This document shows, piece by piece, positions 1 to 64,000 of a DNA stretch of 64,000 nt. The notes beneath the pieces were generated by a model. It was not told the DNA's origin and made no database searches. It worked only from the letters and a program-made list of their open reading frames with translations. Location: contig NZ_JALJXF010000001.1 in assembly GCF_024169925.1 (NCBI RefSeq), forward strand, positions 2,238,001 through 2,302,000. The letters are read 5' to 3'. Origin of the DNA: Methylorubrum extorquens (lineage in GTDB: Bacteria > Pseudomonadota > Alphaproteobacteria > Rhizobiales > Beijerinckiaceae). Each line of letters begins with the position of its first letter. The first letter of the stretch is position 1. Made by a program: the position numbers and the translations under genes.

Positions 1-1535
1 TTGGTCGGGTTGGCATCCGTCGGCATGATCCGCACCGGCTGGAAGCCGGTCAGCGTCTCCGAGGCCTGGAAGTCCTGCCGTGCGTCGGAACCCGCCGCGG
101 CGGCGCCGGCGGCAAAGCCGTCCACGAGGCAGGCGGCGAGGTCGTAGGTGCCGCGGGCGGCACCCGCCGAGCGCTCGGCCTGGGCCGAGAGACTCGGCAC
201 GAAGGCGTCGATGGCGTCGTCGTAGCGGAGCTTGCCGCGGGACTGCGAGAACAGGTGGACGGCGGGCGTCCAGCCGCCGGACATGCCGACGCAGTCGCAT
301 GGGAGAATGCGACGGCCGCCGCACCGGCCGTCGCTCCCGACAGGCGCCACGATGAGACCCGTGACGCGCTTCCGGCCCTTCGACCCGACCACGGTGTGGC
401 CGGTCAATACTTCGGCCCCGACCGCGCGCAGTTGCGCCAGCTCCGGACCGCAATCCGCTTCAAGGCGCAGATCGACGAGGGTGACGTCGAGGCCCGCAGC
501 GCGCGCATCGATCGCGGCCTGGTAGGCAGAGGCGCCGCTCGTGGCGAAGACGAGCTTGGCGCCCGGCGCGACGCCGTAGCGGTTGAGGAACACCCGCACG
601 CTCTCGGCGAGCAGGATGCCCGGCCGGTCGTTGTCGGCGAAGACGAGGGGACGCTCGTGGGAACCGCCGGCGAGCACGACCTCGCCCGCCCGCACCTGCC
701 ACAGGCGTTCGCGGGGCGCTTGGCCGGCGGCGGAGGCCAAGTGGTCGGTGACGCGCTCGGTCATCGCCACGTGGTTGTGGTTGTAGTAGCCGAAGGCGGT
801 AGTGCGGGAGAGCAGGATCACGTTCTCGCGGCCGTCGAGTTCGGCCAGCGTCTCGGCGAGCCACGTCGCCGCCGGGCGTCCGTCGATCTGCGAGGTCGTG
901 TCGTGGAGGAGCGAGCCGCCGGGCTCCGCGCCCTCGTCGGCGAGGATGACCCGTTTGCCGGTGCGCGCCGCAGCGAGGGCGGCGGCGAGACCCGCCGGGC
1001 CGGCGCCGACGACGAGCACGTCGCAATGGGCGTGGCGGTTGGCGTAGCGGTCGGGATCGGCCACCGTCGGCGCCTTGCCGAGACCCGCGGCGGCGCGGAT
1101 GAACGGCTCATAGACCCGGTCCCAGAACTTCTGGGGCCACATGAAGGTCTTGTAGTAGAAGCCCGCCACGAAGACCGGCGAGAGCAGGTCGTTGACCGCG
1201 CCGACGTCGAATTCGAGCGATGGCCAGTGGTTCTGCGAGGTCGTGCGCAGTCCCGAGCGGGCCTCGACCACGGAGGCGCGGTTGTTCGGGTCGATCCGGC
1301 CGGGCCCGCGATCGACCGAGAGCAGCGCGCTCGGCTCGTCGGGGCCATGGCTCAGGATGCCGCGGGGGCGGTGATACTTGAACGAGCGTCCGACGAGGTG
1401 GATGCCGTTGGCCAAGAGTGCCGAGGCGACGGTGTCGCCGGCGTATCCGTGGACCGGCTTTCCGTTGAACTCGAAGACGATGGGGCGGGTGCGGTCGACG
1501 CGTCCGCCGCGGGACAATCTGAACGGCTGTGCCAT
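1..1535 (-). CDS. soxA: Sarcosine oxidase subunit alpha (3' end outside window)
   Basis: Large flavoprotein subunit of heterotetrameric sarcosine oxidase, which demethylates sarcosine to glycine, passes the methyl group to tetrahydrofolate and makes H2O2. The N-terminus carries the small ubiquitin-like domain typical of the family (FEFNGKPVHGYAGDTVASAL, about residues 21-40). A dinucleotide-binding motif VVGAGPAGLAAALAAARTG follows near residue 175. The frame is open to the left window edge, so about half of the usual ~1000 residues is visible. ATG at 1535 lies one base after the soxD stop, so the two are probably translationally coupled. The gamma subunit (soxG) would be expected just outside the window. 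Confident from motif content and operon order. Confidence 0.95.
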   Translation of the reverse strand, partial: MAQPFRLSRGGRVDRTRPIVFEFNGKPVHGYAGDTVASALLANGIHLVGRSFKYHRPRGILSHGPDEPSALLSVDRGPGRIDPNNRASVVEARSGLRTTSQNHWPSLEFDVGAVNDLLSPVFVAGFYYKTFMWPQKFWDRVYEPFIRAAAGLGKAPTVADPDRYANRHAHCDVLVVGAGPAGLAAALAAARTGKRVILADEGAEPGGSLLHDTTSQIDGRPAATWLAETLAELDGRENVILLSRTTAFGYYNHNHVAMTERVTDHLASAAGQAPRERLWQVRAGEVVLAGGSHERPLVFADNDRPGILLAESVRVFLNRYGVAPGAKLVFATSGASAYQAAIDARAAGLDVTLVDLRLEADCGPELAQLRAVGAEVLTGHTVVGSKGRKRVTGLIVAPVGSDGRCGGRRILPCDCVGMSGGWTPAVHLFSQSRGKLRYDDAIDAFVPSLSAQAERSAGAARGTYDLAACLVDGFAAGAAAAGSDARQDFQASETLTGFQPVRIMPTDANPT

Positions 1536-1536
1536 C

Positions 1537-1869
1537 TCACGCCCTCGTCTCGCTCTGGGTGGCCGGATTGGGTCCGAGAATCGTTCCAGGCTTCACGCCG
1601 GACTTCGACTGCTCACCGATCGGGTAGGTCTCGATGAAGCGGTCGCTGATCGTGTCGCGCAGGGCGTTGAACCAGCGCCCGCAGCCGTGGACGTGGCACC
1701 AGCGCTCGGCATGCACGCCCTTGGGATTGGCGCGCACGAACAGGTGCTCGCTCCAGCCGCCGTCATCGACGCTCATCGGGTCGGCCGGGCGGGCGATATG
1801 GGCTTGGCCGCCGCACCGGAACTCGGTCTCGGGCCGTTGGCCGCAATGGGGACAGGCGATCAGCAGCAT
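1537..1869 (-). CDS. soxD: Sarcosine oxidase subunit delta
   Basis: Small zinc-binding subunit of heterotetrameric sarcosine oxidase, 110 residues, the normal family size. The N-terminus MLLIACPHCGQR contains the CPxC pair. A His/Cys group (WCHVHGCGRWF, about residues 57-67) supplies the other zinc ligands expected for the family. It sits between soxB and soxA in the usual B-D-A order, with 25 bp to soxB upstream and 1 bp to soxA downstream. Start chosen at ATG 1869, because the longer open frame upstream lies inside soxB and does not resemble the family. Confidence 0.95.
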   Translation of the reverse strand: MLLIACPHCGQRPETEFRCGGQAHIARPADPMSVDDGGWSEHLFVRANPKGVHAERWCHVHGCGRWFNALRDTISDRFIETYPIGEQSKSGVKPGTILGPNPATQSETRA

Positions 1870-1894
1870 GGTTCGGACTCCCGACGGATGCGGA

Positions 1895-3148
1895 TCAGTG
1901 CGCGACGGCCGCGGCGGCGGCTTCGTCGATGAGGCGCCCGGTGCGGAACCGGTCGAGGGTGAAGGGCGCGTTGATCTTGTGCGGGGCGCCGGTCGCGAGC
2001 GTGTGGGCGAAGACGTGGCCCGAGCCCGGGGTCGCCTTGAAGCCGCCGGTGCCCCAGCCGCAATTGACGAACAGGTTCTCAACCGGGGTCTTGCCGATGA
2101 TCGGCGAGCGGTCCGGCGTGACGTCGACGATGCCGCCCCAGGAGCGCAGCATCCGCATCCGGGTGAATTGCGGGAACAGCTCGCAGATCGCGTCAAGCGT
2201 GTGGGTGGTGATGTGGAGGCCGCCCTGCTGGCTGTAGGAGGTGTACTGGTCGGTGCCCGCACCGATCACCAACTCGCCCTTGTCGGATTGCGACAGGTAG
2301 GCGTGGACCGCGTTCGACATCACCACGCAGGGGAAGCACGGCTTGACCGGCTCGGAGACCAGCGCCTGGAGCGGGTAGCTCTCCAGCGGCATCGACACGC
2401 CGGCCATCGACATCAGGGTCGAGGTGTGGCCGGCGGCGACCACGCCGATCCGGCCGGCGCCGATGAAGCCGCGGGTCGTCTCGACGCCCACCGCCGCACC
2501 GGAGGCGTCGCGGCGGATGCCGGTGACCTCACAGTTCTGGATGATGTCGACGCCGCGATCGTCGGCGCCGCGGGCATAGCCCCAGGCCACCGCGTCGTGG
2601 CGGGCGGTGCCGGCCCGGCGCTGGAGCGCGCCGCCGAGCACGGGGTAGCGCAAGGAGCCCGAGATATCGAGCGGCGGGCAGAATTCCTTGCACTCTTCCT
2701 TCGAGAGCCACTCGTTGTCGATGCCGTTGAGGCGGTTGGAATAGACGTGGCGCTTGAAGCTTTGAACGTCATGGATGTTGTGCGCGAGCATCAGCACGCC
2801 GCGCTGGGAGAACATGATGTTGTAGTTCAGCTCCTGGGAGAGCCCCTCCCAGAGCTTGAGCGCGTGCTCGTACATCGCCGCGCTCTCGTCGTAGAGATAG
2901 TTGGAGCGGATGATCGTCGTGTTGCGGCCGGTATTGCCGCCGCCGATCCAGCCCTTCTCCAGCACCGCCACGTTGGTGATGCCGTGCTGGCTCGCGAGAT
3001 AGTAGGCGGTCGCCAGGCCGTGTCCGCCGCCGCCGACGATGACGACGTCGTAAGCCGGCTTGGGCTCGGGGGCGCGCCATTGGCGGCCCCAGCCCGTGTG
3101 GCCCCGCATGGATTCGGAGAGTAGCGACGTGAGGGAGAAGCGGCGCAT
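1895..3148 (-). CDS. soxB: Sarcosine oxidase subunit beta
   Basis: FAD/FMN-binding DAO-family subunit that oxidises sarcosine. It has 417 residues, the usual length. The Rossmann motif [18 protein letters not shown] begins at about residue 35, and the C-terminal half has the typical [15 protein letters not shown] segment that closes the flavin site. The start is ATG 3148 ([10 protein letters not shown]), which matches the family N-terminus; the frame extends 76 codons further upstream but that part is atypical. First gene of the soxB-D-A operon, divergent from the GlxA-type regulator at 3580. That layout suggests local control by sarcosine/betaine status (inference). Confidence 0.96.
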
Positions 3149-3579
3149 CGGTCGACCTCGCGGTGTTGACGGATCATGGTCCGCGCGCCGCGGCGGGGCT
3201 TGATCGACGGCGACCGCGAGTTTGGGATTCCCGACTTCGATCGATTTCCCGGCATGTCCCGCCGAAATGCCGCCGCGCGGCAGCAACCGGCCCTGTTCGG
3301 CCGCCTGTTTCGCGCCACCGTTTGACTGACAAACCGGACGGCTTGTCCGATCACGCGGCCGTGAGCCAAGGAGCAAACAAGAATTATTCTATTGCGTTCG
3401 GCGGGCGATCGGAGATTAAGTTCCACTGTGGGCGCCGCCTCGGCGGACGTGCCGTGTCCGATCAACCGTGCCGAATACAACCGGAGCGACCCCGAATCGC
3501 TCCTGCGTCGGCGCAAGCATCGGCGCGGCACGTGAATTGCCCACCAAGCCGCGGCACAGGCCGACAAACGGTGGTCGGG
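3149..3579. promoter_or_regulatory. Divergent sox / regulator control region
   Basis: Non-coding 431 bp between soxB (minus) and the GlxA-type regulator (plus). The nonamer GTCCGATCA occurs twice in the same orientation, at 3345-3353 and 3456-3464, 111 bp apart. The first copy overlaps an inverted repeat CGGAC-ggctt-GTCCG (3335-3349). These are candidate operator half-sites for the adjacent AraC-type protein. That is inference from position and repetition only. A local AT-rich stretch (about 3376-3396) could hold a promoter. Confidence 0.4.
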
Positions 3580-4617
3580 ATGGAAATGACGATTGCGGCC
3601 GGGGCGACATGCCCGGCAAGTGTAGTTGCGGCGAGCGAGGCCGTTACCGGGAGAGCCATCTCCGTCGGTTTCATGCTGGTCGATCGCTTCTCGATGATTG
3701 CCTTCTCCTCGGCGATCGAGCCCCTGCGGCTCGCCAACCGCGCGGTCGGCCGCGATCTCTACCGTTTCTCGCTGTGGTCGGAAGACGGTACCAAGTGCAC
3801 CGCCTCGAACGGGATCGAGGTCAAGGTCGCGGGCCGCTTCTGCGAGGCGCAGGACTTCGACATGCTGGTCGTGTGCGGCGGCATCGACATCCAGCACCCG
3901 GATCACCGCGCCCTCCATTCGGCCCTGCGCCGGTGCAGCGCCCGCGGGGCGGCGATCGGTGCGGTGTGCACGGGCACCTATGTGCTGGCCAAGGCCGGCC
4001 TCCTCGACGGATACCGGGCGACGATCCATTGGGAGAACCTGCCGGGCCTCGTCTCGGAGCATGACGGGCTGGAGATCGGCTCGGACCTGTTCGAGATCGA
4101 CCGCAACCGCTTCACCTGCGCGGGCGGCACCGCGGCGGCCGACATGATGCTGTCGCTGATCGTGCGCGACCATGGCCCGAGCGTGGCCTCGGAGGTCGCC
4201 GACCAGCTCATCCACCACCGCATCCGCGAATCCGGCGAGCGCCAGCGGATGGACCTGCGCATGCGCCTCGGAGTGTCGCATCCCAAGCTGCTGCGGGTGG
4301 TGGGGCTGATGGAAACCTCGCTCGCCGAGCCGCTCGGCAGCCAGGAACTCGCCGACGCGGTGCAACTCTCGACCCGCCAGCTCGAACGGCTGTTCCTGAA
4401 GTATCTCGGCCGCTCACCCGCCAAGCACTACCTGCGCATCCGCCTGGAACACGCCCGCAACCTGATCCGCCAGACGGCGATGCCGCTGCTTTCGGTGGCG
4501 TTCGAGTGCGGCTTCACCTCGGCCTCGCACTTCTCGAAGGCCTATCTCGACTGCTTCGGCCAGCCGCCGAGCGCGGAGCGCAAGCTGGTGCAGGCGCAAG
4601 GCGGCCTGCGCGCCTAG
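3580..4617 (+). CDS. GlxA-family AraC-type transcriptional regulator (GbdR-like)
   Basis: 345-residue regulator with an N-terminal DJ-1/PfpI (class I glutamine amidotransferase-like) domain, about residues 25-190, and a C-terminal AraC double helix-turn-helix, about 240-335. The first domain has the pseudo-catalytic segment GAVCTGTYVLAKAGLLDGY; the second ends with the typical ECGFTSASHFSKAY signature. Relatives such as GbdR control glycine betaine, dimethylglycine and sarcosine catabolism, which fits its divergent position next to soxBDA. Start placed at ATG 3580 (MEMTIAAG); the frame is open for 139 codons upstream, but that segment is promoter-like and unlike the family. GTG 3571 is possible. 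The TAG stop lies inside the edge of a dispersed repeat. Confidence 0.88.
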   Translation: MEMTIAAGATCPASVVAASEAVTGRAISVGFMLVDRFSMIAFSSAIEPLRLANRAVGRDLYRFSLWSEDGTKCTASNGIEVKVAGRFCEAQDFDMLVVCGGIDIQHPDHRALHSALRRCSARGAAIGAVCTGTYVLAKAGLLDGYRATIHWENLPGLVSEHDGLEIGSDLFEIDRNRFTCAGGTAAADMMLSLIVRDHGPSVASEVADQLIHHRIRESGERQRMDLRMRLGVSHPKLLRVVGLMETSLAEPLGSQELADAVQLSTRQLERLFLKYLGRSPAKHYLRIRLEHARNLIRQTAMPLLSVAFECGFTSASHFSKAYLDCFGQPPSAERKLVQAQGGLRA

Positions 4618-4718
4618 AGTATCGTCCTGGATATCGGATCAAGGGCGATACTCTAACCTTCTGCCGTTGCATCATCTTTTTCCGAAAGCCGGCGGCACCT
4701 TTCGGGACGATGCTCTAG
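4614..4718. repeat. Dispersed CTAG-bounded repeat, copy 1
   Basis: About 105 bp, bounded on each side by CTAG. It contains an imperfect inverted repeat around GATATCGGATC (about 4618-4655), then a TTGCATCATCTTT segment, then an arm pair around CCGAAAGCCGG / CACCTTTCGGG. A second copy at 15752-15858 has the same order and about 85% identity by eye. The left CTAG supplies the TAG stop of the upstream regulator gene. Probably a REP/MITE-like element (inference); it may also help end transcripts. Confidence 0.85.
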
Positions 4719-4774
4719 CCGTGGCGGCCGGCCGTTCAGAAACGACCAGTCTCCCATCACTCTGATGAATGCTT

Positions 4775-4807
4775 GAGCGGGGCGCCGGATGATCCGGCGC
4801 CCCGCTC
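4775..4807. terminator. Perfect 15-bp hairpin
   Basis: Arms GAGCGGGGCGCCGGA and TCCGGCGCCCCGCTC with a TGA loop. It lies between two convergent genes, the regulator (+) and the porin (-). No clean T-run follows on either strand, so termination is likely but not certain. Confidence 0.55.
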
Positions 4808-4873
4808 TGCTTTCGTGGCTGTGTGCCGATGCAGATTTCATCGCGATCGGACCTTGGCGGGGCCGGCGAGCCT

Positions 4874-4908
4874 GAAAAAGAAAACGCCGGCTTCCCAGGA
4901 AGCCGGCG
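4874..4908 (-). terminator. Rho-independent terminator of the porin gene
   Basis: Read on the minus strand: stem CGCCGGCTTCC/GGAAGCCGGCG, 11 bp, followed by TTTTCTTTTTC. It starts 24 bp downstream of the porin stop codon, the classic position and structure. Confidence 0.9.
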
Positions 4909-4931
4909 CACCGCTCACGAAACCATCAACT

Positions 4932-6281
4932 CTAGAAATAGTAGCCGATATTCATGATGAACCGCGACTTGAAGCGGTTCTCGCCGCCCTGGGCGAGGCC
5001 GTTGTTGAATTCGCCGACGCCGACATAGGGATCGTTCCGGCCGATGGCGGCCTCGGTGTAGATGATCAGGTTCGGGTCGGCCGTCAGGGTCCAGGCCCCG
5101 CCGAGCGTGAAGCGCTCGCTGGCCCGGAAATTCGCCTTGTCCTTGTAGAAGGCGCTGAAGCCGGCGAAAGGCACCACGGTGAACGGGCCGATCGGATCGG
5201 GCACCTTGTAGGTCACCTCCGCCGAGACGAAGTTCCCGCGCGCGGCGAGGTTGTACGAGAAGTCGAAGCCGCCGACCGTGACGAGGTCGTTGCGGAAGGG
5301 GTTGCGCGGATCGATGTCCTGGCGGACGTAGATCGCCTTGAAGCCCCAGGGGCCGTAGGTGCCGAGGGCGTGCAGGCCTTCGAGCTGCTTGGTGCCGGTC
5401 TGGCGCGTGTCGAAATTGTAGATGTCCGAGTGCCAGATCGAGGCGCCGAAGGCGAGCGAGGCGGTGTCGTTCTTGAGGACGAAGTACTCCGCCCGGCCGA
5501 TGAACATGTTCTGTTCGGCGTTGTTGGTTCCGAACGTGACGTAGGGGTCGGCCCGGACGATCGCGGTGGAGTAGCGCGCGCTGTCCGGGCTCAGGCCGAA
5601 GGCGTTGGGCGAGGAACCCGGATAGAAACCGACCTGATAGTTGAAGTCCGGCTCGACGTGGGAGAATTTGACGCCGAGATTGTACACTTCCTCCAGGCCC
5701 ATGGTGAAGCCGAGAGTTTCGAGGAAGCTCGTCCCGAAATACGGGGTCAGACCGAAGGGAGCCTGGTTGATGCCGGCGGTGAGGCTGTCTTCCGGCGTGA
5801 ACTTGTAGCCGACATAGGCCCACATCGGGAAGCTCACCTCGCCCGGATAGCCTTGATAGCCGCTGCGGGGGCCGTAGATCGAGCTGCCGCCGTAGAACCT
5901 GTACTGCGCCGAGCCGAAGATCGTGTCGGAATCGTAGGTGGCCTTGAGCGCGAGGGTGTCGAAGTCGAAATTCTCCCGCGCCTTGCGGACACCGCCACGG
6001 CTGGCATCGTCGAAGCGCCAGTCGTAGCGGGCGCGGATGGCGCCGCCGAAGGTGAAGGTGCCCGAGTCGGTCTTGCCCTTCGGCGGCCCCAGATCGAAAT
6101 TGCTGCGGGATTCGGGGCTGAAGCGCGGATCGGCGACGGCAACCGGCTGCTCGCTGTTGGCCTGACTGGGCTCGGCATTGACCTCGACCGGGCCCTGCGA
6201 CTGCGCCGCGGCCGTCGATGGGCACAGCATGAAACCTGCGGCACATGCCACGAGGGCCGCCGCCAAACCGTTCGCCGTCAT
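4932..6281 (-). CDS. Outer-membrane porin-like beta-barrel protein
   Basis: 449-residue protein with a Sec signal peptide (MTANGLAAALVACAAGF, cut expected after about residue 26, PSTAAA). The rest has alternating hydrophobic/polar strands and ends in a C-terminal Phe (NIGYYF), the recognition signal for outer-membrane barrel assembly. The first ~60 mature residues look disordered. The family is uncertain: general or phosphate-selective-type porin, possibly involved in uptake of charged solutes. It is transcribed in the same direction as proVWX, 82 bp after proX, so co-transcription with the betaine importer is possible. ATG 6281 is preferred over TTG 6290. A strong terminator follows. Confidence 0.75.
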   Translation of the reverse strand: MTANGLAAALVACAAGFMLCPSTAAAQSQGPVEVNAEPSQANSEQPVAVADPRFSPESRSNFDLGPPKGKTDSGTFTFGGAIRARYDWRFDDASRGGVRKARENFDFDTLALKATYDSDTIFGSAQYRFYGGSSIYGPRSGYQGYPGEVSFPMWAYVGYKFTPEDSLTAGINQAPFGLTPYFGTSFLETLGFTMGLEEVYNLGVKFSHVEPDFNYQVGFYPGSSPNAFGLSPDSARYSTAIVRADPYVTFGTNNAEQNMFIGRAEYFVLKNDTASLAFGASIWHSDIYNFDTRQTGTKQLEGLHALGTYGPWGFKAIYVRQDIDPRNPFRNDLVTVGGFDFSYNLAARGNFVSAEVTYKVPDPIGPFTVVPFAGFSAFYKDKANFRASERFTLGGAWTLTADPNLIIYTEAAIGRNDPYVGVGEFNNGLAQGGENRFKSRFIMNIGYYF

Positions 6282-6363
6282 ATCCCCCAACCCCCTCGAA
6301 TGAAGACTCAGATCGCCTTCCGAGCTGTTTCCCGTCGTTTTTCTTAAGTCTTGGACGGGACGA

Positions 6364-7200
6364 TCACTTCAGCCAGCCATCGACCGTCGCGCGATTCGCC
6401 GCGATCCACTTCGCGGCGGTCGCCTCGGGCTTGGCGCCCTTCTCCTCGTTCTCCGCCATCACGGCTTCTTCGTCCTTGATGGTGAGCTTGAACTTCTGGA
6501 GGATCGCGTAGACCTCGGGCATGTCCTCTTTCAGCCCCTTGCGGGCCAGCGTGTTCACGCTCTCGGCCTCACCGAAGCTTTTCTTGGGATCGGCGAGGTA
6601 TTTCAGGTCGTAGCGCGCGAACATCCAGTGCGGGGTCCAGGCCGTGACGACCACGTCCTTCTTCTGCCGCACCGCATCCTTCAGCGCGCTGGTCATCGTG
6701 GCGTCGCTGCCGTCGAGCAGCTTGACCTTGAGGCCGTACGCCTTGATGGCTGCCTCGGAGCTCTTCATCACGCCGGCGCCGGGATCGATGCCGATCACCT
6801 TGCCATCGACTTCGGAGGCCTTGGTCGCCAGATCCTCGATCGAGTTGAGGGACGAAGTGGCGGGCACCGCCCAGCCGATCTTGGCCCCCGTGACGTTCGG
6901 GCCGATCAGGTCGATGCGGTTCTTGAGTTTTTCGTAATAGGCGCCCTGCGTGACGGGGAGCCAGGCTGCGACGCTCGCATCCGCGTCACCGGTCGCAACG
7001 GATTGCCACATGGCCGCCGCCGCGAGCGGAATCGTCTTCACTTGGTAGCCTTTTTCCTCAAGGGCAAGCTTGAGGATGTTGGTGGCGACCACGGCGTCGG
7101 CCCATTCCACGTAGGCGAGCCGAACCTGCTTGCCCGCCGCCTCGGCCGGCGTCTGGGCCAGCGCGAGGTAGGCGATCACACCAAGTATCGGTGCACGCAT
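6364..7200 (-). CDS. proX: Glycine betaine/proline-type ABC transporter, substrate-binding protein
   Basis: 278-residue periplasmic binding protein of the OpuAC family. A signal peptide covers residues 1-22 (ILGVIAYLALAQTPAEAA). The mature part begins with VRLAYVEWADAVVATNILK, the typical start of the fold. Trp residues in YVEW, VAAWLPVT and VVTAWTPHWMF are where this family forms an aromatic cage around quaternary ammonium groups. It is the last gene of proV-proW-proX. A 187-bp gap separates it from proW and contains a small hairpin (GCCTC/GAGGC, 7272-7289). Such a gap often raises or separates expression of the binding protein (inference). Confidence 0.93.
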   Translation of the reverse strand: MRAPILGVIAYLALAQTPAEAAGKQVRLAYVEWADAVVATNILKLALEEKGYQVKTIPLAAAAMWQSVATGDADASVAAWLPVTQGAYYEKLKNRIDLIGPNVTGAKIGWAVPATSSLNSIEDLATKASEVDGKVIGIDPGAGVMKSSEAAIKAYGLKVKLLDGSDATMTSALKDAVRQKKDVVVTAWTPHWMFARYDLKYLADPKKSFGEAESVNTLARKGLKEDMPEVYAILQKFKLTIKDEEAVMAENEEKGAKPEATAAKWIAANRATVDGWLK

Positions 7201-7387
7201 GGATTGAACCTTTCAGAGGGGGTTGAGGATCGTGCCGATCTGGATCTGAGGTCTGATTTCATCTGAAGCCTGCCTCGCGCGGGGGAGGCTGAGGCCCATC
7301 AGAAGAAATACTTAAATGATGATCTATGTTATTCAGATAGTTGGAAAAAGCAAGGAGAAGTTGCTTCTCCGGTCGAAGATGTAGCCT

Positions 7388-8239
7388 TCAGGCCACACCG
7401 TGTGGACGAGCCCGGGCGGCGAGGGCCTGCGTCACGCGGTCGAGGATCACCGCCACGATCACGATGCCGATGCCCGCCTCGAAGCCGGCGCCCGCCTCGA
7501 GCCGCTGGATCGACTGCCAGACCGCGCGGCCCAATCCGCCGGCACCGATCATCGCCGCGATCACGACCATGGAGAGGGCCAGCATCATGGTCTGGTTGAC
7601 GCCGGCCATGATGGTCGGGAGTGCCAGCGGCAACTGCACCTTGAACAGCTTCTGGGTCGCCGAACTGCCGAAGGCGTCGGAGGCCTCGACGAGTTCGCCC
7701 GGCACGTTGCGGATGCCGAGCGCCGTCAGCCGGATCACCGGGGGCACCGAGAAGACGATCGTCGCGAAGCAGGCCGAGACCGCGCCGAGGCCGAAGAAGG
7801 GGAGCGCCGGGATCAGATAGACGAAACTCGGCAGCGTCTGCATCATGTCGAGGATCGGCGAGAAGGTCCGCCAGGCCCGCCGGCTGAGCGCGAACCAGAT
7901 CCCCACGGGAACGCCGATCACCAGGGCCGCCGCGGTGGCGATGGTGACGAGAACCAGGGTCTCGACCGTCGCCTGCCAGAGCCGCAGGTTCCACAGGAAC
8001 AGCAGGCCGACGAGGGTCAGGAGCCCGATCTTGCGGCCCCCGACCCGGTACGCCGCGAAGGCCGCGACCGCGATGCAGAGCCACGGCGGGATCGCGACGA
8101 GGGCGGTGGTCAGCGTTTCGATCCAGTCGGAGACGGTGCGGCTGACGGCTCGGGTCAGCCAACTGCCATGCTCGGTGAGCCAGTCGAGGCCGTTGTCGCT
8201 GAGCGTGTCGAGGGGGAATTTGGGGACGTTCCACTCCAT
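7388..8239 (-). CDS. proW: Glycine betaine/proline-type ABC transporter, permease
   Basis: 283-residue inner-membrane permease with about six to seven hydrophobic segments after a ~70-residue N-terminal part. The permease-ATPase coupling (EAA) region lies in the sequence VEASDAFGSSATQKLFKVQL. Start ATG 8239 (MEWNVPKFPLDTLSDNGLDW) fits the ProW N-terminus. The first 85 bp overlap the 3' end of proV in another frame, so translation is probably coupled. The segment TLPSFVYLIPALPFFGLG is characteristic of the family. Confidence 0.93.
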   Translation of the reverse strand: MEWNVPKFPLDTLSDNGLDWLTEHGSWLTRAVSRTVSDWIETLTTALVAIPPWLCIAVAAFAAYRVGGRKIGLLTLVGLLFLWNLRLWQATVETLVLVTIATAAALVIGVPVGIWFALSRRAWRTFSPILDMMQTLPSFVYLIPALPFFGLGAVSACFATIVFSVPPVIRLTALGIRNVPGELVEASDAFGSSATQKLFKVQLPLALPTIMAGVNQTMMLALSMVVIAAMIGAGGLGRAVWQSIQRLEAGAGFEAGIGIVIVAVILDRVTQALAARARPHGVA

Positions 8240-9483
8240 GTCGGGGCTCCTGACGGCTTTGAGAGGATCTGGGCACCGGCATGCGGCTGATCGTGCGTGC
8301 CTGGCCGCGCGGCGAGCGCCTGCACGACGTCGCGGCTCGTGATGGCGCCGATCAGGCGTCCGTTCCGGCCCACGACGGCGACCGCTTCCTGGGCGGCGAC
8401 GGTCGCGAGAATGGTGTCCAGCCGGCTTTCCGCCTCGACGACGGACTGCCCGAGATCGAGCAGGCTGGAGATGGTCTCGGCCGGCCGGGCGGAGGCGAGC
8501 CGCTCGGCGAAGATGCGGCCGACCAGCCGCCCGTCCCCGTCGGCGACGAGCCAAACTCCGCGGCTCGCCCCGCCCCCTGCGCCGCCGAGCGCGGTCCGCG
8601 CCTCGGCCACCGTCTGCGTGGGGGCGAGCACGGGGGCGGAGCGATCCGCGACCTGATCGGCGCGCAGCACGGCGGCCAGATCGATATGCTCGACGAAGCG
8701 CTCGACATACTCGGTCGCGGGGCGGGCCACGATGTCCTCGGGCTGGCCGATCTGAACCACCTCGCCATCCTTCATCAGGACGATGCGGCCGCCGAGCGCG
8801 ATGGCTTCGTCGAGATCGTGCGAGACGAAGACGATGGTCTTCTTGAGCTTGCGTTGGAGGTCGCGCAGCTCCGCCTGCATGTCGCGGCGGATCAAGGGGT
8901 CGAGCGCGCTGAAGGCTTCGTCCATGAGCAGGATGTCGGCATCCGCCGCGAGCGCCCGCGCGAGGCCCGCCCGCTGCTGCATGCCGCCCGACAATTCGTT
9001 GGGATACTTCGTCTCCCAGCCCTTCAGACCGACGAGTTCGATGGCCTGCATCGACCGCTCGATCCGCTCCTTGGCCGAGACCTGCTTGATCTCGAGGCCG
9101 AACCCGACATTTCCGAGGATGGTGCGGTTGGGCAGCAGCGCGAAGTGCTGGAAGACCATGCCGAAGGTCTTCTGGCGGAAGGCGAGCAATTCCTTCCGGC
9201 CGAGCCGGGTCACGTCCACCCCGTCCACGGCGATCCGGCCGCAGGACGGCTCCACGAGGCGGTTCATGCACCGCAGGAGCGTCGACTTGCCGGAGCCGGA
9301 CAGGCCCATCAGCACGAGGATCTCGCCCTCTTCGATATCGAACGAGATGTCGCGCAACCCGACCACCGCGCCGCAGGCGGCGGCGATGTCGCTCTTGGTT
9401 TTCCCCTGGGCGATCAGATCGAGCGCCTTGGAGGAGTTCGAGCCGAATATCTTGCTGATACCCTCAAGATTGATCCGGCCCAT
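8155..9483 (-). CDS. proV: Glycine betaine/proline-type ABC transporter, ATP-binding protein
   Basis: 442-residue ATPase with Walker A GLSGSGKST (60-68), signature LSGGMQQRAGLARAL, Walker B ILLMDEAFSALD, switch His in FVSHDLDEA, and a C-terminal CBS-domain pair (about 290-415) that senses ionic strength or nucleotides in this family. Start ATG 9483 is preceded by GAAAGG eight bases away; the frame continues 18 codons upstream without a ribosome site. The last 28 residues run through the start of proW and are Ser/Thr/Pro-rich, as if a stop codon had been lost and the gene extended. The upstream region (9484-9600) is AT-rich and probably holds the operon promoter. Confidence 0.94.
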   Translation of the reverse strand: MGRINLEGISKIFGSNSSKALDLIAQGKTKSDIAAACGAVVGLRDISFDIEEGEILVLMGLSGSGKSTLLRCMNRLVEPSCGRIAVDGVDVTRLGRKELLAFRQKTFGMVFQHFALLPNRTILGNVGFGLEIKQVSAKERIERSMQAIELVGLKGWETKYPNELSGGMQQRAGLARALAADADILLMDEAFSALDPLIRRDMQAELRDLQRKLKKTIVFVSHDLDEAIALGGRIVLMKDGEVVQIGQPEDIVARPATEYVERFVEHIDLAAVLRADQVADRSAPVLAPTQTVAEARTALGGAGGGASRGVWLVADGDGRLVGRIFAERLASARPAETISSLLDLGQSVVEAESRLDTILATVAAQEAVAVVGRNGRLIGAITSRDVVQALAARPGTHDQPHAGAQILSKPSGAPTWSGTSPNSPSTRSATTASTGSPSMAVG

Positions 9484-9986
9484 GGGATAAACCTTTCGAT
9501 ATAAGTCGGTGTTGCTTGCGGCGGAATTTTTTGACAAATTTATTTAGGACAATGTAAGACTATTCTCCGACTTACTAGGGGGCTTGTCGTATTGCGACGC
9601 TTTATTGGCATCGGACGACGTTCTGGAATTTTAGCGCTTCAGCACCGAACCTGTGTTGGCCCATGCCGCGATTCCGGGCAGATGTGTCCAAAAAATTTGC
9701 AAGATATGTGCAGGGCCTGGGCATGAAGCCTGTCGGTCTCGGCTGGCCGATACGCGGCCCTGGCAGCGTCATGCTCCGTGTCGAGGGCCCCGTCTCGAAA
9801 GCTGTCGTGGGCCCTTGGTAAAAGACGCCGCAGCGGCAAAGGCCTGGAGCATCGTTGCGCCGGGCGTGGGTGCGGGGCGTCGAAGACCGTGCCGCCCGCT
9901 GGCGCCGAATGCGAATTCCGGCTGCAGCGCGCTCAAAACGTAAGCACGAAAGATAAAAACTTGCGCAGCCCCAGATTGGTCTTTGC
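9484..9986. other. Intergenic region between divergent importer operons
   Basis: About 500 bp without a convincing gene. The part next to proV (9484-9600) is AT-rich and contains a short GTAAG/CTTAC inverted repeat, probably the proVWX promoter. The rest shows no family-like reading frame; the short frames present lack ribosome sites. Confidence 0.4.
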
Positions 9987-10015
9987 TTGACCAAGAAAAA
10001 CGCTGGGCCTAGAAA
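9987..10015 (+). promoter_or_regulatory. Candidate sigma-70 promoter of the guanidine operon
   Basis: TTGACC (9987-9992), a 17-bp spacer, then TAGAAA (10010-10015). This puts transcription start at about 10022, immediately before the conserved riboswitch core. Position and spacing support it; no experimental data. Confidence 0.6.
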
Positions 10016-10021
10016 GATCGT

Positions 10022-10136
10022 CGAGTTGATCGCTAGGGTTCCAGCATCTCTTTGGATGTGTTCGGTCCGAGAGCGGTTGCCGCGGCGGGAGACATCCGCC
10101 CGGATGCACGGCGGGATAAAAGCCCGGGAGACCTCA
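10022..10136 (+). promoter_or_regulatory. Guanidine-I riboswitch (ykkC class)
   Basis: The three conserved ykkC/guanidine-I blocks occur in order and at normal spacing: CTAGGGTTCC (10033-10042), GGTCCGAGAG (10064-10073) and ACGGCGGGATAAAAGCCCGG (10108-10127) with GAGA following. Between them are two variable hairpins, CATC/GATG (about 10045-10058) and GGCGGG/CCGCCC (about 10084-10102). Established knowledge: this class binds free guanidinium and turns on guanidine export or degradation genes. It starts directly after a promoter and is followed by a terminator hairpin. It commands the ten-gene operon downstream and is the main reason for reading that operon as guanidine rather than urea catabolism. 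Confidence 0.9.
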
Positions 10137-10142
10137 CTGGCC

Positions 10143-10180
10143 AGAGATTGGCAAGGGAAGGTCTTGTACAATCTCTTTCT
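10143..10180 (+). terminator. Riboswitch expression platform: intrinsic terminator hairpin
   Basis: AGAGATTG (10143-10150) pairs perfectly with CAATCTCT (10169-10176). An inner CAAG/CTTG pair extends the stem, and TTTCTAT follows. It lies seven bases after the riboswitch core, as expected for transcription-attenuating guanidine-I switches: ligand would favour read-through. The mechanism is inferred from position and structure. Confidence 0.65.
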
Positions 10181-10549
10181 ATACTGGAAGGGACGTATGC
10201 CCGGCAGAGCCTCCAAGACAAACTTTTCGACGCTTCCGGCCGATGCACGCCTGCGTGCCGTCCGACCTGCGCCGCCGACCGGCTCCGGCCTTCGGCCTGC
10301 CTCGGCCGCGCTCGGCGAAGGCTTCCCCAGCATCATCCCGTAGGTGGCGCGCCGGCGGTCTTCGCGACCCGCGCCCTCTTCCCGGTTCCCTTACTGGTTC
10401 CCGGCCCGGCGCTCCTGCTCCGGGTCCCCGACGATGGGCTCTTCCGCCTGCCGCCGCCTCTCCGCGCGCTCGAAATCCTTGGGCGCCCGACAGCCGAACC
10501 GAACAGCGCACGCTGTGTCCGGCCATTCGACCATCCCAGGAGACGAGAC
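10181..10549 (+). other. Leader between riboswitch and first structural gene
   Basis: About 370 bp of GC-rich sequence with no gene-like frame and no further recognised RNA motif. It ends in AGGAGACGAGAC before the ATG at 10550, which gives a clear ribosome site (AGGAG). Its length is unusual for a leader after an attenuator. Confidence 0.45.
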
Positions 10550-11575
10550 ATGCGCATCCCGAGTCTGATCAATCCCCGTCTGATCACCGATGGTCTCACG
10601 GGCGTCCGCCGAAGCCTGTCCGCCCTCACGCTTGCCGTCGGCCTCCTCGCCGCGCCGATGGCGCAGGCCGCCGAGCCGCTGCGCATCGGCTACAGCGACT
10701 GGCCGGGCTGGGTGGCGTGGCAGGTCGCCATCGAGAAGGGCTGGCTCAAAGAGGCCGGCATCGACGCCCGTTTCGAGTGGTTCGACTACTCCGCCTCGAT
10801 GGACGCGTTCTCGGCGGGCAAGCTCGACGCGGTGACCTGCACCAACGGCGACGCCCTCGTGATGAGCGGCAACGGCGCCCGGAACGTCATGATCCTGCTC
10901 ACCGACTACTCGAACGGCAACGACATCATCGTCGGCAAGCCGGGGGTGAAGTCGCTGGCCGACCTCAAGGGCAAGAAGGTCGGGCTCGAAGTCGGCCTCG
11001 TCGAACATCTCCTCCTGATCGACGGCCTGCAGAAGGCCGGGATCAAGGAGAGCGACGTCACCCTCGTCAACGCCAAGACCAACGAGACGCCGCAGATCCT
11101 CGCCTCCGGCGACGTCGCGGCCATCGGCGCGTGGCAGCCGATCGCCGGCCAGGCCATGCGGGGCGCCGCCGGCGCCCGCCCGCTCTACAGCTCCGCCGAC
11201 CGGCCCGGCCTGATCTACGACGTGGTGACGGTGACGCCCGCGAGCCTCGCTTCGCGGCGGGCCGAATGGATCAAGCTCGTCGGCCTGTGGGACCGGGTCG
11301 TCGGCTACATCTCGGACCCGAAGACCCAAGGCGACGCCGTCGCCATCATGGCGGCCAAGGTCGGCGTGGAGCCGGCCGTTTTCACCCGCTTCCTCAAGGG
11401 CACCAAGCTTCTCACGCTCGCCGAGGGCCGCGCGGTGATGAAGGATGCCGACGGGTTCGGCTCGCTCTACGGGTCGAGCCGGCACGCCGATGCCTTCAAC
11501 GTCAAGTTCGAGGTCTACAAGACCCCGCAGGACGTGAAGGCCGCCATCGATCCCGCCCTCACCGACGGCAAGTGA
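10550..11575 (+). CDS. ABC transporter substrate-binding protein (guanidine/urea cluster, NitT/TauT type)
   Basis: 341-residue periplasmic binding protein with a signal peptide (LTLAVGLLAAPMAQAAEP, cut about residue 39). The opening LRIGYSDWPGWVAWQVAIEK is typical of the nitrate/sulfonate/taurine-type fold. Close relatives are encoded with urea/guanidine carboxylases and are usually named urea carboxylase-associated transporter. Given the riboswitch, guanidine is the probable ligand (inference). First gene of the operon. Start ATG 10550 has AGGAG eight bases upstream; the longer frame back to 10052 overlaps the riboswitch and is not coding. Confidence 0.88.
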   Translation: MRIPSLINPRLITDGLTGVRRSLSALTLAVGLLAAPMAQAAEPLRIGYSDWPGWVAWQVAIEKGWLKEAGIDARFEWFDYSASMDAFSAGKLDAVTCTNGDALVMSGNGARNVMILLTDYSNGNDIIVGKPGVKSLADLKGKKVGLEVGLVEHLLLIDGLQKAGIKESDVTLVNAKTNETPQILASGDVAAIGAWQPIAGQAMRGAAGARPLYSSADRPGLIYDVVTVTPASLASRRAEWIKLVGLWDRVVGYISDPKTQGDAVAIMAAKVGVEPAVFTRFLKGTKLLTLAEGRAVMKDADGFGSLYGSSRHADAFNVKFEVYKTPQDVKAAIDPALTDGK

Positions 11576-11585
11576 GGGTGTGAGG

Positions 11586-12647
11586 ATGCGCGCGCCGCTG
11601 CCTCAGCCCCATCCCGAAAGGGGCGCCGTTCCGGCGGTCGCGGTTGCCCCGCTCCCGCCGGTGGCGGGCGCCGCCCCGGTCGCCGGGCGGGCGCGGCTCT
11701 CCTGGGTCGGCGCGCCGCGCCCGCTGACCCGGCGTCGGCGCGCTGCGCTCACCCTGCTCTCCTTCCTGCTGCCGCTCGGCCTGTGGGCGGCGATCTCCTA
11801 CCTGCCTTTCCTCTGGCACCCGCTGGTCGAGGTCACGAATCCCGGCGACGTCACCTGGATGGAGCCCGGCATGCGGGTGCCGCGGGCGGCGTTTTCCGAG
11901 GAGGTCGCGGCGGCCCAAGGGGCCGGCACGGCCATGCCCGAGGGCCGGCCCGCCAACCCGGTCTACCTGCCGGCGCCGCATCAGGTGGCCGTCGCCTTCT
12001 GGACCGCGCTGACCGCACCGCCGCCCCAGCGCGACGCGATCTGGCTGCCCGCGAGCCTGTGGCACTCGATCCAGATCATTTTTTGGGGTTTTACCCTCTC
12101 CTCCCTGGTCGGCGTGCCGCTGGGCATCCTGTGCGGAGCGCAGCCGACGATCGCCCGGCTGACCGAGCCCGTGATCGAGTTCGTGCGCTACCTGCCCGCC
12201 CCCGCCTTCGGCGCGCTGATGGTCGCGATCCTCGGGATCTACGACGGGCCGAAGATCGCCATCATCGTCATCGGCACCTTCTTCCAGCAGGTGCTCGTCA
12301 TCGCCAACACCACGCGCCGGGTCGATCCGCTGCTGATCGAGGCTGCGCTCACCATGGGTTCGCGCAACCTTCGCCTGATCCGCCGGGTGATCGTGCCGGC
12401 GGTGCTGCCGCAGATCTACCGCGATCAGCGCATCCTCCTCGGCTGGGCCTGGACCTACCTCATCGTCGCCGAGTTGATCGGCACCTCGTCCGGCATCACC
12501 TTCTTCATCACGCAGCAGGCCCGCTACCAGCACTTCGACAACGTCTACGCGGCGATCCTCGTGATCGGCCTCATCGGCATCGCCACCGACATCGCCCTGG
12601 CGCTGATCGGCCGCCGCCTGTTCCCCTATGCGAGGGCCGAGGCATGA
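11586..12647 (+). CDS. ABC transporter permease (guanidine/urea cluster)
   Basis: 353-residue inner-membrane permease of the NitT/TauT type. A Pro/Ala-rich cytoplasmic N-terminus (1-58) is followed by a first membrane segment ([20 protein letters not shown]) and a long periplasmic segment of about 70 residues. The core has five further helices, with the coupling motif region [20 protein letters not shown]. The large insert explains its length against ~260 for ordinary members. ATG 11586 has AGGG eight bases before it; GTG 11580 is an alternative. The stop overlaps the next start as ATGA, which indicates coupled translation. Confidence 0.88.
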
Positions 12648-13579
12648 GCCGCGCGCCCATCCCGCTGACCGCGGAGCCCTGCGACTACCGCACCCAGTGC
12701 GAGCCCGTCCGCGCCCGCTTCGACCGGCTGAAGGCCCGTGACGTCGCCCTGCGGGTCGAGGGCCTCGGCAAGGTGTTTCGCAACGCGGACGGCGCCGAGA
12801 CCGTGGCGCTCCGCGGCATCGACCTCGTCACCCACCGCCGCGAGTTCCTCTGCGTGGTCGGGCCGTCGGGCTGCGGCAAGTCCACCTTCGTGCGCATTCT
12901 CGCCGGTCTCGAGACCAAGAGTTCAGGCAGTGTGAGCGTCGAGGGCCGTCCGGTCGCCGGTCCCGGCGCCGACCGGGGCATGGTGTTCCAGGGCTACACC
13001 CTGTTCCCCTGGCTCACGGTCAAGCGCAACGTCGCCTTCGGGCTCGAAGAGAACGGTGAATCGCGCCACGTCGCCGAGCGCGAGGCGGCGCAATGGCTGG
13101 CGCTGATCGGGCTGGAGCGCTTCGCCGACGCCTACCCGCACCAGCTCTCCGGCGGCATGAAGCAGCGCGTGGCCATTGCCCGTGCGCTCGCCATGCGCCC
13201 GCGCATCCTGCTGATGGACGAGCCGTTCTCGGCGCTCGACACCCAGTCGCGCGCCCGGATGCAGGCCTACCTCATCGAGATCTGGCGCAAGATCGACATC
13301 ACCATCGTCTTCATCACCCACGACCTCGACGAGGCGGTGCATCTCGCCGACCGCATCCTCGTCCTGAAGGCCCATCCCGGCGAGGTCGAGGAACTGATCG
13401 AGGTGCCGGTGCCGAGGCCGCGCCATCCGAGCCAGAGCCTGACGCCGGAATTCCGCGCCACCCGCGCCCGGCTCGACGCGCTGATCCATCCCAGTGAGGC
13501 GGAGGTCGACGGCCCGGCCGATCTGGCTGGCCTCGACATGGTCACCCGGATGGCGAGCGTGGGGGACGAGGTCGAATGA
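12644..13579 (+). CDS. ABC transporter ATP-binding protein (guanidine/urea cluster)
   Basis: 311-residue ATPase driving the importer encoded by the two genes before it. Walker [10 protein letters not shown] (73-81), Q-loop [11 protein letters not shown], signature [15 protein letters not shown], Walker [13 protein letters not shown] and switch His in FITHDLDEA are all present. The N-terminal ~35 residues ([19 protein letters not shown]) are an extension beyond the usual nitrate-type ATPase. It overlaps both neighbours by the sequence ATGA. Confidence 0.92.
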
Positions 13580-14376
13580 GCGCCCTCCCCAATCTCCCCT
13601 TGCTCTGGTCCGACCGCACCTGGGAGGAGATCCCCGGTGACCTCGCGGGCGCCGCGGGGGCCGCGCTCCTGCCCATCGGTGCCACCGAGCAGCACGGGCC
13701 GCATCTCGGCTGCGGCATGGATTTCGTGCTGGCGGATGCCGTCTGCCGCGAGGTTTCGGCGCGCACCCGCGTGCCCATGCTGCCGGCCCTGCCCTATGGC
13801 TGCTCGCTCGGCCATTCCCGGCGCTGGCCCGGCACCATCGCCCTCGACCCTGTCGTGATGACCGAACTCGTCCGGCAGATCGGGGCCCAGGCCTACCATT
13901 CGGGCGTGCGCCGCCTGTTTCTCGTCAACGCCCACGTCACCAACGCCGCGCCGCTACGTTGCACTCTGGAACTGCTGCGGGCGGCCCACGACGACCTGAT
14001 GGTGGCGCTGGTCAACACCGCGACCGTCAGCGAGCGGGTGCGCGCGGCCCACTTCCTCGACGCCGAGGACTGGCACGCCAACCGCGCCGAGACTGCGCTG
14101 ATGCAGGCCGTGGCCCCGGCCCTGGTACGCGAGAACCGCATTGCGGAAGCCGACGACGCGGACCGTACCCAAAACCTCGTCTTTGCCCATCCGGTCAACC
14201 GCACCAGCCGAAACGGCGTCACCGGCTTCCCCTCGCAGGCGAGTGCGGCGGAGGGCGCCGAACTGTTCGCCTGGATGGTCGAGGACCTGACCGCCCTCAT
14301 CCGGCGCGGGCTCGCCGAGACCCCGCCCCTCCCCCATTCCTACGACGGCCCGGCCGTCGTCACCGAAGGAGCCTGA
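13576..14376 (+). CDS. Creatininase-family protein
   Basis: 266 residues with metal-binding motifs of the creatininase/formamide hydrolase family: Glu and His in [18 protein letters not shown] (33-50), [11 protein letters not shown], and [12 protein letters not shown] for the third metal site. Members hydrolyse small amides and cyclic amides with Zn or Mn. The substrate here is unknown. Its place between the importer and the ligase, under a guanidine riboswitch, suggests it acts on a guanidine-related compound or an amide intermediate (inference). Start and stop both overlap or abut neighbours, so it is an integral operon member rather than a passenger. Confidence 0.85.
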
Positions 14377-14381
14377 CACCC

Positions 14382-15755
14382 ATGGGCCACGCGAACGAGG
14401 TCGATCCTCAGATCCGCGCCGTGCAGGAGGATCTGCGGGGCAAGGGCGTGAAATACGTCATCGGCGCCTATGTCGACATCCACGGTGCGCAGAAGGCCAA
14501 GGTGGTGCCGATCGACCACCTGCCGCAGATGGCGGCGGGCTCTGAGCGCTATACCGGCTACGCCCTCGACGGCCTCGGCCAGGCGCCAAACGAGGACGAG
14601 CTCGCCTCGGTCCCGGATTTCTCGCAGGTCATCCAACTCCCCTGGGAGAGCAAGCTCGCCTGGGCGCCCGCCGACCTCACCTTCCAGGGCAAGCCCTACC
14701 CGCTCTCGACCCGCGTCGCCCTCAAGACCGTGCTGGCGCAGGCCGAGGCGATGGGCTTCGGCTTCAACCTCGGCATCGAGTGCGAGATCTTCCTGCTGCG
14801 CCAGGCCGAAGACGGCTCGCTGCACACGCCGGTGGCCGACGATAAGCTGGTGAAGCCCTGCTACGACGTGCGCGGCTTCATCGACAACTTCTCGTGGCTC
14901 GACAAGGTCGCGACCACGATCAACGATCTCGGCTGGGACCTGTACTCGTTCGACCATGAGGATGCGAACGGGCAGTTCGAGTTCGACTTCCAGTACGCCG
15001 ACGCGCTGACCATGTGTGACCGGCTGACCTTCTTTCGCATGATGACCAAGCATTACGCGAAGGAGGAAGGGCTCATCGCCACGATGATGCCCAAGCCCTT
15101 CGCCGACCGCACCGGCAACGGCGCGCATTTCAACATGTCGCTCTCCGACGCCAAGACCGGCCGCAATCTCTTCGCCTGCGCGCCCGGTGAGGATCCGCGG
15201 GGCCTCGGCCTCACCGAGACCGGCTACCACTTCATCGGCGGCGTGCTGCGCCACGGCCGGGCGCTCTGCGCGGCCTTCGCGCCGACGGTCAACAGCTACA
15301 AGCGCCTCGTGCGCCAGGGCGCGATGGCAGGCTTCTCCTGGGCGCCGGTGTTCAACTCCTACGGCTCGAACAACCGCACCAACTCGGTGCGCGTGCCGTC
15401 CGGCGGCGGGCGCTGCGAGAGCCGCAACGCCGACGGCGCGGTCAACCCCTACCTCGCCGCCGCCCTGGTGCTCGCGGCCGGGCTGGAGGGCGTGCGCGAG
15501 CGGATCGACCCCGGCCAACCCAACGAGGACAACCTCTACGCGCTGAGCGATGGCGAGCGCCGGGCGCGCGGCATCGCCTTTCTGCCCCAGACCCTGCAGG
15601 AGGCGGTCGATGCCTTCGCCGCCGACCCCCTGGTCGAGGCCACACTCGGCGCAGGCCTGCGCGAAGAGTTCATCCGCACCAAGCGCGAGGAGTGGAACGC
15701 CTACCATCTCACGGTGAGCCCGTGGGAGATCGAGCGCTACAGCCACCTGTTCTAG
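14382..15755 (+). CDS. glnT: Glutamine synthetase-like ligase, GlnT type (type III glutamate-ammonia ligase)
   Basis: 457-residue glutamine synthetase homologue. The N-terminal beta-grasp part contains [14 protein letters not shown]. The catalytic part shows the metal/Glu residues in ECEIFLLR and [14 protein letters not shown], the nucleotide/His loop [17 protein letters not shown], and the C-terminal [19 protein letters not shown]. Enzymes of this subgroup are described as glutamine synthetases or gamma-glutamyl ligases of small amines. Within this operon it could assimilate the ammonia released from guanidine or glutamylate an intermediate (inference). ATG 14382 lies five bases after the preceding stop. 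Its TAG stop lies within repeat copy 2. Confidence 0.87.
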
Positions 15756-15858
15756 AGCATCGTCCTGGATATCGGATCCAGGACGATGCTCTAATTTTTT
15801 GCCTTTGCATCATCTTTCTTCCGAAAGCCGGCAACCACCTTTCGGGATGATGCTCTAG
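15752..15858. repeat. Dispersed CTAG-bounded repeat, copy 2
   Basis: 107-bp relative of the element at 4614-4718. The first half is a near-perfect palindrome, AGAGCATCGTCCTGGAT / ATCCAGGACGATGCTCT. Then come TTGCATCATCTTTC and the CCGAAAGCCGG / CACCTTTCGGG pair, ending GATGCTCTAG. It sits exactly between the ligase stop codon (TAG 15753-15755) and the ribosome site of the cupin (AGGGAG, 15856-15861), inside the operon. It could act as an RNA-processing or partial termination point. Confidence 0.88.
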
Positions 15859-15868
15859 GGAGCTTGCG

Positions 15869-16240
15869 ATGAAGACCGTTATCAGCTTCGCGAAGTCTTC
15901 CGCCGAGCCCTCGACCTATAGGCCGGCGCCCGCGCGCATCCTGGCCGGTGATCCCGTTCAGACCGCGACGCTTCACTTCACCAGCGCGGACGGGCGCTTC
16001 ACCGCCGGCACCTGGGCGGCGGAGCGGGGCACGTGGCGGGTCGTCTTCACCGAGAGCGAGTTCTGCCACCTGCTCGAAGGGGTGATCGTCGTGACCGACG
16101 AGGCCGGGACGCAGACCACCTTCCGGGCCGGCGACGCCTTCGTCTCGCCGGCCGGCTTCACCGGCACCTGGGAGATCGTCGAGCCGGCGCGCAAGCTCTT
16201 CGCCTTCTACGAGGTGCCATCCGCGCCTGACCACCCATGA
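15869..16240 (+). CDS. Cupin-domain protein
   Basis: 123-residue single-domain cupin. The barrel motifs are recognisable but only partly conserved: TESEFCHLLEGVIVVTDEAG (first motif, with one His) and RAGDAFVSPAGFTGTWEIVE (second). This type (DUF861/EutQ-like, also seen in ureidoglycine aminohydrolases) may be a small metalloenzyme or binding protein. Its role in guanidine degradation is unknown. AGGGAG lies eight bases before the ATG, partly formed by the right edge of the repeat. It recurs with urea/guanidine carboxylase clusters to my knowledge, but I could not check this. Confidence 0.8.
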   Translation: MKTVISFAKSSAEPSTYRPAPARILAGDPVQTATLHFTSADGRFTAGTWAAERGTWRVVFTESEFCHLLEGVIVVTDEAGTQTTFRAGDAFVSPAGFTGTWEIVEPARKLFAFYEVPSAPDHP

Positions 16241-16249
16241 CCCTCCCGC

Positions 16250-16361
16250 CCTCATCCTGAGGTGCGCAGCGAAGCGAAGCCTCGAAAGAGGGCTCCAGCC
16301 AGCCGCGCGATCCTTGGGAAGCCCTCCTTCGAGGCCGCTGACGCGGCACCTCAGGATGAGG
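16250..16361. repeat. Inverted-repeat intergenic element
   Basis: Outer arms CCTCATCCTGAGGTGC (16250-16265) and GCACCTCAGGATGAGG (16346-16361) are a perfect 16-bp match. An inner pair (CCTCGAAAGAGGG / CCCTCCTTCGAGG) has one mismatch. A stable cruciform or RNA hairpin lies between the cupin and the first DUF1989 gene. This CCTCATCCTGAGG-type repeat is common between genes of Rhizobiales (general knowledge). Confidence 0.85.
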
Positions 16362-16473
16362 GGAGAGGGTGGGACGCAAGCATCGAAACCCAAAGTCATC
16401 TGGCCTGCCGGGACGGCCCGGCCGCGACAGGGCTCTCCGGCCGGGACGACCCGGCCCCATCGGAGACACGACC

Positions 16474-17286
16474 ATGTCGGACGAAGCGAGCGTGATTGCG
16501 GAAAACCGCCGCCGCTACGAGGAGCTGAAGCGGGCAGGCCAGGGCCACGCTCCGCGCGCCCTGCCCGGCCCGAGCCCACGCGGCGGCGTGCCGCTCGACG
16601 CTGGCGCGATCCTCCACCGCGAGACCATCCCCGGCGGCTGGTACTGGACCACCGCCCTGAAGGCCGGGGAGGCGCTCCGGCTCGGCCTCGACCATGGCCC
16701 GTCGAGCGTCGCCCTGGTGGCGTGGTCGGCCGCCGAAACCAGCGAGCGGCTGAACTACGCCGACACCGTGAAGGTGCAGTGGACGGCCGCCCTCACCAAG
16801 GGGCGGGTGCTGTTCTCCGATATGGGCCGCGTGATGTTCTCTCTGATCGAGGATTCCTGCGGGGCGCACGACGCGCTCGTCGGCGGCTCCAATGCGGCCT
16901 CGAACGCCGCGCGTTACGCCGGTGGTCCCCACCGCAACACCCGCGACAACCTCGTGCTCGCGGCCCTCAAGAGCGGGCTGGAGCGGCGCGACATTCCTCC
17001 TTGCGTCTCGTTCTTCGCCCCCGTCGTGGTCGGGCCTGAGGGCCGCTTCGCCTGGAACGCCGCCGGCCGCACGGCGGGCGACTTCGTCGATCTGCGCGCC
17101 GAGATGGACCTGATCGTCACCCTCTCGAACTGCCCCCATCCCCTCGATCCGGCGCCCGATTACGCGCCGAACCCGGTCGCCGTCACCCGCTTCCGCGCCC
17201 CGGCGCCGGCGGCGGACGACCTCTGCCGCACCGCCACGATCGAGGCCGTGCGCGGCTTCGAGAACAACGCCGCCGCCGGCTTCTGA
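16474..17286 (+). CDS. DUF1989 protein UAAP1, probable carboxyguanidine deiminase subunit
   Basis: 270-residue member of the urea-amidolyase-associated family (DUF1989). Conserved features are MFSLIEDSCGAHDALVGG with its Cys/His pair and LSNCPHPLDP near the C-terminus, likely metal ligands. Established knowledge: paired DUF1989 proteins, renamed CgdA/CgdB, form the deiminase that converts carboxyguanidine to allophanate and ammonia. Start ATG 16474 follows a GGAGACACGACC ribosome site; the frame is open upstream into the repeat. It lies 12 bp before its partner. Confidence 0.88.
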   Translation: MSDEASVIAENRRRYEELKRAGQGHAPRALPGPSPRGGVPLDAGAILHRETIPGGWYWTTALKAGEALRLGLDHGPSSVALVAWSAAETSERLNYADTVKVQWTAALTKGRVLFSDMGRVMFSLIEDSCGAHDALVGGSNAASNAARYAGGPHRNTRDNLVLAALKSGLERRDIPPCVSFFAPVVVGPEGRFAWNAAGRTAGDFVDLRAEMDLIVTLSNCPHPLDPAPDYAPNPVAVTRFRAPAPAADDLCRTATIEAVRGFENNAAAGF

Positions 17287-17298
17287 GGGGGACGACCG

Positions 17299-17949
17299 AT
17301 GACCGACACCGTGACCACGCTCTTCGACCAAGCCGTTCTGGATCAAGCCGTTCTGGATCAGGTCGTGCCCGCCCAGGCGCCGTTCTCCACCCTCGTGCGG
17401 GCCGGCCAGACCCTCCGCATCGAGGACAGCCAGGGCTGCCAGGCCGTCGACACCCTGTTCTACCGCGCCGACGACCTCGGCGAGCGCTACTCGTCCCAGG
17501 ATACGGTGCGGGCGCAGGGCGCGGCGTACGTCACCACCGGCACGCGGGTGATGTCGAACGAGGGCCGGGTGATGCTCACCGTCACCGCCGATTCCTGCGG
17601 GCGGCACGACACCTCGGCCGGGGCCTGCTCCTGCGAGAGCAACACCGTCCGGTTTGGCCACGCCACCCAATATCTCCACGCCTGCCGCGAGAATTTTGCG
17701 CTCGAAGTCGCGAAGTACGGCCTGTCGAAGCGCGACATCGTGCCGAACATCAACTTCTTCATGAATGTACCGATCGAGCAGGACGGCGGGCTCGCCATCG
17801 TCGACGGCGTCTCGTCGCCCGGCGACTATGTCGAGCTCAGGGCCGAGATGGACGTGATCTGCGTGATCTCGAACTGCCCGCAGATCAACAACCCCTGCAA
17901 CGGCTTCAACCCCACGCCGATCCGCGTGACCGTCCGCGGCGAGGGCTGA
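17299..17949 (+). CDS. DUF1989 protein UAAP2, probable carboxyguanidine deiminase subunit
   Basis: 216-residue partner of the preceding gene, sharing the core: VTADSCGRHDTSAGACSCES supplies Cys and His likely to bind a metal, and CVISNCPQINNPCNGFNPTP matches the C-terminal motif. Together the two should form the carboxyguanidine deiminase (CgdAB). Residues 10-24 contain a short duplicated DQAVL segment encoded by a 15-bp tandem repeat, probably a recent expansion that leaves the fold untouched. Stop and next start are 2 bp apart. Confidence 0.88.
   Translation: MTDTVTTLFDQAVLDQAVLDQVVPAQAPFSTLVRAGQTLRIEDSQGCQAVDTLFYRADDLGERYSSQDTVRAQGAAYVTTGTRVMSNEGRVMLTVTADSCGRHDTSAGACSCESNTVRFGHATQYLHACRENFALEVAKYGLSKRDIVPNINFFMNVPIEQDGGLAIVDGVSSPGDYVELRAEMDVICVISNCPQINNPCNGFNPTPIRVTVRGEG
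17326..17370 (+). repeat. 15-bp in-frame tandem repeat
   Basis: Units GACCAAGCCGTTCTG (17326-17340) and GATCAAGCCGTTCTG (17341-17355) plus a decayed third unit encode DQAVL-DQAVL-DQVVP at the N-terminus of the UAAP2 protein. Keeps frame; likely slippage product. Confidence 0.8.
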
Positions 17950-17951
17950 CA

Positions 17952-20900
17952 ATGTTCGCCAAGGTTCTGGTCGCCAATCGCGGCGAGATCGCCGCCCGCG
18001 TCGTGCGCACGTTGCGGCGCTTAGGCATCGCCTCGGTCGCCGTCTATTCCGACGCCGACCGCTTCACGCCCGGCGTGCTCGCCGCCGACGAGGCCGTGCG
18101 CCTCGGCCCCGCCCCGGCCGCGCAGAGCTACCTCGACGTCGAGGCGGTGATCGCCGCCTGCAAGGAAACAGGCGCCGAGGCCGTCCATCCCGGCTACGGC
18201 TTCCTGTCGGAGAATGTCGGCTTCGCCGAGCGGCTGGCGGCGGAGGGCATCCGCTTCATCGGCCCGCGCCCGGAGCACCTGCGCGCCTTCGGCCTCAAGC
18301 ACACCGCCCGCGATCTCGCCAAGGCCAGCGGCGTCCCGCTCCTGCCCGGCACCGACCTGTTGCCGGATGTCGAGACGGCGCTGAGTGCGGCGGACGTTAT
18401 CGGCTATCCGGTGATGCTCAAGAGCACGGCGGGCGGCGGCGGCATCGGCATGCAGCTCTGCCACTCCGCGCAAGAGTTGGCCGAGCGCTTCGCCGCGGTC
18501 GAGCGCACGGCGCGGGCCAGCTTCGGCGATGCCCGCGTCTATCTCGAACGCTTCGTGGCGCAGGCCCGCCATGTCGAGGTGCAGATTTTCGGCGACGGGC
18601 GCGGCCGCGTCGTCGCCCTGGGCGAGCGCGACTGCTCGCTCCAGCGCCGGAACCAGAAGGTGATCGAGGAGACCCCGGCCCCCGGCCTCTCCGACGCCGT
18701 GCGCGCCCGGCTCCACGCCGCGGCGGTGGCGTTGGGGGAGAGCGTCGCCTACGCCTCGGCCGGCACCGTCGAGTTCATCTACGATCCGACGCGCGAGGAT
18801 TTCTCGTTCCTTGAAGTGAACACACGGCTCCAAGTCGAGCATCCGGTGACGGAAGCCGTGTTCGGCATCGACCTCGTGGAATGGATGGTGCGCCAGGCCG
18901 CGGGCGAGGATCCGATCACGGCGGCCGGGCCGCTCGTGCCGCGGGGCGCGGCGATCGAGGCGCGGCTCTACGCCGAGATCCCGCACGCGAATTTCGCGCC
19001 GAGCGCCGGCCTGCTGACCGAGGTGCGCTTCCCCGAGAACGCCCGCATCGACGGCTGGATCGCCACCGGCACCGAGGTCACCCCGTTCTACGACCCGATG
19101 CTCGCCAAGATCATCGTCACCGGCGCCGACCGTCCGGCGGCTTTGGCGGCGCTGCGGCAGGCGCTGGCCGACACCGCAATCTCCGGCATCGAGACGAACC
19201 TCGATTACCTGCGCACCATCGCCGCCTCCGACCTGCTGGCCAGCGGGCGGGTCGCGACCACGGCCCTGCGCGATCTCGCCTATGCCCCCAGGAGCATCGA
19301 GGTGCTGCTGCCGGGCGCCCAGTCGAGCCTTCAGGAACTGCCCGGTCGGCTCGGCCTGTGGGAAGTCGGCGTGCCGCCGAGCGGGCCGATGGACGCCCGC
19401 TCCTTCGCCCACGCCAACACCCTCGTCGGCAACGGGCAGGACGTCTGCGCCCTCGAACTCACGGTCTTGGGCCCGACGCTGCGCTTCCACACGGACGCTC
19501 TCGTGGCGCTCGTGGGCGCCGCGATGCGGCTCACCCTCGACGGGGAGACGCGTCCGCACGGGCAGGCGTTTTCGGTCAGCGCAGGGCAGACGCTCGCCAT
19601 CGGCGCGATCGAGGGGCCGGGCCAGCGCGCCTATCTGGCCCTGCGCGGCGGCCTCGCGGCGCCCGTGGTGCTCGGTTCACGCGCGACCTTCGCGCTCGGC
19701 GCCTTCGGCGGCCACGCCACCGGCGTGCTCAAGGCCGGCGACGTGCTCCATCTCGGCGATGCGCCGGAAGTCGCTGCCGCCCCGCCCGAGCCCGCGCCGC
19801 TGACCCGTGATTGGGAGATCGGCGTCGTCTACGGCCCGCACGGCGCGCCGGACTTCTTCCAGGAGGCCGACATCGCCGACCTGTTCTCGGAATCCTACGA
19901 GGTCCACTTCAACTCGGCCCGCACGGGCGTGCGACTGATCGGCCCGACGCCGCGCTGGGCGCGGACCGACGGCGGCGAGGCGGGCTTGCACCCCTCGAAC
20001 CTGCACGACAACGCCTACGCCGTCGGGGCCATCGACTTCACCGGCGACATGCCGATCCTGCTCGGCCCCGACGGCCCGAGCCTCGGCGGCTTCGTCTGCC
20101 CCGCGGTCATCGCCCGCGACGAGCTGTGGAAGATGGGCCAGCTCCGGCCCGGCGACACCGTGCGCTTCCAGCCCATGGCCCGGCCGGAGGACGCGCTCGC
20201 CGCCCCGGCCCTGCTCGGCGGCACGGACGCGGGGCCCGGCTCGCCCGTCCTCGCCCGCGACGAGACCGGCCCGGTCCCCGTCGCCTATCGCCGCCAGGGC
20301 GACGACAACCTGCTGGTCGAGTACGGCCCGATGGCCCTCGATATCGGGTTGCGGCTGCGGGTCCATCTCCTGGCCGAGGCGGTGCGCGCCGCCCGGCTCC
20401 CCGGCCTCACCGACCTGACGCCCGGCATCCGCTCGCTGCAGATCCACTACGACGGCACGGCGCTGCCGCGCCACCGCCTGCTCGGCAACTTGCGCGAGAT
20501 CGAGGCCGGATTGCCGGCCGCGGAGGCGGTGAGCGTCCCGAGCCGGGTCGTCCACCTGCCGCTCTCGTGGAACGACCCGCAGGCGGAACTGGCCATGCGC
20601 AAGTACCAGGAACTGGTGCGCCCCAACGCGCCCTGGTGCCCCTCGAACATCGAGTTCATCCGCCGCATCAACGGCCTGCCCGACGAGGCGGCGGTGCGGA
20701 ACATCATCTTCGATGCGAGCTACCTCGTGATGGGGCTCGGCGATGTCTATCTCGGCGCGCCGGTCGCGACCCCGGTCGATCCGCGCCACCGCCTCGTGAC
20801 CACCAAGTACAACCCGGCCCGCACCTGGACGCCGGAGAACGCGGTCGGCATCGGCGGCGCCTACATGTGCATCTACGGCATGGAGGGGCCGGGCGGGTAC

Positions 20901-21482
20901 CAGCTGTTCGGGCGCACGATCCAGGTCTGGAACACGTGGCGGACCACCCGCGAATTCGTGCCCGGCCATCCGTGGCTGTTGCGGCCCTTCGACCGCATTC
21001 GCTTCTTCCCCGTCAGCCACGCCGAACTCACCGAGGCCCGCGCCGCCTTCCCGCACGGCGCCTATCCGATCCGGATCGAGCCCGGCACGTTCTCCTACGC
21101 CGAGCACCGGGCCATGCTCGCGGGCAACGCCGCCGAGATCGAGCACGCGGGCGCGCGCCAGAGAGCGGCCTTCGCGGCCGAGCGCGAGCGCTGGAAGGCG
21201 GAAGGGCTCGACAGCTTCGTCGCCGACGAGGCGGTGTCCACTGAGGCCGCCGAGATCCCGCCGGGCTGCGAGGGTGTGCCGACCACCGTGCCGGGCAATG
21301 TCTGGAAGGTTCTCGTCGGCGCGGGCGAGACCGTGGCCGCGGGGCAGACGGTGGCGATCCTCGAATCGATGAAGATGGAGGTGGCGGTCACCGCCCCCGT
21401 CGGCGGCCGGGTCCGCGAGATCCGGGCCCAGCCCGGCCGCACCCTGCGCGGCGGCGACCTCGTCGCCATCCTCGAGATCTGA
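17952..21482 (+). CDS. Biotin-dependent guanidine/urea carboxylase
   Basis: 1176-residue multidomain enzyme. Biotin carboxylase occupies about 1-450, with ATP-grasp loop KSTAGGGGIGMQ and VNTRLQVEHPVTEAVFGIDL. A carboxyltransferase built from KipA- and KipI-like domains occupies about 460-1060. The biotinyl domain has ESMKMEV, with the biotin-accepting Lys at about 1141. The reaction is ATP-dependent carboxylation of urea or guanidine. Family members with a guanidine-I riboswitch and DUF1989 partners act on guanidine (established). I infer guanidine here, but sequence family alone does not decide. Length matches bacterial stand-alone forms; the hydrolase is a separate gene downstream. Confidence 0.9.
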   Translation: MFAKVLVANRGEIAARVVRTLRRLGIASVAVYSDADRFTPGVLAADEAVRLGPAPAAQSYLDVEAVIAACKETGAEAVHPGYGFLSENVGFAERLAAEGIRFIGPRPEHLRAFGLKHTARDLAKASGVPLLPGTDLLPDVETALSAADVIGYPVMLKSTAGGGGIGMQLCHSAQELAERFAAVERTARASFGDARVYLERFVAQARHVEVQIFGDGRGRVVALGERDCSLQRRNQKVIEETPAPGLSDAVRARLHAAAVALGESVAYASAGTVEFIYDPTREDFSFLEVNTRLQVEHPVTEAVFGIDLVEWMVRQAAGEDPITAAGPLVPRGAAIEARLYAEIPHANFAPSAGLLTEVRFPENARIDGWIATGTEVTPFYDPMLAKIIVTGADRPAALAALRQALADTAISGIETNLDYLRTIAASDLLASGRVATTALRDLAYAPRSIEVLLPGAQSSLQELPGRLGLWEVGVPPSGPMDARSFAHANTLVGNGQDVCALELTVLGPTLRFHTDALVALVGAAMRLTLDGETRPHGQAFSVSAGQTLAIGAIEGPGQRAYLALRGGLAAPVVLGSRATFALGAFGGHATGVLKAGDVLHLGDAPEVAAAPPEPAPLTRDWEIGVVYGPHGAPDFFQEADIADLFSESYEVHFNSARTGVRLIGPTPRWARTDGGEAGLHPSNLHDNAYAVGAIDFTGDMPILLGPDGPSLGGFVCPAVIARDELWKMGQLRPGDTVRFQPMARPEDALAAPALLGGTDAGPGSPVLARDETGPVPVAYRRQGDDNLLVEYGPMALDIGLRLRVHLLAEAVRAARLPGLTDLTPGIRSLQIHYDGTALPRHRLLGNLREIEAGLPAAEAVSVPSRVVHLPLSWNDPQAELAMRKYQELVRPNAPWCPSNIEFIRRINGLPDEAAVRNIIFDASYLVMGLGDVYLGAPVATPVDPRHRLVTTKYNPARTWTPENAVGIGGAYMCIYGMEGPGGYQLFGRTIQVWNTWRTTREFVPGHPWLLRPFDRIRFFPVSHAELTEARAAFPHGAYPIRIEPGTFSYAEHRAMLAGNAAEIEHAGARQRAAFAAERERWKAEGLDSFVADEAVSTEAAEIPPGCEGVPTTVPGNVWKVLVGAGETVAAGQTVAILESMKMEVAVTAPVGGRVREIRAQPGRTLRGGDLVAILEI

Positions 21483-21566
21483 GGCCGGGCCGGATCTTGC
21501 AGGGACCCGCTACCGCCTGGGCGAACGCGCCCGGCGCACTCCTCGCTCACTGCACGGAGACGGCCG

Positions 21567-21686
21567 ATGATGCAGCAGATCCACCGCGCCCTCACCGCGA
21601 TCCTCGGTCTCGTCGTGCTCGGCCTCCAGGCCCGGGCCGCCGGGCGGTTGCCGCAGGGCGACCGGGGCCGGGAGACGCCGCGATAG
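21567..21686 (+). CDS. Possible small membrane or secreted peptide (39 aa)
   Basis: Short frame starting MMQQIHRALTAILGLVVLGL, a hydrophobic signal-like segment, followed by a charged tail of 17 residues. GGAG lies about eight bases upstream. It sits between the carboxylase and allophanate hydrolase genes. No family recognised; it may be chance in a 311-bp spacer. Confidence 0.3.
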   Translation: MMQQIHRALTAILGLVVLGLQARAAGRLPQGDRGRETPR

Positions 21687-21793
21687 GCATTCCGGCCGCC
21701 GGGCCATCAGGCTCAGGGCCCCGGAGCCATTCCCCTTTGAATTTCGGGCCGCGTGCCACCCGCACGACGCCCTGCCAAAGACGTGAGAGATCG

Positions 21794-23614
21794 ATGCCGG
21801 TTCCCGCCTTCCTGAGCCTCAGCGCGCTCCACGCCGCCTATGCCGATGGGCTCTCGCCCGAGGCGGTTTTGGCCGAGATCGACCGCCGGATCGCTGCTGC
21901 CGACGATCCCGGCATCTTCCTCGCGCGGGTGCCGGCGGCGCAGATGCAGGCCGCCGCCCGCGCGCTCGGCCCCTTCGACCCCGTGAGCAAACCGCTCTGG
22001 GGCGTGCCCTTCGCGGTGAAGGACAACGTCGACGTGGCGGGCCTGCCCACCACCGCCGCCTGCCCGGACTTCGTCTATACGCCGCAGGCGACCGCTCCGG
22101 CGGTCGAGCGTCTGCTCGCGGCCGGCGCGATCCTCGTCGGCAAGACCAATCTCGACCAGTTCGCCACGGGGCTCGTCGGCGTGCGCACGCCCTATCCGGC
22201 GCCGAAGAACGCCATCGATCCGGCGATCGTGCCGGGCGGCTCCTCGTCCGGCTCGGCGGTGGCGGTGGCGCGCGGCCTCGTTACGTTTGCGCTGGGCACC
22301 GACACGGCGGGTTCGGGCCGGGTGCCGGCCGGCCTCAACAACATCGTCGGGCTCAAGCCCTCCCTCGGCAGCGTCTCGGGCCGCGGCGTGGTCCCGGCCT
22401 GCCGCACGCTGGACACCCTCTCCGTCTTCGCCGGCACCGTGACGGAGGCTGACGCGGTCTACCGGATCATGGCCGGATACGATCCGCAGGATCCGTATTC
22501 GCGCGCCCTGCCCGTTCCGCCCCGCCCCGGCCGCCTGCCACCGGGCTTGCGCGTCGGCGTGCCGGACGCGGCCGGTCGCATCTTTGCCGGCGACACGCTC
22601 TCGGCGGCGGCCTTCGACGGGGCGCTCGCCGACCTGCAATCCGTGATCGGCGGCGCGGCGAGGATGGTCGATCTGGCGCCCTTCTTCGCGGTCGCGGGGC
22701 TTCTCTATGCCGGCCCCTGGGTGGCCGAGCGCTATCAGGCGATCCGCGGGTTCATCGAGGAGCGCCCGGAGGCTCTGCACCCGACCACGCGGGCGATCAT
22801 CGGCGCAGCCACCGGCCACTCGGCGGCGGATGCCTTCGCCGGCCTCTACCGCCTCGCCGAACTCCGCCGGGCGACCGAGGCCGTCTGGGGCGGGATCGAC
22901 GTGCTCGTGGTGCCGACCTATCCGCGCCCGCGGCGCGTCGCCGACCTCGCCGCCGACCCGGTTGGCCCCAACAGCGAACTCGGCACCTACACCAACTTCG
23001 TCAATCTGCTCGACCTGTGCGCCCTCGCGGTGCCGGGGCGCTTCCGTGCCGACGGCTTCCCGTCCGGCGTGACGCTGATCGCGCCGCGCGGGGCCGACGG
23101 CCTCATCGCCGCACTCGGCGCCCGCCTCCACGCGGCGGCCGGCGGCACACTCGGGGCGAGCGGCGTGCCGATCCCGGCGGAGGCCGCCCCGCCCGGGGAT
23201 CGCGCGCAAGCGGACGAGATCGAGGTCGCGGTGGTCGGCGCGCACCTGTCCGGCCTGCCGCTCAACGGCGAACTGACGGGGCGCGGCGCCCGCTTCCTGC
23301 GCGCCATCCCCACGACACCGGATTACCGTCTGCACGCGCTGCCCGGCGGACCGCCGGCCCGGCCCGGCCTGATCCGCGTCGCGCCCGGTTCGGGCCATGC
23401 GATCGAGACCGAGGTCTGGGCGCTGGCGCCGGACGCTTTCGGACGTTTCGTGGCGGGGATTTCCTCGCCGCTGGCGATCGGCACGCTGTCGCTGGCCGAC
23501 GGCACGACATCGAAGGGATTCCTGGCGGAAGCGGCCGGGCTCACGGGCGCGCGCGACATCAGCGATCACGGCGGCTGGCGCGCCTACCTCGCCTCCGGGG
23601 CCATCGCGCCGTAG
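21794..23614 (+). CDS. atzF: Allophanate hydrolase
   Basis: 606-residue amidase-signature enzyme that splits allophanate into ammonia and CO2, the last step of the pathway. The catalytic Ser-cisSer-Lys triad is visible: Lys76 in VPFAVKDNVDVAG, Ser150 in VPGGSSSGSAVAV and the nucleophile Ser174 in GTDTAGSGRVPAG, with the normal 24-residue spacing. The C-terminal ~120 residues form the extra domain of full-length allophanate hydrolases (LPGGPPARPGLIRVAPGSG region). Start ATG 21794 follows GTGAGAGATCG; the frame continues upstream without family similarity. A GC-rich hairpin follows, so this is probably the operon's last gene. Confidence 0.93.
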   Translation: MPVPAFLSLSALHAAYADGLSPEAVLAEIDRRIAAADDPGIFLARVPAAQMQAAARALGPFDPVSKPLWGVPFAVKDNVDVAGLPTTAACPDFVYTPQATAPAVERLLAAGAILVGKTNLDQFATGLVGVRTPYPAPKNAIDPAIVPGGSSSGSAVAVARGLVTFALGTDTAGSGRVPAGLNNIVGLKPSLGSVSGRGVVPACRTLDTLSVFAGTVTEADAVYRIMAGYDPQDPYSRALPVPPRPGRLPPGLRVGVPDAAGRIFAGDTLSAAAFDGALADLQSVIGGAARMVDLAPFFAVAGLLYAGPWVAERYQAIRGFIEERPEALHPTTRAIIGAATGHSAADAFAGLYRLAELRRATEAVWGGIDVLVVPTYPRPRRVADLAADPVGPNSELGTYTNFVNLLDLCALAVPGRFRADGFPSGVTLIAPRGADGLIAALGARLHAAAGGTLGASGVPIPAEAAPPGDRAQADEIEVAVVGAHLSGLPLNGELTGRGARFLRAIPTTPDYRLHALPGGPPARPGLIRVAPGSGHAIETEVWALAPDAFGRFVAGISSPLAIGTLSLADGTTSKGFLAEAAGLTGARDISDHGGWRAYLASGAIAP

Positions 23615-23622
23615 CGGCGGGA

Positions 23623-23645
23623 CCGGCCCGATCGCATCGGGCCGG
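23623..23645 (+). terminator. Hairpin ending the guanidine operon
   Basis: CCGGCCCGAT-cgc-ATCGGGCCGG, a perfect 10-bp stem eight bases after the allophanate hydrolase stop. No T-run follows, so strength is uncertain. Confidence 0.55.
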
Positions 23646-23647
23646 AG

Positions 23648-23705
23648 CCTCCTTGGCGAAACCTCTTAGGGGGATGAGCCCTTTCCTTGACGCAAGCCAA
23701 GGAGG
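23648..23705 (+). promoter_or_regulatory. Inverted repeat sequestering a Shine-Dalgarno sequence
   Basis: CCTCCTTGGC (23648-23657) is perfectly complementary to GCCAAGGAGG (23696-23705). The right arm contains the AAGGAGG ribosome site of the next gene (ATG 23712). The 38-base loop includes a short CTTG-acg-CAAG hairpin that would compete. The arrangement resembles translational switches or RNA thermometers; function is inferred. Confidence 0.45.
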
Positions 23706-23711
23706 TTCACG

Positions 23712-23927
23712 ATGACAGACGCGAAGACGGAGCGGGAGGCGATCGGGACACAGCCGCCCGGTCGCCCGCTCGGTGAGCGCAGCAAGCCTGAAGCGGAGCC
23801 GGATCTCGGCCCGACGGGCCCGGCCTCGGCCGAGGCTGAAAAACCCGGTCCTCACTCCGGCGGCTACGATCAGCAATCGCCCGATCGTTCGACGGACAAT
23901 GCGAAGGGCGGCTACGGCGCCGGCTGA
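23712..23927 (+). CDS. Small hydrophilic protein, unknown function
   Basis: 71 residues, Gly/Pro/Glu-rich and probably disordered (RSKPEAEPDLGPTGPASAEA, ending AKGGYGAG). No Cys, no membrane segment, no recognised domain. A near-ideal ribosome site AAGGAGG lies six bases before the ATG and supports real translation. The inverted repeat just upstream may hide it. Such proteins often accompany stress responses in Methylobacterium (weak inference). Confidence 0.72.
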   Translation: MTDAKTEREAIGTQPPGRPLGERSKPEAEPDLGPTGPASAEAEKPGPHSGGYDQQSPDRSTDNAKGGYGAG

Positions 23928-24125
23928 ACCATCCCGCGGGGCAGGCGAAGCGCGCCGCTTTCTGCCCCGCAGGCCCTCTCATCCCCAGGGCGCGGCGTGT
24001 TCAAAATTGGGTGTAAGTCCCTGTGACGGCGTGGCTCGCATTGCCCTTTTCCACCGCTTGTCCCCATATGGGAACGAAAGACGAACGAACGTCTTATCGG
24101 AGTCGGAACGAGGGGTTTGGCGCCA

Positions 24126-24347
24126 ATGGCACGCTACCGCTTTCACGCGACGAACGGCTACGCATGCGTGTTCGACGCTCAGGGCAAGGACATCCGGGTC
24201 CCCGCGCGCCTCGTCCGGCGTGCCGACGAGGTCGCTCAGGGGGTGATGCGCAGCCTCGATGACCAAGAGGACTGGTCGCAGTGGCACGTCAGCGTGCATG
24301 ACCTCAGCGGCCGACGCGTGCTGGTGAAGCCGTTCGTATCGGGTTGA
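24126..24347 (+). CDS. DUF6894-type small protein
   Basis: 73 residues: MARYRFHATNGYACVFDAQG start, an Arg-rich middle helix (RLVRRADEVAQGVMRSL), and a final beta strand pair with DLSGRRVLVKPF. This matches the pattern of the DUF6894 family, very numerous in Methylobacterium and of unknown function. ATG 24126 is preferred over the TTG at 24117. No clear operon partner; the next gene is convergent. Confidence 0.7.
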   Translation: MARYRFHATNGYACVFDAQGKDIRVPARLVRRADEVAQGVMRSLDDQEDWSQWHVSVHDLSGRRVLVKPFVSG

Positions 24348-24392
24348 CCGAGCCTCAGGCGGAACGCGGTCGCGGCGTTGGCCGCTGCCGCT

Positions 24393-24974
24393 CTACCAGC
24401 ATACCCGCGGCAAGCGCCGCTTCCACCGCTCACCCAGGCGCAGCGTTTCGCTGCCGGGTCGGTCCGAGCGGCGCCGCCTAACGAGAGGGGCTGTCTCCGC
24501 CACGGGCCGAGGAGGCTCCGGGACCGCCGGTTCGACGACCTGAACGACATCCGGGACAGGCACCTTCCGCGGCCTGCCGCGGCGACGCGGGGCGCCCTCC
24601 GGCGTGGTGCCGGGCGGCGCAACCCGGCGAACGCGAGGAAGCACCTCGGGTTCGACCGCGGGTTCCGCCTCGGGCTCCTGGACCTCCGTGACGAGGAGGC
24701 TCGGCAGGATGCGGCGATGCTCGGGGGCAGCCTCGTCGGAAGGTGTCCGAGGGCTGAACGTAGCGGCCTCCAGTGAGGGCCACAGGGCTTCTGCTTCTGC
24801 GTGTCCCGCCCGCTTTTGCGCCTCTCGTGGCAGCTTCGAGGGGATGGAGACGAAGCGGGTTTGGCCGTTCGACTTGGCTTCGACGGTGAACGGTCGCCGG
24901 CCGCGGTTGCGCAAGATACCGATCCTGATGCTGAGAGCTTGGGTCTCTGTTCGAAACACCTTGCGCCCGCACAT
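24393..24974 (-). CDS. Hypothetical protein with an AT-hook-like motif
   Basis: 193 residues. The N-terminal half has a compact basic/hydrophobic part (FRTETQALSIRIGILRNRGR and FVSIPSKLPREAQKRAGHAE). The C-terminal half is low-complexity Pro/Glu/Arg and contains GAPRRRGRPRKVPVPD, a good match to the AT-hook (GRP core between basic residues) that binds the DNA minor groove. This suggests a chromatin-like or regulatory DNA-binding protein. ATG 24974 is the first Met; no clear ribosome site is seen. Codon bias fits the genome. Family not recognised. Confidence 0.5.
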   Translation of the reverse strand: MCGRKVFRTETQALSIRIGILRNRGRRPFTVEAKSNGQTRFVSIPSKLPREAQKRAGHAEAEALWPSLEAATFSPRTPSDEAAPEHRRILPSLLVTEVQEPEAEPAVEPEVLPRVRRVAPPGTTPEGAPRRRGRPRKVPVPDVVQVVEPAVPEPPRPVAETAPLVRRRRSDRPGSETLRLGERWKRRLPRVCW

Positions 24975-25200
24975 GCCGTGCCACGAAGTGTTTGTCGAGG
25001 CCGGGGAACATCGAGCCTTCACGGGGCGGCGACTCGGCGATGGGCCGGTGGTCTCAACGTTCCGGTCGGGCAAGCTCCGATCGGCTGCAAGGGGCGAAAC
25101 AGTCCGAGCCGCTCAGCCAAGTCATGGATATCAACGCCTTGATCCGGCCGGATGGCTCGGACGGTCGCGCTTCGCTGCCGTGTGCGGCGTCGCGCCGAGC

Positions 25201-25230
25201 GGGAGGGCCTTTCCGACGCCCTCCCCTTTT
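25201..25230 (+). terminator. Hairpin with T-run
   Basis: GGGAGGGC (25201-25208) and GCCCTCCC (25218-25225) followed by CTTTTAT on the plus strand. It lies just past the stop of the minus-strand His/Met-rich gene (25245), so it may end that transcript too. Confidence 0.55.
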
Positions 25231-25244
25231 ATCACATGCGCCGG

Positions 25245-25460
25245 TTACATCCGGTGGCGCATCGACCGGTGATGGTGCCGATGCATCATCCGCTTGCGCA
25301 TCATGTGCCGGTGCATCATCCGCCGCTCGTGGTGGGACATGCGAGCCTGCGTGACGCTGCTTTCAGCTTGGATGCCGGCGGGTGCAATCGGAGCTGCCGA
25401 TGCGGTGCCGGCGGCAAAGCCTCCCAGCAGGATTGCCAGCGCGAGCGTGGTCTTCTTCAT
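25245..25460 (-). CDS. His/Met/Arg-rich secreted small protein
   Basis: 71 residues. A clear signal peptide (MKKTTLALAILLGGFAAG, cut after SAA about residue 23) precedes a short spacer and a basic tail packed with His and Met (RMSHHERRMMHRHMMRKRMM, then HRHHHRSMRHRM). His and Met together suggest copper, silver or nickel binding in the periplasm (inference). ATG 25460 has AAGGAG six bases upstream; the Met two codons earlier would leave no spacer. No recognised family. Confidence 0.75.
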   Translation of the reverse strand: MKKTTLALAILLGGFAAGTASAAPIAPAGIQAESSVTQARMSHHERRMMHRHMMRKRMMHRHHHRSMRHRM

Positions 25461-25607
25461 CACCATCTCCTTGGGAGCTTACGGCCGTCCCAGGCAGGGT
25501 AGATAGGTGATTGTCCCAGGCCAAGGTTCCCAATGGGGAGGATTTATCTCGATCGGCACCTGCGGAGCAGCCTCTGCGTCACCGCTGAAACCTCACTCGC
25601 TCGTTGC

Positions 25608-25790
25608 CTAACGCTTCTTGCCCAGCTCAGCCGCGATGTCCTTGGTCATGCGGCCCACCTTCCGGTGCGCGGCGGTGAGTTGGTCCTGCGTGACGCCCCA
25701 GCGCTTCATCCAGAACTCGACCGCTTTGCGCTCGCTGAGGTCGAGACGGTCCTTGTCGATGAAACCGCGCTTGTCCTTGAGGCCGGCCAT
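25608..25790 (-). CDS. DUF3606-type small protein
   Basis: 60 residues: charged N-terminus (MAGLKDKRGFIDKDRLDLSE), then VEFWMKRWGVTQDQLTAAHR and KVGRMTKDIAAEL. This fits the DUF3606 pattern, in which a Trp-rich helix WxxRWGVT is followed by a second helix. Function unknown; common and multicopy in Rhizobiales. Start chosen at ATG 25790, since the long upstream extension is unlike the family. Confidence 0.7.
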   Translation of the reverse strand: MAGLKDKRGFIDKDRLDLSERKAVEFWMKRWGVTQDQLTAAHRKVGRMTKDIAAELGKKR

Positions 25791-26085
25791 GAATGATCCC
25801 GTGAGGTCGTCGGAGGGCGTCGGGTTGTATGAGGTGGGCAAGACCGCCCGTATCGCAAGGCGCGCGGAGTTAGACCCGAGGTCAATCCACTTCGGCCCGC
25901 TGCACCCGCCGGGGATCACCTCACGCGGCTCGGGGAGGCCCCAAGCGCGGAACGAGCCGGTGCCCGTTGGGGCGCAGAACGAGGCGGGTTTCAACGCCCA
26001 TTGGCGATGGTCACCTGTCGCACAGGTGCCTTCCAACCCTCTGATCGTCAACGCGTCTCGCCGGATCAGGCATTTGGAGGCGGTC
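25791..26085. other. Intergenic, nothing recognised
   Basis: About 295 bp between the DUF3606 gene and tRNA-Ser. No gene-like frame, terminator or repeat identified. Confidence 0.4.
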
Positions 26086-26175
26086 TGGCGGAAGGGGTGA
26101 GATTCGAACTCACGGTGGAGTTGCCCCCACGGCGGTTTTCAAGACCGCTGCCTTAAACCACTCGGCCACCCTTCC
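26086..26175 (-). tRNA. tRNA-Ser (TGA anticodon)
   Basis: 90-nt class II tRNA on the minus strand. Acceptor arms are GGAAGGG at the 5' end and CCCTTCC near the 3' end, then G and an encoded CCA. The D arm is GCCGAGTGGTTTAAGGC, the anticodon loop CTTGAAA (TGA), the long variable arm is GC-rich, and the T arm is GAGTTCGAATCTC. It decodes UCA and related Ser codons. Confidence 0.95.
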
Positions 26176-26309
26176 CCGTCCGCGAAGGCGCACAATCACG
26201 CGCGCCGTCGCGTCACAGGCTTGTCTATGGCCCCGCGGGGATCAGCGTCAATGTACGATGTGCGGATCGGGGCGGTGCGGCCGCGCAGGGCGGTGGCCGA
26301 GAGCCGGGC

Positions 26310-28472
26310 TCAGGCCGGCTGCAGGCGGGTGAGCTGGTCGAGGAGGGCGCGGTCGTGGAGGAGGGCGAAGCGCTCCTTCGGGGTGAGCCAGGCCTGCGCC
26401 TCGGTCAGGGTTTCCGCCTCCACGATCTTGGCGCGGGCGAGCGTGTGGTCCGCGTCGATGGTCCCGCGTGGCCGGGGCGTGCCTTCGGGCAGCATCGTGG
26501 CGTGGGCGCGGGCGAGGCTCGGGTCGGCGTGGAGCGCGGCCAGCGCGTCGGTGTCGTCGAAGGCGCGGGCCTCGTTGCGGCGGGCGAGTTCGCCGGCGCG
26601 GCGGGCGATGGGCGGCTGGGTCTGCTCCTCCGGCGTCACCAGCAGGCCGCGGTGCTTCAGGGCAAGCCCGAGCGCCAGTTGCCCGCTCGCCCAGGAGAGC
26701 GGGATCGCCAGCACGAGGCCGAGGATCGTCGGCGACATCCACAGGAACAGGGAGGTGGCGATGGCAAAGGCCGCGACGCCGGTGACGAGGCCGAGGCCGG
26801 TGTGCCAGCGGTGGCGGCGCACGATGTCCGAGAGGGGAATCGAGCCGTCGTCGCGGCGCTGCGGGTTCCAGCCGGTGTCGCGCCCGGCCAGGATCTGGAA
26901 CACCGAGCCCGACTGGACCAGCATCGCGATCGGCGCGATCAGCGCCGAGAGCAGGATCTCGATCAGGAAGGACAAGGTCAGCCGTCCCGCGCCCCCGCTC
27001 GCCCGCCGGGTCTTCCCGTCCAGAAGCGCCAGGATCAGTCCCAAACACTTCGGGGCGAGCAGGATACCCATGGTCAGGGCGAAGAGCTGGAGCGCGCGCA
27101 CCGGGTCGAAGCGGGGCCAGACCGGATAGAGGCCGAACTCGGCGGAGAAGTATTCCGGGCGCACCCAGGCGGTCTGCAGCACGATGATGATGCCGATCAC
27201 GAGCTGCGCCAGCCAGAGCGGCGAGGCGACGTAGCCGGCGATGCCCGTGGCGAAGTGCTGGCGCGAGGCGGGGGCGAGGCCCGCCGCGCCGATGACGCGG
27301 GCGTGCTGGAGGTTGCCCTGCGCCCAGCGCCGGTCGCGCACGGAGAGATCGATCAGGGAGGGCGGGCTCTCCTCGTAGGAGCCCTCCAGCCGCGGCAGCA
27401 TGGTGACGCCCCAGCCGGCGCGCCGGATCAGCGCCGCCTCGACGAAATCGTGGCTGAGGATGTGGCCGCCGAAGGGCGGGCGGCCCTTGAGGTCCGGCAG
27501 GCCGGCGGCCTCGGCGAAGGCCTGCATCCGGATGATGGCGTTGTGGCCCCAGTAATTGCCGTCGCGGCCCGACCAGACCGAGAGGCCGGTGGCGATGACG
27601 GGGCCGTAGATGCGCGCGGCGAATTGCTGGAGTCGGGCGAACAGGGTGTTGCGGTTGATGATGAGCGGCAGGCTCTGGATGATGCCGGCTTGCGGGTCGG
27701 CCTCCATCGCGGCGGCGAGCCGCACGATGCACTCGCCGGTGAGCAGGCTGTCGGCATCGAGCACCAGCATGTGGTCGTAGGCAGCACCCCAGCCTGTGAC
27801 GAAATCGCCGATATTGCCGGCCTTGCGGTGATGGTTCTTTGCCCGGTGGCGGTAGTAGAGCCGCGCCTCGGGGCCGAGTTCGGCGCGCAGATCCAGGAAT
27901 GCGCGCTCCTCGGCGACCCAGGCGTCGGCTTGGGTGGAATCGGAGAGCACGAACCAGTCGAAATGGCGCCCGAGGCCGGTGGCCTCGACTTCCTCATGCA
28001 TCGCCTGGAGCCCGGCGAAGACCCGGGCGCTGCCCTCGTTGTAGACCGGCATGACGATGGCGGTGCGGGTGGTGAGTGCCGCCGGCAGCGGCGCCGGCTT
28101 GTCCCGCCGCAGCAGGGTCGCGAAGCCGAGGAGCGCGCCGGTGAAGGCCAGCGCGATCCACGAGAAGTTCAGGACGAACAGCACCAGCAGCACGTACTGG
28201 AGCCAGGTCGCGCCGCCGGAGACCGAGATCACCTCGTACATCTGCCACGCGCCGTAGGCGGTGAGGGCGGCGGCCCCGCCGAACACGAACAGGCGCGCCG
28301 CCAGCGGCCCGCCGCCGCCGTCGCGGCGTGTCGCGGGCCCGGTGCGCAGATCCTGCACCGGCATCGCCAGCTGTGCGCGCGGCGGCATGGCGGCCGGTTC
28401 GGTCCGCACCTCGGCCCGGTGCGCCACGGGGCGGTCCATCACGGTCGAGGCGCTATCGGCGGTGTCGGGCAT
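26310..28472 (-). CDS. opgH: Glucans biosynthesis glucosyltransferase H
   Basis: 720-residue inner-membrane glycosyltransferase family 2 enzyme that makes the backbone of osmoregulated periplasmic glucans from UDP-glucose. Two membrane segments lie at about 60-115. The catalytic domain follows with RTAIVMPVYNEGSARVFAG, LVLDADSLLTGE and the acceptor motif DRRWAQGNLQH (QxxRW-like). Several more membrane helices lie in the C-terminal half. Start ATG 28472 has GGAG nine bases before it. It follows opgG by 73 bp in the same direction, the usual operon. Confidence 0.92.
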   Translation of the reverse strand: MPDTADSASTVMDRPVAHRAEVRTEPAAMPPRAQLAMPVQDLRTGPATRRDGGGGPLAARLFVFGGAAALTAYGAWQMYEVISVSGGATWLQYVLLVLFVLNFSWIALAFTGALLGFATLLRRDKPAPLPAALTTRTAIVMPVYNEGSARVFAGLQAMHEEVEATGLGRHFDWFVLSDSTQADAWVAEERAFLDLRAELGPEARLYYRHRAKNHHRKAGNIGDFVTGWGAAYDHMLVLDADSLLTGECIVRLAAAMEADPQAGIIQSLPLIINRNTLFARLQQFAARIYGPVIATGLSVWSGRDGNYWGHNAIIRMQAFAEAAGLPDLKGRPPFGGHILSHDFVEAALIRRAGWGVTMLPRLEGSYEESPPSLIDLSVRDRRWAQGNLQHARVIGAAGLAPASRQHFATGIAGYVASPLWLAQLVIGIIIVLQTAWVRPEYFSAEFGLYPVWPRFDPVRALQLFALTMGILLAPKCLGLILALLDGKTRRASGGAGRLTLSFLIEILLSALIAPIAMLVQSGSVFQILAGRDTGWNPQRRDDGSIPLSDIVRRHRWHTGLGLVTGVAAFAIATSLFLWMSPTILGLVLAIPLSWASGQLALGLALKHRGLLVTPEEQTQPPIARRAGELARRNEARAFDDTDALAALHADPSLARAHATMLPEGTPRPRGTIDADHTLARAKIVEAETLTEAQAWLTPKERFALLHDRALLDQLTRLQPA

Positions 28473-28545
28473 CGTTGCTCCGGCGAGGGGTCGGCAAGGG
28501 GCCGGCAAAGGGTCAGCAAGGGGTCGGCGCGGCGCTCACACGGGA

Positions 28546-30180
28546 TTACGGCGTCCAGCGGTACAGCCACGTCTCCGTGATCTGTCGCCCTTCCGTCTTG
28601 AGGGCAAGGCGCAGCTCGCACGCCCGCTCGCTGCCCGGATCGAGCTCGAAGGCGACGCGGACGGTGCGGGTCTCCGGATGGGCGATCCAGCGGGTCGCGC
28701 CCTCGACGATCCGGCCGGGGCCGGCGATCAGCACCGTCTCAAGAGGTACGAGAGCGCCCTCGGCGGTCAACAGCCCGTCGCCGGTGAAGTCGACGAGGAA
28801 CAGGCGCCGGGGATTGGCGGTGCCGCGACCGCTGCGCGTGCTCGTGACCCGTGCGAGCGGGCCGCCCTGCGGCGAGGGCGGGGCTTCTGCCCGGCCCCAG
28901 TTCTGCCGGTAGGCGAGACGGACCTCCTGGCCCGCGGGCACGGCCGCCTTCGGCCGCCAATAGGCGATGACGTTCTCGTTGACTTCCGAATCGCTCGGGA
29001 TCTCGAGGAGCGTCACGGCGCCCTCCCCCCACAGGCCCTCGGCGCCCCCCCCGGGCTCGCCCGGCTCGACCCAGAGCGAGGGGCTGCGCTCCCAGCGGTG
29101 CGCGTCGTCCTCGAAGGTCGCCGGGGAACGGTCCCGCTGCATCAGGCCGAAGCCCTGCGGGCCGTTGTCGAGGAAGCCCGAGATCTGGAGCGTCTCCGGG
29201 TTGCGCACCGGGCGCCAGATCGCCTCCCCGCCGCCGTTGCGGATCTGCAGGCCGCCCGCGGCGTAGACCGCTGCCCGGGCGTCGTCCGCGCCGCGCCGGT
29301 CGTGCGGGCCGAACAGGAACGGCGCCTGCATGCCGCCTAAGCCGAGGTGATCGACCGCCTTGCGGGTGACCAGGGTGGCGGTGATCGCCGCGGTCGAAGT
29401 CTCGCCGGGGCGCAGCTCCAGGCGTAGCGCCGCGGCGAGCGAGTCGGAATCGATCAGGGCGTGGATCACCAGCGGGCCGTCGGGCGTCTTCGGGCGCTCG
29501 ACGAACAGCGCGCGCCAGCGGGGAAATTCCTCGCCGCGCGGGTCGGCCGGGCGCAGCATCAGCGCGCGCCCGTCGACGCCGAATTCCTGGCCCTGCCCCA
29601 CCAGCCGGTAGAAGCAGGCGCCCTGGAACACCGCGAAATCCTGGTGCCCCTCGCCGAAGCGCGCGCGGATGCGCAGGCCGGAAAAGCCTGGCTCGCGCCC
29701 GGATTCCGGCAGGGCTGCGGCGCCCGCCTCCGAGCCCGCGTCGTACTGCGCGCGGTCGTAGACGACGGGGCGGACCACGCCGTCCTCGACGAGGAACAGG
29801 GCGACCCGATCAGTGAAGTAGAAGCCGCGTGGCAGCGGCTCGACCGCGAAACCGTGCGGCTCGCCGCCCCAGATCAGCGCCTCGGGCCGGATGCGGATCG
29901 CCTCGTAGGCTTCCCGCGACAGGTTCTTGAGCGCGTCGGGGACGTCGTTCGTAGCCTGGGTCGCGAAGGGCCGGTTGCCGAGCGCCCGGGCGAGGTCGGG
30001 CACGGTGGCATCCGAGAAGGGCGAGCCCGCCGCGGGCAGGGCCGGCGGCGCGGCCTGCGCCTGCACCTGGCCCGGCAGCAGGGCCAGGGCGGCACCGGCC
30101 GCAACCCCGCCGAGCAGCCGGCGGCGGTCGATCGGCACCGAACCCGCATCGCGGGTCGAAAGGTCGGTCGGATGCGTCAT
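28546..30180 (-). CDS. opgG: Glucan biosynthesis periplasmic protein G/D
   Basis: 544-residue periplasmic protein needed to release and branch osmoregulated glucans. The N-terminus has a twin-arginine-type signal (IDRRRLLGGVAAGAALALLP), which points to Tat export and is more typical of the OpgD branch. The body opens with LARALGNRPFATQATNDVPD and has the family's all-beta sandwich and the C-terminal Ig-like domain. Start uncertain: ATG 30180 (MTHPTDLS) has GAGGG close by; ATG 30204 and GTG 30210 are in frame. Confidence 0.9.
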   Translation of the reverse strand: MTHPTDLSTRDAGSVPIDRRRLLGGVAAGAALALLPGQVQAQAAPPALPAAGSPFSDATVPDLARALGNRPFATQATNDVPDALKNLSREAYEAIRIRPEALIWGGEPHGFAVEPLPRGFYFTDRVALFLVEDGVVRPVVYDRAQYDAGSEAGAAALPESGREPGFSGLRIRARFGEGHQDFAVFQGACFYRLVGQGQEFGVDGRALMLRPADPRGEEFPRWRALFVERPKTPDGPLVIHALIDSDSLAAALRLELRPGETSTAAITATLVTRKAVDHLGLGGMQAPFLFGPHDRRGADDARAAVYAAGGLQIRNGGGEAIWRPVRNPETLQISGFLDNGPQGFGLMQRDRSPATFEDDAHRWERSPSLWVEPGEPGGGAEGLWGEGAVTLLEIPSDSEVNENVIAYWRPKAAVPAGQEVRLAYRQNWGRAEAPPSPQGGPLARVTSTRSGRGTANPRRLFLVDFTGDGLLTAEGALVPLETVLIAGPGRIVEGATRWIAHPETRTVRVAFELDPGSERACELRLALKTEGRQITETWLYRWTP

Positions 30181-30579
30181 TCCCTCGTCGGCTCTCACGG
30201 TCATCGTCACAAAGTCATCGCGTTTCTCAAGAAACGCCCGCTGCGCCGCCGGGCCCGGAGGGGAGACGATCGAAGACCGGGCGTTTGGTGAGACATTGTT
30301 CGTCTCGGAGCGTTCTCGGCGTGAGGAACGGTCGCAGATAGGATCTTAACGCCTGAACCGGGCGTTAAGGTTGCCGGCTTTGCCCGGACTTCGCGGCACG
30401 TCTGCCACCGCTTCCGTTGCCGGGCGCTGCGCCGCAGGAAAGAAGGCATCGAGCCCGGAGCCGACGAAGGCCCGTGGACCTTCCGGGGCAGGCCGGCGTA
30501 AGAGGCTCGGATCTCGCACGCCGCGTCAGCGGTGCCCGCCGTCTCGCGTCCCGCGAGCCTCCTGTCCAGCCTTGAGACG
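30181..30579. promoter_or_regulatory. Divergent opgG / DHH phosphoesterase intergenic region
   Basis: Non-coding 399 bp. It holds a perfect 9-bp inverted repeat CTTAACGCC (30345-30353) / GGCGTTAAG (30361-30369) with a 7-bp centre. Because the flanking genes diverge, it is a candidate operator rather than a terminator. Confidence 0.45.
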
Positions 30580-31761
30580 ATGATTCTGCCGATGATTGTC
30601 ACGCAGATCACCCACCACGACCTCGACGGCTACGGCGCCTCGACGGTGGCCGCCGCCTTCGCGGACGTGGCGCGGGTGGTGCATGTCGCCCGCTATTCCG
30701 ATGTCGGCCCGGTGGTGGAGGACGAGCTGAAGCGCCTGCGCGGCGCGGTCGCCGCCGAGACGCTGCTGATGACCGATCTCGGGCTGGAGGAGCCGACCAT
30801 CGCCTTCCTGCGCCGCTTCGCCGCGATGAACCGCGGCCGGGCGGAGGGGGCGCATCACCGCCTCGTGGTGCTCGATCACCACGCCTCCTCGATCGATCAG
30901 CTCAAGCGCCAGAACCTGGAGGTCGCGCCCGATCCGGAGCGCGCGGGGCTGCTGCGGGCTGACTTGAGCGATCCGGAGGTGTTCGTGCTCATCGACGAGG
31001 CGCATTGCGCCACGCGGATGACCCATGACCAGCGCGCCCTCTACGCGCCCGAGGCGAAGGTGCCCGGAGAGACGGCGGCGGCCGACCTCGCGACGCTGAT
31101 CGAGTCGGTCGAGGCGCTCGACCTGTGGAAGAAGGGCGAACCCGCCTTCGCCGGTGGTCTCGCCCTCGACGAGATGTTCTGGGACAGCGTCTCGACCCTG
31201 GTGCCGGCGAGCCACCCCTGGCACGACCGCTTCGTCTCCGATCTGCTGATGGCGGCGGCCGGCCTGCTGCGCGCGGGCGCCACCCCGGCGGAGCTGGAGC
31301 GCCGCTCGGGCGAGTTGCGTGCCCGCCTCGTCGACGGCCTCCTCGCCGACGAGACCGGCGACGATCCGACGCTGACCGCGCGCCAGCGCCTCGCCCGGGC
31401 GCTCGCCCGCTCGGACGCGCTGTTCCACCGCCTCTCGGACGGCACGCTGCTCTCCTTCGGCCTCGATTCCGGCACCTTCCAGCGGGTCTCCGATCAGGTG
31501 ATGGAGGCGGGTCGGGCCAAGCGGGTCGTCAACGTGCAGCGGGCGGGCACGCTCTCGTTCCGCTCCATCGACGGCACGGCGCTCGACGGCGCCCGCGCCT
31601 TCCGCGGCGGCGGCCACCGCGACGCGGCCGGCGGCAAGCTGCCCCAGGGCAGCGCGCATTCCCGCGAGGACGCGGTCGCCCAGGTCGAGCCGGTGCTCAA
31701 CCCCCCACCCCCGGACCTGTCCGGCAGCCCGTTCGCCGCGTTGAAGAACTGGAAGGGCTGA
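30580..31761 (+). CDS. DHH-family phosphoesterase
   Basis: 393-residue predicted metal-dependent phosphoesterase. The N-terminal DHH domain has THHDLDGYGAS (metal-binding His/Asp, about residues 11-21), LLMTDLGL and the name-giving VVLDHHASS. The C-terminal DHHA1-type domain has GGGHRDAAGGKLP, the substrate-binding motif. Relatives degrade short oligonucleotides or cyclic dinucleotides (NrnA, GdpP types); which substrate applies is not clear. ATG 30580 (MILPMIVTQ) is preferred; the 16 codons upstream lie in non-coding sequence, and ATG 30592 is an alternative. Confidence 0.82.
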   Translation: MILPMIVTQITHHDLDGYGASTVAAAFADVARVVHVARYSDVGPVVEDELKRLRGAVAAETLLMTDLGLEEPTIAFLRRFAAMNRGRAEGAHHRLVVLDHHASSIDQLKRQNLEVAPDPERAGLLRADLSDPEVFVLIDEAHCATRMTHDQRALYAPEAKVPGETAAADLATLIESVEALDLWKKGEPAFAGGLALDEMFWDSVSTLVPASHPWHDRFVSDLLMAAAGLLRAGATPAELERRSGELRARLVDGLLADETGDDPTLTARQRLARALARSDALFHRLSDGTLLSFGLDSGTFQRVSDQVMEAGRAKRVVNVQRAGTLSFRSIDGTALDGARAFRGGGHRDAAGGKLPQGSAHSREDAVAQVEPVLNPPPPDLSGSPFAALKNWKG

Positions 31762-31903
31762 TCCGCCCCCTTCGCGCGGTCGGATGGCGCAGCGCCGCCG
31801 GACGGCTTTGCTCCGCTCGCCGTGACGGCGAAGACACCGAAGCCATCGAGCGGATGGCGTCTCATACCGCTTTGGCTGATCGCTTCGGATGTGTCTGCGT
31901 GTT

Positions 31904-31978
31904 CCCCTCTCCCCGCCCGGCGGGGAGAGGGCTACGTCTCCCCCTCGTCGGGGAGCGCAGCGAGGCGGCAGCCGACCG
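31904..31978. repeat. CCCTCTCCCCG palindromic intergenic repeat
   Basis: Hairpin CCCTCTCCCCG-cccgg-CGGGGAGAGGG (31905-31931) followed by CCCCTCGTCGGGG and GCAGCGAGGCGGCAGCCG. The same building blocks recur at 41411-41601. A REP-like family common between genes in this genus. Confidence 0.75.
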
Positions 31979-31987
31979 AAAACGCTC

Positions 31988-32212
31988 TCAGATCCCCAGG
32001 TTGAACGGCAGGTCGAACAGCGTCGAGTGATCGACATAGCTGACGCGCAGCGTGTGGTCGCGGGCGCCGTCGGGCAGGGTGTCCGACTCGCGCAGGGTGC
32101 GGATCATGTCGCGGGCGGCGCGGAAGGCCATGCCGCAATCGGGGCAGTCGCGCGTCTCCGTCCGGCCGACCGCCCGGCCGTTCCGGCACAGCTCGAAATG
32201 AAAGAGAGGCAT
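31988..32212 (-). CDS. Small protein, DUF6894-like
   Basis: 74 residues beginning MPLFHFELCRNGRAVGRTET, with a central helix (GMAFRAARDMIRTLRES) and a final strand pair. The layout recalls DUF6894 proteins (strand, strand, helix, strands), but the usual D-x-E-G motif is replaced by a CPDC pair, which could bind metal or form a disulfide. Start at ATG 32212; the frame is open further but without similarity. The ribosome site is weak. Confidence 0.55.
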   Translation of the reverse strand: MPLFHFELCRNGRAVGRTETRDCPDCGMAFRAARDMIRTLRESDTLPDGARDHTLRVSYVDHSTLFDLPFNLGI

Positions 32213-32358
32213 CCGGCGCCGGTCTCCGGGCAACGTTCGGAGCCATGCGTGCAAACTCCGAGCCGGGATGACGGCGACAACGCGAAGTGGTGGAAATTTC
32301 GCTTCCATGCCAAGCGATTGTGCAGGTGCTCCGCCACCTTGGCGAGCACCACGGCATG

Positions 32359-32386
32359 AAAAAACCCGCCGGCTTTCGCCGACGGG
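32359..32386 (-). terminator. Strong rho-independent terminator, minus strand
   Basis: Stem GCCGGCGGG-type: CCCGCCGGC/GCCGACGGG with a 4-base loop. The one mismatch becomes a G-U pair only in the minus-strand RNA, and six T follow on that strand. It lies about 97 bp beyond the 28-codon micro-ORF at 32483-32569. Confidence 0.8.
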
Positions 32387-32482
32387 CTTTTGCAGGGGCC
32401 ACACTCTCTCGCGCGATGGGAGCTGCCGCCTCGCCCTCGGACCGGCGGGGGAACTCGACCTGTCGCAGCGTTTAGGGAGCCA

Positions 32483-32569
32483 CTATCCCTGCCGATCCTG
32501 GTTGGGTGGCGTGTCCTGATCCGCGTCGGCGGTGCGCGTGGGGGAGACGGTGATGCCGTGATGTTTCAT
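32483..32569 (-). CDS. 28-residue micro-protein with strong expression signals
   Basis: Encodes [19 protein letters not shown] followed by [16 protein letters not shown] lies seven bases before the ATG, a candidate promoter (TTGCGC-17-CTAGCC) lies about 50 bp upstream, and a strong intrinsic terminator lies downstream. The peptide is hydrophilic, with a His pair at the N-terminus and no membrane segment. No family recognised. It may be a true small protein, or the start of a leader or regulatory RNA. The combination of signals is the evidence; the peptide itself gives none. Confidence 0.6.
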
Positions 32570-32616
32570 GGCCAACCTCCTTGTCTCAGGACGGCGCCGC
32601 AGCGCCTGTGAAGAGA

Positions 32617-32645
32617 GGCTAGGACGGTTCGCGCACGGCGCGCAA
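32617..32645 (-). promoter_or_regulatory. Candidate promoter of the micro-ORF
   Basis: Minus strand: TTGCGC (32645-32640), 17 bp, CTAGCC (32622-32617). Located about 47 bp upstream of the micro-ORF start. Confidence 0.45.
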
Positions 32646-32855
32646 GCCCCTTTTTTCCACTTGTCCGTCCTCTCTTCAGACGCGGGCTGCGGCTGCCTTG
32701 ACCGGCCATTGGCTCGAGCGCCGCGCGCCGCAACCGAGGCCTGCTGCGCGGCCGTGTTCCTTGCGCCGGGCCACCCTGCACACGATCTGTCCGCATCGAG
32801 GGGAAACAGATTTTGCCGCCCGCACGGGCGCGAAGCGAAGGTGCGCGACTTGCCG

Positions 32856-33899
32856 ATGTCCTCCTCCCATCCCTCCTCCCCGCCTCCCCTCTCCGTCCTC
32901 GATCTCGCCTTCATCCCGGAGGGCGCCACGCCGGGGCGGGCGCTTGCCAACAGCGTCAGTCTCGCCCGGCATGCGGAGGGGCTCGGCTACCGCCGGTTCT
33001 GGCTCGCCGAGCATCACAACATGGTCGGCATCGCCAGCGCCGCCACGGCGGTGGTGATCGGCCACGTGGCGGCGGGCACCGACCGCATCCGCGTCGGCGC
33101 GGGCGGGATCATGCTGCCTAACCACGCGCCGCTCGTGATCGCCGAGCAGTTCGGCACGCTGGAATCGCTGTATCCGGGCCGGATCGATCTCGGGCTCGGC
33201 CGGGCGCCGGGCACCGATGGGCTGACGCTGCGCGCGTTGCGCCGCACGTACGAGTCGGCGGAGCGCTTTCCCCAGGACGTGCTCGAATTGCAGGCCCTGT
33301 TCGGCCCGGCGCGGGAGGGGCAGCCGGTTCAGGCGGTGCCGGGCACCGGCCTCAAGGTGCCGCTGTGGATCCTCGGCTCGAGCCTGTTCGGGGCGGAGCT
33401 CGCCGGCACGCTCGGCCTGCCCTACGCCTTCGCCTCGCATTTCGCGCCCGATGCGCTGCTGCCGGCGCTCAAAGCCTACCGTGCCCGCTTCCAGCCCTCC
33501 GAGCAGTTGCAGCGGCCCTACGCCATGGTGGGCGTCAACGTCGTCGCGGCGCAGACCGATGCGGAGGCGCAGCGCCTGTTCACCACGGTGCAGCAGCAAT
33601 TCACCCGGCTGGTGCGCGGCACCCGCGGCCTCCTGCCCCCGCCGATCGACGACATCGAGGCGTATTGGCACCCGGCCGAGAAGGCGCAGGCGTCGCGGAT
33701 GCTGGCGCGCGCGCTGGTGGGCTCGCGCGAGACCGTCCGCGCCGGGCTGGAGGCGCTGGTGGCCGAGACCGGCGCCGACGAGGTCATGGTGGCCTCGGCC
33801 ATCCACGACCACGAGGCGCGGCTCGCCTCCTACGCGATTCTTGCCGAGGCGCATGGCGCTCTGGCGGCGCAAGCCCCGCCCGCGCGCTCAGCGGCCTGA
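32856..33899 (+). CDS. LLM-class flavin-dependent oxidoreductase
   Basis: 347-residue bacterial luciferase-like monooxygenase or reductase. Family features: [19 protein letters not shown] start, [20 protein letters not shown] (substrate/FMN pocket), [20 protein letters not shown], and [19 protein letters not shown]. The substrate is unknown, as for most of this alkanal-type subgroup. ATG 32856 gives the normal N-terminus; the frame is open 96 codons further back, through the micro-ORF promoter region. The 3' end overlaps the convergent small gene by 12 bp. Confidence 0.88.
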
Positions 33900-34082
33900 A
33901 CGGGCCGCGGGCTTCCCGGCGGCGGGTGGCGGCGGAAGCTGCGAGATGTGGCGCAGGGCCGGCGGCGCCTCCGTCATCCCGGCCGGAAGGGCGCCCACCT
34001 TCTCCGTCACCCGCGCGATGATGCTGCCTAGGGCGAAGCCGCCGAGGCCCAGAAGGATCGCGATGCCGGTGTGCTTGATCAT
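33888..34082 (-). CDS. Small single-span membrane protein
   Basis: 64 residues: one hydrophobic helix ([20 protein letters not shown], residues 4-23), then a Pro-rich tail of about 40 residues. No family recognised. It overlaps the end of the LLM oxidoreductase gene by 12 bp tail to tail. The hydrophobic pattern supports coding. Confidence 0.6.
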
Positions 34083-34214
34083 GGCCGGTATCCAGGGGCC
34101 GGGCCCGGCGGGCGTGGACGGCCTGATCGTGGCGGGGATTCCTTGACGGATCGTGCCACTGATCCCGCGGATACCGACTTGTTCTTGAAAAACGTCGTCC
34201 GGCCGGTGGAAAGA

Positions 34215-35555
34215 TCAGTGCGCGCCGCCGCTCTCGACGAACTTGAACAGGAACACGGCCGCGATCACCCACACCACCGGCTTCACCTCGCGGGCGCGCC
34301 CAGTCAGCGCCTTCAGCACGGCGTAGGTGATGAAGCCGAAGGCGACGCCGTTGGCGATGGAATAGGTGAAGGGCATCAGGAGCGCGGTGACGCAGGCCGG
34401 GATCACCTCGGTGAGGTCGTCCCAATCGAGCGCGGTGAGATCGCGCAGCATCAGGCAGGCGACGTAGAACAGGGCCGGCGCGGTGGCGTAGGCCGGCACC
34501 GAGCCGGCGAGCGGCGCAAAGAACAGGCAGGCCAGGAACAGCACGGCCACGGTCGCGGCGGTGAGCCCGGTGCGCCCGCCCTCCTCCACCCCGGCGGCGC
34601 TCTCGAGATAGGCGGTGGTGCTCGACGTGCCGAGCAGCGAGCCGGCGAAGATCGCCGCGGAATCGGCCATCAGCGCCCGGTCGAGCGCGGCCGAGCGCCC
34701 CGTCTCCGGCAGGAGTCCGGCGCGGCCCGCCACCGCCATCAGCGTGCCGGTGGCGTCGAACAGTTCGACGAGGAACAGCACGAGGATGACGTTGAGAAGC
34801 CCCCCGGTGAGCGCGCCGGGGATGTCGAGGGCGAACAGCGTCGGGCTCAGCGAGGGCGGCGCCGAGACGATGCCCTGGAAGGCGTTGCCGGCGAAGACGA
34901 AGCTCAGACCCGTCACCGTCAGGATGGTGAGGAGCAGCGCCGCCTTGATCCGCCGCGCCGAGAGCACCGCCACCATCAGGAAGCCGAGGGCGGCCAGCAC
35001 CGTGCCGGGCTGGCGCAGGTCGCCGAGCGTCACGAAGGTGGCGGGGTTGGCGGCCACCACGCCCGCGTTCTTGAGCGCGATGATCGCCAGGAACAGCCCG
35101 ATGCCGACGGTGAGCGCGATGCGCATGGAGCGCGGGATGCCCGCGACGATGATCCCGCGCAGGCCCGTCAGCGTCACGGCGAGGAAGCACAGGCCGGAGA
35201 TGAACACGGCGCCGAGCGTCGCCTGCCATGTGTAGCCCATGCCCTGGACGACGACGTAGGCGAAGTAGGCGTTGAGCCCCATCCCCGGCGCCAGCGCCAC
35301 CGGCCAGTTGGCGACGAACGCCATCACGAGGGAGCCCAGCGCGGCGATGAGGCATGTGGCGACGAACACCGAGCCCTTCGGCATTCCCGCATCGGCCAGG
35401 ATGCTCGGATTGACGAAGACGATGTAGGCCATGGTGAGGAAGGTGGTCAGCCCCGCCAGCAGTTCGGTGCGGACCGTGGTGCCGTGCGCGCGGAGCTGGA
35501 ACAGGCGCTCCAGCAGGTTCGGCGGCGCGGTGGACGTGTCCCGCTCGGTGTCCAT
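34215..35555 (-). CDS. NCS2-family purine permease (AzgA type)
   Basis: 446-residue inner-membrane transporter with about 12-14 hydrophobic segments. Signatures are TTFLTMAYIVFVNPSILADA near the N-terminus, APGMGLNAYFAYVVVQGMGY and LLGTSSTTAYLESAAGVEEG, which mark the AzgA-like adenine/guanine/hypoxanthine:H+ symporters. It may feed purines as nitrogen sources. Start ATG 35555. It stands alone, with no adjacent purine-degradation genes. Confidence 0.9.
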   Translation of the reverse strand: MDTERDTSTAPPNLLERLFQLRAHGTTVRTELLAGLTTFLTMAYIVFVNPSILADAGMPKGSVFVATCLIAALGSLVMAFVANWPVALAPGMGLNAYFAYVVVQGMGYTWQATLGAVFISGLCFLAVTLTGLRGIIVAGIPRSMRIALTVGIGLFLAIIALKNAGVVAANPATFVTLGDLRQPGTVLAALGFLMVAVLSARRIKAALLLTILTVTGLSFVFAGNAFQGIVSAPPSLSPTLFALDIPGALTGGLLNVILVLFLVELFDATGTLMAVAGRAGLLPETGRSAALDRALMADSAAIFAGSLLGTSSTTAYLESAAGVEEGGRTGLTAATVAVLFLACLFFAPLAGSVPAYATAPALFYVACLMLRDLTALDWDDLTEVIPACVTALLMPFTYSIANGVAFGFITYAVLKALTGRAREVKPVVWVIAAVFLFKFVESGGAH

Positions 35556-35663
35556 TGCCTCACGGCCCCTTCCCGGATGATCGGTTCCGCACCGTCATCG
35601 CAAGGGTCCGCGAAGCAATCCAGTCACCGCAAGCGCGTCAGCCCGCCGTGTCCGTCTGAAGGC

Positions 35664-35918
35664 TCAGCGAACGGCCGTCATCCCGCCGCGGGAGGCCGGG
35701 CCCGACAGGGGCAGGCCGAAGCGGCCGACGCTGGGGCTGAGCGCGTTCGTGGTCCAGCGCGGATCGTGCGGGCGCGGGCGCTCGGAGGGCGGAAGCTGCT
35801 GGATGAGCTGCCGGTAGCGCACGGACGCCTCGTCGTTCGGGAAGGTCTGCGCCATCGCGGTGGCGGCAGGTGTGATGCTGCCGAGGACGAGCGCGGCGAG
35901 GATCGAAAAACGGGTCAT
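35664..35918 (-). CDS. Small exported protein, unknown function
   Basis: 84 residues with a signal peptide (MTRFSILAALVLGSITPAAT, cut after AMA about 22). The mature part is short and hydrophilic (VRYRQLIQQLPPSERPRPHD). No family recognised. Start chosen at ATG 35918 so that the signal peptide is at the N-terminus; 30 further codons upstream are open but unlikely. It follows paoC by 126 bp. Confidence 0.65.
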   Translation of the reverse strand: MTRFSILAALVLGSITPAATAMAQTFPNDEASVRYRQLIQQLPPSERPRPHDPRWTTNALSPSVGRFGLPLSGPASRGGMTAVR

Positions 35919-36044
35919 GGAGGGGGACTTACATTCCGGCCCAAGCCGGTCGGACGATGTTTGCAGGAACGGCGACTCCGACCTGGGCACCCGGATCGCG
36001 ATCCGCAATCCGGGTGCCGTCCGCGCGGGATGGGGCGAAAGGAA

Positions 36045-38282
36045 TCAGGTCCGGCGCTGGGCCGCGCCCTCCCGCTCGTTCCAGCCGTCGATCACCTTGT
36101 CGAGTGTCAGCGGGTAGTCGCGGATGCGCAGACCCGTGGCGTTGTAGACGGCATTGGCGAGTGCCGCCCCGGCGCCGCAGATGCTGACCTCGCCAAGCCC
36201 CTTGCTCTTCAACGGGTTCGCCTTGTCGTCGAGTTCGGGCAGGAACACCGCGTCGATGGCCGGCACGTCGGCATGCGCCGGAACGTGGTACTCGGCCAGA
36301 TCGTGGTTCACGAAGTAGCCGTAGCGGGTGTCGGTCTCGGCCGCCTCCATGAGGGCGGCGCCGATGCCGAAGATCATGCCGCCGAGCGCCTGCGAGCGGG
36401 CGGTCTTCTGGTTGAGGATGCGCCCGCCGGTGAACACGCCAAGCATCCGCCGCAGGCGGATCTCGCCGGTGTCCATATCGACCCCGACCTCGGCAAAATG
36501 CGCGCCGAAGGAATGCTGCGAGAACTTCTCCTTCATCGCGCCGGGCTTGATTTCGCCCTTGGCCTCGACGCCCTGCGCCCCGGCCAGATCCGTCAGCGTC
36601 TCCGAACGGTTGCCGGCCGTGACGCGCCCTTGCGAGAACACCGCACCCTCCGGGCTCATGCCGGCCGATTGCAGCAGCGCCTGGCGGAGGTTGTCGCAGG
36701 CGACGTAGAGCGCCGAGCCGGCCGAGCCCGCGCCGAACGAGCCGCCGGAGCCGGCCGCCTTGGGATAGGTGGTGTCGCCGATCTCGACATGGATGCGCTC
36801 GACCGGCAGGCCCATCATCTCGCCCGCGATCTGCGCCAGGATGGTGTAGGTGCCGGTGCCGATATCGGTCATCGCCATCCGCACGGTCAGCGTGCCGTCG
36901 GGGTTGAGGCGCACCCCGGCCTGCGAGGGCATCAGCGGGTTGAGCCGCGAGGCCGCCGCCATGCCCATGCCGACGAGCCACTGCCCGTCCCGCGTCGTGC
37001 CCGTGGCGCCGCGCTTGTCCCAGCCGAAGCGCTGGGCACCCTCGCGCATGCAGGCGACGAGTTGGCGGGTGGAGAACGGCACCTTCTTTTCCGGATCCTG
37101 CTCCGGCTCGTTGCGGATGCGCAGCTCGATCGGGTCGACCTTCAGCTGTTCGGCCAACTCGTCCATGGCGCATTCGAAGGCGAGCTGGCCGACTGCCTCG
37201 CCCGGTGCCCGCATGGAGGAGGCGATGGGCACGTTCAGGTTGGCGAGCCGGTGCCGGGTCAGACGGTTCTGCGCCGCGTAGAGCGAGCGGGTGACCACGG
37301 CCGAGGTCTCGTAGAACGGATCCCCCGGCGCGGTGGCCGACCAGGATTCGTGGGCGATGGCAGTGAGCCGCCCGTTCTCGTCGGCGCCCAGGCGAATGCG
37401 CTGGATTGTGTCGCTACGGTGGGTCGCGACGTGGAATTCCTGCTGGCGGGTCAGCGCAACCTTCACCGGGCGCTTGAGGCTCTTCGAGGCCAGCGCGGAC
37501 AGGATCGCCTCGGGCTGCGGCTGGAGCTTCGCACCGAAGCCGCCGCCCACATAGTGCGAGACGAGCCGCACGTTCTCCGGCTTCAGCTTCAGGACCGAGG
37601 CGAGCGAGGTCTGGCCGCGGTTGAGCATCTGGTTGGCGGTGAACAGGGTTACGCGCTCGCCGTCCGGCCCTGCCTCCCACGAGGCGATGGTCGCGTGCGG
37701 CTCCATCTGTGCGTGGATCTGCACCGGCGTGGTGTATTCGACGTCGAGCTTCACCGGGGCGCCGGCGAAGGCGCCGTCGAAGTCGCCGAGCTTGGAGTCC
37801 GGCTGCGTCTGCGCCGGCTTCGGTTCGATCGCCGTAGGCCGGGCCGCCTTCAGCGAGGCCTCGGGCGTCTGCACATCGTACTCGGCCTTGACCAGCGCAG
37901 CCGCCGCGCGGGCCTGCTCGAAGCTCTGCGCCACCACGAAGGCGATGGGCTGGCCGTGGAAGCGGATCTCGGTGCCCTGCAATTGCGGGTAGACCTGTTC
38001 CTTCTTCTCCCCCTGCTCCGGCACGTTCTCGTGGGTCATCACGAGGAGCACGCCCGGCGCGCGCTTGGCCGCGGAGACGTCGAGGCTGCGGATGCGGCCT
38101 TTGGCGATGCCGGCCTCGACGAGGAAGCCGTAGGCGGGGTTCTTCAGGTCGCGGGTCTCGTAGGCGTAGGGCGCAGCGCCCGTCACCTTGAGGCGCCCCT
38201 CGATGCGGTCGATGGGGCGGCCGACGAGCCCGTCCGGCTTACCGTCGAGGGGCGTCGCGCCGATCGGCTGGTTCATGTCCAT
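36045..38282 (-). CDS. paoC: Molybdenum aldehyde oxidoreductase, molybdopterin-binding subunit
   Basis: 745-residue large subunit of the xanthine oxidase family, PaoC/YagR type. Seen: VGRPIDRIEGRLKVTGAAPY at the N-terminus, YVGGGFGAKLQPQPEA and AMTDIGTGTYTILAQIAGEM for Mo-cofactor binding, and GGSFGAGSAGSALY. The E in the C-terminal QALGGMIFGIGAAL region follows the family plan. It oxidises aldehydes, possibly toxic aromatic or aliphatic ones. Start ATG 38282 has GAGG nine bases before it. Last structural gene of paoA-B-C; 11 bp after paoB. Confidence 0.9.
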   Translation of the reverse strand: MDMNQPIGATPLDGKPDGLVGRPIDRIEGRLKVTGAAPYAYETRDLKNPAYGFLVEAGIAKGRIRSLDVSAAKRAPGVLLVMTHENVPEQGEKKEQVYPQLQGTEIRFHGQPIAFVVAQSFEQARAAAALVKAEYDVQTPEASLKAARPTAIEPKPAQTQPDSKLGDFDGAFAGAPVKLDVEYTTPVQIHAQMEPHATIASWEAGPDGERVTLFTANQMLNRGQTSLASVLKLKPENVRLVSHYVGGGFGAKLQPQPEAILSALASKSLKRPVKVALTRQQEFHVATHRSDTIQRIRLGADENGRLTAIAHESWSATAPGDPFYETSAVVTRSLYAAQNRLTRHRLANLNVPIASSMRAPGEAVGQLAFECAMDELAEQLKVDPIELRIRNEPEQDPEKKVPFSTRQLVACMREGAQRFGWDKRGATGTTRDGQWLVGMGMAAASRLNPLMPSQAGVRLNPDGTLTVRMAMTDIGTGTYTILAQIAGEMMGLPVERIHVEIGDTTYPKAAGSGGSFGAGSAGSALYVACDNLRQALLQSAGMSPEGAVFSQGRVTAGNRSETLTDLAGAQGVEAKGEIKPGAMKEKFSQHSFGAHFAEVGVDMDTGEIRLRRMLGVFTGGRILNQKTARSQALGGMIFGIGAALMEAAETDTRYGYFVNHDLAEYHVPAHADVPAIDAVFLPELDDKANPLKSKGLGEVSICGAGAALANAVYNATGLRIRDYPLTLDKVIDGWNEREGAAQRRT

Positions 38283-38293
38283 GGCGGATTTCC

Positions 38294-39268
38294 TCAGGCG
38301 CGCAGGGCTTCGGCGACGGTGGCGCGCAGCGTCCGGCGGGTGAGCGGGATCTTGAAGTCGTTGGTGCCCTGGCCGCGGGCGCCGTCCAGCACCCGGTCTG
38401 CGGCGGCATCGGCCGAGCCGGTCTCGACCAGCGCAGTCTCCGCCGCTTCGACGCGCCAGGGCTTATGGGCCAGCCCACCGAAGGCGAGCTTGGCCAGCTT
38501 CGGCTTGTCGCCTTCGCCCTTGGCGATGATCGCGGCGATGGAGACCGTGGCGAAGGCATAGGACGCCCGGTCGCGGACCTTGCGGTAGAGGTGCACGCCC
38601 TCGACGGGTTTGGGGAGCGTCACGGCGGTGATGAGTTCGCCGGCCTTCAAGTCGGTCTCGATCTGCGGAGTGTCGCCGGGCAGGCGGTGGAAGTCTGCCA
38701 TCGCGATGCTGCGCTTGGCGCCCTGCGGATCGACCGTCTCGACGGTGGCGTCGAGGACGCGCATCGCCACGTTCATGTCGGAGGGGTTGGTGGCGATGCA
38801 GGCATCGCTCGCCCCCAGCACCGCCATGATCCGGTTGAACCCGCCGATGGCCGCACAGCCCGAGCCAGGCTCGCGCTTGTTGCAGGGCTTGGTCGTGTCA
38901 TAGAAATAGTAGCAGCGGGTGCGCTGCAGCAGGTTGCCGGCGGTGGTCGCCTTGTTGCGCAACTGGCCCGAAGCGCCCGCGAGCAGGGCCTTGCCCAGCA
39001 CCGCGTAGTCCTTGCGCACCCGCGGATGCGCGGCGAGGTCGGAATTGCGCACCAGCGCGCCGATGCGCAGGCCGCCCTCCTCCGTGTCGGTCACCTCGGC
39101 CAGCGGCAGGCGGTTGACGTCGATCAGGGTCGCGGGCGTCTCGATCTGGAGTTTCATCAGGTCGAGCAGGTTGGTGCCGCCGGCGATGAAGCGGGCGCCG
39201 GGCCGCTCGGCGGCGAGACGCGCGGCGTCCTGAATCGTGGCCGGGCGCTCATAGGCGAAAGCCTTCAT
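38294..39268 (-). CDS. paoB: Aldehyde oxidoreductase, FAD-binding subunit
   Basis: 324-residue FAD subunit. FAD site: [20 protein letters not shown] and [12 protein letters not shown]. The insert [20 protein letters not shown], with a further Cys, carries the extra [4Fe-4S] cluster known from E. coli PaoB, a strong discriminator from ordinary xanthine dehydrogenases. It passes electrons from the Mo/2Fe-2S subunits to the acceptor. It lies between paoA (13 bp) and paoC (11 bp). Confidence 0.92.
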
Positions 39269-39281
39269 GGGGTTCGCCTCC

Positions 39282-39932
39282 TCAAATCTTGGTGCTGGCG
39301 TCGCGGATCGCCGCGACGATGTTGGGATAGGCCGAGCAGCGGCAGATGTTGCCGCTCATCCGCTCGCGGATTTCCGCGTCCGTGAGCGAGGCCTTCTGCG
39401 TCAGGTCGTCGGTGACGTGGCTTGGCCAGCCCGCCTCGATCTCCGAGAACATGCCGGCGGCCGAGCAGATCTGGCCCGGCGTGCAGTAGCCGCACTGGTA
39501 GCCGTCGTGGTGCAGGAAGGCGGCCTGAAGCGGGTGCAGGGTGTCCCCGTCCGCCAGCCCCTCGATGGTGGTGACGGAATCGCCCTCGTGCATCACCGCG
39601 AGCGAGAGGCACGAATTGATGCGCCGGCCGTTCACCAGCACCGTGCAGGCGCCGCACTGGCCGTGGTCGCAGCCCTTCTTCGAACCGTTGAGGTCGAGAT
39701 GCTCGCGCAGGGCGTCGAGCAGGGTCGTGCGGGTGTCGAGGGTGAGATTGTGCCGGGTGCCGTTGATCTCGAGCGAGACCGGCATGGTCTGCGGCTGCGG
39801 ATCGACCGCCACCGGGGCCGCCTCCGCCCGGCCGCGCAGGGAAGCACCCAGTGTCGCCAGCGCGGCGCAGCTTCCCATCACCGTGCGACGCGATGGATCG
39901 AAGCGTCGGTCTCTCGTCGAATGGTCCGTCAT
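39282..39932 (-). CDS. paoA: Aldehyde oxidoreductase, 2Fe-2S subunit with Tat-type signal
   Basis: 216-residue iron-sulfur subunit. Plant-type cluster [20 protein letters not shown] and the second cluster [11 protein letters not shown] ... [11 protein letters not shown] are complete. The N-terminus ([20 protein letters not shown] then RAEAAP) is a twin-arginine-like export signal, as in E. coli PaoA. The whole complex is therefore probably assembled in the cytoplasm and exported folded. ATG 39932 is chosen for this signal. First gene of the operon. The PaoD-like maturation factor is not adjacent. Confidence 0.9.
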
Positions 39933-40091
39933 CAGGCCTGCCGTCCCGCGCATCCGGACCGGCCGCGTGTGGCGGCCAGTCTGGAATGGATCGAAATCTG
40001 ACAGGCGGAACGCGACAGCGCTCAAGTTGATCCGAGGCGAGCCCGCGCCCCTATGGCGCAGCGGCGCGGTCTGCCCGGCGGATCGGAAGCT

Positions 40092-41351
40092 TCAGCTCCA
40101 GGCGTGGAGCGGCGGGTTCACCCCATTGAGAGCGTGGTTGCCGATGATCGCATATTTCCAGCGCACGGGATCGTGAAGCGTGTGGGTGCGGGCGTTGCGC
40201 CAGTGGCGGTCGAGGTTGTGCTCGGCGAGCGTCGAACGGGTGCCGGAGAGTTCGAATAGGATGTTGGCGGCCGCGAGCGCGGTCTCGGTCGTGAGCACCT
40301 TGGCCTCTGCGACCGCGATCTGGGCCGCCGCCACGCTCTCGGCGGTCGGGTTCGCCAGCGCGGCGTCGATGGCCAGCCCGGCCCGGTCGAGCAGGGCTTC
40401 CGCCGCGTGCTGGCGGATCGTCAGGTCGCCGATGGTGCGGATGGTGTAGGGGTCGTCGGAGGCCCGCTCCCCGCCGCTGTCGATCCAGGGGCGCGCCTTC
40501 TCGCGCACGAAGTCGATGGTGTCGTCGAGCGCCTCGCGGCCGATCCCGGCATCGACGGCAGCCTGGATGATCTGGAAGATGGCGCCGTCCGCCCGCGGCG
40601 CCTCGTAAGCGCGGTAGCCCGGCACGAGGTGGCTTTTTTCCACCCGCACGTCCTCGATGATGACGGTGCCGCTGGCCGTCCCCCGCTGGCCGAAGGCCGA
40701 CCAGTCGTCGATCACGGTGAGGCCGGGCGCATCGCGCTCGGCGATGGCGTACCAGGCGCGGCCCTCCCCATCGAGGGCGACGATCGGCACGAGATGGGCG
40801 AGGAGCGCGCCCGACGAGTAGAACTTCTGGCCGCGCACGATGACGTGGTCGCCGTGATCGGTGAAGCGGGTCTCGAACTCGGCGGCGCGCTTGGTGCCGC
40901 GCTCCGAGAAGGCGTTGCCGAAGCGGGTGCCCTTCAGGACTTCGGCGAAGAGAAGCGCCTGCTGCTCCGGATCGGAGACGGTGCGGACCGCCGCGACGAT
41001 GCCGAGATGGTTCTGCGCGATCTGCGCGATGGAGGGGTCGGCCGCGGCGATGATCGCGATCACCTGCGCCAGCGTCTTGTAGGAGACCTCCGGCCCGCCA
41101 TGGGCCCGCGGCACGTTGATCGACCACAGGCCGCTCTGGGAAAAGGCGTCGAGCTCGGCGAGCGGCCGGGCATTGGTGCGGTCGCGCTCGGACGCGCCCT
41201 CGCGGAAAGCTTTCGCCAGCTCGTGAGCGATGCGGATCGCCTCGGCGTCGTCGCGGATGACGTGGGCCGGGGTCGCGGGGCGCGCGGGCCCCGGCACGCC
41301 CTGCGGCCGGCTGCCGGCCTCGGCCGTGGTGGGATTGACGGCGATGGTCAT
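40092..41351 (-). CDS. sfnB: SfnB-family sulfur acquisition oxidoreductase
   Basis: 419-residue acyl-CoA dehydrogenase-fold flavoprotein of the SfnB/DszC group, which supports growth on dimethyl sulfone and similar organosulfur sources. Typical segments: NVPRAHGGPEVSYKTLAQVI, GTRFGNAFSERGTKRAAEFE, RGQKFYSSGALLAHLVPIVA and a C-terminal DPVRWKYAIIGNHALNGVNP. It needs reduced flavin from a partner reductase that is not in the window. It follows sfnG in the same direction, but a 273-bp repeat-filled gap separates them. Confidence 0.9.
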   Translation of the reverse strand: MTIAVNPTTAEAGSRPQGVPGPARPATPAHVIRDDAEAIRIAHELAKAFREGASERDRTNARPLAELDAFSQSGLWSINVPRAHGGPEVSYKTLAQVIAIIAAADPSIAQIAQNHLGIVAAVRTVSDPEQQALLFAEVLKGTRFGNAFSERGTKRAAEFETRFTDHGDHVIVRGQKFYSSGALLAHLVPIVALDGEGRAWYAIAERDAPGLTVIDDWSAFGQRGTASGTVIIEDVRVEKSHLVPGYRAYEAPRADGAIFQIIQAAVDAGIGREALDDTIDFVREKARPWIDSGGERASDDPYTIRTIGDLTIRQHAAEALLDRAGLAIDAALANPTAESVAAAQIAVAEAKVLTTETALAAANILFELSGTRSTLAEHNLDRHWRNARTHTLHDPVRWKYAIIGNHALNGVNPPLHAWS

Positions 41352-41410
41352 GGAGCGGTCTCCGTCGATGGAGGGAAGAATGGCTGGCTGCGTCCTGTCG
41401 GAAGCCCCCC

Positions 41411-41601
41411 CCTCTCCCCGCGCGCGGGGAGAGGCCCGCAGGCACCTTGTCGTGCCTGCGGGAAGCGGAGGCGAAGCCGGAGCGGCGGTGAGGGGGCGGC
41501 TCCGGATGAGCCCTTCCGGCCAAGCCCCCTCACCCTCGGCTGCCGCCTTGCCGCGCCGACCACAGGGTCGTCGCGGCCCTCTCCCCGCTCGGGGAGAGGG
41601 A
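41411..41601. repeat. Composite palindromic intergenic repeat between sfnG and sfnB
   Basis: Three inverted repeats in a row: CCTCTCCCCGCGCGCGGGGAGAGG-type (41411-41434); CCCGCAGGCA-ccttgtcg-TGCCTGCGGG (41435-41462); and CCCTCTCCCCGctCGGGGAGAGGG-type (41578-41601). The same first and third units occur at 31905-31931. Strong secondary structure in the sfn transcript is expected and may reduce sfnB relative to sfnG. Confidence 0.8.
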
Positions 41602-41624
41602 AAATGCGGCTGATGGCGTAAGGG

Positions 41625-42737
41625 TCAGGCCGCCTCGGCCCGGCGCTCGCGGGCGGCTTCCAGCGCGCGGACCCGCGGGATCACGTGCTCGCCGAAATAC
41701 TGCACCTCCTCTTGGAAGTGCAGGAAGGCCAGGAGCGCGAGATCGACGCCGGCATCCTTGAGAGCGAGGATGCGCTCGGCGATCTGGTCGGGCGTGCCGA
41801 TCAGGTTGGTCTTGAAGCCGTCGTTGTACTGGACGAGATCCTCGAAGCTCGACTTCGCCCAGTTGCCCTCGCCCTCGGGCGAAGCCTTGCCGGCGTTCTT
41901 CACCTCGTGACCGAAGGCCTTCACCGCGTCCGGGTCGGCGTTCTCGATGATCTCCTGAAGGACGGCGCGGGCCTCCTCCTCCGTCTCGCGGGCGATGACG
42001 AAGGCGTTGACGCCGACCTTCACGGAATGGCCGTTCGCCTGGGCCTTGGCCTGCAGATCCGCGACCTGCGCCCGCACGCCCTCCGGGGTGTTGCCGTTGG
42101 TGAAGTACCAATCGGAGACGCGGGCGGCCATGTCGCGGGCCGCGCGCGAGGAGCCGCCCTGGAAGATTTCCGGCAGGTTCGGCCCCGGCTTCGGCTTCAG
42201 GGTGTAGTCCGTGTAGCGGTAGAAATCGCCGCGGAAGCTGAAGGCGTCCTGCGTCCAGATCCCGCGCAGGGAGCGGATGAACTCCTCCGAGCGGCGGTAG
42301 CGCTCGTCGTGATCGAGCCAGGGCTCGCCGATCGCCCGGAACTCGCCGGAGAACCAGCCCGAGACGATGTTGACCGCGATCCGCCCCTCCGTGAGCTGGG
42401 AGATCGTGGCGATCTGCTTGGCGGCGAGCGTCGGGTTCCACGGGCCGGGCAGGATCGCGGCGATCACCGTCAGCCGGGTCGTGGCGGCGGCCAGCGCGTG
42501 GCTGAAGGCCACCGATTCGTGCTGGTACTCGGCGCCGTAGCCGGCGGTGAAGCGGATCTGGGTCAGCGCGTAATCGAAGCCCGCGGCTTCCGCGATCTGC
42601 GCGAGCTTGCGATTGTAATCCGCATCCCAGCTCGTGCGCTGCTCGATCTTGCTGATGACGAGGCCACCCGAGACGTTGGGCACCCAGTAGGCGAAGCGGA
42701 TCGGCTCGGGCGAGGAGGATGCGTTGCGGACGGACAT
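41625..42737 (-). CDS. sfnG: Dimethyl sulfone monooxygenase
   Basis: 370-residue FMNH2-dependent luciferase-like monooxygenase that converts dimethyl sulfone to methanesulfinate. Family marks: FAYWVPNVSGGLVISKIEQR at the N-terminus, QIRFTAGYGAEYQHESVAFS, AAILPGPWNPTLAAKQIATI and NIVSGWFSGEFRAIGEPWLD. The C-terminal FLHFQEEVQYFGEHVIPRVR is typical for SfnG. It provides sulfur from an abundant C1-sulfur compound, which suits a methylotroph. Its promoter region holds a perfect 6-bp palindrome and a TTGACG promoter candidate. Confidence 0.93.
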   Translation of the reverse strand: MSVRNASSSPEPIRFAYWVPNVSGGLVISKIEQRTSWDADYNRKLAQIAEAAGFDYALTQIRFTAGYGAEYQHESVAFSHALAAATTRLTVIAAILPGPWNPTLAAKQIATISQLTEGRIAVNIVSGWFSGEFRAIGEPWLDHDERYRRSEEFIRSLRGIWTQDAFSFRGDFYRYTDYTLKPKPGPNLPEIFQGGSSRAARDMAARVSDWYFTNGNTPEGVRAQVADLQAKAQANGHSVKVGVNAFVIARETEEEARAVLQEIIENADPDAVKAFGHEVKNAGKASPEGEGNWAKSSFEDLVQYNDGFKTNLIGTPDQIAERILALKDAGVDLALLAFLHFQEEVQYFGEHVIPRVRALEAARERRAEAA

Positions 42738-42789
42738 GGTGGCGCGGCGCTCGCTTTGAGAAGCGTTGATCTGGAACAGTTCGAGGCGA

Positions 42790-42855
42790 TGACAGGTATT
42801 GCTGTCACGTCATCTCGTCGTGTTGGATCATTGCTGCGGAACAACGCGCCGTCAA
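42790..42855 (-). promoter_or_regulatory. Candidate sfnG promoter and operator
   Basis: Minus strand: TTGACG (42855-42850), 17 bp, AATGAT (42832-42827). Just downstream is the palindrome TGACAG-gtattg-CTGTCA (42790-42807, plus coordinates), placed to block transcription or bind a regulator. It lies about 52 bp before the sfnG start. Confidence 0.5.
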
Positions 42856-42973
42856 AGGAATGATCGGGCGTATTTTCAGCTCATCGCGAAAGCTCGTTCT
42901 TCGCCGTACCGCATCCGGGCGAAGATCGTTGTCGTTGAATACGATTCGCCATCGGGAGCACGCCGAAACGAAA

Positions 42974-42999
42974 AGAGCCGCCCCGTGTGGGGCGGCTCT
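42974..42999 (-). terminator. Intrinsic terminator of mrcA
   Basis: Minus strand: AGAGCCGCCCC-acac-GGGGCGGCTCT then TTTCGTTTCG. About 30 bp after the mrcA stop. Confidence 0.85.
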
Positions 43000-43029
43000 C
43001 TGTCGATACCGGGTCGTGGTGGACGGGCT

Positions 43030-45447
43030 TCAGTAGACGCCGCCGGCCTGGGCGGCGGCGCCCGCATCGGGCGGCACCGCGGCGGGAGCGGACGGGGCGA
43101 CATAGGAGTCCGGCGGGGCGGTGCCGGGCTTGAACGCCTCCAGGATGGTGCCGCCGCCCTCGCCCGAGCCGGCGCGGGTGCCGGAGGAGGCGTTGACGCG
43201 GATCAGCTTGATTCCCGCCGGCACGCGGAACGGGGTCGGCGGCTTGTCCTTGAGCGCCACCTTCAGGAAGTCGAGGACGATGGGGGCGGCGAGCCCGCCG
43301 CCGGTTGCCCGGTCGCCGAGCGAGCGCGGCTTGTCGAAGCCGAGATACACGCCGACCGCGAGATCGGGGGAGAAGCCCACGAACCACGCGTCCTTGGCGT
43401 CGTTCGTCGTGCCGGTCTTGCCCGCAAGCGGCTTGCCGATCTGCTTGAGCAGGGTCGCGGTGCCGCGCTGGACCACGCCTTCCATGATCGAAACCATCTG
43501 GTAGGCGGTGAGCGGGTCGAGCACCTGCTCGGACTCGTCCACGAGCTTGGGCTCATCCTGGCCCGACCACTTCTCCGCGTCGCAGCCGACGCATTTGCGG
43601 TTGTCGTGGCGGTAGATCGTCTCGCCGGTGCGGTCCTGGATGCGGTCGATCAGCGTCGGGCGGATGCGGCGCCCGCCATTGGCGAGCATCGAGTAGGCGG
43701 TGACCATGCGCATCACCGTGGTCTCGCCGGCACCCAGCGACATCGGCAGCACGGGCAGCAGGTCGTCGTAGACGCCGAAGCGGCGGGAATACTCGGCGAT
43801 CAGCGGCATGCCGATATCCTTGGCCAGCCGCACCGTCATCAGGTTCTTCGAGTGCTCGATGCCGTAGCGCAGCGTATGCGGACCGCCGGACTTGCCGTCG
43901 TAGTTCGAGGGCGACCACGCCTCCTGGCCGGGGCCGGCCTCGATGGTGATCGGCGCATCCTGCACCACGGAGGACGGGGTGTAGCCGTTGTCGAGCGCCG
44001 CCGAGTAGACGATCGGCTTGAACGAGGAGCCGGGCTGGCGCATCGCCTGGGTCGCGCGGTTGAACTCGGATTCCTCGTAGGAGAAGCCGCCGACCATGGC
44101 GTGGACGCGGCCGGTATAGGGGTCCATCGCGACGATGGCGCCGGAGACTTCGGGCTTCTGGCGCAGGCGGTAGGTGCCCTTGGCCGGGTCGATCGCCTCG
44201 ACATAGACCACGTCGCCGGGCTTGACCGCGGTGGCGACGGCGCGGCCGGTCCACTTCACGCCTTCCGCGGTGATCGCCCCGGTCTCGCGCTCCTTCGAGA
44301 GGGTGCCGCCGGCCTCGCGCTTGGGCTGAAGCCCGATCTGCGCCACGCCGCCATTGGTGTTCAGCACCACGGCGAGCCGCCAGGGGGCGATGTCGCCGAG
44401 CGCGGGCATCTCGGCCACCGCCTGGCCCCAGTCGCGGCCGGTGAGATCGACCTTATGCTCCGCCCCGCGCCAGCCGCGGCCCTGATCGTAGCGCACGAGG
44501 CCGTCGATGAACGCCTTGCGCGCCCAGGCCTGCATCTTCGGGTCGAGGGTGGCGCGCACCGACAGGCCGCCCTCGTAGAGCTTACTCTGGCCGTAGCGCT
44601 CGGAGATCTCGCGGCGGACTTCCTCGGTGAAGTAGTTGGCGTTGGCCGCGTTCGGGAAGGCGACGCGTGGGTTGACGCCGAGCGACTGCTTCTTGGCCTC
44701 GGTACCCTCCTCGGCGGTGATGTAGCCGTTCTGGGCCATCAGGCCGATGATCTCGTTGCGCCGCGCCAGCGCCTGCTGGGTGCGCCGGTAGGGGTGGTAG
44801 TTGTTCGGGCCCTTGGGCAGGGCGGCGAGATAGGCCGCCTCGTTGATCGTCAGCTCGTGGACGGATTTTCCGAAGTAATCCAGGGCCGCCGCCGCGACGC
44901 CGTGCAGGTTGCGGCCCGGAACGATGGTGCCGAGAAAGATCTCGTTGAGGTAGAGTTCGAGGATCTTGTCCTTCGAATAGGCTGACTCGATCCGCAGCGC
45001 GATCAGCGCTTCCTTGATCTTGCGGTCGTAGGTCTGCTCGGCCGAGAGCAGGAAGTTCTTGGCCACCTGCTGGGTGATGGTCGAGGCGCCCTGCTTCTTG
45101 CCGGACTGGGCGTTGGTGAGGATCGCGCGGACGATGCCCTCGGGGTCGATGCCGCCGTGCTTGTAGAAGTTCTTGTCCTCGGCCGAGAGGAAGGCGGCGA
45201 CGACGATCTTGGGCATCGCCTGGATCGGCAGGTAGAGGCGCCGCTCGTGGGCGTATTCGGCCAGGAGCGAACCGTCCGCCGCGTGGACGCGGGTCATCAC
45301 CGGCGGCTCGTAGTTGGCGAGCGCGGCGTGGTCGGGCAGGTCCTGGCTGTACTTCCAGTAGAAGAACGCGCCGGCCGCGGCGGCGAGGCAGAACACCACC
45401 GCACCGGCCGAGAACAGGAAGGCGAAGAATCGCAGGATGAAACGCAT
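43030..45447 (-). CDS. mrcA: Penicillin-binding protein 1A
   Basis: 805-residue bifunctional peptidoglycan synthase. One membrane anchor spans about 5-30 (FAFLFSAGAVVFCLAAAAGA). The glycosyltransferase domain has AAFLSAEDKNFYKHGGIDPE (catalytic Glu) and GASTITQQVAKNFLLSAEQ. The transpeptidase has MRQPGSSFKPIVYSAALDNG (nucleophile Ser in SxxK) and LAGKTGTTNDAKDAWFVGF (KTG). The C-terminal tail is Ala/Pro-rich. ATG 45447 puts the anchor at the N-terminus; a further 78 codons are open but Arg-rich and atypical. It lies 142 bp after amiC, in the usual alphaproteobacterial order. Confidence 0.95.
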   Translation of the reverse strand: MRFILRFFAFLFSAGAVVFCLAAAAGAFFYWKYSQDLPDHAALANYEPPVMTRVHAADGSLLAEYAHERRLYLPIQAMPKIVVAAFLSAEDKNFYKHGGIDPEGIVRAILTNAQSGKKQGASTITQQVAKNFLLSAEQTYDRKIKEALIALRIESAYSKDKILELYLNEIFLGTIVPGRNLHGVAAAALDYFGKSVHELTINEAAYLAALPKGPNNYHPYRRTQQALARRNEIIGLMAQNGYITAEEGTEAKKQSLGVNPRVAFPNAANANYFTEEVRREISERYGQSKLYEGGLSVRATLDPKMQAWARKAFIDGLVRYDQGRGWRGAEHKVDLTGRDWGQAVAEMPALGDIAPWRLAVVLNTNGGVAQIGLQPKREAGGTLSKERETGAITAEGVKWTGRAVATAVKPGDVVYVEAIDPAKGTYRLRQKPEVSGAIVAMDPYTGRVHAMVGGFSYEESEFNRATQAMRQPGSSFKPIVYSAALDNGYTPSSVVQDAPITIEAGPGQEAWSPSNYDGKSGGPHTLRYGIEHSKNLMTVRLAKDIGMPLIAEYSRRFGVYDDLLPVLPMSLGAGETTVMRMVTAYSMLANGGRRIRPTLIDRIQDRTGETIYRHDNRKCVGCDAEKWSGQDEPKLVDESEQVLDPLTAYQMVSIMEGVVQRGTATLLKQIGKPLAGKTGTTNDAKDAWFVGFSPDLAVGVYLGFDKPRSLGDRATGGGLAAPIVLDFLKVALKDKPPTPFRVPAGIKLIRVNASSGTRAGSGEGGGTILEAFKPGTAPPDSYVAPSAPAAVPPDAGAAAQAGGVY

Positions 45448-45589
45448 CCGGGGTCCGTTCCGTCGCTCGTCCGCTGCGCGCCGATGAAGGCCGGGCGCGA
45501 GGGCCTGCCGCGGGCACTGGTGAGGCCCCGCGCGGCCGCGCTTCTTGCAAGCGGACGGGGGCTCGTCGAGCCCCGTATCGACACCGGTT

Positions 45590-46933
45590 CTATGGTGAAA
45601 CTGGGGCGATGGCCGCCGAGCGCCGCGGCGCAACCGGGCCGGGATGCGAGAGGGTGGCCCGGCCGGAGAAGAACAAGTCAACGGCCTTGGCCATCGAACC
45701 CGTCACCCGCATGCGCCATTCCTCCGATTGCAGCTTCTCCAGATCGCTCTTGCTCGACAGGTAGCCGAGTTCGATCAGCACGGAGGGCACGTCGGGCGAG
45801 CGCAGCACCTTGAAGCCGGCCTCTCGGTGGGGCTTCGTGCTCATCTCCATCACCGGGGAGAGCTGGCCCATCAGCCGGCCGGCGAAGCCCGAGGAGAAGC
45901 CGCGGGTCTCGCGCAGGGTCAGTTCCTGGAGGATGTCGGCGACATCGGCCGGCGCCTCGCCGGATTCGGTGCCGGCGGCGGCGTCGGCCCGGTTCTCGCG
46001 CTCGGCGAGCCGGGCGGATTCGCCGTCGGTCGCCTTCTCCGAGCCCGTATAGATCGTGGCGCCCTTCACCTGCGGCGCGGCGGAGATCGAATCGGCGTGG
46101 ATCGAGACGAACAGGTCGGCCTTGGCCTCGCGGGCGAGGCGCACCCGCTCGGCCAGCGGCACGAACACGTCGCGGTCGCGGGTCATCAACAGGCGGTAGC
46201 GGCCTGAGGCTTCCAGGCGTTCGGCGAAGGATTGGGCGAAGCCGAAGACGATGTCCTTCTCGAACACCCCCGTGGCGGCGATGGCGCCGGGATCGGTGCC
46301 GCCGTGGCCGGCATCGATGACGATGAGCGGGCGCGTGTCGGCGGTCTCGCGCACCGGCGCGGCCTTGCCCGCGGCGGCCGGGCTCGGATCGCCCGCCACC
46401 GCCGCCTTGCGGAAGGTGTCGCGATCGACCTTGCGGAAGGGGATCGAGACCAGCACCGCGCCCTCGCGGGTCTTGACCGTCTCGATCGCCTCGACCACGG
46501 CGGGGCCGGCGAGATCGACGACGATGCGCGAGCGGCCCGGGGCGAACAGGCCGTAGCGGAACGAGGCGATGGCGCCGTCGCGCTTGCGGCCGCTCATCTT
46601 GCCCGGCTCCTGATCGAGCTGGAAGTTGACCTCGGGCAGGTCGATCACCGCCCGGTCCGGCCGCTCCATTACGAAGGCGCGGGCCTCGATCGCCTTCGAC
46701 AGGGTGAGCGTGAGCCGGGTCGTGCCGTCCCGCGTCGCGGTTTCGGCGGCGATCGCCACCGCCGCGCCGCCGGCTTGCTGGCTGCCGGGGCCGTCCTGAG
46801 CCGGCGCAGGGCTGGCGGCCAGGATACCGACGGTCAGGACTAGACCGCCCGCCAGCCCGAGGGCGGCGATGGGGCGGACGAGTCCGGTGCGGGGCAGGCG
46901 AGTGCTGTGCGGCATCGGGCGGCCAAGCGACAT
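45590..46933 (-). CDS. amiC: N-acetylmuramoyl-L-alanine amidase (AmiC type)
   Basis: 447-residue periplasmic amidase that splits septal peptidoglycan. A signal peptide (about 1-45, ending ASPAPAQ) precedes an AMIN domain (about 65-160, TRLTLTLSKAIEARAFVMER) and a zinc amidase_3 domain. The latter has the ligands in VIDAGHGGTDPGAIAATGVF, FVSIHADSISAAPQVKGATI and VPSVLIELGYLSSKSDLEKL. The insertion after IHAD (with ADVADILQEL) is the regulatory helix region. Start ATG 46933; ATG 46915 is possible. Divergent from rne. Confidence 0.93.
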   Translation of the reverse strand: MSLGRPMPHSTRLPRTGLVRPIAALGLAGGLVLTVGILAASPAPAQDGPGSQQAGGAAVAIAAETATRDGTTRLTLTLSKAIEARAFVMERPDRAVIDLPEVNFQLDQEPGKMSGRKRDGAIASFRYGLFAPGRSRIVVDLAGPAVVEAIETVKTREGAVLVSIPFRKVDRDTFRKAAVAGDPSPAAAGKAAPVRETADTRPLIVIDAGHGGTDPGAIAATGVFEKDIVFGFAQSFAERLEASGRYRLLMTRDRDVFVPLAERVRLAREAKADLFVSIHADSISAAPQVKGATIYTGSEKATDGESARLAERENRADAAAGTESGEAPADVADILQELTLRETRGFSSGFAGRLMGQLSPVMEMSTKPHREAGFKVLRSPDVPSVLIELGYLSSKSDLEKLQSEEWRMRVTGSMAKAVDLFFSGRATLSHPGPVAPRRSAAIAPVSP

Positions 46934-47863
46934 CGGGGGGTCCGGGGAAGCCTCCGATACGAGATACGGCCGAGATGGTTAACCGTTCCTCACTCCGCCC
47001 CCGCCGATCCCGGCGCCGCTGTTGTGCGAGGGCGACACTGCCTGGGGTCGCAGGCGGAGGCTGTAGATCGTTCGGTGCAACAGGGGTGGCGGGGCGCCCT
47101 GTCCCACCCTCCCCCACATCCTGCGGTGCCGGCGCGCAGCGTCGGCTTCGACAGATCCTCCGGGGATTGCGCTTCCAGCTGGAGGATTCGTCGAGGCCGC
47201 TTGCGCGGCCCCATCAGGATCGAGGGCGGCGGATGGGATGTCCTTAGTTGGCGCGGCTGTCGGTTGACGGAAAGGCGCCAGCGATGGCGCATCCGTGACG
47301 AAGTGCCGAGGCCCGTCATACGGAACCCTTGCAATTCTCCCGCGACACTCTGTAATGATACCGACCCCATTCCCGGGTTGGCGCTTCGGCGGCCCCCGGG
47401 CGCGCCCGGGGCATGTCGGCGCCCACCTCGCTCGAATCAGCAGCGTCAGTCGGCGCCTCCCGGCATCCGGGCGGGTGTCACGGCATTCGCGGCCTCCCGA
47501 TCATTCCGGGGCGGTCGTGCCCATGAAATCTGTACGGGCCGCTCGCCGGCCCACCATCTTCGCGAGGCCGGATCAGGATGGGAGGACGCACAGCATCGGT
47601 TGCCGCTGCTCGTGCCGAAGGCGCGCGGTTTTCGCGTCGCCTCGCCCCTTCCGTCGCCCCGGCCCTGTTCAACCCCCACCGCGCCGATGCCCGGCGCGTC
47701 AAGGCGGTTGACGGCAATCCCCTCCCCGCATCCACCGCGACCTCGGCGACGAGGCCGGCACGCGCCCATCTCCTTCCGGCCCGCAGGCCGGGGGCGGCGC
47801 CGCCGGGACCAAGCGGCGCGAGCGTGAGGAGAACGACGTCGGCCGCCATGTCGAAAGCACGTC
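46934..47863. other. Long amiC-rne intergenic region, probable rne leader
   Basis: 930 bp with no convincing gene. Next to amiC is the GGTTAACCG sequence. The remainder is GC-rich with several short palindromes (for example CCCCCGGGCGCGCCCGGGG, about 47394-47412). Long structured rne leaders that let RNase E control its own mRNA are known in other bacteria; the same is plausible here but not shown. Confidence 0.4.
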
Positions 47864-50800
47864 ATGGCCAACAACAAGATGCTCATCGATGCGATGCATC
47901 CGGAGGAGACCCGGGTCGTCACAGTCCAAGGCTCGCGGGTCGAGGAATTTGATTTCGAGGCGGCCAACCGCCGGCCTCTGAGGGGCAACATCTATCTCGC
48001 CAAGGTCACCCGCGTGGAGCCCTCGCTCCAGGCGGCCTTCGTCGAGTACGGCGGCAACCGCCACGGCTTCCTCGCCTTCAACGAGATCCACCCCGACTAC
48101 TACCAGATCCCGATGGCCGACCGCCTCGCGCTGATCGAGGCCGAGGCGCGCGAGGAGGAGGAGCACCGCGAGCGCGAGGAGCGCCGTCCGCCGCGCGGCC
48201 GCCGCTCGCGCGGTCGCCGGGCCGAGGCCCGCGGTTCGCGCCACGACGACACGGTGAAGTCGCAAGAGGCCGGGTCCGAGGCGGGTTCCGAAGACGCCGC
48301 GATTCCCGGTGAGGGCCAGGCCGCCGACGCGCCCGCGCCGGAGGCGATCGAGGCGGTGCGGTCCGCTCTCGTCGAAGGACGTACCGACGAGCGGAGCGAG
48401 GGCGACGCGGCGTCCGCAACCGTCGAGGCCGGCGGCGATGCCTCCGCGAGCCTGCCCGAGGCGGCGCTGGAGCCCGGCACCTCCGCCGACGAGGCGCGCG
48501 TCGAGACCTCTGTTGACGAAGCCGGCGCGGTCGAGCCCTCCGACATCGCCGCGCTCTCCGAGGCGCCGAACCTGCCCGTGGAGACCGCGGACTCGTCCGC
48601 GGCTGCTCCCGCCGAGGCCAATTCCGCCGAGGCAGAGACGGTCGAGCCCCAGCCCGTCGCCGCCAGCGCGCCGCTCTCCCAGGCCGAGATCGAGGAAGCC
48701 GAGGCGGATTCCGACGAGGACGCCGAGACCGACGACTCGGACGACGAGGACTCGGAGGATGACGAGTCCGACGACGAGGATGAGGACGACGACGAGGAAG
48801 ACGATTCGGACGACGAGGACGACGACGAGGAGTCCGAGGACGGCGAGCCGCGCGTCGCGCAGGTCGGCGGCTCGGGCGACGCGCTCGCCGAACTCCCCGA
48901 GCGTCCGCGCGCCTATCGTCGCCACTACAAGATCCAGGAGGTGATCAAGCGCCGCCAGATCATCCTCGTCCAGGTCGTCAAGGAAGAGCGCGGCACCAAG
49001 GGCGCGGCGCTCACCACCTACCTGTCGCTGGCCGGCCGCTACTCGGTGCTGATGCCCAACACCGGACGGGGCGGCGGCATCTCCCGCAAGATCACCTCGG
49101 CCGCCGACCGCAAGCGCCTCAAGGACGTGGTGGCCGACCTCGACGTGCCGGAGGGGATGGGGATCATCCTGCGCACGGCCGGCGCCTCGCGCACCAAGCC
49201 CGAGATCAAGCGCGACTTCGAGTACCTGATGCGCCTGTGGGAGAGCGTGCGCGAGCTGACGCTGACTTCGACCGCACCCGCGCTCGTCTACGAGGAGGGC
49301 TCGCTGATCAAGCGGGCGATCCGCGACCTCTACAACAAGGATCTCGACGAGGTTCTGGTCTCCGGCGAGGACGCCTACCGCGAGGCCAAGGACTTCATGC
49401 GGATGCTGATGCCCGACCAGTCGAAGGTCGTGAAGCCCTACCGCGACACGACGCCGATCTTCGCCCGCTACGGCGTCGAGCAGCAGCTCGACGCGATGTT
49501 CTCGACCCACGTGGCCCTGCGCTCGGGCGGCTACCTCGTCATCAACCCGACCGAGGCGCTGGTCTCGATCGACGTGAACTCCGGCCGCGCCACCCGCGAA
49601 CACGACATCGAGGACACCGCGCTCAAGACGAACCTCGAGGCGGCCGAAGAGGTCGCGCGCCAGGTCCGCCTGCGCGATCTGGCCGGCCTCGTCGTGATCG
49701 ACTTCATCGACATGGAGGAGAAGCGCAACAATCGGGCGGTGGAGAAGCGCCTGAACGAGGCGCTCAAGAACGACCGGGCGCGCATCCAGGTCGGGCGGAT
49801 CTCGCCCTTCGGCCTCTTGGAGATGAGCCGCCAGCGCATCCGCACCGGCGTGCTCGAATCCTCCTCGATCCCCTGCGCCCATTGCGGCGGCTCGGGCTTC
49901 GTGCGGGCGACCTCCTCGGTGGCGCTGCACATCCTGCGCTCGATCGAGGAGGGGCTGCTCAAGTCGGCGAGCCACAACGTCGTGCTGCGCACCCGCACCG
50001 AGACGGCGCTCTACATCCTCAACCAGAAGCGGGCGCATCTCTTCGATCTCGAGCAGCGCTTCTCGGTCACGATCACGGTCTCCGCCGACGACCGGCTCGT
50101 GGCGACCTCCGCCTTCCAGCTCGAACGCGGCGAGCCGGCGGTGAAGCACGAGGGCCCGGTGACGGGCGTGCGCGCCGTGGCGATCTCGCCGGTCTACGAG
50201 GCCGAGGAGTTCGAGGACGAGGCGATCGAAAGCCAGGAGATCGAAGAGGTCGAGACCGAGGTCGAAGCGGAAGTCGAGGGCGGCTCCGAGGAGCGCCCGG
50301 CCGCCGACGCGTCCGAGGAGGGCGGTGGCCGTCGCCGTCGCCGCCGCCGTCGCCGTGGTGGCCGCACCGCCGGTGAGGGCGAGGCCCGCGCGCGGGACGA
50401 GGACGGGACCGACGGCGAGGACGGCGCGGAGGATGGCGACGAGTCGCCCGATTCCGAGCCGGAGGCCGCCGAGGCGGCTCTCGGCGCCGCGGCCGAACCG
50501 GACGAGACCGCATCGGATGCGGCCGACGCCAACGGCGAGGACGCCAACGGACGCCGCCGTCGCCGCGGGCGCCGGGGCGGCCGCGGCCGCGGCCGGACCG
50601 AGCGCAACGGCCGTTCGGATTCCGAGTCGGACGCCGAGGCGGACGAGGCCGGCGAACTGCGGGCCACGGAGGAATCCGAGGGGTATTCTGAAGCGCATCC
50701 CGAGGAGACCGCCTCCAACACCCTGCCGGTCGGCCCCGAGGAGCCGGTCAGCGAGGCCGACGTGAGCACGGTTTCGCTCGCCGCCGAGAACGGCGCCGCG

Positions 50801-51010
50801 GCCGAGCCGCCGGTCGTCCGCGCGCCGGAGGTCGAGCCGATCCAGGTCGAGGCCCTCGCGGAGGCCGCCACCGAGGCGGCAGCCCCCGCTCCGGCCTCCG
50901 CCGAGCCCGCGCCGGAACCCGTCGCCGTGGTGCTGACGCCGCCGGACCCGAACCGTCCCAAGCGGGCAGGCTGGTGGTCGCGCACCAAGGCGGCGCTGTC
51001 GGGCGAGTAA
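47864..51010 (+). CDS. rne: Ribonuclease E
   Basis: 1048-residue endonuclease that organises the RNA degradosome. The catalytic half shows the S1 domain start (RGNIYLAKVTRVEPSLQAAF), catalytic Asp residues in VSIDVNSGRATREHDIEDTA and LVVIDFIDMEEKRNNRAVEK, and the zinc-link PCAHCGGSG. Residues ~86-345 interrupt the S1 domain with a long insert that ends in an Asp/Glu run (about 280-327). The tail is acidic with Arg-rich RNA-binding blocks, and near the end has AGWWSRTKAALSGE. A GWW motif is the known PNPase contact in Caulobacter. ATG 47864 is the family start. Confidence 0.95.
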   Translation: MANNKMLIDAMHPEETRVVTVQGSRVEEFDFEAANRRPLRGNIYLAKVTRVEPSLQAAFVEYGGNRHGFLAFNEIHPDYYQIPMADRLALIEAEAREEEEHREREERRPPRGRRSRGRRAEARGSRHDDTVKSQEAGSEAGSEDAAIPGEGQAADAPAPEAIEAVRSALVEGRTDERSEGDAASATVEAGGDASASLPEAALEPGTSADEARVETSVDEAGAVEPSDIAALSEAPNLPVETADSSAAAPAEANSAEAETVEPQPVAASAPLSQAEIEEAEADSDEDAETDDSDDEDSEDDESDDEDEDDDEEDDSDDEDDDEESEDGEPRVAQVGGSGDALAELPERPRAYRRHYKIQEVIKRRQIILVQVVKEERGTKGAALTTYLSLAGRYSVLMPNTGRGGGISRKITSAADRKRLKDVVADLDVPEGMGIILRTAGASRTKPEIKRDFEYLMRLWESVRELTLTSTAPALVYEEGSLIKRAIRDLYNKDLDEVLVSGEDAYREAKDFMRMLMPDQSKVVKPYRDTTPIFARYGVEQQLDAMFSTHVALRSGGYLVINPTEALVSIDVNSGRATREHDIEDTALKTNLEAAEEVARQVRLRDLAGLVVIDFIDMEEKRNNRAVEKRLNEALKNDRARIQVGRISPFGLLEMSRQRIRTGVLESSSIPCAHCGGSGFVRATSSVALHILRSIEEGLLKSASHNVVLRTRTETALYILNQKRAHLFDLEQRFSVTITVSADDRLVATSAFQLERGEPAVKHEGPVTGVRAVAISPVYEAEEFEDEAIESQEIEEVETEVEAEVEGGSEERPAADASEEGGGRRRRRRRRRGGRTAGEGEARARDEDGTDGEDGAEDGDESPDSEPEAAEAALGAAAEPDETASDAADANGEDANGRRRRRGRRGGRGRGRTERNGRSDSESDAEADEAGELRATEESEGYSEAHPEETASNTLPVGPEEPVSEADVSTVSLAAENGAAAEPPVVRAPEVEPIQVEALAEAATEAAAPAPASAEPAPEPVAVVLTPPDPNRPKRAGWWSRTKAALSGE

Positions 51011-51016
51011 GACGCG

Positions 51017-51080
51017 GCGCGGGATCGCGGATCCCGCGCACGTTGCGCAATCGTGACGGGGGCCCGGTTTGCCGGGCCCC
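51017..51080 (+). terminator. Tandem hairpins after rne
   Basis: GCGCGGGATC-gcg-GATCCCGCGC (51017-51039) begins six bases after the stop; GGGGCCCGG-tttg-CCGGGCCCC follows at 51059-51080. Both are perfect. T-runs are lacking, so these may end transcription with Rho or protect the 3' end. Confidence 0.6.
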
Positions 51081-51252
51081 GCTTCGCCGACCGGGGCGCT
51101 CCACCGGCTCCTGAAGGATGAGCCCGCGCAACGCCGGGCCGGCTTTCGGCCAGAGCCTGATGGGCGCTGACAGAGGCGCTGGAACTGACAGGCCGCACGG
51201 CTGCCAGCCAACATGCGTTGGTTTACAGATCCCCCGAACGACGGGGAATCAC

Positions 51253-52695
51253 ATGGCGAACATGACGCGCAGGCGGGTGCTGCGGAGTGCCGCGGCCGGC
51301 ACGGCAGCGGTGGTGACGGCGGGGCGTGAGGCGCGGGCGGCGCAGCAGCCCAACATCGTCTTCATCATGGCGGACGACCTCGGCTACGCCGATGTCGCGT
51401 GCTACGGCCGACCGGATCTCGCGACCCCGCATATCGACCGGATCGCGACACGGGGCATCCGCTTCACGCAGGGCTACGCCAACTCGCCGGTCTGCTCGGC
51501 CACGCGCACGGCCTTGATCACCGGGCGCTACCAGTACCGCCTGCCGGTCGGCCTTCAGGAGCCGGTGACGACCCGTTTTACCGGCGGCATCCCGTCGGAT
51601 CACCCGACCCTGCCCGGTCTCCTGCGCCGAGCCGGCTACCGCACGGCCTTGGTCGGCAAGTGGCACCTCGGCAGCGTGCAGGAATACGGGCCGCTCCAGC
51701 GGGGCTACGACACCTTCTGGGGCTTTCGCGGCGGTACCATCGATTATTTCAGCCACCGCGGTACCGACGACAAGCCGGACCTGTGGGACGGCGACGTGCC
51801 GGTCGAGCAGTCCGGCTACGTCACGCATCTCCTCGGCCAGCGCGCGGTCGAGACCGTCACGGCCCTCGCCCGCGGCGGGCGCCCGTTCTTCCTCAGCCTG
51901 CACTTCAACGCGCCGCACTGGCCCTGGGAGACGCCGGACGACGCGGCGGAGTCGCGCCGCATCGCGGGCAGCAACCTGCGTCACTTCGACGGAGGCACCC
52001 AGGAGACCTACCGGCGCATCGTCGCCGAGATGGACACCCAGATCGGCCGCGTGCTCGACGCCCTCGACGCCGCGGGCGTGGCGCAGGACACGGTCGTGGT
52101 GTTCACGAGCGACAACGGCGGCGAGCGCTTCTCCGACACATGGCCGTTCACGGGGCGCAAGACCGAGCTGCTGGAGGGCGGCCTGCGGATTCCGGCGCTG
52201 CTCTCCTGGCCGCGCCGCCTGCCCCAGGGCGCCATCTCGACCCAGGCGACGATCACCATGGACTGGCTGCCGACGCTCCTCGCCGCAGCCGGTGCCGCAC
52301 CCGATCCGGCCTACCCTTCCGACGGAATCGATCTCCTGCCGATCCTGACCGGGCAGGCGCCCGAGCGTCCCCGCCACTTTCATTGGCGCTACCGGGCCAA
52401 CGCGCAGGCCGCCCTGCGGGATGGCGACCTTAAGTACCTCAAGATTCGCGACAACACCTTCCTGTTCGACGTCGCCGCCGATCCCATGGAGCGGGCGAAC
52501 CTGAAGAGCCGCCGGCCGGAGGATTTCTCCCGCCTCCAAGCCGCTTGGCAGGCCTGGAACGAGACCATGTTGCCGGAGAAGCCGGACACCTTCTCCGAGA
52601 CCTATGACGGGAGCCAGCTCGCCGATCATTTCGGCGTGAAGACGCCGACGCGCACCCCACCCCCGCCGGCCACCGCCGGGGAGACGCCGCGCTGA
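51253..52695 (+). CDS. Exported arylsulfatase-like sulfatase
   Basis: 480-residue type I sulfatase. The N-terminal twin-arginine signal (TRRRVLRSAAAGTAAVVTAG, cut after ARAA about 30) indicates export of the folded enzyme. Metal site: IVFIMADDLGYADVACYG. The sulfatase signature is CSATR at 81-85 (C-x-A-x-R), whose Cys is converted to formylglycine by an FGE-type enzyme not seen in the window. KWHLGS and FTSDNGG complete the active site. The substrate is unknown; sulfate esters could serve as sulfur source. ATG 51253 or 51262. Confidence 0.9.
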   Translation: MANMTRRRVLRSAAAGTAAVVTAGREARAAQQPNIVFIMADDLGYADVACYGRPDLATPHIDRIATRGIRFTQGYANSPVCSATRTALITGRYQYRLPVGLQEPVTTRFTGGIPSDHPTLPGLLRRAGYRTALVGKWHLGSVQEYGPLQRGYDTFWGFRGGTIDYFSHRGTDDKPDLWDGDVPVEQSGYVTHLLGQRAVETVTALARGGRPFFLSLHFNAPHWPWETPDDAAESRRIAGSNLRHFDGGTQETYRRIVAEMDTQIGRVLDALDAAGVAQDTVVVFTSDNGGERFSDTWPFTGRKTELLEGGLRIPALLSWPRRLPQGAISTQATITMDWLPTLLAAAGAAPDPAYPSDGIDLLPILTGQAPERPRHFHWRYRANAQAALRDGDLKYLKIRDNTFLFDVAADPMERANLKSRRPEDFSRLQAAWQAWNETMLPEKPDTFSETYDGSQLADHFGVKTPTRTPPPPATAGETPR

Positions 52696-52707
52696 GAGCG
52701 TCGGAGC

Positions 52708-52810
52708 GATCCGGTTTCCGCTTGATCCAAGCGGGGACCGGATCAGCCAGCCCGCGCGGCGACTGAGCGACGTCCAAATCCGCCATCCCGAAGGGATCGA
52801 CCGGATTTGG
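52708..52810. terminator. Two hairpins between convergent genes
   Basis: GATCCGGT...CCGCTT / AAGCGG...ACCGGATC (52708-52744), then CCAAATCC / GGATTTGG (52774-52781 / 52803-52810) around ATCCC-gaa-GGGAT. They lie between the sulfatase (+) and aminotransferase (-) ends and may serve both. Confidence 0.55.
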
Positions 52811-52867
52811 TATGAGAGGGGTCTCCCTCTCGCGCCACCGCTCGGCCGCGGAACGTTGCTCGATCCG

Positions 52868-54031
52868 TTATCCGAGCCATCCCTTCAGCCGCGCCACCGC
52901 CTCGGCGCAGTCCGCGTTCGAGCCGGCAAACGAGAAGCGGATGTGGTGGCTGCCCTGTTCCGGGTCGAAGTCGAGGCCGGGCGTTGCGGCGACACCCGCC
53001 TCCTCTAGCATCCGTCGGCAGAAGGCACTCGCGTCGTCGGTGTGCCGGGCGATGTCCGCGTAGAGGTAGAAGGCCCCGTCTACCGGGTGGATGTCGGTGA
53101 AGCCGAGCCCCGGCAGCGCGTCGAGGAGCACGGCGCGGTTCTGCGCATAGCCCTCGCGGATCGCCACGATCTCGTCGAGGGTGTCGAAGGCGGCGAGGGC
53201 TGCGATCTGCGAGAGATAGGGCGCCGAGATGTAGAGGTTCTGCGCCAGCCGCTCGATTCCGCGGACCAACGCCTCGGGCACCACCATCCAGCCGATCCGC
53301 CAGCCGGTCATGCAGTAGAATTTCGAGAAGGAGTTGATGACGAGGGCGTTCGCGTCGAACTGCAGCGCGGTCGCCGTGGGCACGCCGTAGCTGAGGCCGT
53401 GATAGATCTCGTCGGAGATGAAGGGCAGCGAGAGCGCCCGCGCCGTGGCGCAGAGTTCGGCGAGGCGGGCGGGCGCGATCACCGTGCCGGACGGGTTGGC
53501 CGGGCTCATCACCAGCAGGCCGGCGAGGGGATGCGCCGCATGGACCGCGCGCACCAGCGCGGGGGTCGGGGCATAACGGTCTTCCGCGCGCAGGGTCAGC
53601 GGCTGCGGGATCAGGTCGAGGGCGCGCAGGATGCCGTCATAGGCCGGGTAGCCGGGGCGGGGCACGCCGATGCGGGCGCCCGCATCGAACAGGGCGAGGA
53701 AGGCCAGCACGAAGCCCGCCGAGGAGCCCGTCGTCACCACCACCCGCTCCGGCGAGAGGCTGACGCCGTAGGTCTCGGCGTAGTGCCGGGCGATGCGCGC
53801 GCGCAAAGCGGGAAGCCCGAGCGCTTCGGTGTAGGGGATGCGCCCGTCGGCGAGCGCGGCCTGCGCCGCCGCGATCACCGCCCGCGGCGCCGGGGCCGAG
53901 GGCTGGCCGACCTCCATGTGGACGACGCCCTCGCCGCGCCGCTCGCGCGCGCCGGCGGCGGCCATCACGTCCATCGCCAGGAAGGGCGCGACGGCCTGGG
54001 CGCGGCGCGAGAGGGCGGGATCGGGGCTCAC
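52868..54031 (-). CDS. PLP-dependent class I/II aminotransferase
   Basis: 387-residue fold-type I aminotransferase. Cofactor residues are visible: VVVTTGSSAGFVLAFLALFD (phosphate loop), VMSPANPSGTVIAPARLAEL (Asn), FISDEIYHGLSYG (Asp/Tyr) and SFSKFYCMTGWRIGWMVVP (Schiff-base Lys and Arg). The C-terminal Arg lies in HHIRFSFAGSN. This matches the aspartate/aromatic or alanine/valine-type group; substrate not assignable. GTG start at 54031 with GAGGAG about ten bases upstream; the first ATG is 19 codons in. Confidence 0.88.
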   Translation of the reverse strand: MSPDPALSRRAQAVAPFLAMDVMAAAGARERRGEGVVHMEVGQPSAPAPRAVIAAAQAALADGRIPYTEALGLPALRARIARHYAETYGVSLSPERVVVTTGSSAGFVLAFLALFDAGARIGVPRPGYPAYDGILRALDLIPQPLTLRAEDRYAPTPALVRAVHAAHPLAGLLVMSPANPSGTVIAPARLAELCATARALSLPFISDEIYHGLSYGVPTATALQFDANALVINSFSKFYCMTGWRIGWMVVPEALVRGIERLAQNLYISAPYLSQIAALAAFDTLDEIVAIREGYAQNRAVLLDALPGLGFTDIHPVDGAFYLYADIARHTDDASAFCRRMLEEAGVAATPGLDFDPEQGSHHIRFSFAGSNADCAEAVARLKGWLG

Positions 54032-54169
54032 GGGCGGGGGCTCCTCACGGGAGAGGCAAGACTCCGGTCAGGTAGACCCTGCCGGCCCCCCGCTCAACCG
54101 GCGGGTTCCGCCTGCGCGCCGAGCGGCGCCCGGTGTCTATGGATCCGTCCGCGGCAATGCGTGGCAGCC

Positions 54170-55279
54170 TCAGGGCACCGTCTGCACCGCGCGGCCGAAG
54201 GCCTGCACCAGCCCACCCTCCAGCTTGCCCTGCATGCCCGACAGGATCGAGAGCGCGTCGCGGCTCGACATCGGCGCCTTGTAGGGGCGCCGCTCGATCA
54301 GGGCGGCATAGATGTCGCAGATCGTCAGCAGCCGCACGGGGTCGCCGATCGCGTCGGCGCAGAGCTTGTCCGGGTAGCCCGAGCCGTCGAGCATCTCGTG
54401 ATGGTGGCGCGTCACCGCGAGCGTGACCGCGTCGCAGCCGCCGGACGCCGTCAGGATCTCGTGGCCGACCGGCGCGTGGGTCTGCATCACGGCACGCTCG
54501 TCGTCGTCGAGCCGGCCGGGTTTGTTGAGGATGACGAGCGGGATGCGCGACTTGCCCACGTCGTGCACCAGCGCGGCGCGGGTCATGAGTTGCTTGTCCG
54601 CGGCGGAGAGGCCGAGGTTCTGGGCGAAGGCGGCGACGACGCCGGAGACCAGCAGGCAGTGCTGGAAGGTCACGTCGTCATGCGCCCACACCTCGTCGAG
54701 CCAGCGCGACAGGCCGCCCTCGTGGATCGCGTCGAGCACCGGTGCGATGCCCCGCTCCACGCTTGACAGGTCGATCGGGCCGGTCTGCGCCGATTCGAAC
54801 AGGCGCGTCATCAGCGTGCCCGCCCGCTCGGCTTCGCGGGTCACCACGAGGTCGGCCACCGACTTCTCGGGCCAGACCTCGCGCACCAGGGAGCCCACCA
54901 CCATGCGCGGCTCGGCCAGCGCCGACAGGCACAGGGTGGCGCCGAGGTTGCGCGCCTCGGTGAAGGCGGATTGCCCGTTGCCGCGCGTCAGGCAGATGAG
55001 GGGTGTGCGGGTGCGCGCGGGGCGGTTCGCCAGCAGGCGCAGGCAGCGCTTGGCTTCGGGACGGGTCAGGGTGATGTCGGCGATCACGCCGCGGACGAAC
55101 CCAATCCGGTCCCACGTCTCGTCGGTGCCGACGACCCGGCACTCGGCGACCGCGCGCACGGCCTCGACCAGGGGTTGGCTACGATCCGGGCGGTCGCTCA
55201 GCACGACGATCAAGCTCACCCTCCCCGTTTCGCCTATCCCGGCGGCATCGCGGCTGGCTTGGAACTTGAAGTGTATCAT
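54170..55279 (-). CDS. HD-GYP domain protein (probable c-di-GMP phosphodiesterase)
   Basis: 369 residues. The N-terminal ~130 look like a degenerate response-regulator receiver domain (SLIVVLSDRPDRSQPLVEAV, PLICLTRGNG). A linker and then an HD-GYP domain (about 190-350) follow, with HDVGKSRIPLVILNKPGRLD, MQTHAPVGHEIL and HHHEMLDGSGYPDKLCADAI. The canonical HHExxDGxGYP signature is present; the Arg after HHE is Met. It likely degrades cyclic di-GMP. Start uncertain: ATG 55279 has no clear ribosome site, and a GTG at the VSLIVVL position follows GGGGAGG closely. Confidence 0.82.
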   Translation of the reverse strand: MIHFKFQASRDAAGIGETGRVSLIVVLSDRPDRSQPLVEAVRAVAECRVVGTDETWDRIGFVRGVIADITLTRPEAKRCLRLLANRPARTRTPLICLTRGNGQSAFTEARNLGATLCLSALAEPRMVVGSLVREVWPEKSVADLVVTREAERAGTLMTRLFESAQTGPIDLSSVERGIAPVLDAIHEGGLSRWLDEVWAHDDVTFQHCLLVSGVVAAFAQNLGLSAADKQLMTRAALVHDVGKSRIPLVILNKPGRLDDDERAVMQTHAPVGHEILTASGGCDAVTLAVTRHHHEMLDGSGYPDKLCADAIGDPVRLLTICDIYAALIERRPYKAPMSSRDALSILSGMQGKLEGGLVQAFGRAVQTVP

Positions 55280-55526
55280 TTAGCAAAGTGCTAAGACTGA
55301 ACGACTTTCGATCCCGCAACCGCGCCAGAGGGCGGGCGCCGCGAAATCGCCGCAGCCCGGGAGCAGGAACAGCGCGAGACCCTTCAGGGGGCGGCTTTCC
55401 GTCCGGGCAGATTCGGATCGGCGCGAGGCGCGCGCTGTGCCATAGTTTCGTCGGCGGGGCCGGTTGGAGCGCCTTGTCGATGGTCCCCGCCGGGATTTCG
55501 TCCCCGCCACGCATTTCGAGGTATCG

Positions 55527-56306
55527 ATGAAGCTCTTCCGCTCCGTTTCCGTCTTCGCCCTCGCCGGCGGCCTTGCGCTCGGTGCGGGTGCGGGCGCCCG
55601 CGCGGAGGACGCCGCCCCCTTCACCGACGCCCAGCGCAAGGCGATCGAGGGGATCGTCAAGGACTACCTCGTCAAGAACCCCGACGTCCTGCAGGAGGCG
55701 ATCGCCGAGGGCGAGCGCCGCGCCCAGGAGACGCAGAAGCTCGCCCAGGCCGCCGCGCTGAAGGAGTCGCGCGAGGCGCTGACGAACTCGCCCCACGGCA
55801 TCGTCGCCGGCAACCCGAACGGCGACGTCACCGTGGTCGAGTTCTTCGACTACAATTGCGGCTATTGCCGCAAGGCCTTCACCGACGTGCAGGCCCTGAT
55901 CAAGTCCGATCCGAAGCTGCGCGTGGTGCTCAAGGACTTCCCCGTGCTCGGCGCCGAGTCGCTGGAGGCGAGCCGGATCGCGCTCGCGGCCAAGATGCAG
56001 ATCAAGCCGGAAAAGATGTTCGACTTCCACGCCAAGCTGCTTGAGACCAAGGGTCGCATCAACGGCGAGCGGGCGATCGCGGTGGCGCGTGAGTTCGGTG
56101 CCGACGTGGAGCGCCTGAAGAAGGATGCGCAGGGGCCGGAGGTGAAGGCCGCGCTCACCGAGAATGTCGGCCTCGGCGACAAGCTCAGCCTGTCGGGCAC
56201 GCCCGCCTTCGTCATCGGCGACGAGATCCTGCCCGGCGCGGTCGGCGTCGAGCCGATGCGCAAGACCATCAGCGACATCCGCCAGTGCGGCCACGCGAGC
56301 TGCTGA
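55527..56306 (+). CDS. DsbA-family thiol:disulfide oxidoreductase
   Basis: 259-residue periplasmic thioredoxin-fold protein. Signal peptide about 1-26 (SVFALAGGLALGAGAGARA). An N-terminal helical segment (FTDAQRKAIEGIVKDYLVKN) is typical of the ScsC/Com1-like branch. The active site is C111-G-Y-C114 in VVEFFDYNCGYCRKAF, and the cis-Pro loop is LSGTPAFVIGDEI. Two extra Cys near the end (QCGHASC) could form a structural disulfide. GAGGT lies seven bases before the ATG. Confidence 0.9.
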   Translation: MKLFRSVSVFALAGGLALGAGAGARAEDAAPFTDAQRKAIEGIVKDYLVKNPDVLQEAIAEGERRAQETQKLAQAAALKESREALTNSPHGIVAGNPNGDVTVVEFFDYNCGYCRKAFTDVQALIKSDPKLRVVLKDFPVLGAESLEASRIALAAKMQIKPEKMFDFHAKLLETKGRINGERAIAVAREFGADVERLKKDAQGPEVKAALTENVGLGDKLSLSGTPAFVIGDEILPGAVGVEPMRKTISDIRQCGHASC

Positions 56307-56332
56307 GCCGCCACCCTCGGCGGACAGAAGAA

Positions 56333-56374
56333 GGGCCCGGTGCGGATCGATCCGCACCGGGCCCTTTCTCGTTC
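56333..56374. terminator. Bidirectional terminator between dsbA-like and mscS-like genes
   Basis: GGGCCCGGTGCGGATC / GATCCGCACCGGGCCC is a perfect 16-bp palindrome, followed by TTTCTCGTT on the plus strand and TTCTTCT on the minus strand. It lies between two convergent genes and overlaps the stop of the channel gene. Confidence 0.85.
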
Positions 56375-57554
56375 AGGCCGCCGCGGCGCGGGGATCGCTC
56401 CGGAGCGGGCGCTCGCCGCGGATGCCGGGCTCGTTGCCGGCTTGCGGCGCGGCTTGGCCGCCGGCAGGGGGCGGATCGGGGTTCACCCATTCCGCACGCT
56501 GGCGCGGCAGGGCGCCAGGATACTCTTTCTGCAGGAAGCCGATCATCTTCTCGCGCACCTCGCAGCGCAGATCCCAGGTCTGGGGCGCGTTGCGGGCGCT
56601 CACCAGCATCCGCAGCTCGATCCCGCTCTCCCGCGCGTCCGAGACCTGCAGGTTGACCACGTTGCCGTCCCAGAGCCGGGATGCCCCGGCGATCCGCCGC
56701 AGTTCCTTGCGCATCGCCTCGATCGGCGCCCTGTGATCGACGTAGAGGAACACCGAGCCGATCAGCGAGGCGCCGTCGCGGGTCCAGTTCTGGAACGGCT
56801 TCTGGATGAAGTAGGTCAGCGGCAGGACGAGACGGCGCCAGTCCCATAGCCGCACGACGACGTAGGTCGCGTTGATCTCCTCGACCCAGCCCCACTCGTT
56901 CTCGACGATGACCGCGTCCTCGATCCGGATCGGCTGGGTGATGGCGATCTGGATGCCCGCCACGAGGTTGGAAAGCACCGGCTGCATCGCCAGCCCGAGG
57001 ATCAACCCGGCCGCGCCCGCCGAGGCGAGCAGGCTCACCCCGTATTGCCGCACCGGCTCGAAGGTCATCAGCGCGATGGCGACGGTCACGAGGGCGACCA
57101 AGGTCAGCGCCGCCCGCTCCAAGATACGCATCTGCGTGAAATGCTTGCGGGCGAGCAGGTTGTCTTCCGCATCGAGCTTGAACCGGCGCAGGTAGATCAC
57201 GGTGGCGATGTGGATCGCCGTGGCGCAGGTCCAACCCGCGAGCGTCACGAAGGCGACGAGCAGCACCTGATTGAGGACGAGCCGGATCTGCCACGTCAGC
57301 GGCGCGGTGGAGACCGCTAGTGCCAAGCTGATGACCAGCAGCGCGAGCCGGCTCGGCCCTCGGGTGCGTGACACCAGCGAGCGCCAGAACAGGCTCTTTC
57401 CGCTCACCGCCCTCTGCGCAAAGCGGTAGGCCGCCCCGTGCAGGGGCAGCACCAGCGCGCAGCAGCCGGCCAGCAGGATCGGGCTCGCCACCCACCAGGG
57501 CCATTGGACGATCCAGCCGATCATCTGATCGAAGAATGCGTGAACTTCCGCCAT
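56373..57554 (-). CDS. MscS-family mechanosensitive channel
   Basis: 393 residues. About four membrane helices lie in the first 160 residues, followed by the pore-lining TM3 (GVSLLASAGAAGLILGLAMQ, Gly/Ala-rich) and the beta domain PIRIEDAVIVENEWGWVEEI. The C-terminal part has the alpha/beta cage and a Pro-rich tail. The protein releases solutes on hypo-osmotic shock. It lies near no osmolyte gene here. GAGGAGG eight bases before the ATG gives strong translation. Confidence 0.88.
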   Translation of the reverse strand: MAEVHAFFDQMIGWIVQWPWWVASPILLAGCCALVLPLHGAAYRFAQRAVSGKSLFWRSLVSRTRGPSRLALLVISLALAVSTAPLTWQIRLVLNQVLLVAFVTLAGWTCATAIHIATVIYLRRFKLDAEDNLLARKHFTQMRILERAALTLVALVTVAIALMTFEPVRQYGVSLLASAGAAGLILGLAMQPVLSNLVAGIQIAITQPIRIEDAVIVENEWGWVEEINATYVVVRLWDWRRLVLPLTYFIQKPFQNWTRDGASLIGSVFLYVDHRAPIEAMRKELRRIAGASRLWDGNVVNLQVSDARESGIELRMLVSARNAPQTWDLRCEVREKMIGFLQKEYPGALPRQRAEWVNPDPPPAGGQAAPQAGNEPGIRGERPLRSDPRAAAA

Positions 57555-58150
57555 CGATCACCTCCTCGTCAGGGGGCAATGATCGCTGCCAGGCACGGTT
57601 CCGCACTGCACAATGGTGCAGCTACTCTCCCGCCACCGCCCTTATTGCATGCCCCGCGGCACCGAGGCGCGGCGCCGGCAACCGGCGGGCCCGAGCCGCG
57701 AGCGCTGAAGCGCCAACACAACGGCACGCGGTCCTTCTGCGTGGCAGCACGAGACGTTCGACACCCTGAGCGTTCTTTTAAGTTGCTAACTGCGCGGCTT
57801 CTGCCTAGAAAGCCAACCTTAGCGAGATTTATGGTGGCGGGTTCACGTCATGTGAAAAGCGCTGGCACTCATCGATAAAAGTGGCCGATGGCATCAAATA
57901 TTTCAGGATATCACTTGTGCTCATGCTCTGTTGCTTTGAGCTTTCGGGTGTATCCTCTTCATGGCGAGATGAGCGATTGAGCGATGCATATCGATGCTTC
58001 GTTGGAGTGTCGCTTCGGCCGCAACGAGATCAGTCTTGACGTAGCCCCACCCGGTCACCGGTCAGCAGGTGGCGAAGCGACGCCGCAGCGCAGGCGCAAC
58101 TTTCGGAGACCGTTCGCGCCGAAGACATCCTTGTGGAGACTCGACCGTCG
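57555..58150. other. Intergenic, G+C drop at left edge of island
   Basis: 596 bp with no gene-like frame. From about 57,770 rightwards the sequence becomes clearly AT-richer (runs such as TCTTTTAAGTTGC and ATCAAATATTTCAG), marking the boundary of the glycosyltransferase island. No tRNA, integrase or direct-repeat attachment site was found at this boundary. Confidence 0.5.
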
Positions 58151-59887
58151 ATGAGAAGACTGTTGTCCATCATTGTAAAAAGTGAAGATATCCGACTGCT
58201 GGCAAGCAGTGCAGTCTTCAATTCATTTAGCTTGATAAAGAACTTGCCTCACGATGGCAGGCTAAAAGCTGCACGTTCATACCTGCGGTCTGAGCGGCAA
58301 TCAAAAATCGGCACTGATGGCGTATTCGACCTCGAATTTTACAAAGCACGATTTCCAGCGCACGCCCGACGCCCAGCCAACTATCTCCTGCATTACATCA
58401 AGAGAGGGTGGAGGATCGGACTGTGTCCTCATATCATGTTCGATATCGGATACTATATTCATGAGGCGGAAAAGAAGGGATTTTGCATCGATGTCGAGCC
58501 ATTCGAGCATTATTGCAAAGATGGTTGGAGGGATAATATCTCTCCATCGATGTATTTTGATAACGATTGGTATGTCGGCACATACATGAAGCACACCGAT
58601 CGAGGGGGCTCTCCTCTCGAGCACTTTTTACAGATTGGCTCGGAGAACGGGTATAGTACGTCGCCCTTTTTCTCGATGCACCGGATCGGCAGCGCGCTTG
58701 GCGTAAATTCCGGGCAAACCCTGCCTATTCTCAAAAATTACATGTCTTCGAACGAAAAATGGAGTGCTATCGATACCCACCCCCTTTTCGACACCAAATT
58801 CTACAACGCCCGATATCCCGACGTCGCTCAAAACAACGTCAGCCCGCTGGCGCATTTCACCGCCTACGGTCTCGGCGAGCGCCGCGTGACAATGCCCTTG
58901 AACGATTCGCCTGCCGGCCACGCGAACGAGATCGATCGATTGCAGTTCAAGTTCGTAAATTATTCCGACTATTTCGGAACAAAGGAGATTTTTAACCGCT
59001 ACATCTACCTCGATAAGCTGATCTACCGCATCGGCGAAGACAGAGGAAAGGACGCGCGTCGCCCACTTGCCATTATTGCTATGTACAACGATGCTGACTG
59101 TATCGAGGCCGTGCTTCGTGCCGCTGTGAGAGAAGGTCTCTCGCTATGGCTGATTGATAACTGGTCGACTGACGCGACCTACGAGATCATCAGTGAGTTG
59201 GCTTCAGCATCCGATCTGACGCCCTATATCGACGGAATCGAGAGATTCCCATCCGCCGGGCCGAGCGATCAGTACGACTGGCACGGCATCCTCAGCCGGA
59301 AGCAGGTAATCGCCAGCCAATTTCCTGGCCGATGGATCCTTCATCAGGACAGCGACGAGATAACCACCTCGCTTGTCGGCAATTCCACCTGCGCATCGAC
59401 GCTGCAGGCGATAGCCTCGCTCGGGTATAATGCTGTCAACATGCGCATGTTCGACTTCAGGCCGATCGACCGATCGGAGCCCGGTCCTGATATCGAAGCG
59501 CATTTCGACTATTTCGAGTTCAGTGACAAGCCTGGATATGCGAGCCAACTAAAGGCTTGGATTCAGCCCGATACAGTTGTGGATCTCGCCAGTTCAGCCG
59601 GACATTGTGTGCAGTTCGGCGGTATCAAAGCTTATCCCCTGCGCCTCCCGCGCAAGCATTATGCACTTCGCTCCGTGAGCCACGCTCGACGTAAGATTAC
59701 GCTGGAAAGGCTCCCCCGATTCGAGAAAGAGCGAATGGAAAAAGGGTGGCACGTACACTACGAAGCTGATTTCGACGACAGTAAATTCGTCTGGGATCGC
59801 GAGCGTCTCCAATTGTACACATCGGTCGGTCACGCCAGTGTCTGGTTTCCAAAAATGTTCAACGATGATTTCGTTGCCTGGAGCTAG
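58151..59887 (+). CDS. Glycosyltransferase family 2-like protein with N-terminal repeats
   Basis: 578 residues. Residues about 58-250 contain four diverged copies of a 35-40 residue unit: an F-D-x-x-[FY]-Y/W start, a P-x-x-H-[FY] middle and a G-rich end (for example LFDTKFYNARYPDVA and SPLAHFTAYGLGERR). Such units occur in front of catalytic domains in surface-glycan enzymes. The catalytic part (about 300-570) has LAIIAMYNDADCIEAVLRAA, WLIDNWSTDATYEI and the metal motif HQDSDEI. Substrate unknown. Lower G+C than neighbours suggests transfer. ATG 58151 is preferred over GTG 58133. Confidence 0.75.
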   Translation: MRRLLSIIVKSEDIRLLASSAVFNSFSLIKNLPHDGRLKAARSYLRSERQSKIGTDGVFDLEFYKARFPAHARRPANYLLHYIKRGWRIGLCPHIMFDIGYYIHEAEKKGFCIDVEPFEHYCKDGWRDNISPSMYFDNDWYVGTYMKHTDRGGSPLEHFLQIGSENGYSTSPFFSMHRIGSALGVNSGQTLPILKNYMSSNEKWSAIDTHPLFDTKFYNARYPDVAQNNVSPLAHFTAYGLGERRVTMPLNDSPAGHANEIDRLQFKFVNYSDYFGTKEIFNRYIYLDKLIYRIGEDRGKDARRPLAIIAMYNDADCIEAVLRAAVREGLSLWLIDNWSTDATYEIISELASASDLTPYIDGIERFPSAGPSDQYDWHGILSRKQVIASQFPGRWILHQDSDEITTSLVGNSTCASTLQAIASLGYNAVNMRMFDFRPIDRSEPGPDIEAHFDYFEFSDKPGYASQLKAWIQPDTVVDLASSAGHCVQFGGIKAYPLRLPRKHYALRSVSHARRKITLERLPRFEKERMEKGWHVHYEADFDDSKFVWDRERLQLYTSVGHASVWFPKMFNDDFVAWS

Positions 59888-59891
59888 TGGG

Positions 59892-60794
59892 ATGGCGATC
59901 AACCAGAACTACGAGCGCAGGGTCCTCGTTGTGGGGCACCGACCCTACTTTGAACTTCACATGCCGGAGACGCATGGAAAGACGCTGATCCATAAGCTCG
60001 AATTTTATCATGGTGTTGAGAATCGCGCATTCAACGTAATCGAGGCTTTCAAGCCGGACGCGCTGCTTGCGTTTCGGCCCGAGCTCGTGCCGCTATCCGT
60101 GCTGCTCTCGTTTTCCGGCGAGAAAATCGGCTTCTCAAGCGAAATCTTCCCGCAAAAAATCGGGGATCGCATCGTCGGAGCAGAGGTTCATAGAAGGAAA
60201 TTCGATTTTTTCGACAATAGCGCGATCCGGCGGTTCGATCAGCTCTATCATTATGACATCTCTTCAAAAGAATTTTTCGATAGTGTCGGAATGAAATTTG
60301 CAGATTTTCCTCCTTATCCTCTGAATCCAATACTTTTCGAACGAAAAAGTTGCCATAAAGATATCGATGTACTTTTCATAGGGCGTGTCTCGCCGCGTAG
60401 GTACGAAATGCTCGAACCGTTAAAGCGGCGAAAATTTAGATTGGTCAGCATCGATCACGGGTTGTTCGGTGAAGAACTTGTCAATTTGCTTCGTAGGTCC
60501 AAGGTCGTTTTGAACATCCATGCGGAGGATCATGTGTCATTCGAGCCTCGGACCTTGATCGGTGCCGCGGTCGGGGCAGTGGTCGTGTCGGAGCCTATCC
60601 CGATCCCGCCCTGGATGACGGCCTGCCCCTTCATCTTCACCAACGACCTAGGCAGCAATCTCATGTCTCGCCTCGACTTGGCTTTGGAGAACTATGACGA
60701 GCAGCTGCGGCGCGCTGAAGCATTCCGGCGCGAGCTGGAAACATTGTGCTCCGCAAACCAGTTCATCGATAGGTGCTTGTCGCGGGCAAAATGA
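59892..60794 (+). CDS. Glycosyltransferase-like protein (GT-B type, CgeB-like)
   Basis: 300 residues. The C-terminal half resembles the nucleotide-sugar domain of GT-B enzymes: DVLFIGRVSPRRYEMLEPLK (opening strand), LLRRSKVVLNIHAEDHVSFE and a final GAAVGAVVVSEPIPIPPW. The N-terminal half is weakly conserved and short for a full GT-B enzyme, so it may be a reduced form or a partner of the preceding protein. It lies four bases after that gene and is co-transcribed. ATG 59892 has GGAG twelve bases upstream. Confidence 0.65.
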   Translation: MAINQNYERRVLVVGHRPYFELHMPETHGKTLIHKLEFYHGVENRAFNVIEAFKPDALLAFRPELVPLSVLLSFSGEKIGFSSEIFPQKIGDRIVGAEVHRRKFDFFDNSAIRRFDQLYHYDISSKEFFDSVGMKFADFPPYPLNPILFERKSCHKDIDVLFIGRVSPRRYEMLEPLKRRKFRLVSIDHGLFGEELVNLLRRSKVVLNIHAEDHVSFEPRTLIGAAVGAVVVSEPIPIPPWMTACPFIFTNDLGSNLMSRLDLALENYDEQLRRAEAFRRELETLCSANQFIDRCLSRAK

Positions 60795-60822
60795 AATTGC
60801 GATAGTTATTGCGGAGGGGCGT

Positions 60823-61701
60823 GTGGCCGGAAGATCAATCCGACTGAAGGAATATGGTGCCAACCTTGATTTCGAGGCGATCCCCTCCGCAGATTACGTT
60901 GAGGCCCGTGGTCATGCCATCGATGACCGCCCGTGCCGCGTTCGTACCGATGAGAACGGGTTCATTCTGTCCGGCCATTCCTTAACAGGTAAGACGATCA
61001 TCGGATTGGGGGACAGCGTGCTGGAATGCCTGTTCGTCAAAGAAGATGACCGCTTCTGTGCGCAGCTCCAGAAACGGATACGTCAGGAGACGAGTCAGAG
61101 CATCAATGTACTGAATGGCGGCTACAGCGGGAGTACGACGCTCCATGTCCTAAATGCCTTCATCAACAAGGTCGTCCCGCTGAAACCGGATGCGGTCTTC
61201 CTCATGACCGGCATCATGGATCTGGAAGCGATGTTCAAGGTCGACAGCTTCTGGAGCAAAGATGCCTATCTGCGCAGCATCATGGACAACGGCGACGCGC
61301 CGGGTTTCTGGGACCAGAATTTTCGCGAGGAAATGGACGAGAACAGTCGATCGACCCTCAATCGACTGCTCATCGACGCCGCGCGAGCGTTCGCGATCCC
61401 GCTCGTGTTCGTTTCGACCCCGCACCAGACTGTCTTCCAGGGAGCGTATGTACAAGGACATTATACAAGCAAGGACGCGTATTCCGTCAGGGTGCGCAAT
61501 CGCCGCTCGGCGAACCGGCAGATCGAAGACCTATGCTGCCAGCTCGGTGCTCATTACATCGACATCCAGTCGTTTGCCGACGGCTTGGATGGCATGTTCT
61601 ATGATGACATCCATTTGACCGGGCTCGGGGCGGGGCGGGCAGCAGAGGCATTGGTCGAGCGCGGATTCGCCCAGGCGCTCCGAGACCAGGGCGTGATCTG
61701 A
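60823..61701 (+). CDS. SGNH/GDSL-family hydrolase
   Basis: 292 residues. Block I IIGLGDSVLECLFV carries the nucleophile Ser (about 65). Block II is VLNGGYSGSTTLHVL. Block V is FYDDIHLTGLG with the Asp/His pair. Block III, normally GxN, reads TGIMDLEAM, so the usual Asn is not evident. Members act as esterases or O-acetyl transferases on polysaccharides. It is the third gene of the island after the two glycosyltransferase-like genes, and could remove or add acyl groups on their product (inference). GTG start at 60823 follows GGAGG by five bases; no ATG is suitable. Confidence 0.72.
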   Translation: MAGRSIRLKEYGANLDFEAIPSADYVEARGHAIDDRPCRVRTDENGFILSGHSLTGKTIIGLGDSVLECLFVKEDDRFCAQLQKRIRQETSQSINVLNGGYSGSTTLHVLNAFINKVVPLKPDAVFLMTGIMDLEAMFKVDSFWSKDAYLRSIMDNGDAPGFWDQNFREEMDENSRSTLNRLLIDAARAFAIPLVFVSTPHQTVFQGAYVQGHYTSKDAYSVRVRNRRSANRQIEDLCCQLGAHYIDIQSFADGLDGMFYDDIHLTGLGAGRAAEALVERGFAQALRDQGVI

Positions 61702-61716
61702 GTATCTCTCACAAGA

Positions 61717-61738
61717 CGCCCGGTCGCTGGGCGCTTTT
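61717..61738 (+). terminator. Terminator of the island operon
   Basis: CGCCC (61717-61721) / GGGCG (61729-61733) hairpin followed by CTTTT, sixteen bases after the SGNH hydrolase stop. Short stem. Confidence 0.5.
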
Positions 61739-61896
61739 CCTCCGTGCACGAAGGCGCAGCGGGCGCTTTGTGAAAAATGCTCATCTGCGGTGAAGAGAGT
61801 CGAATCGAGATCCGGGACCATCGTTCCAAATCCGATGGTCGGGGGCGATGCTTCGGAGCGCGTTTCGACGCGACGGTCCCCGTCACCGGGGACCGG

Positions 61897-63639
61897 TCAC
61901 CCGGCCGCCGGCCCACCCTCCCGCAGCGCGCGGCGTAGCACCTTGCCGACATTGGTCTTCGGCAGGCTGTCCTGGATCACGATCCGGCGGGGCACCTTGT
62001 AGCCGGTGAGGCTCGCGCGGGCATGGGCCCGGAGCGCGTCCGGCTCCACGGACGGATCGCGCAGGACCACGTGGGCGACGACCATCTCGCCGCTGTCGCC
62101 GCAGGGCGCGCCGACCACGGCGCATTCGAGCACCGCCGGATGAGTGGCGAGCACGTCCTCGACCTCGTTCGGGTAGACGTTGAAGCCGGAGACGAGGATC
62201 ATGTCCTTCATCCGGTCGACGATGCGGATCTGCCCGTCCGGCGTCATCACCGCCACGTCGCCGGTGCGGAAGAAGCCGTCGACGGTCATCGCCGCCCGCG
62301 TCTCCTCCGGGCGGTTCCAGTAGCCGGCCATCACCTGCGGCCCGCGCACGCAGAGTTCGCCCGGTACGCCGAAGGGCAGCACCGTGCCGTCCTCGGCGCG
62401 GATCGTCACCTCGGTCGAGGGCAAGGGATAGCCGATCGTCCCGGTCCACTCGGCGAGCCCGAGCGGGTTGACGCTCACCACCGGCGAGGTCTCCGACAGG
62501 CCGTAGCCTTCGAGGATGGTCTGGCCGGTGATCGCCTTCCAGCGGGCGGCCACCGCCGATTGCACCGCCATGCCGCCGCCGACGACGTACTCGACCTGCG
62601 AGAAGTCGACCGTGCCGATCTTCGGGTGGTTGTTCAGCGCGTTGAACAGCGTGTTCACCCCGGCGAAGTTGGTGAAGCGGGTGCGGCTGAGCGTCTTCAC
62701 GAAGCCGTCGAGGTCGCGCGGGTTCGGGATCAGGAGGCAGCAGCCGCCGAGCCGGAAGAAGAACAGGAAGCAGGCCGTCAGCGCGAAGATGTGGTAGAGC
62801 GGCAGCGCCGTCACCGCCACCTGCCTCTCCCCATCCCCGCCCCCCAACGGGCCGCGGAACCAGACCCGGCTCTGCTCGACATTGGCCATGATGTTGCGGT
62901 GGGTCAGCATCGCCGCCTTGGCGATGCCGGTGGTGCCGCCGGTATATTGCAGGAAGGCGACGTCGCCGGGCTCGATCAGGACCGAGGGCCGCTTGAGGCC
63001 GCGGCCCGCCCGCACCACCGCCTCGAACCGCTGGGTCCGCCCGGCCGGCAGGGCGTAGGGCGGAACCGCCCGCTTCACCCGCCGCGAGACGAGATCGACG
63101 ATCCGTCCCTTCAGCCCGAGCCCGTCGCCGGGCCCCGCCACGACGATCCGCTCCAGGCTCGGCATCTGCGGCAGCGCCTGCTCGACCGTGTGGCAGAAAT
63201 TCTCCAGCACGAAGAGGACGCGGGCGCCGGAATCGTTGATCTGCGCGGCGAGTTCGCGCGGGGTGTAGAGCGGGTTGACGTTGACGACGGTGCAGCCCGC
63301 CACCAGCACGCCGAGGAGCGCGACGGGACAGGCCGGGACGTTGGGCATCATCACCGCGACGCGGTCGCCGATGCCGTCGACGCCCGCCTCGCTTCCCCGG
63401 CTCGCCTTGCCGTAGCCGTTGGAAGCGAGCCACGCCGCCACCGCCTGCGCCGCGGCGCCGACCTCGCGGTAGCGCAGGCTCGCGCCGAAGCAGGTGATCG
63501 CCGGGCGCTCGGCGAAGCGCAGCACGCTGCGGTCGAACAGATCGACCACCGTGCCGACGGAATCGGTGTCGATGTCGGCGGGAATGCCGGGGGGATAGGC
63601 GGCCAGCCAGGGACGCTCCGCGCTCCGGTCCTGCGCCAT
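61897..63639 (-). CDS. fadD: Long-chain fatty-acid-CoA ligase
   Basis: 580-residue AMP-forming acyl-CoA synthetase. ATP site: LQYTGGTTGIAKAAMLTHRN. Adenylate motif: ILEGYGLSETSPVVSVNPLG. The hinge and C-terminal domain have RTGDVAVMTPDGQIRIVDRM, KDMILVSGFNVYPNEVEDVL and the catalytic Lys in DSLPKTNVGKVLRR. It activates fatty acids for degradation or lipid use. AGGAGG lies eight bases before the ATG. The internal GlyGly-rich loop near 90 (GSEAGVDGIGDR) is a small insertion relative to E. coli FadD. Confidence 0.9.
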   Translation of the reverse strand: MAQDRSAERPWLAAYPPGIPADIDTDSVGTVVDLFDRSVLRFAERPAITCFGASLRYREVGAAAQAVAAWLASNGYGKASRGSEAGVDGIGDRVAVMMPNVPACPVALLGVLVAGCTVVNVNPLYTPRELAAQINDSGARVLFVLENFCHTVEQALPQMPSLERIVVAGPGDGLGLKGRIVDLVSRRVKRAVPPYALPAGRTQRFEAVVRAGRGLKRPSVLIEPGDVAFLQYTGGTTGIAKAAMLTHRNIMANVEQSRVWFRGPLGGGDGERQVAVTALPLYHIFALTACFLFFFRLGGCCLLIPNPRDLDGFVKTLSRTRFTNFAGVNTLFNALNNHPKIGTVDFSQVEYVVGGGMAVQSAVAARWKAITGQTILEGYGLSETSPVVSVNPLGLAEWTGTIGYPLPSTEVTIRAEDGTVLPFGVPGELCVRGPQVMAGYWNRPEETRAAMTVDGFFRTGDVAVMTPDGQIRIVDRMKDMILVSGFNVYPNEVEDVLATHPAVLECAVVGAPCGDSGEMVVAHVVLRDPSVEPDALRAHARASLTGYKVPRRIVIQDSLPKTNVGKVLRRALREGGPAAG

Positions 63640-63738
63640 CCTCGTCCCTCCTGCCCTGTGGCATGCGGCTTATGAGGGCCGGCCTCACGCCGGCTCCGCC
63701 GCTTCCCGTCGTGGCTTAAGCGTTTCCGGCGCGTTCGA

Positions 63739-64000
63739 TCAAGCCGTGCCCACCCGCGCGGCTTGAGGTGTTGCCCGGGCTGTCCGCTGCGGCCGCAGGC
63801 GGGCGGCCACGAGCAGACCGTGCGGCAGGGCGGCGACCGTCAGCAGCCCTGCTGCGACGACAAGGTCGCGGGCGTCGAGCGGGCGGCGCGGCCACGGGCC
63901 GAACCCGGCATCGCGGGCGAGCCCGATCAGGGCGGCGGCGAACCACAGGGCCAGGAAGCCCGCGGCCCATCCCAGCAGCGCCCGCCCTGCCCTGCGCCAG
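63739..64000 (-). CDS. Hydrophobic membrane protein, 5' end outside window
   Basis: The last 86 residues are visible, with the upstream part beyond the right edge. Two hydrophobic segments can be seen: LLGWAAGFLALWFAAALIGL and LVVAAGLLTVAALPHGLLVA, then a short basic tail. No family recognised. Another frame across the same region is Arg/Pro-rich and is rejected as a shadow; the hydrophobic frame is the more natural protein. Confidence 0.6.
   Translation of the reverse strand, partial: WRRAGRALLGWAAGFLALWFAAALIGLARDAGFGPWPRRPLDARDLVVAAGLLTVAALPHGLLVAARLRPQRTARATPQAARVGTA

Follow-up and report, generated by a model that had tools for sequence, protein, structure and literature searches.

A predicted guanidine carboxylase operon of Methylorubrum extorquens carries two guanidine riboswitch classes and a gene module found mostly beside a NikR-like gene elsewhere

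The pairing of two guanidine riboswitch classes in one operon has already been published for Vreelandella (PMC12508155) and for three enterobacteria (PMC12186494), as has the reinterpretation of riboswitch-controlled "urea carboxylases" (PMC7266159; PMC12186494). We compared these systems with an operon in a 64,000-nucleotide stretch of Methylorubrum extorquens DNA (hereafter the window), in which all features located below lie on the + strand. Like the window operon, that of Vreelandella boliviensis (PMC12508155) has Guanidine-I first and Guanidine-II inside, together with genes for an ABC transporter, cgdA and cgdB, gca, atzF and accessory genes. Its Guanidine-II lies between cgdB and gca, whereas that of the window lies ahead of cgdA, and its extra genes are mgdH and mgdL, whereas those of the window encode a creatininase-like protein, a glutamine-synthetase-like protein and a cupin. 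The operons of Raoultella, Erwinia and Klebsiella (PMC12186494) share with the window a Guanidine-I before the importer and a Guanidine-II before a later gene group, but their deaminase genes belong to the Guanidine-I half and those of the window to the Guanidine-II half.

Closer to the window in gene order is the usual alphaproteobacterial operon (L063, L091 and others), which consists of Guanidine-I, an ABC transporter, Guanidine-II, cgdA, cgdB, gca and often atzF. The transporter of L063 differs from that of the window (approximately 30% identity for the substrate-binding protein, 28% for the permease and 43% for the ATPase), matches to the creatininase-like, synthetase and cupin genes were not found in the usual loci, and a long gene directly follows the switch there. 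Another set of loci (L140, L141, L145, L146) carries the same five genes as the front of the window operon in the same order, but where the window has Guanidine-I and a leader ORF they show a NikR-like gene in divergent orientation, joined in five strains by a GTATTACGA..TCGTA(A/C)TA repeat. We regard the guanidine-over-urea reading and the switch pairing as known, and propose as new the leader ORF as first target, the NikR-linked module, its three attachments to guanidine operons, the tandem at locus L097 and a Shine-Dalgarno-masking expression platform. Among the papers listed, our literature searches found neither Methylobacterium together with guanidine riboswitch names nor a link between the module and guanidine, and the prior art may be wider than these searches.

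The preliminary description of this DNA had placed a Guanidine-I (ykkC) riboswitch with three ordered conserved blocks at 10022..10180, and had suggested the Rfam guanidine-I covariance model as a check. Run on the window, this model (RF00442) returned a full-length match (model positions 1-107 of 107) at 10022..10132 with 77.9 bits against a cut-off of 63 (E 3.8e-12 in 64 kb), and all three blocks lie inside it in order. The riboswitch assignment stood for this aptamer, while 10133-10180 falls outside it and makes up the expression platform. Covariance search of the 5.26-Mb genome gave this single Guanidine-I match at E<=0.001. Custom models were built from 19 hits for Guanidine-I and 35 hits for Guanidine-II, with the window and a small number of searched loci among these hits, and the former scored the window aptamer at 103.3 bits with the window itself among its 19 seeds. 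Across the 19-row alignment, block 1 was exact in 18 rows and block 2 in all 19, while block 3 was exact in 7, one base off in 8 and two off in 4; the window has blocks 1 and 2 in their usual form and the block 3 form common to 7 of the 19 rows. Compared at the level of the motif rather than by residue-by-residue mapping of A46 of the crystal structure, GGTCCGAGAG is unaltered in the window aptamer. A46 is the adenosine described as a marker separating the guanidine class from the ppGpp and PRPP subtypes (PMC6031431).

At four positions where 68 other matches are almost invariant, the window aptamer has a different base: A at 10029 (G in 65 of the 68), A at 10043 (G in 67), C at 10063 (U in 62, gap in 5) and U at 10077 (C in 63). 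A few mutations suffice for ykkC aptamers to change ligand (PMC6031431), and these lineage substitutions could mean that the specificity of the Methylorubrum aptamer has drifted, for instance to a substituted guanidine. We consider such drift very improbable, given the usual form of blocks 1 and 2, the presence of the block 3 form in 7 of 19 rows, and the placement (by inference) of all four sites in the P1-P2 arm, outside the P3 S-turn that forms the ykkC ligand pocket (PMC6031431). The window riboswitch is a real, ordinary Guanidine-I, which would bind guanidinium and turn expression on. Elsewhere in our searches, eight weak Guanidine-I-like matches (L160-L167; 37-58 bits, below the cut-off) were observed in eight Methylobacterium genomes, two of them as second matches, and are possibly other ykkC subtypes. 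Two Devosia loci also had a second Guanidine-I match (L055:13720-13826 and L059:3963-4069).

Ahead of the aptamer, the promoter TTGACC-17-TAGAAA named in the preliminary description can be read in the sequence at 9987..10015 (TTGACC at 9987-9992, TAGAAA at 10010-10015), and TTGA(C/T) was observed at that place or within a few bases of it in all 12 genus relatives compared. A sigma-70 consensus scan of 9900-10700 nevertheless accepted no sites, and we refer to the element as promoter-like. Behind the aptamer, the hairpin described earlier (hairpin A, 10143..10176) pairs AGAGATTG (10143-10150) with CAATCTCT (10169-10176) and has TTCTATAC directly on its 3' side. Its 3' arm is also able to pair with the next Shine-Dalgarno sequence (10186-10193), forming hairpin B (10172..10193), in which TCTCTTTC pairs with the Shine-Dalgarno GGAAGGGA; hairpins A and B are mutually exclusive. 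A third element, helix T1 (10128..10165), pairs the 3' tail of the aptamer, GAGACCT (10128-10134), with AGGTCTT (10159-10165). Helix T1 and hairpin B occur together in the minimum-energy fold of the window, and in this model helix T1 is a candidate OFF-state helix, while hairpin A would free the Shine-Dalgarno.

These pairings were surveyed in 66 distinct leaders (72 matches minus one dropped and five duplicates). Hairpin A of at least 6 bp was present in 65 of the 66 and hairpin B of at least 6 bp in 56, and in 51 hairpin B both overlapped an arm of hairpin A and lay beside a start codon. Hairpin B was better than shuffles at p<=0.05 in 47 of 66 leaders (p 0.045 in the window), and comparative support for helix T1 was modest, with 19 of 45 leaders at a shuffle p<=0.1. 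When the first 9 nt of the aptamer tail region were forced to be unpaired in the 69 usable leaders of 71, an open Shine-Dalgarno became likelier in 40 and less likely in 2, with little change in 27; in the window its predicted chance rose from 0.00 to 0.38, and to 0.18 with 7 nt forced. The predicted folds are barely more stable than shuffles, with z-scores of -1.38 for the Guanidine-I leader and -1.69 for the Guanidine-II region, values too weak for thermodynamics alone to serve as proof of structure.

A hairpin followed by a T-rich tract, as the preliminary description had reported here, could also work as a terminator of transcription: without bound guanidine, the structure at 10143-10176 with its U-rich tail would stop RNA polymerase. 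An intrinsic terminator is presumed at the V. boliviensis Guanidine-I (PMC12508155), and a run of at least four T was observed at the hairpin end, though in only 36 of 66 leaders. Our scan of 9900-10700 for intrinsic terminators (a GC hairpin, then at least five T in eight, taking loops of 3-8 only) found none, the tail of the window is TTCTATAC, and hairpin B was retained in 20 of the 30 leaders that lack a T run. Hairpin and tract are both present without a terminator-like site in this short-loop scan, and we set termination aside as the main reading and retain it as a somewhat unlikely rival. The comparison favours a masked Shine-Dalgarno, and the hairpin and tract are more likely a masking platform than a terminator, with Guanidine-I read as a putative translational ON switch. 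Base composition gave no evidence either way for a Rho site, since the coding sequence behind the C-rich leader (GC skew -0.16 to -0.24) is rich in C as well.

The start codon behind this platform does not belong to the transporter. A leader ORF of 48 codons (10197..10343) starts 64 nt past the aptamer, and the transporter start at 10550 lies behind it. Each of the 13 genus leaders has an ATG at +63 to +65 after the aptamer (taken as the first ATG from +60) that opens an ORF of 21-61 codons, and the bodies of these ORFs are little conserved among the 13. In 12 leaders the match to the substrate-binding protein of this transporter (SBP') starts at residue 1, and there it begins 234-441 nt past the aptamer. 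Of 67 leaders from outside Methylorubrum, 64 have a long ORF (at least 250 codons) with its start 50-130 nt past the aptamer; the exceptions are L097 (39 codons), L108 (235) and L129 (50). This arrangement suggests that the leader ORF may be the scar of a replaced first gene of which the start is still used. ORFs of 21-61 codons could also have a chance origin.

The preliminary description had made no mention of a second switch. We found a Guanidine-II (mini-ykkC) match at 16405..16454 (RF01068, 38.9 bits, cut-off 32, E 3e-4 in 64 kb), the only one in the genome at E<=0.001, consisting of two GC hairpins with loops ACGG and ACGA and ending 19 nt ahead of the cgdA start. Its linker TCTCCG (16434-16439) is the complement of CGGAGA (16461-16466) in the Shine-Dalgarno region of cgdA, spanning 16434..16466, but this is not the pairing in the predicted fold. 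The complement is missing in L051 and others, and we rejected a conserved anti-Shine-Dalgarno in the linker.

The same succession of switches was common beyond the window. Among 81 sources (the window and the 80 best gca loci) searched with the custom models, 64 had Guanidine-I followed by Guanidine-II with both on the operon strand, 6 had only Guanidine-I, 5 only Guanidine-II and 6 neither; four of these last six (L057, L111, L115, L121) have little sequence ahead of gca. The median spacing from Guanidine-I to Guanidine-II was 2.8 kb, and for 68 of the 69 loci the distance between the end of Guanidine-II and the cgdA match was -60 to 150 nt. The family sample of 199 genomes contained Guanidine-I in 20 and Guanidine-II in 40 (E<=0.001), with both on one contig and strand within 10 kb in 12 genomes by reading of the two lists. 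In the genus sample, Guanidine-I was over the cut-off in 13 of 111 genomes, all of which also had Guanidine-II. At a Bradyrhizobiaceae locus (L097:8125-8489), the two switches stand 207 nt apart ahead of cgdA without a transporter between them, both over their Rfam cut-offs (99.1 and 45.6 bits); the arrangement was apparently made by loss of the intervening transporter genes. A 2022 review of tandem riboswitches reported that tandems with any guanidine class had not been seen (PMC9481103), and L097 would be an apparent tandem of two guanidine classes, a kind which that review had not found.

The operon extends to 23614 and begins with genes for an ABC substrate-binding protein (SBP', 10550..11575; PF09084, with TIGR03427 below its cut-off at 141.7 of 333.9), a permease (11580..12647; PF00528) and an ATPase (12644..13579; PF00005). 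These are followed by a creatininase-family hydrolase (13576..14376; PF02633, 1e-63), a type III glutamine-synthetase-like protein (GSIII, 14382..15755) and an EutQ-like cupin (15869..16240; PF05899). Behind Guanidine-II come the two carboxyguanidine deaminase subunits, cgdA (UAAP1, 16474..17286; TIGR03425, 288.1 bits, cut-off 205.95) and cgdB (UAAP2, 17299..17949; TIGR03424, 331.6 bits, cut-off 284.7), the guanidine carboxylase gca (17952..21482; TIGR02712, 1774.5 bits), for which the annotation would be urea carboxylase, and the allophanate hydrolase atzF (21794..23614; TIGR02713, 782.1 bits, cut-off 511.05). Palindromic sequence, recognised by eye, flanks the cupin gene at 15756-15795 and 16240-16370, between GSIII and Guanidine-II, and could divide the two halves of the transcript.

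Aspartates at the positions of Kluyveromyces lactis 1330 and 1584 are reported to mark guanidine carboxylases as opposed to urea carboxylases (PMC11410670). Alignment places D695 and D931 of the window gca at these two specificity positions, so guanidine rather than urea is its expected substrate. Both aspartates were observed in 89 of 89 gca sequences examined, a few of which represent the same strain twice; the nearest named records to the window gca were Methylobacterium sp. Leaf123 (97%) and Methylorubrum rhodesianum (93%). A carboxylase that truly uses urea, with a merely decorative riboswitch match, is barely conceivable: gca does pass the urea carboxylase model TIGR02712, but the name of that model covers both enzymes and gca has both of the aspartates that mark guanidine carboxylases in PMC11410670. 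The earlier view that guanidine, not urea, is the likely signal and substrate gains from the RF00442 match, from the Guanidine-II before cgdA, from the cgdA, cgdB, gca and atzF genes and from D695 and D931, and guanidine is likely both the signal and the substrate of the operon.

The accessory enzymes carry less settled names. The creatininase-family hydrolase does not reach the creatininase equivalog cut-off (TIGR04448, 112.3 bits against 235), and it differs at the residues aligned to Glu122, Trp154 and Trp174 (numbers as counted on that alignment), which we take to have functional roles in creatininase. We rejected a true creatininase on these two observations, and the protein is probably not one. 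GSIII passes the type III glutamine synthetase equivalog (TIGR03105, 648.7 bits against 469.6), and its best PDB match is the glutamate-methylamine ligase 9qur (E 3.6e-116). The support for guanidine as substrate concerns the gca set; the creatininase-like and GSIII genes of the front half are at most candidate guanidino-compound genes.

At the other end of the operon, atzF was 89-94% identical to that of the window in L051, L122 and L197 and 51-53% identical in L052, L053, L145 and L194, while gca in these last four loci was 80-84% identical to the window gca. L196 had a 51% atzF match on the opposite strand. By these identities, we read the atzF gene as having been replaced.

We refer to the SBP', permease, ATPase, creatininase-like and GSIII genes together as the module. 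In L140 and L141 its neighbour is a divergent NikR-like gene, and the fetched stretch contains neither guanidine genes nor guanidine switches; L142 and L144 have the NikR-like, creatininase-like and GSIII genes without the ABC transporter of the module. No NikR-like match was found in L143, which has a more distant ABC transporter and GSIII, or in L147, which has a 45% creatininase-like match. Four Methylobacterium loci (L052, L053, L145 and L194), and L146 as well, have the module and its NikR-like gene ahead of Guanidine-II, cgdA, cgdB and gca, and Guanidine-I was not found at any of these five loci; L097 has the module and a NikR-like gene convergent behind gca. A NikR-like gene was present in 10 of the 12 distinct module loci fetched outside Methylorubrum (L052 and L192 are one strain, as are L053 and L195). 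Searches with the L053 gene gave no NikR-like match in the window genome or in the Methylorubrum loci L191, L196 and L197; the orthologues that this gene found elsewhere by tblastn came from searches separate from that of the genome. From this distribution, it appears that in Methylorubrum the NikR-like gene is gone and Guanidine-I is in its place. Twelve genus genomes have Guanidine-II without Guanidine-I (E<=0.001); four of the five examined have the NikR-type operon, and in the fifth (L193) the module, NikR-like and guanidine genes were not found near its Guanidine-II.

The GTATTACGA..TCGTA(A/C)TA inverted repeat was observed at L053:2290, L141:6707, L142:9679, L145:5048 and L194:15246, and is a candidate operator of the NikR-like protein. 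The strict repeat was present in 6 of 14 module loci, equal to five strains since L053 and L195 are one, and the strict pattern was not found in L052/L192, L097, L140, L143, L144, L146, L147 or the window; we rejected a NikR operator in every module locus on these counts. One of the 13 two-switch genus genomes (G982, L191:7390-9628) has kept both riboswitches and lost most of the module, a large deletion having fused the beginning of the permease gene with the last part of GSIII. This represents either a decaying operon or an assembly fault.

The cgdA tree had 37 rows after six of the original 43 were omitted as distant or long-branched. Its 13 rows with the module fell in three supported places: Methylobacteriaceae (100/99), L146 (100/100) and L097 with Bradyrhizobium (100/99). 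L146 groups with four relatives that have a Guanidine-I to Guanidine-II spacing of approximately 2.8 kb. A single clade of module-bearing cgdA was rejected with a p-AU of 3.2e-6, an optimistic value in that the group was named after the first tree, and with it one origin of the linkage between module and guanidine genes. On this tree, the module appears to have joined guanidine operons at least three times.

Creatininase-like matches were observed in 8 of 397 genomes of the order sample (E<=1e-60), seven of them with at least 67% identity, in 2 of 385 genomes of the class-wide sample and in 3 of 199 of the family sample (E<=1e-40). All seven order-sample genomes with a match of at least 67% also had a cgdB match, compared with 61 of 383 overall (Fisher 1.9e-6, uncorrected for kinship), while the eighth (G920, 45% creatininase-like) had a distant cgdB match only. 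Five genomes carry a module that is not adjacent to guanidine genes. Four of these (L208-L211) hold cgdB beside gca and Guanidine-I, and the remaining genome (L212, G891) has a partial cgdB match only, with gca not found nearby. L208, from a genome with the ABC transporter of the module, has no transporter between Guanidine-I and cgdA, and a Guanidine-II match was not found there; L209, L210 and L211, the modules of which lack that transporter, retain the standard one. Queries with the standard ABC transporter, run over the fetched loci, matched 14 of 16 loci only at the module's own ABC genes (26-45% identity), and the other two gave an SBP match alone (L191) and an unrelated ATPase far from cgdA (L208). 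This complementary pattern of the two transporters suggests that the ABC transporter of the module imports guanidine.

The front module might instead be a nitrogen or metal module, unrelated to guanidine, that a rearrangement left trapped behind Guanidine-I. It does lie beside a NikR-like gene without adjacent guanidine genes in L140, L141, L142 and L144, and G891 has the module with only a partial cgdB match and without gca beside it. We judge this unlikely in view of the three separate attachments to guanidine operons, the cgdB match in every one of the seven genomes whose creatininase-like match is at least 67% against 61 of 383 (kinship uncorrected), and the lack of a standard ABC transporter in the fetched loci that have the one of the module.

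Taken together, we consider it fairly probable that guanidinium turns the operon on at two points, with cover of the leader through the leader ORF and with Guanidine-I standing where the module elsewhere mostly has a NikR-like gene. Guanidinium would bind the front Guanidine-I aptamer, which would then hold its own 3' tail, and helix T1 would be blocked. Hairpin A would then form at the expense of hairpin B and expose the Shine-Dalgarno at 10186-10193. This exposed site would, in Methylorubrum, start the short leader ORF and not the transporter gene, so the effect would probably come through ribosome cover of the leader and less transcript loss of a Rho-type or decay-linked kind, a step that we infer solely from the position of the ORF. 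At the second point, guanidinium would fold Guanidine-II and open translation of cgdA and with it cgdB, gca and atzF. SBP', permease and ATPase may import guanidine, and guanidine carboxylase, carboxyguanidine deaminase and allophanate hydrolase would convert it to CO2 and ammonium. The front block (transporter, creatininase-like protein and GSIII) is the module that lies mostly beside a NikR-like gene elsewhere. A more specific version, which we offer only tentatively, is that the sole direct translational target of Guanidine-I is a leader ORF retained for the sake of its start codon, and that the module captured from a NikR-type regulator is a second, independently recruited guanidine importer with a creatininase-like and methylamine-ligase-like branch, for a guanidino- or N-methyl-compound, feeding gca.

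On this reading, genes annotated for urea would come under guanidine control in Methylorubrum, and the loci would provide a natural series for following the change of one operon's regulator from a protein to a riboswitch. The complementary pattern of the two ABC transporters points to a second guanidine importer family, and the creatininase-like and glutamine-synthetase-like genes, by their repeated linkage to guanidine carboxylase, suggest that guanidino metabolism has a further branch not yet described.
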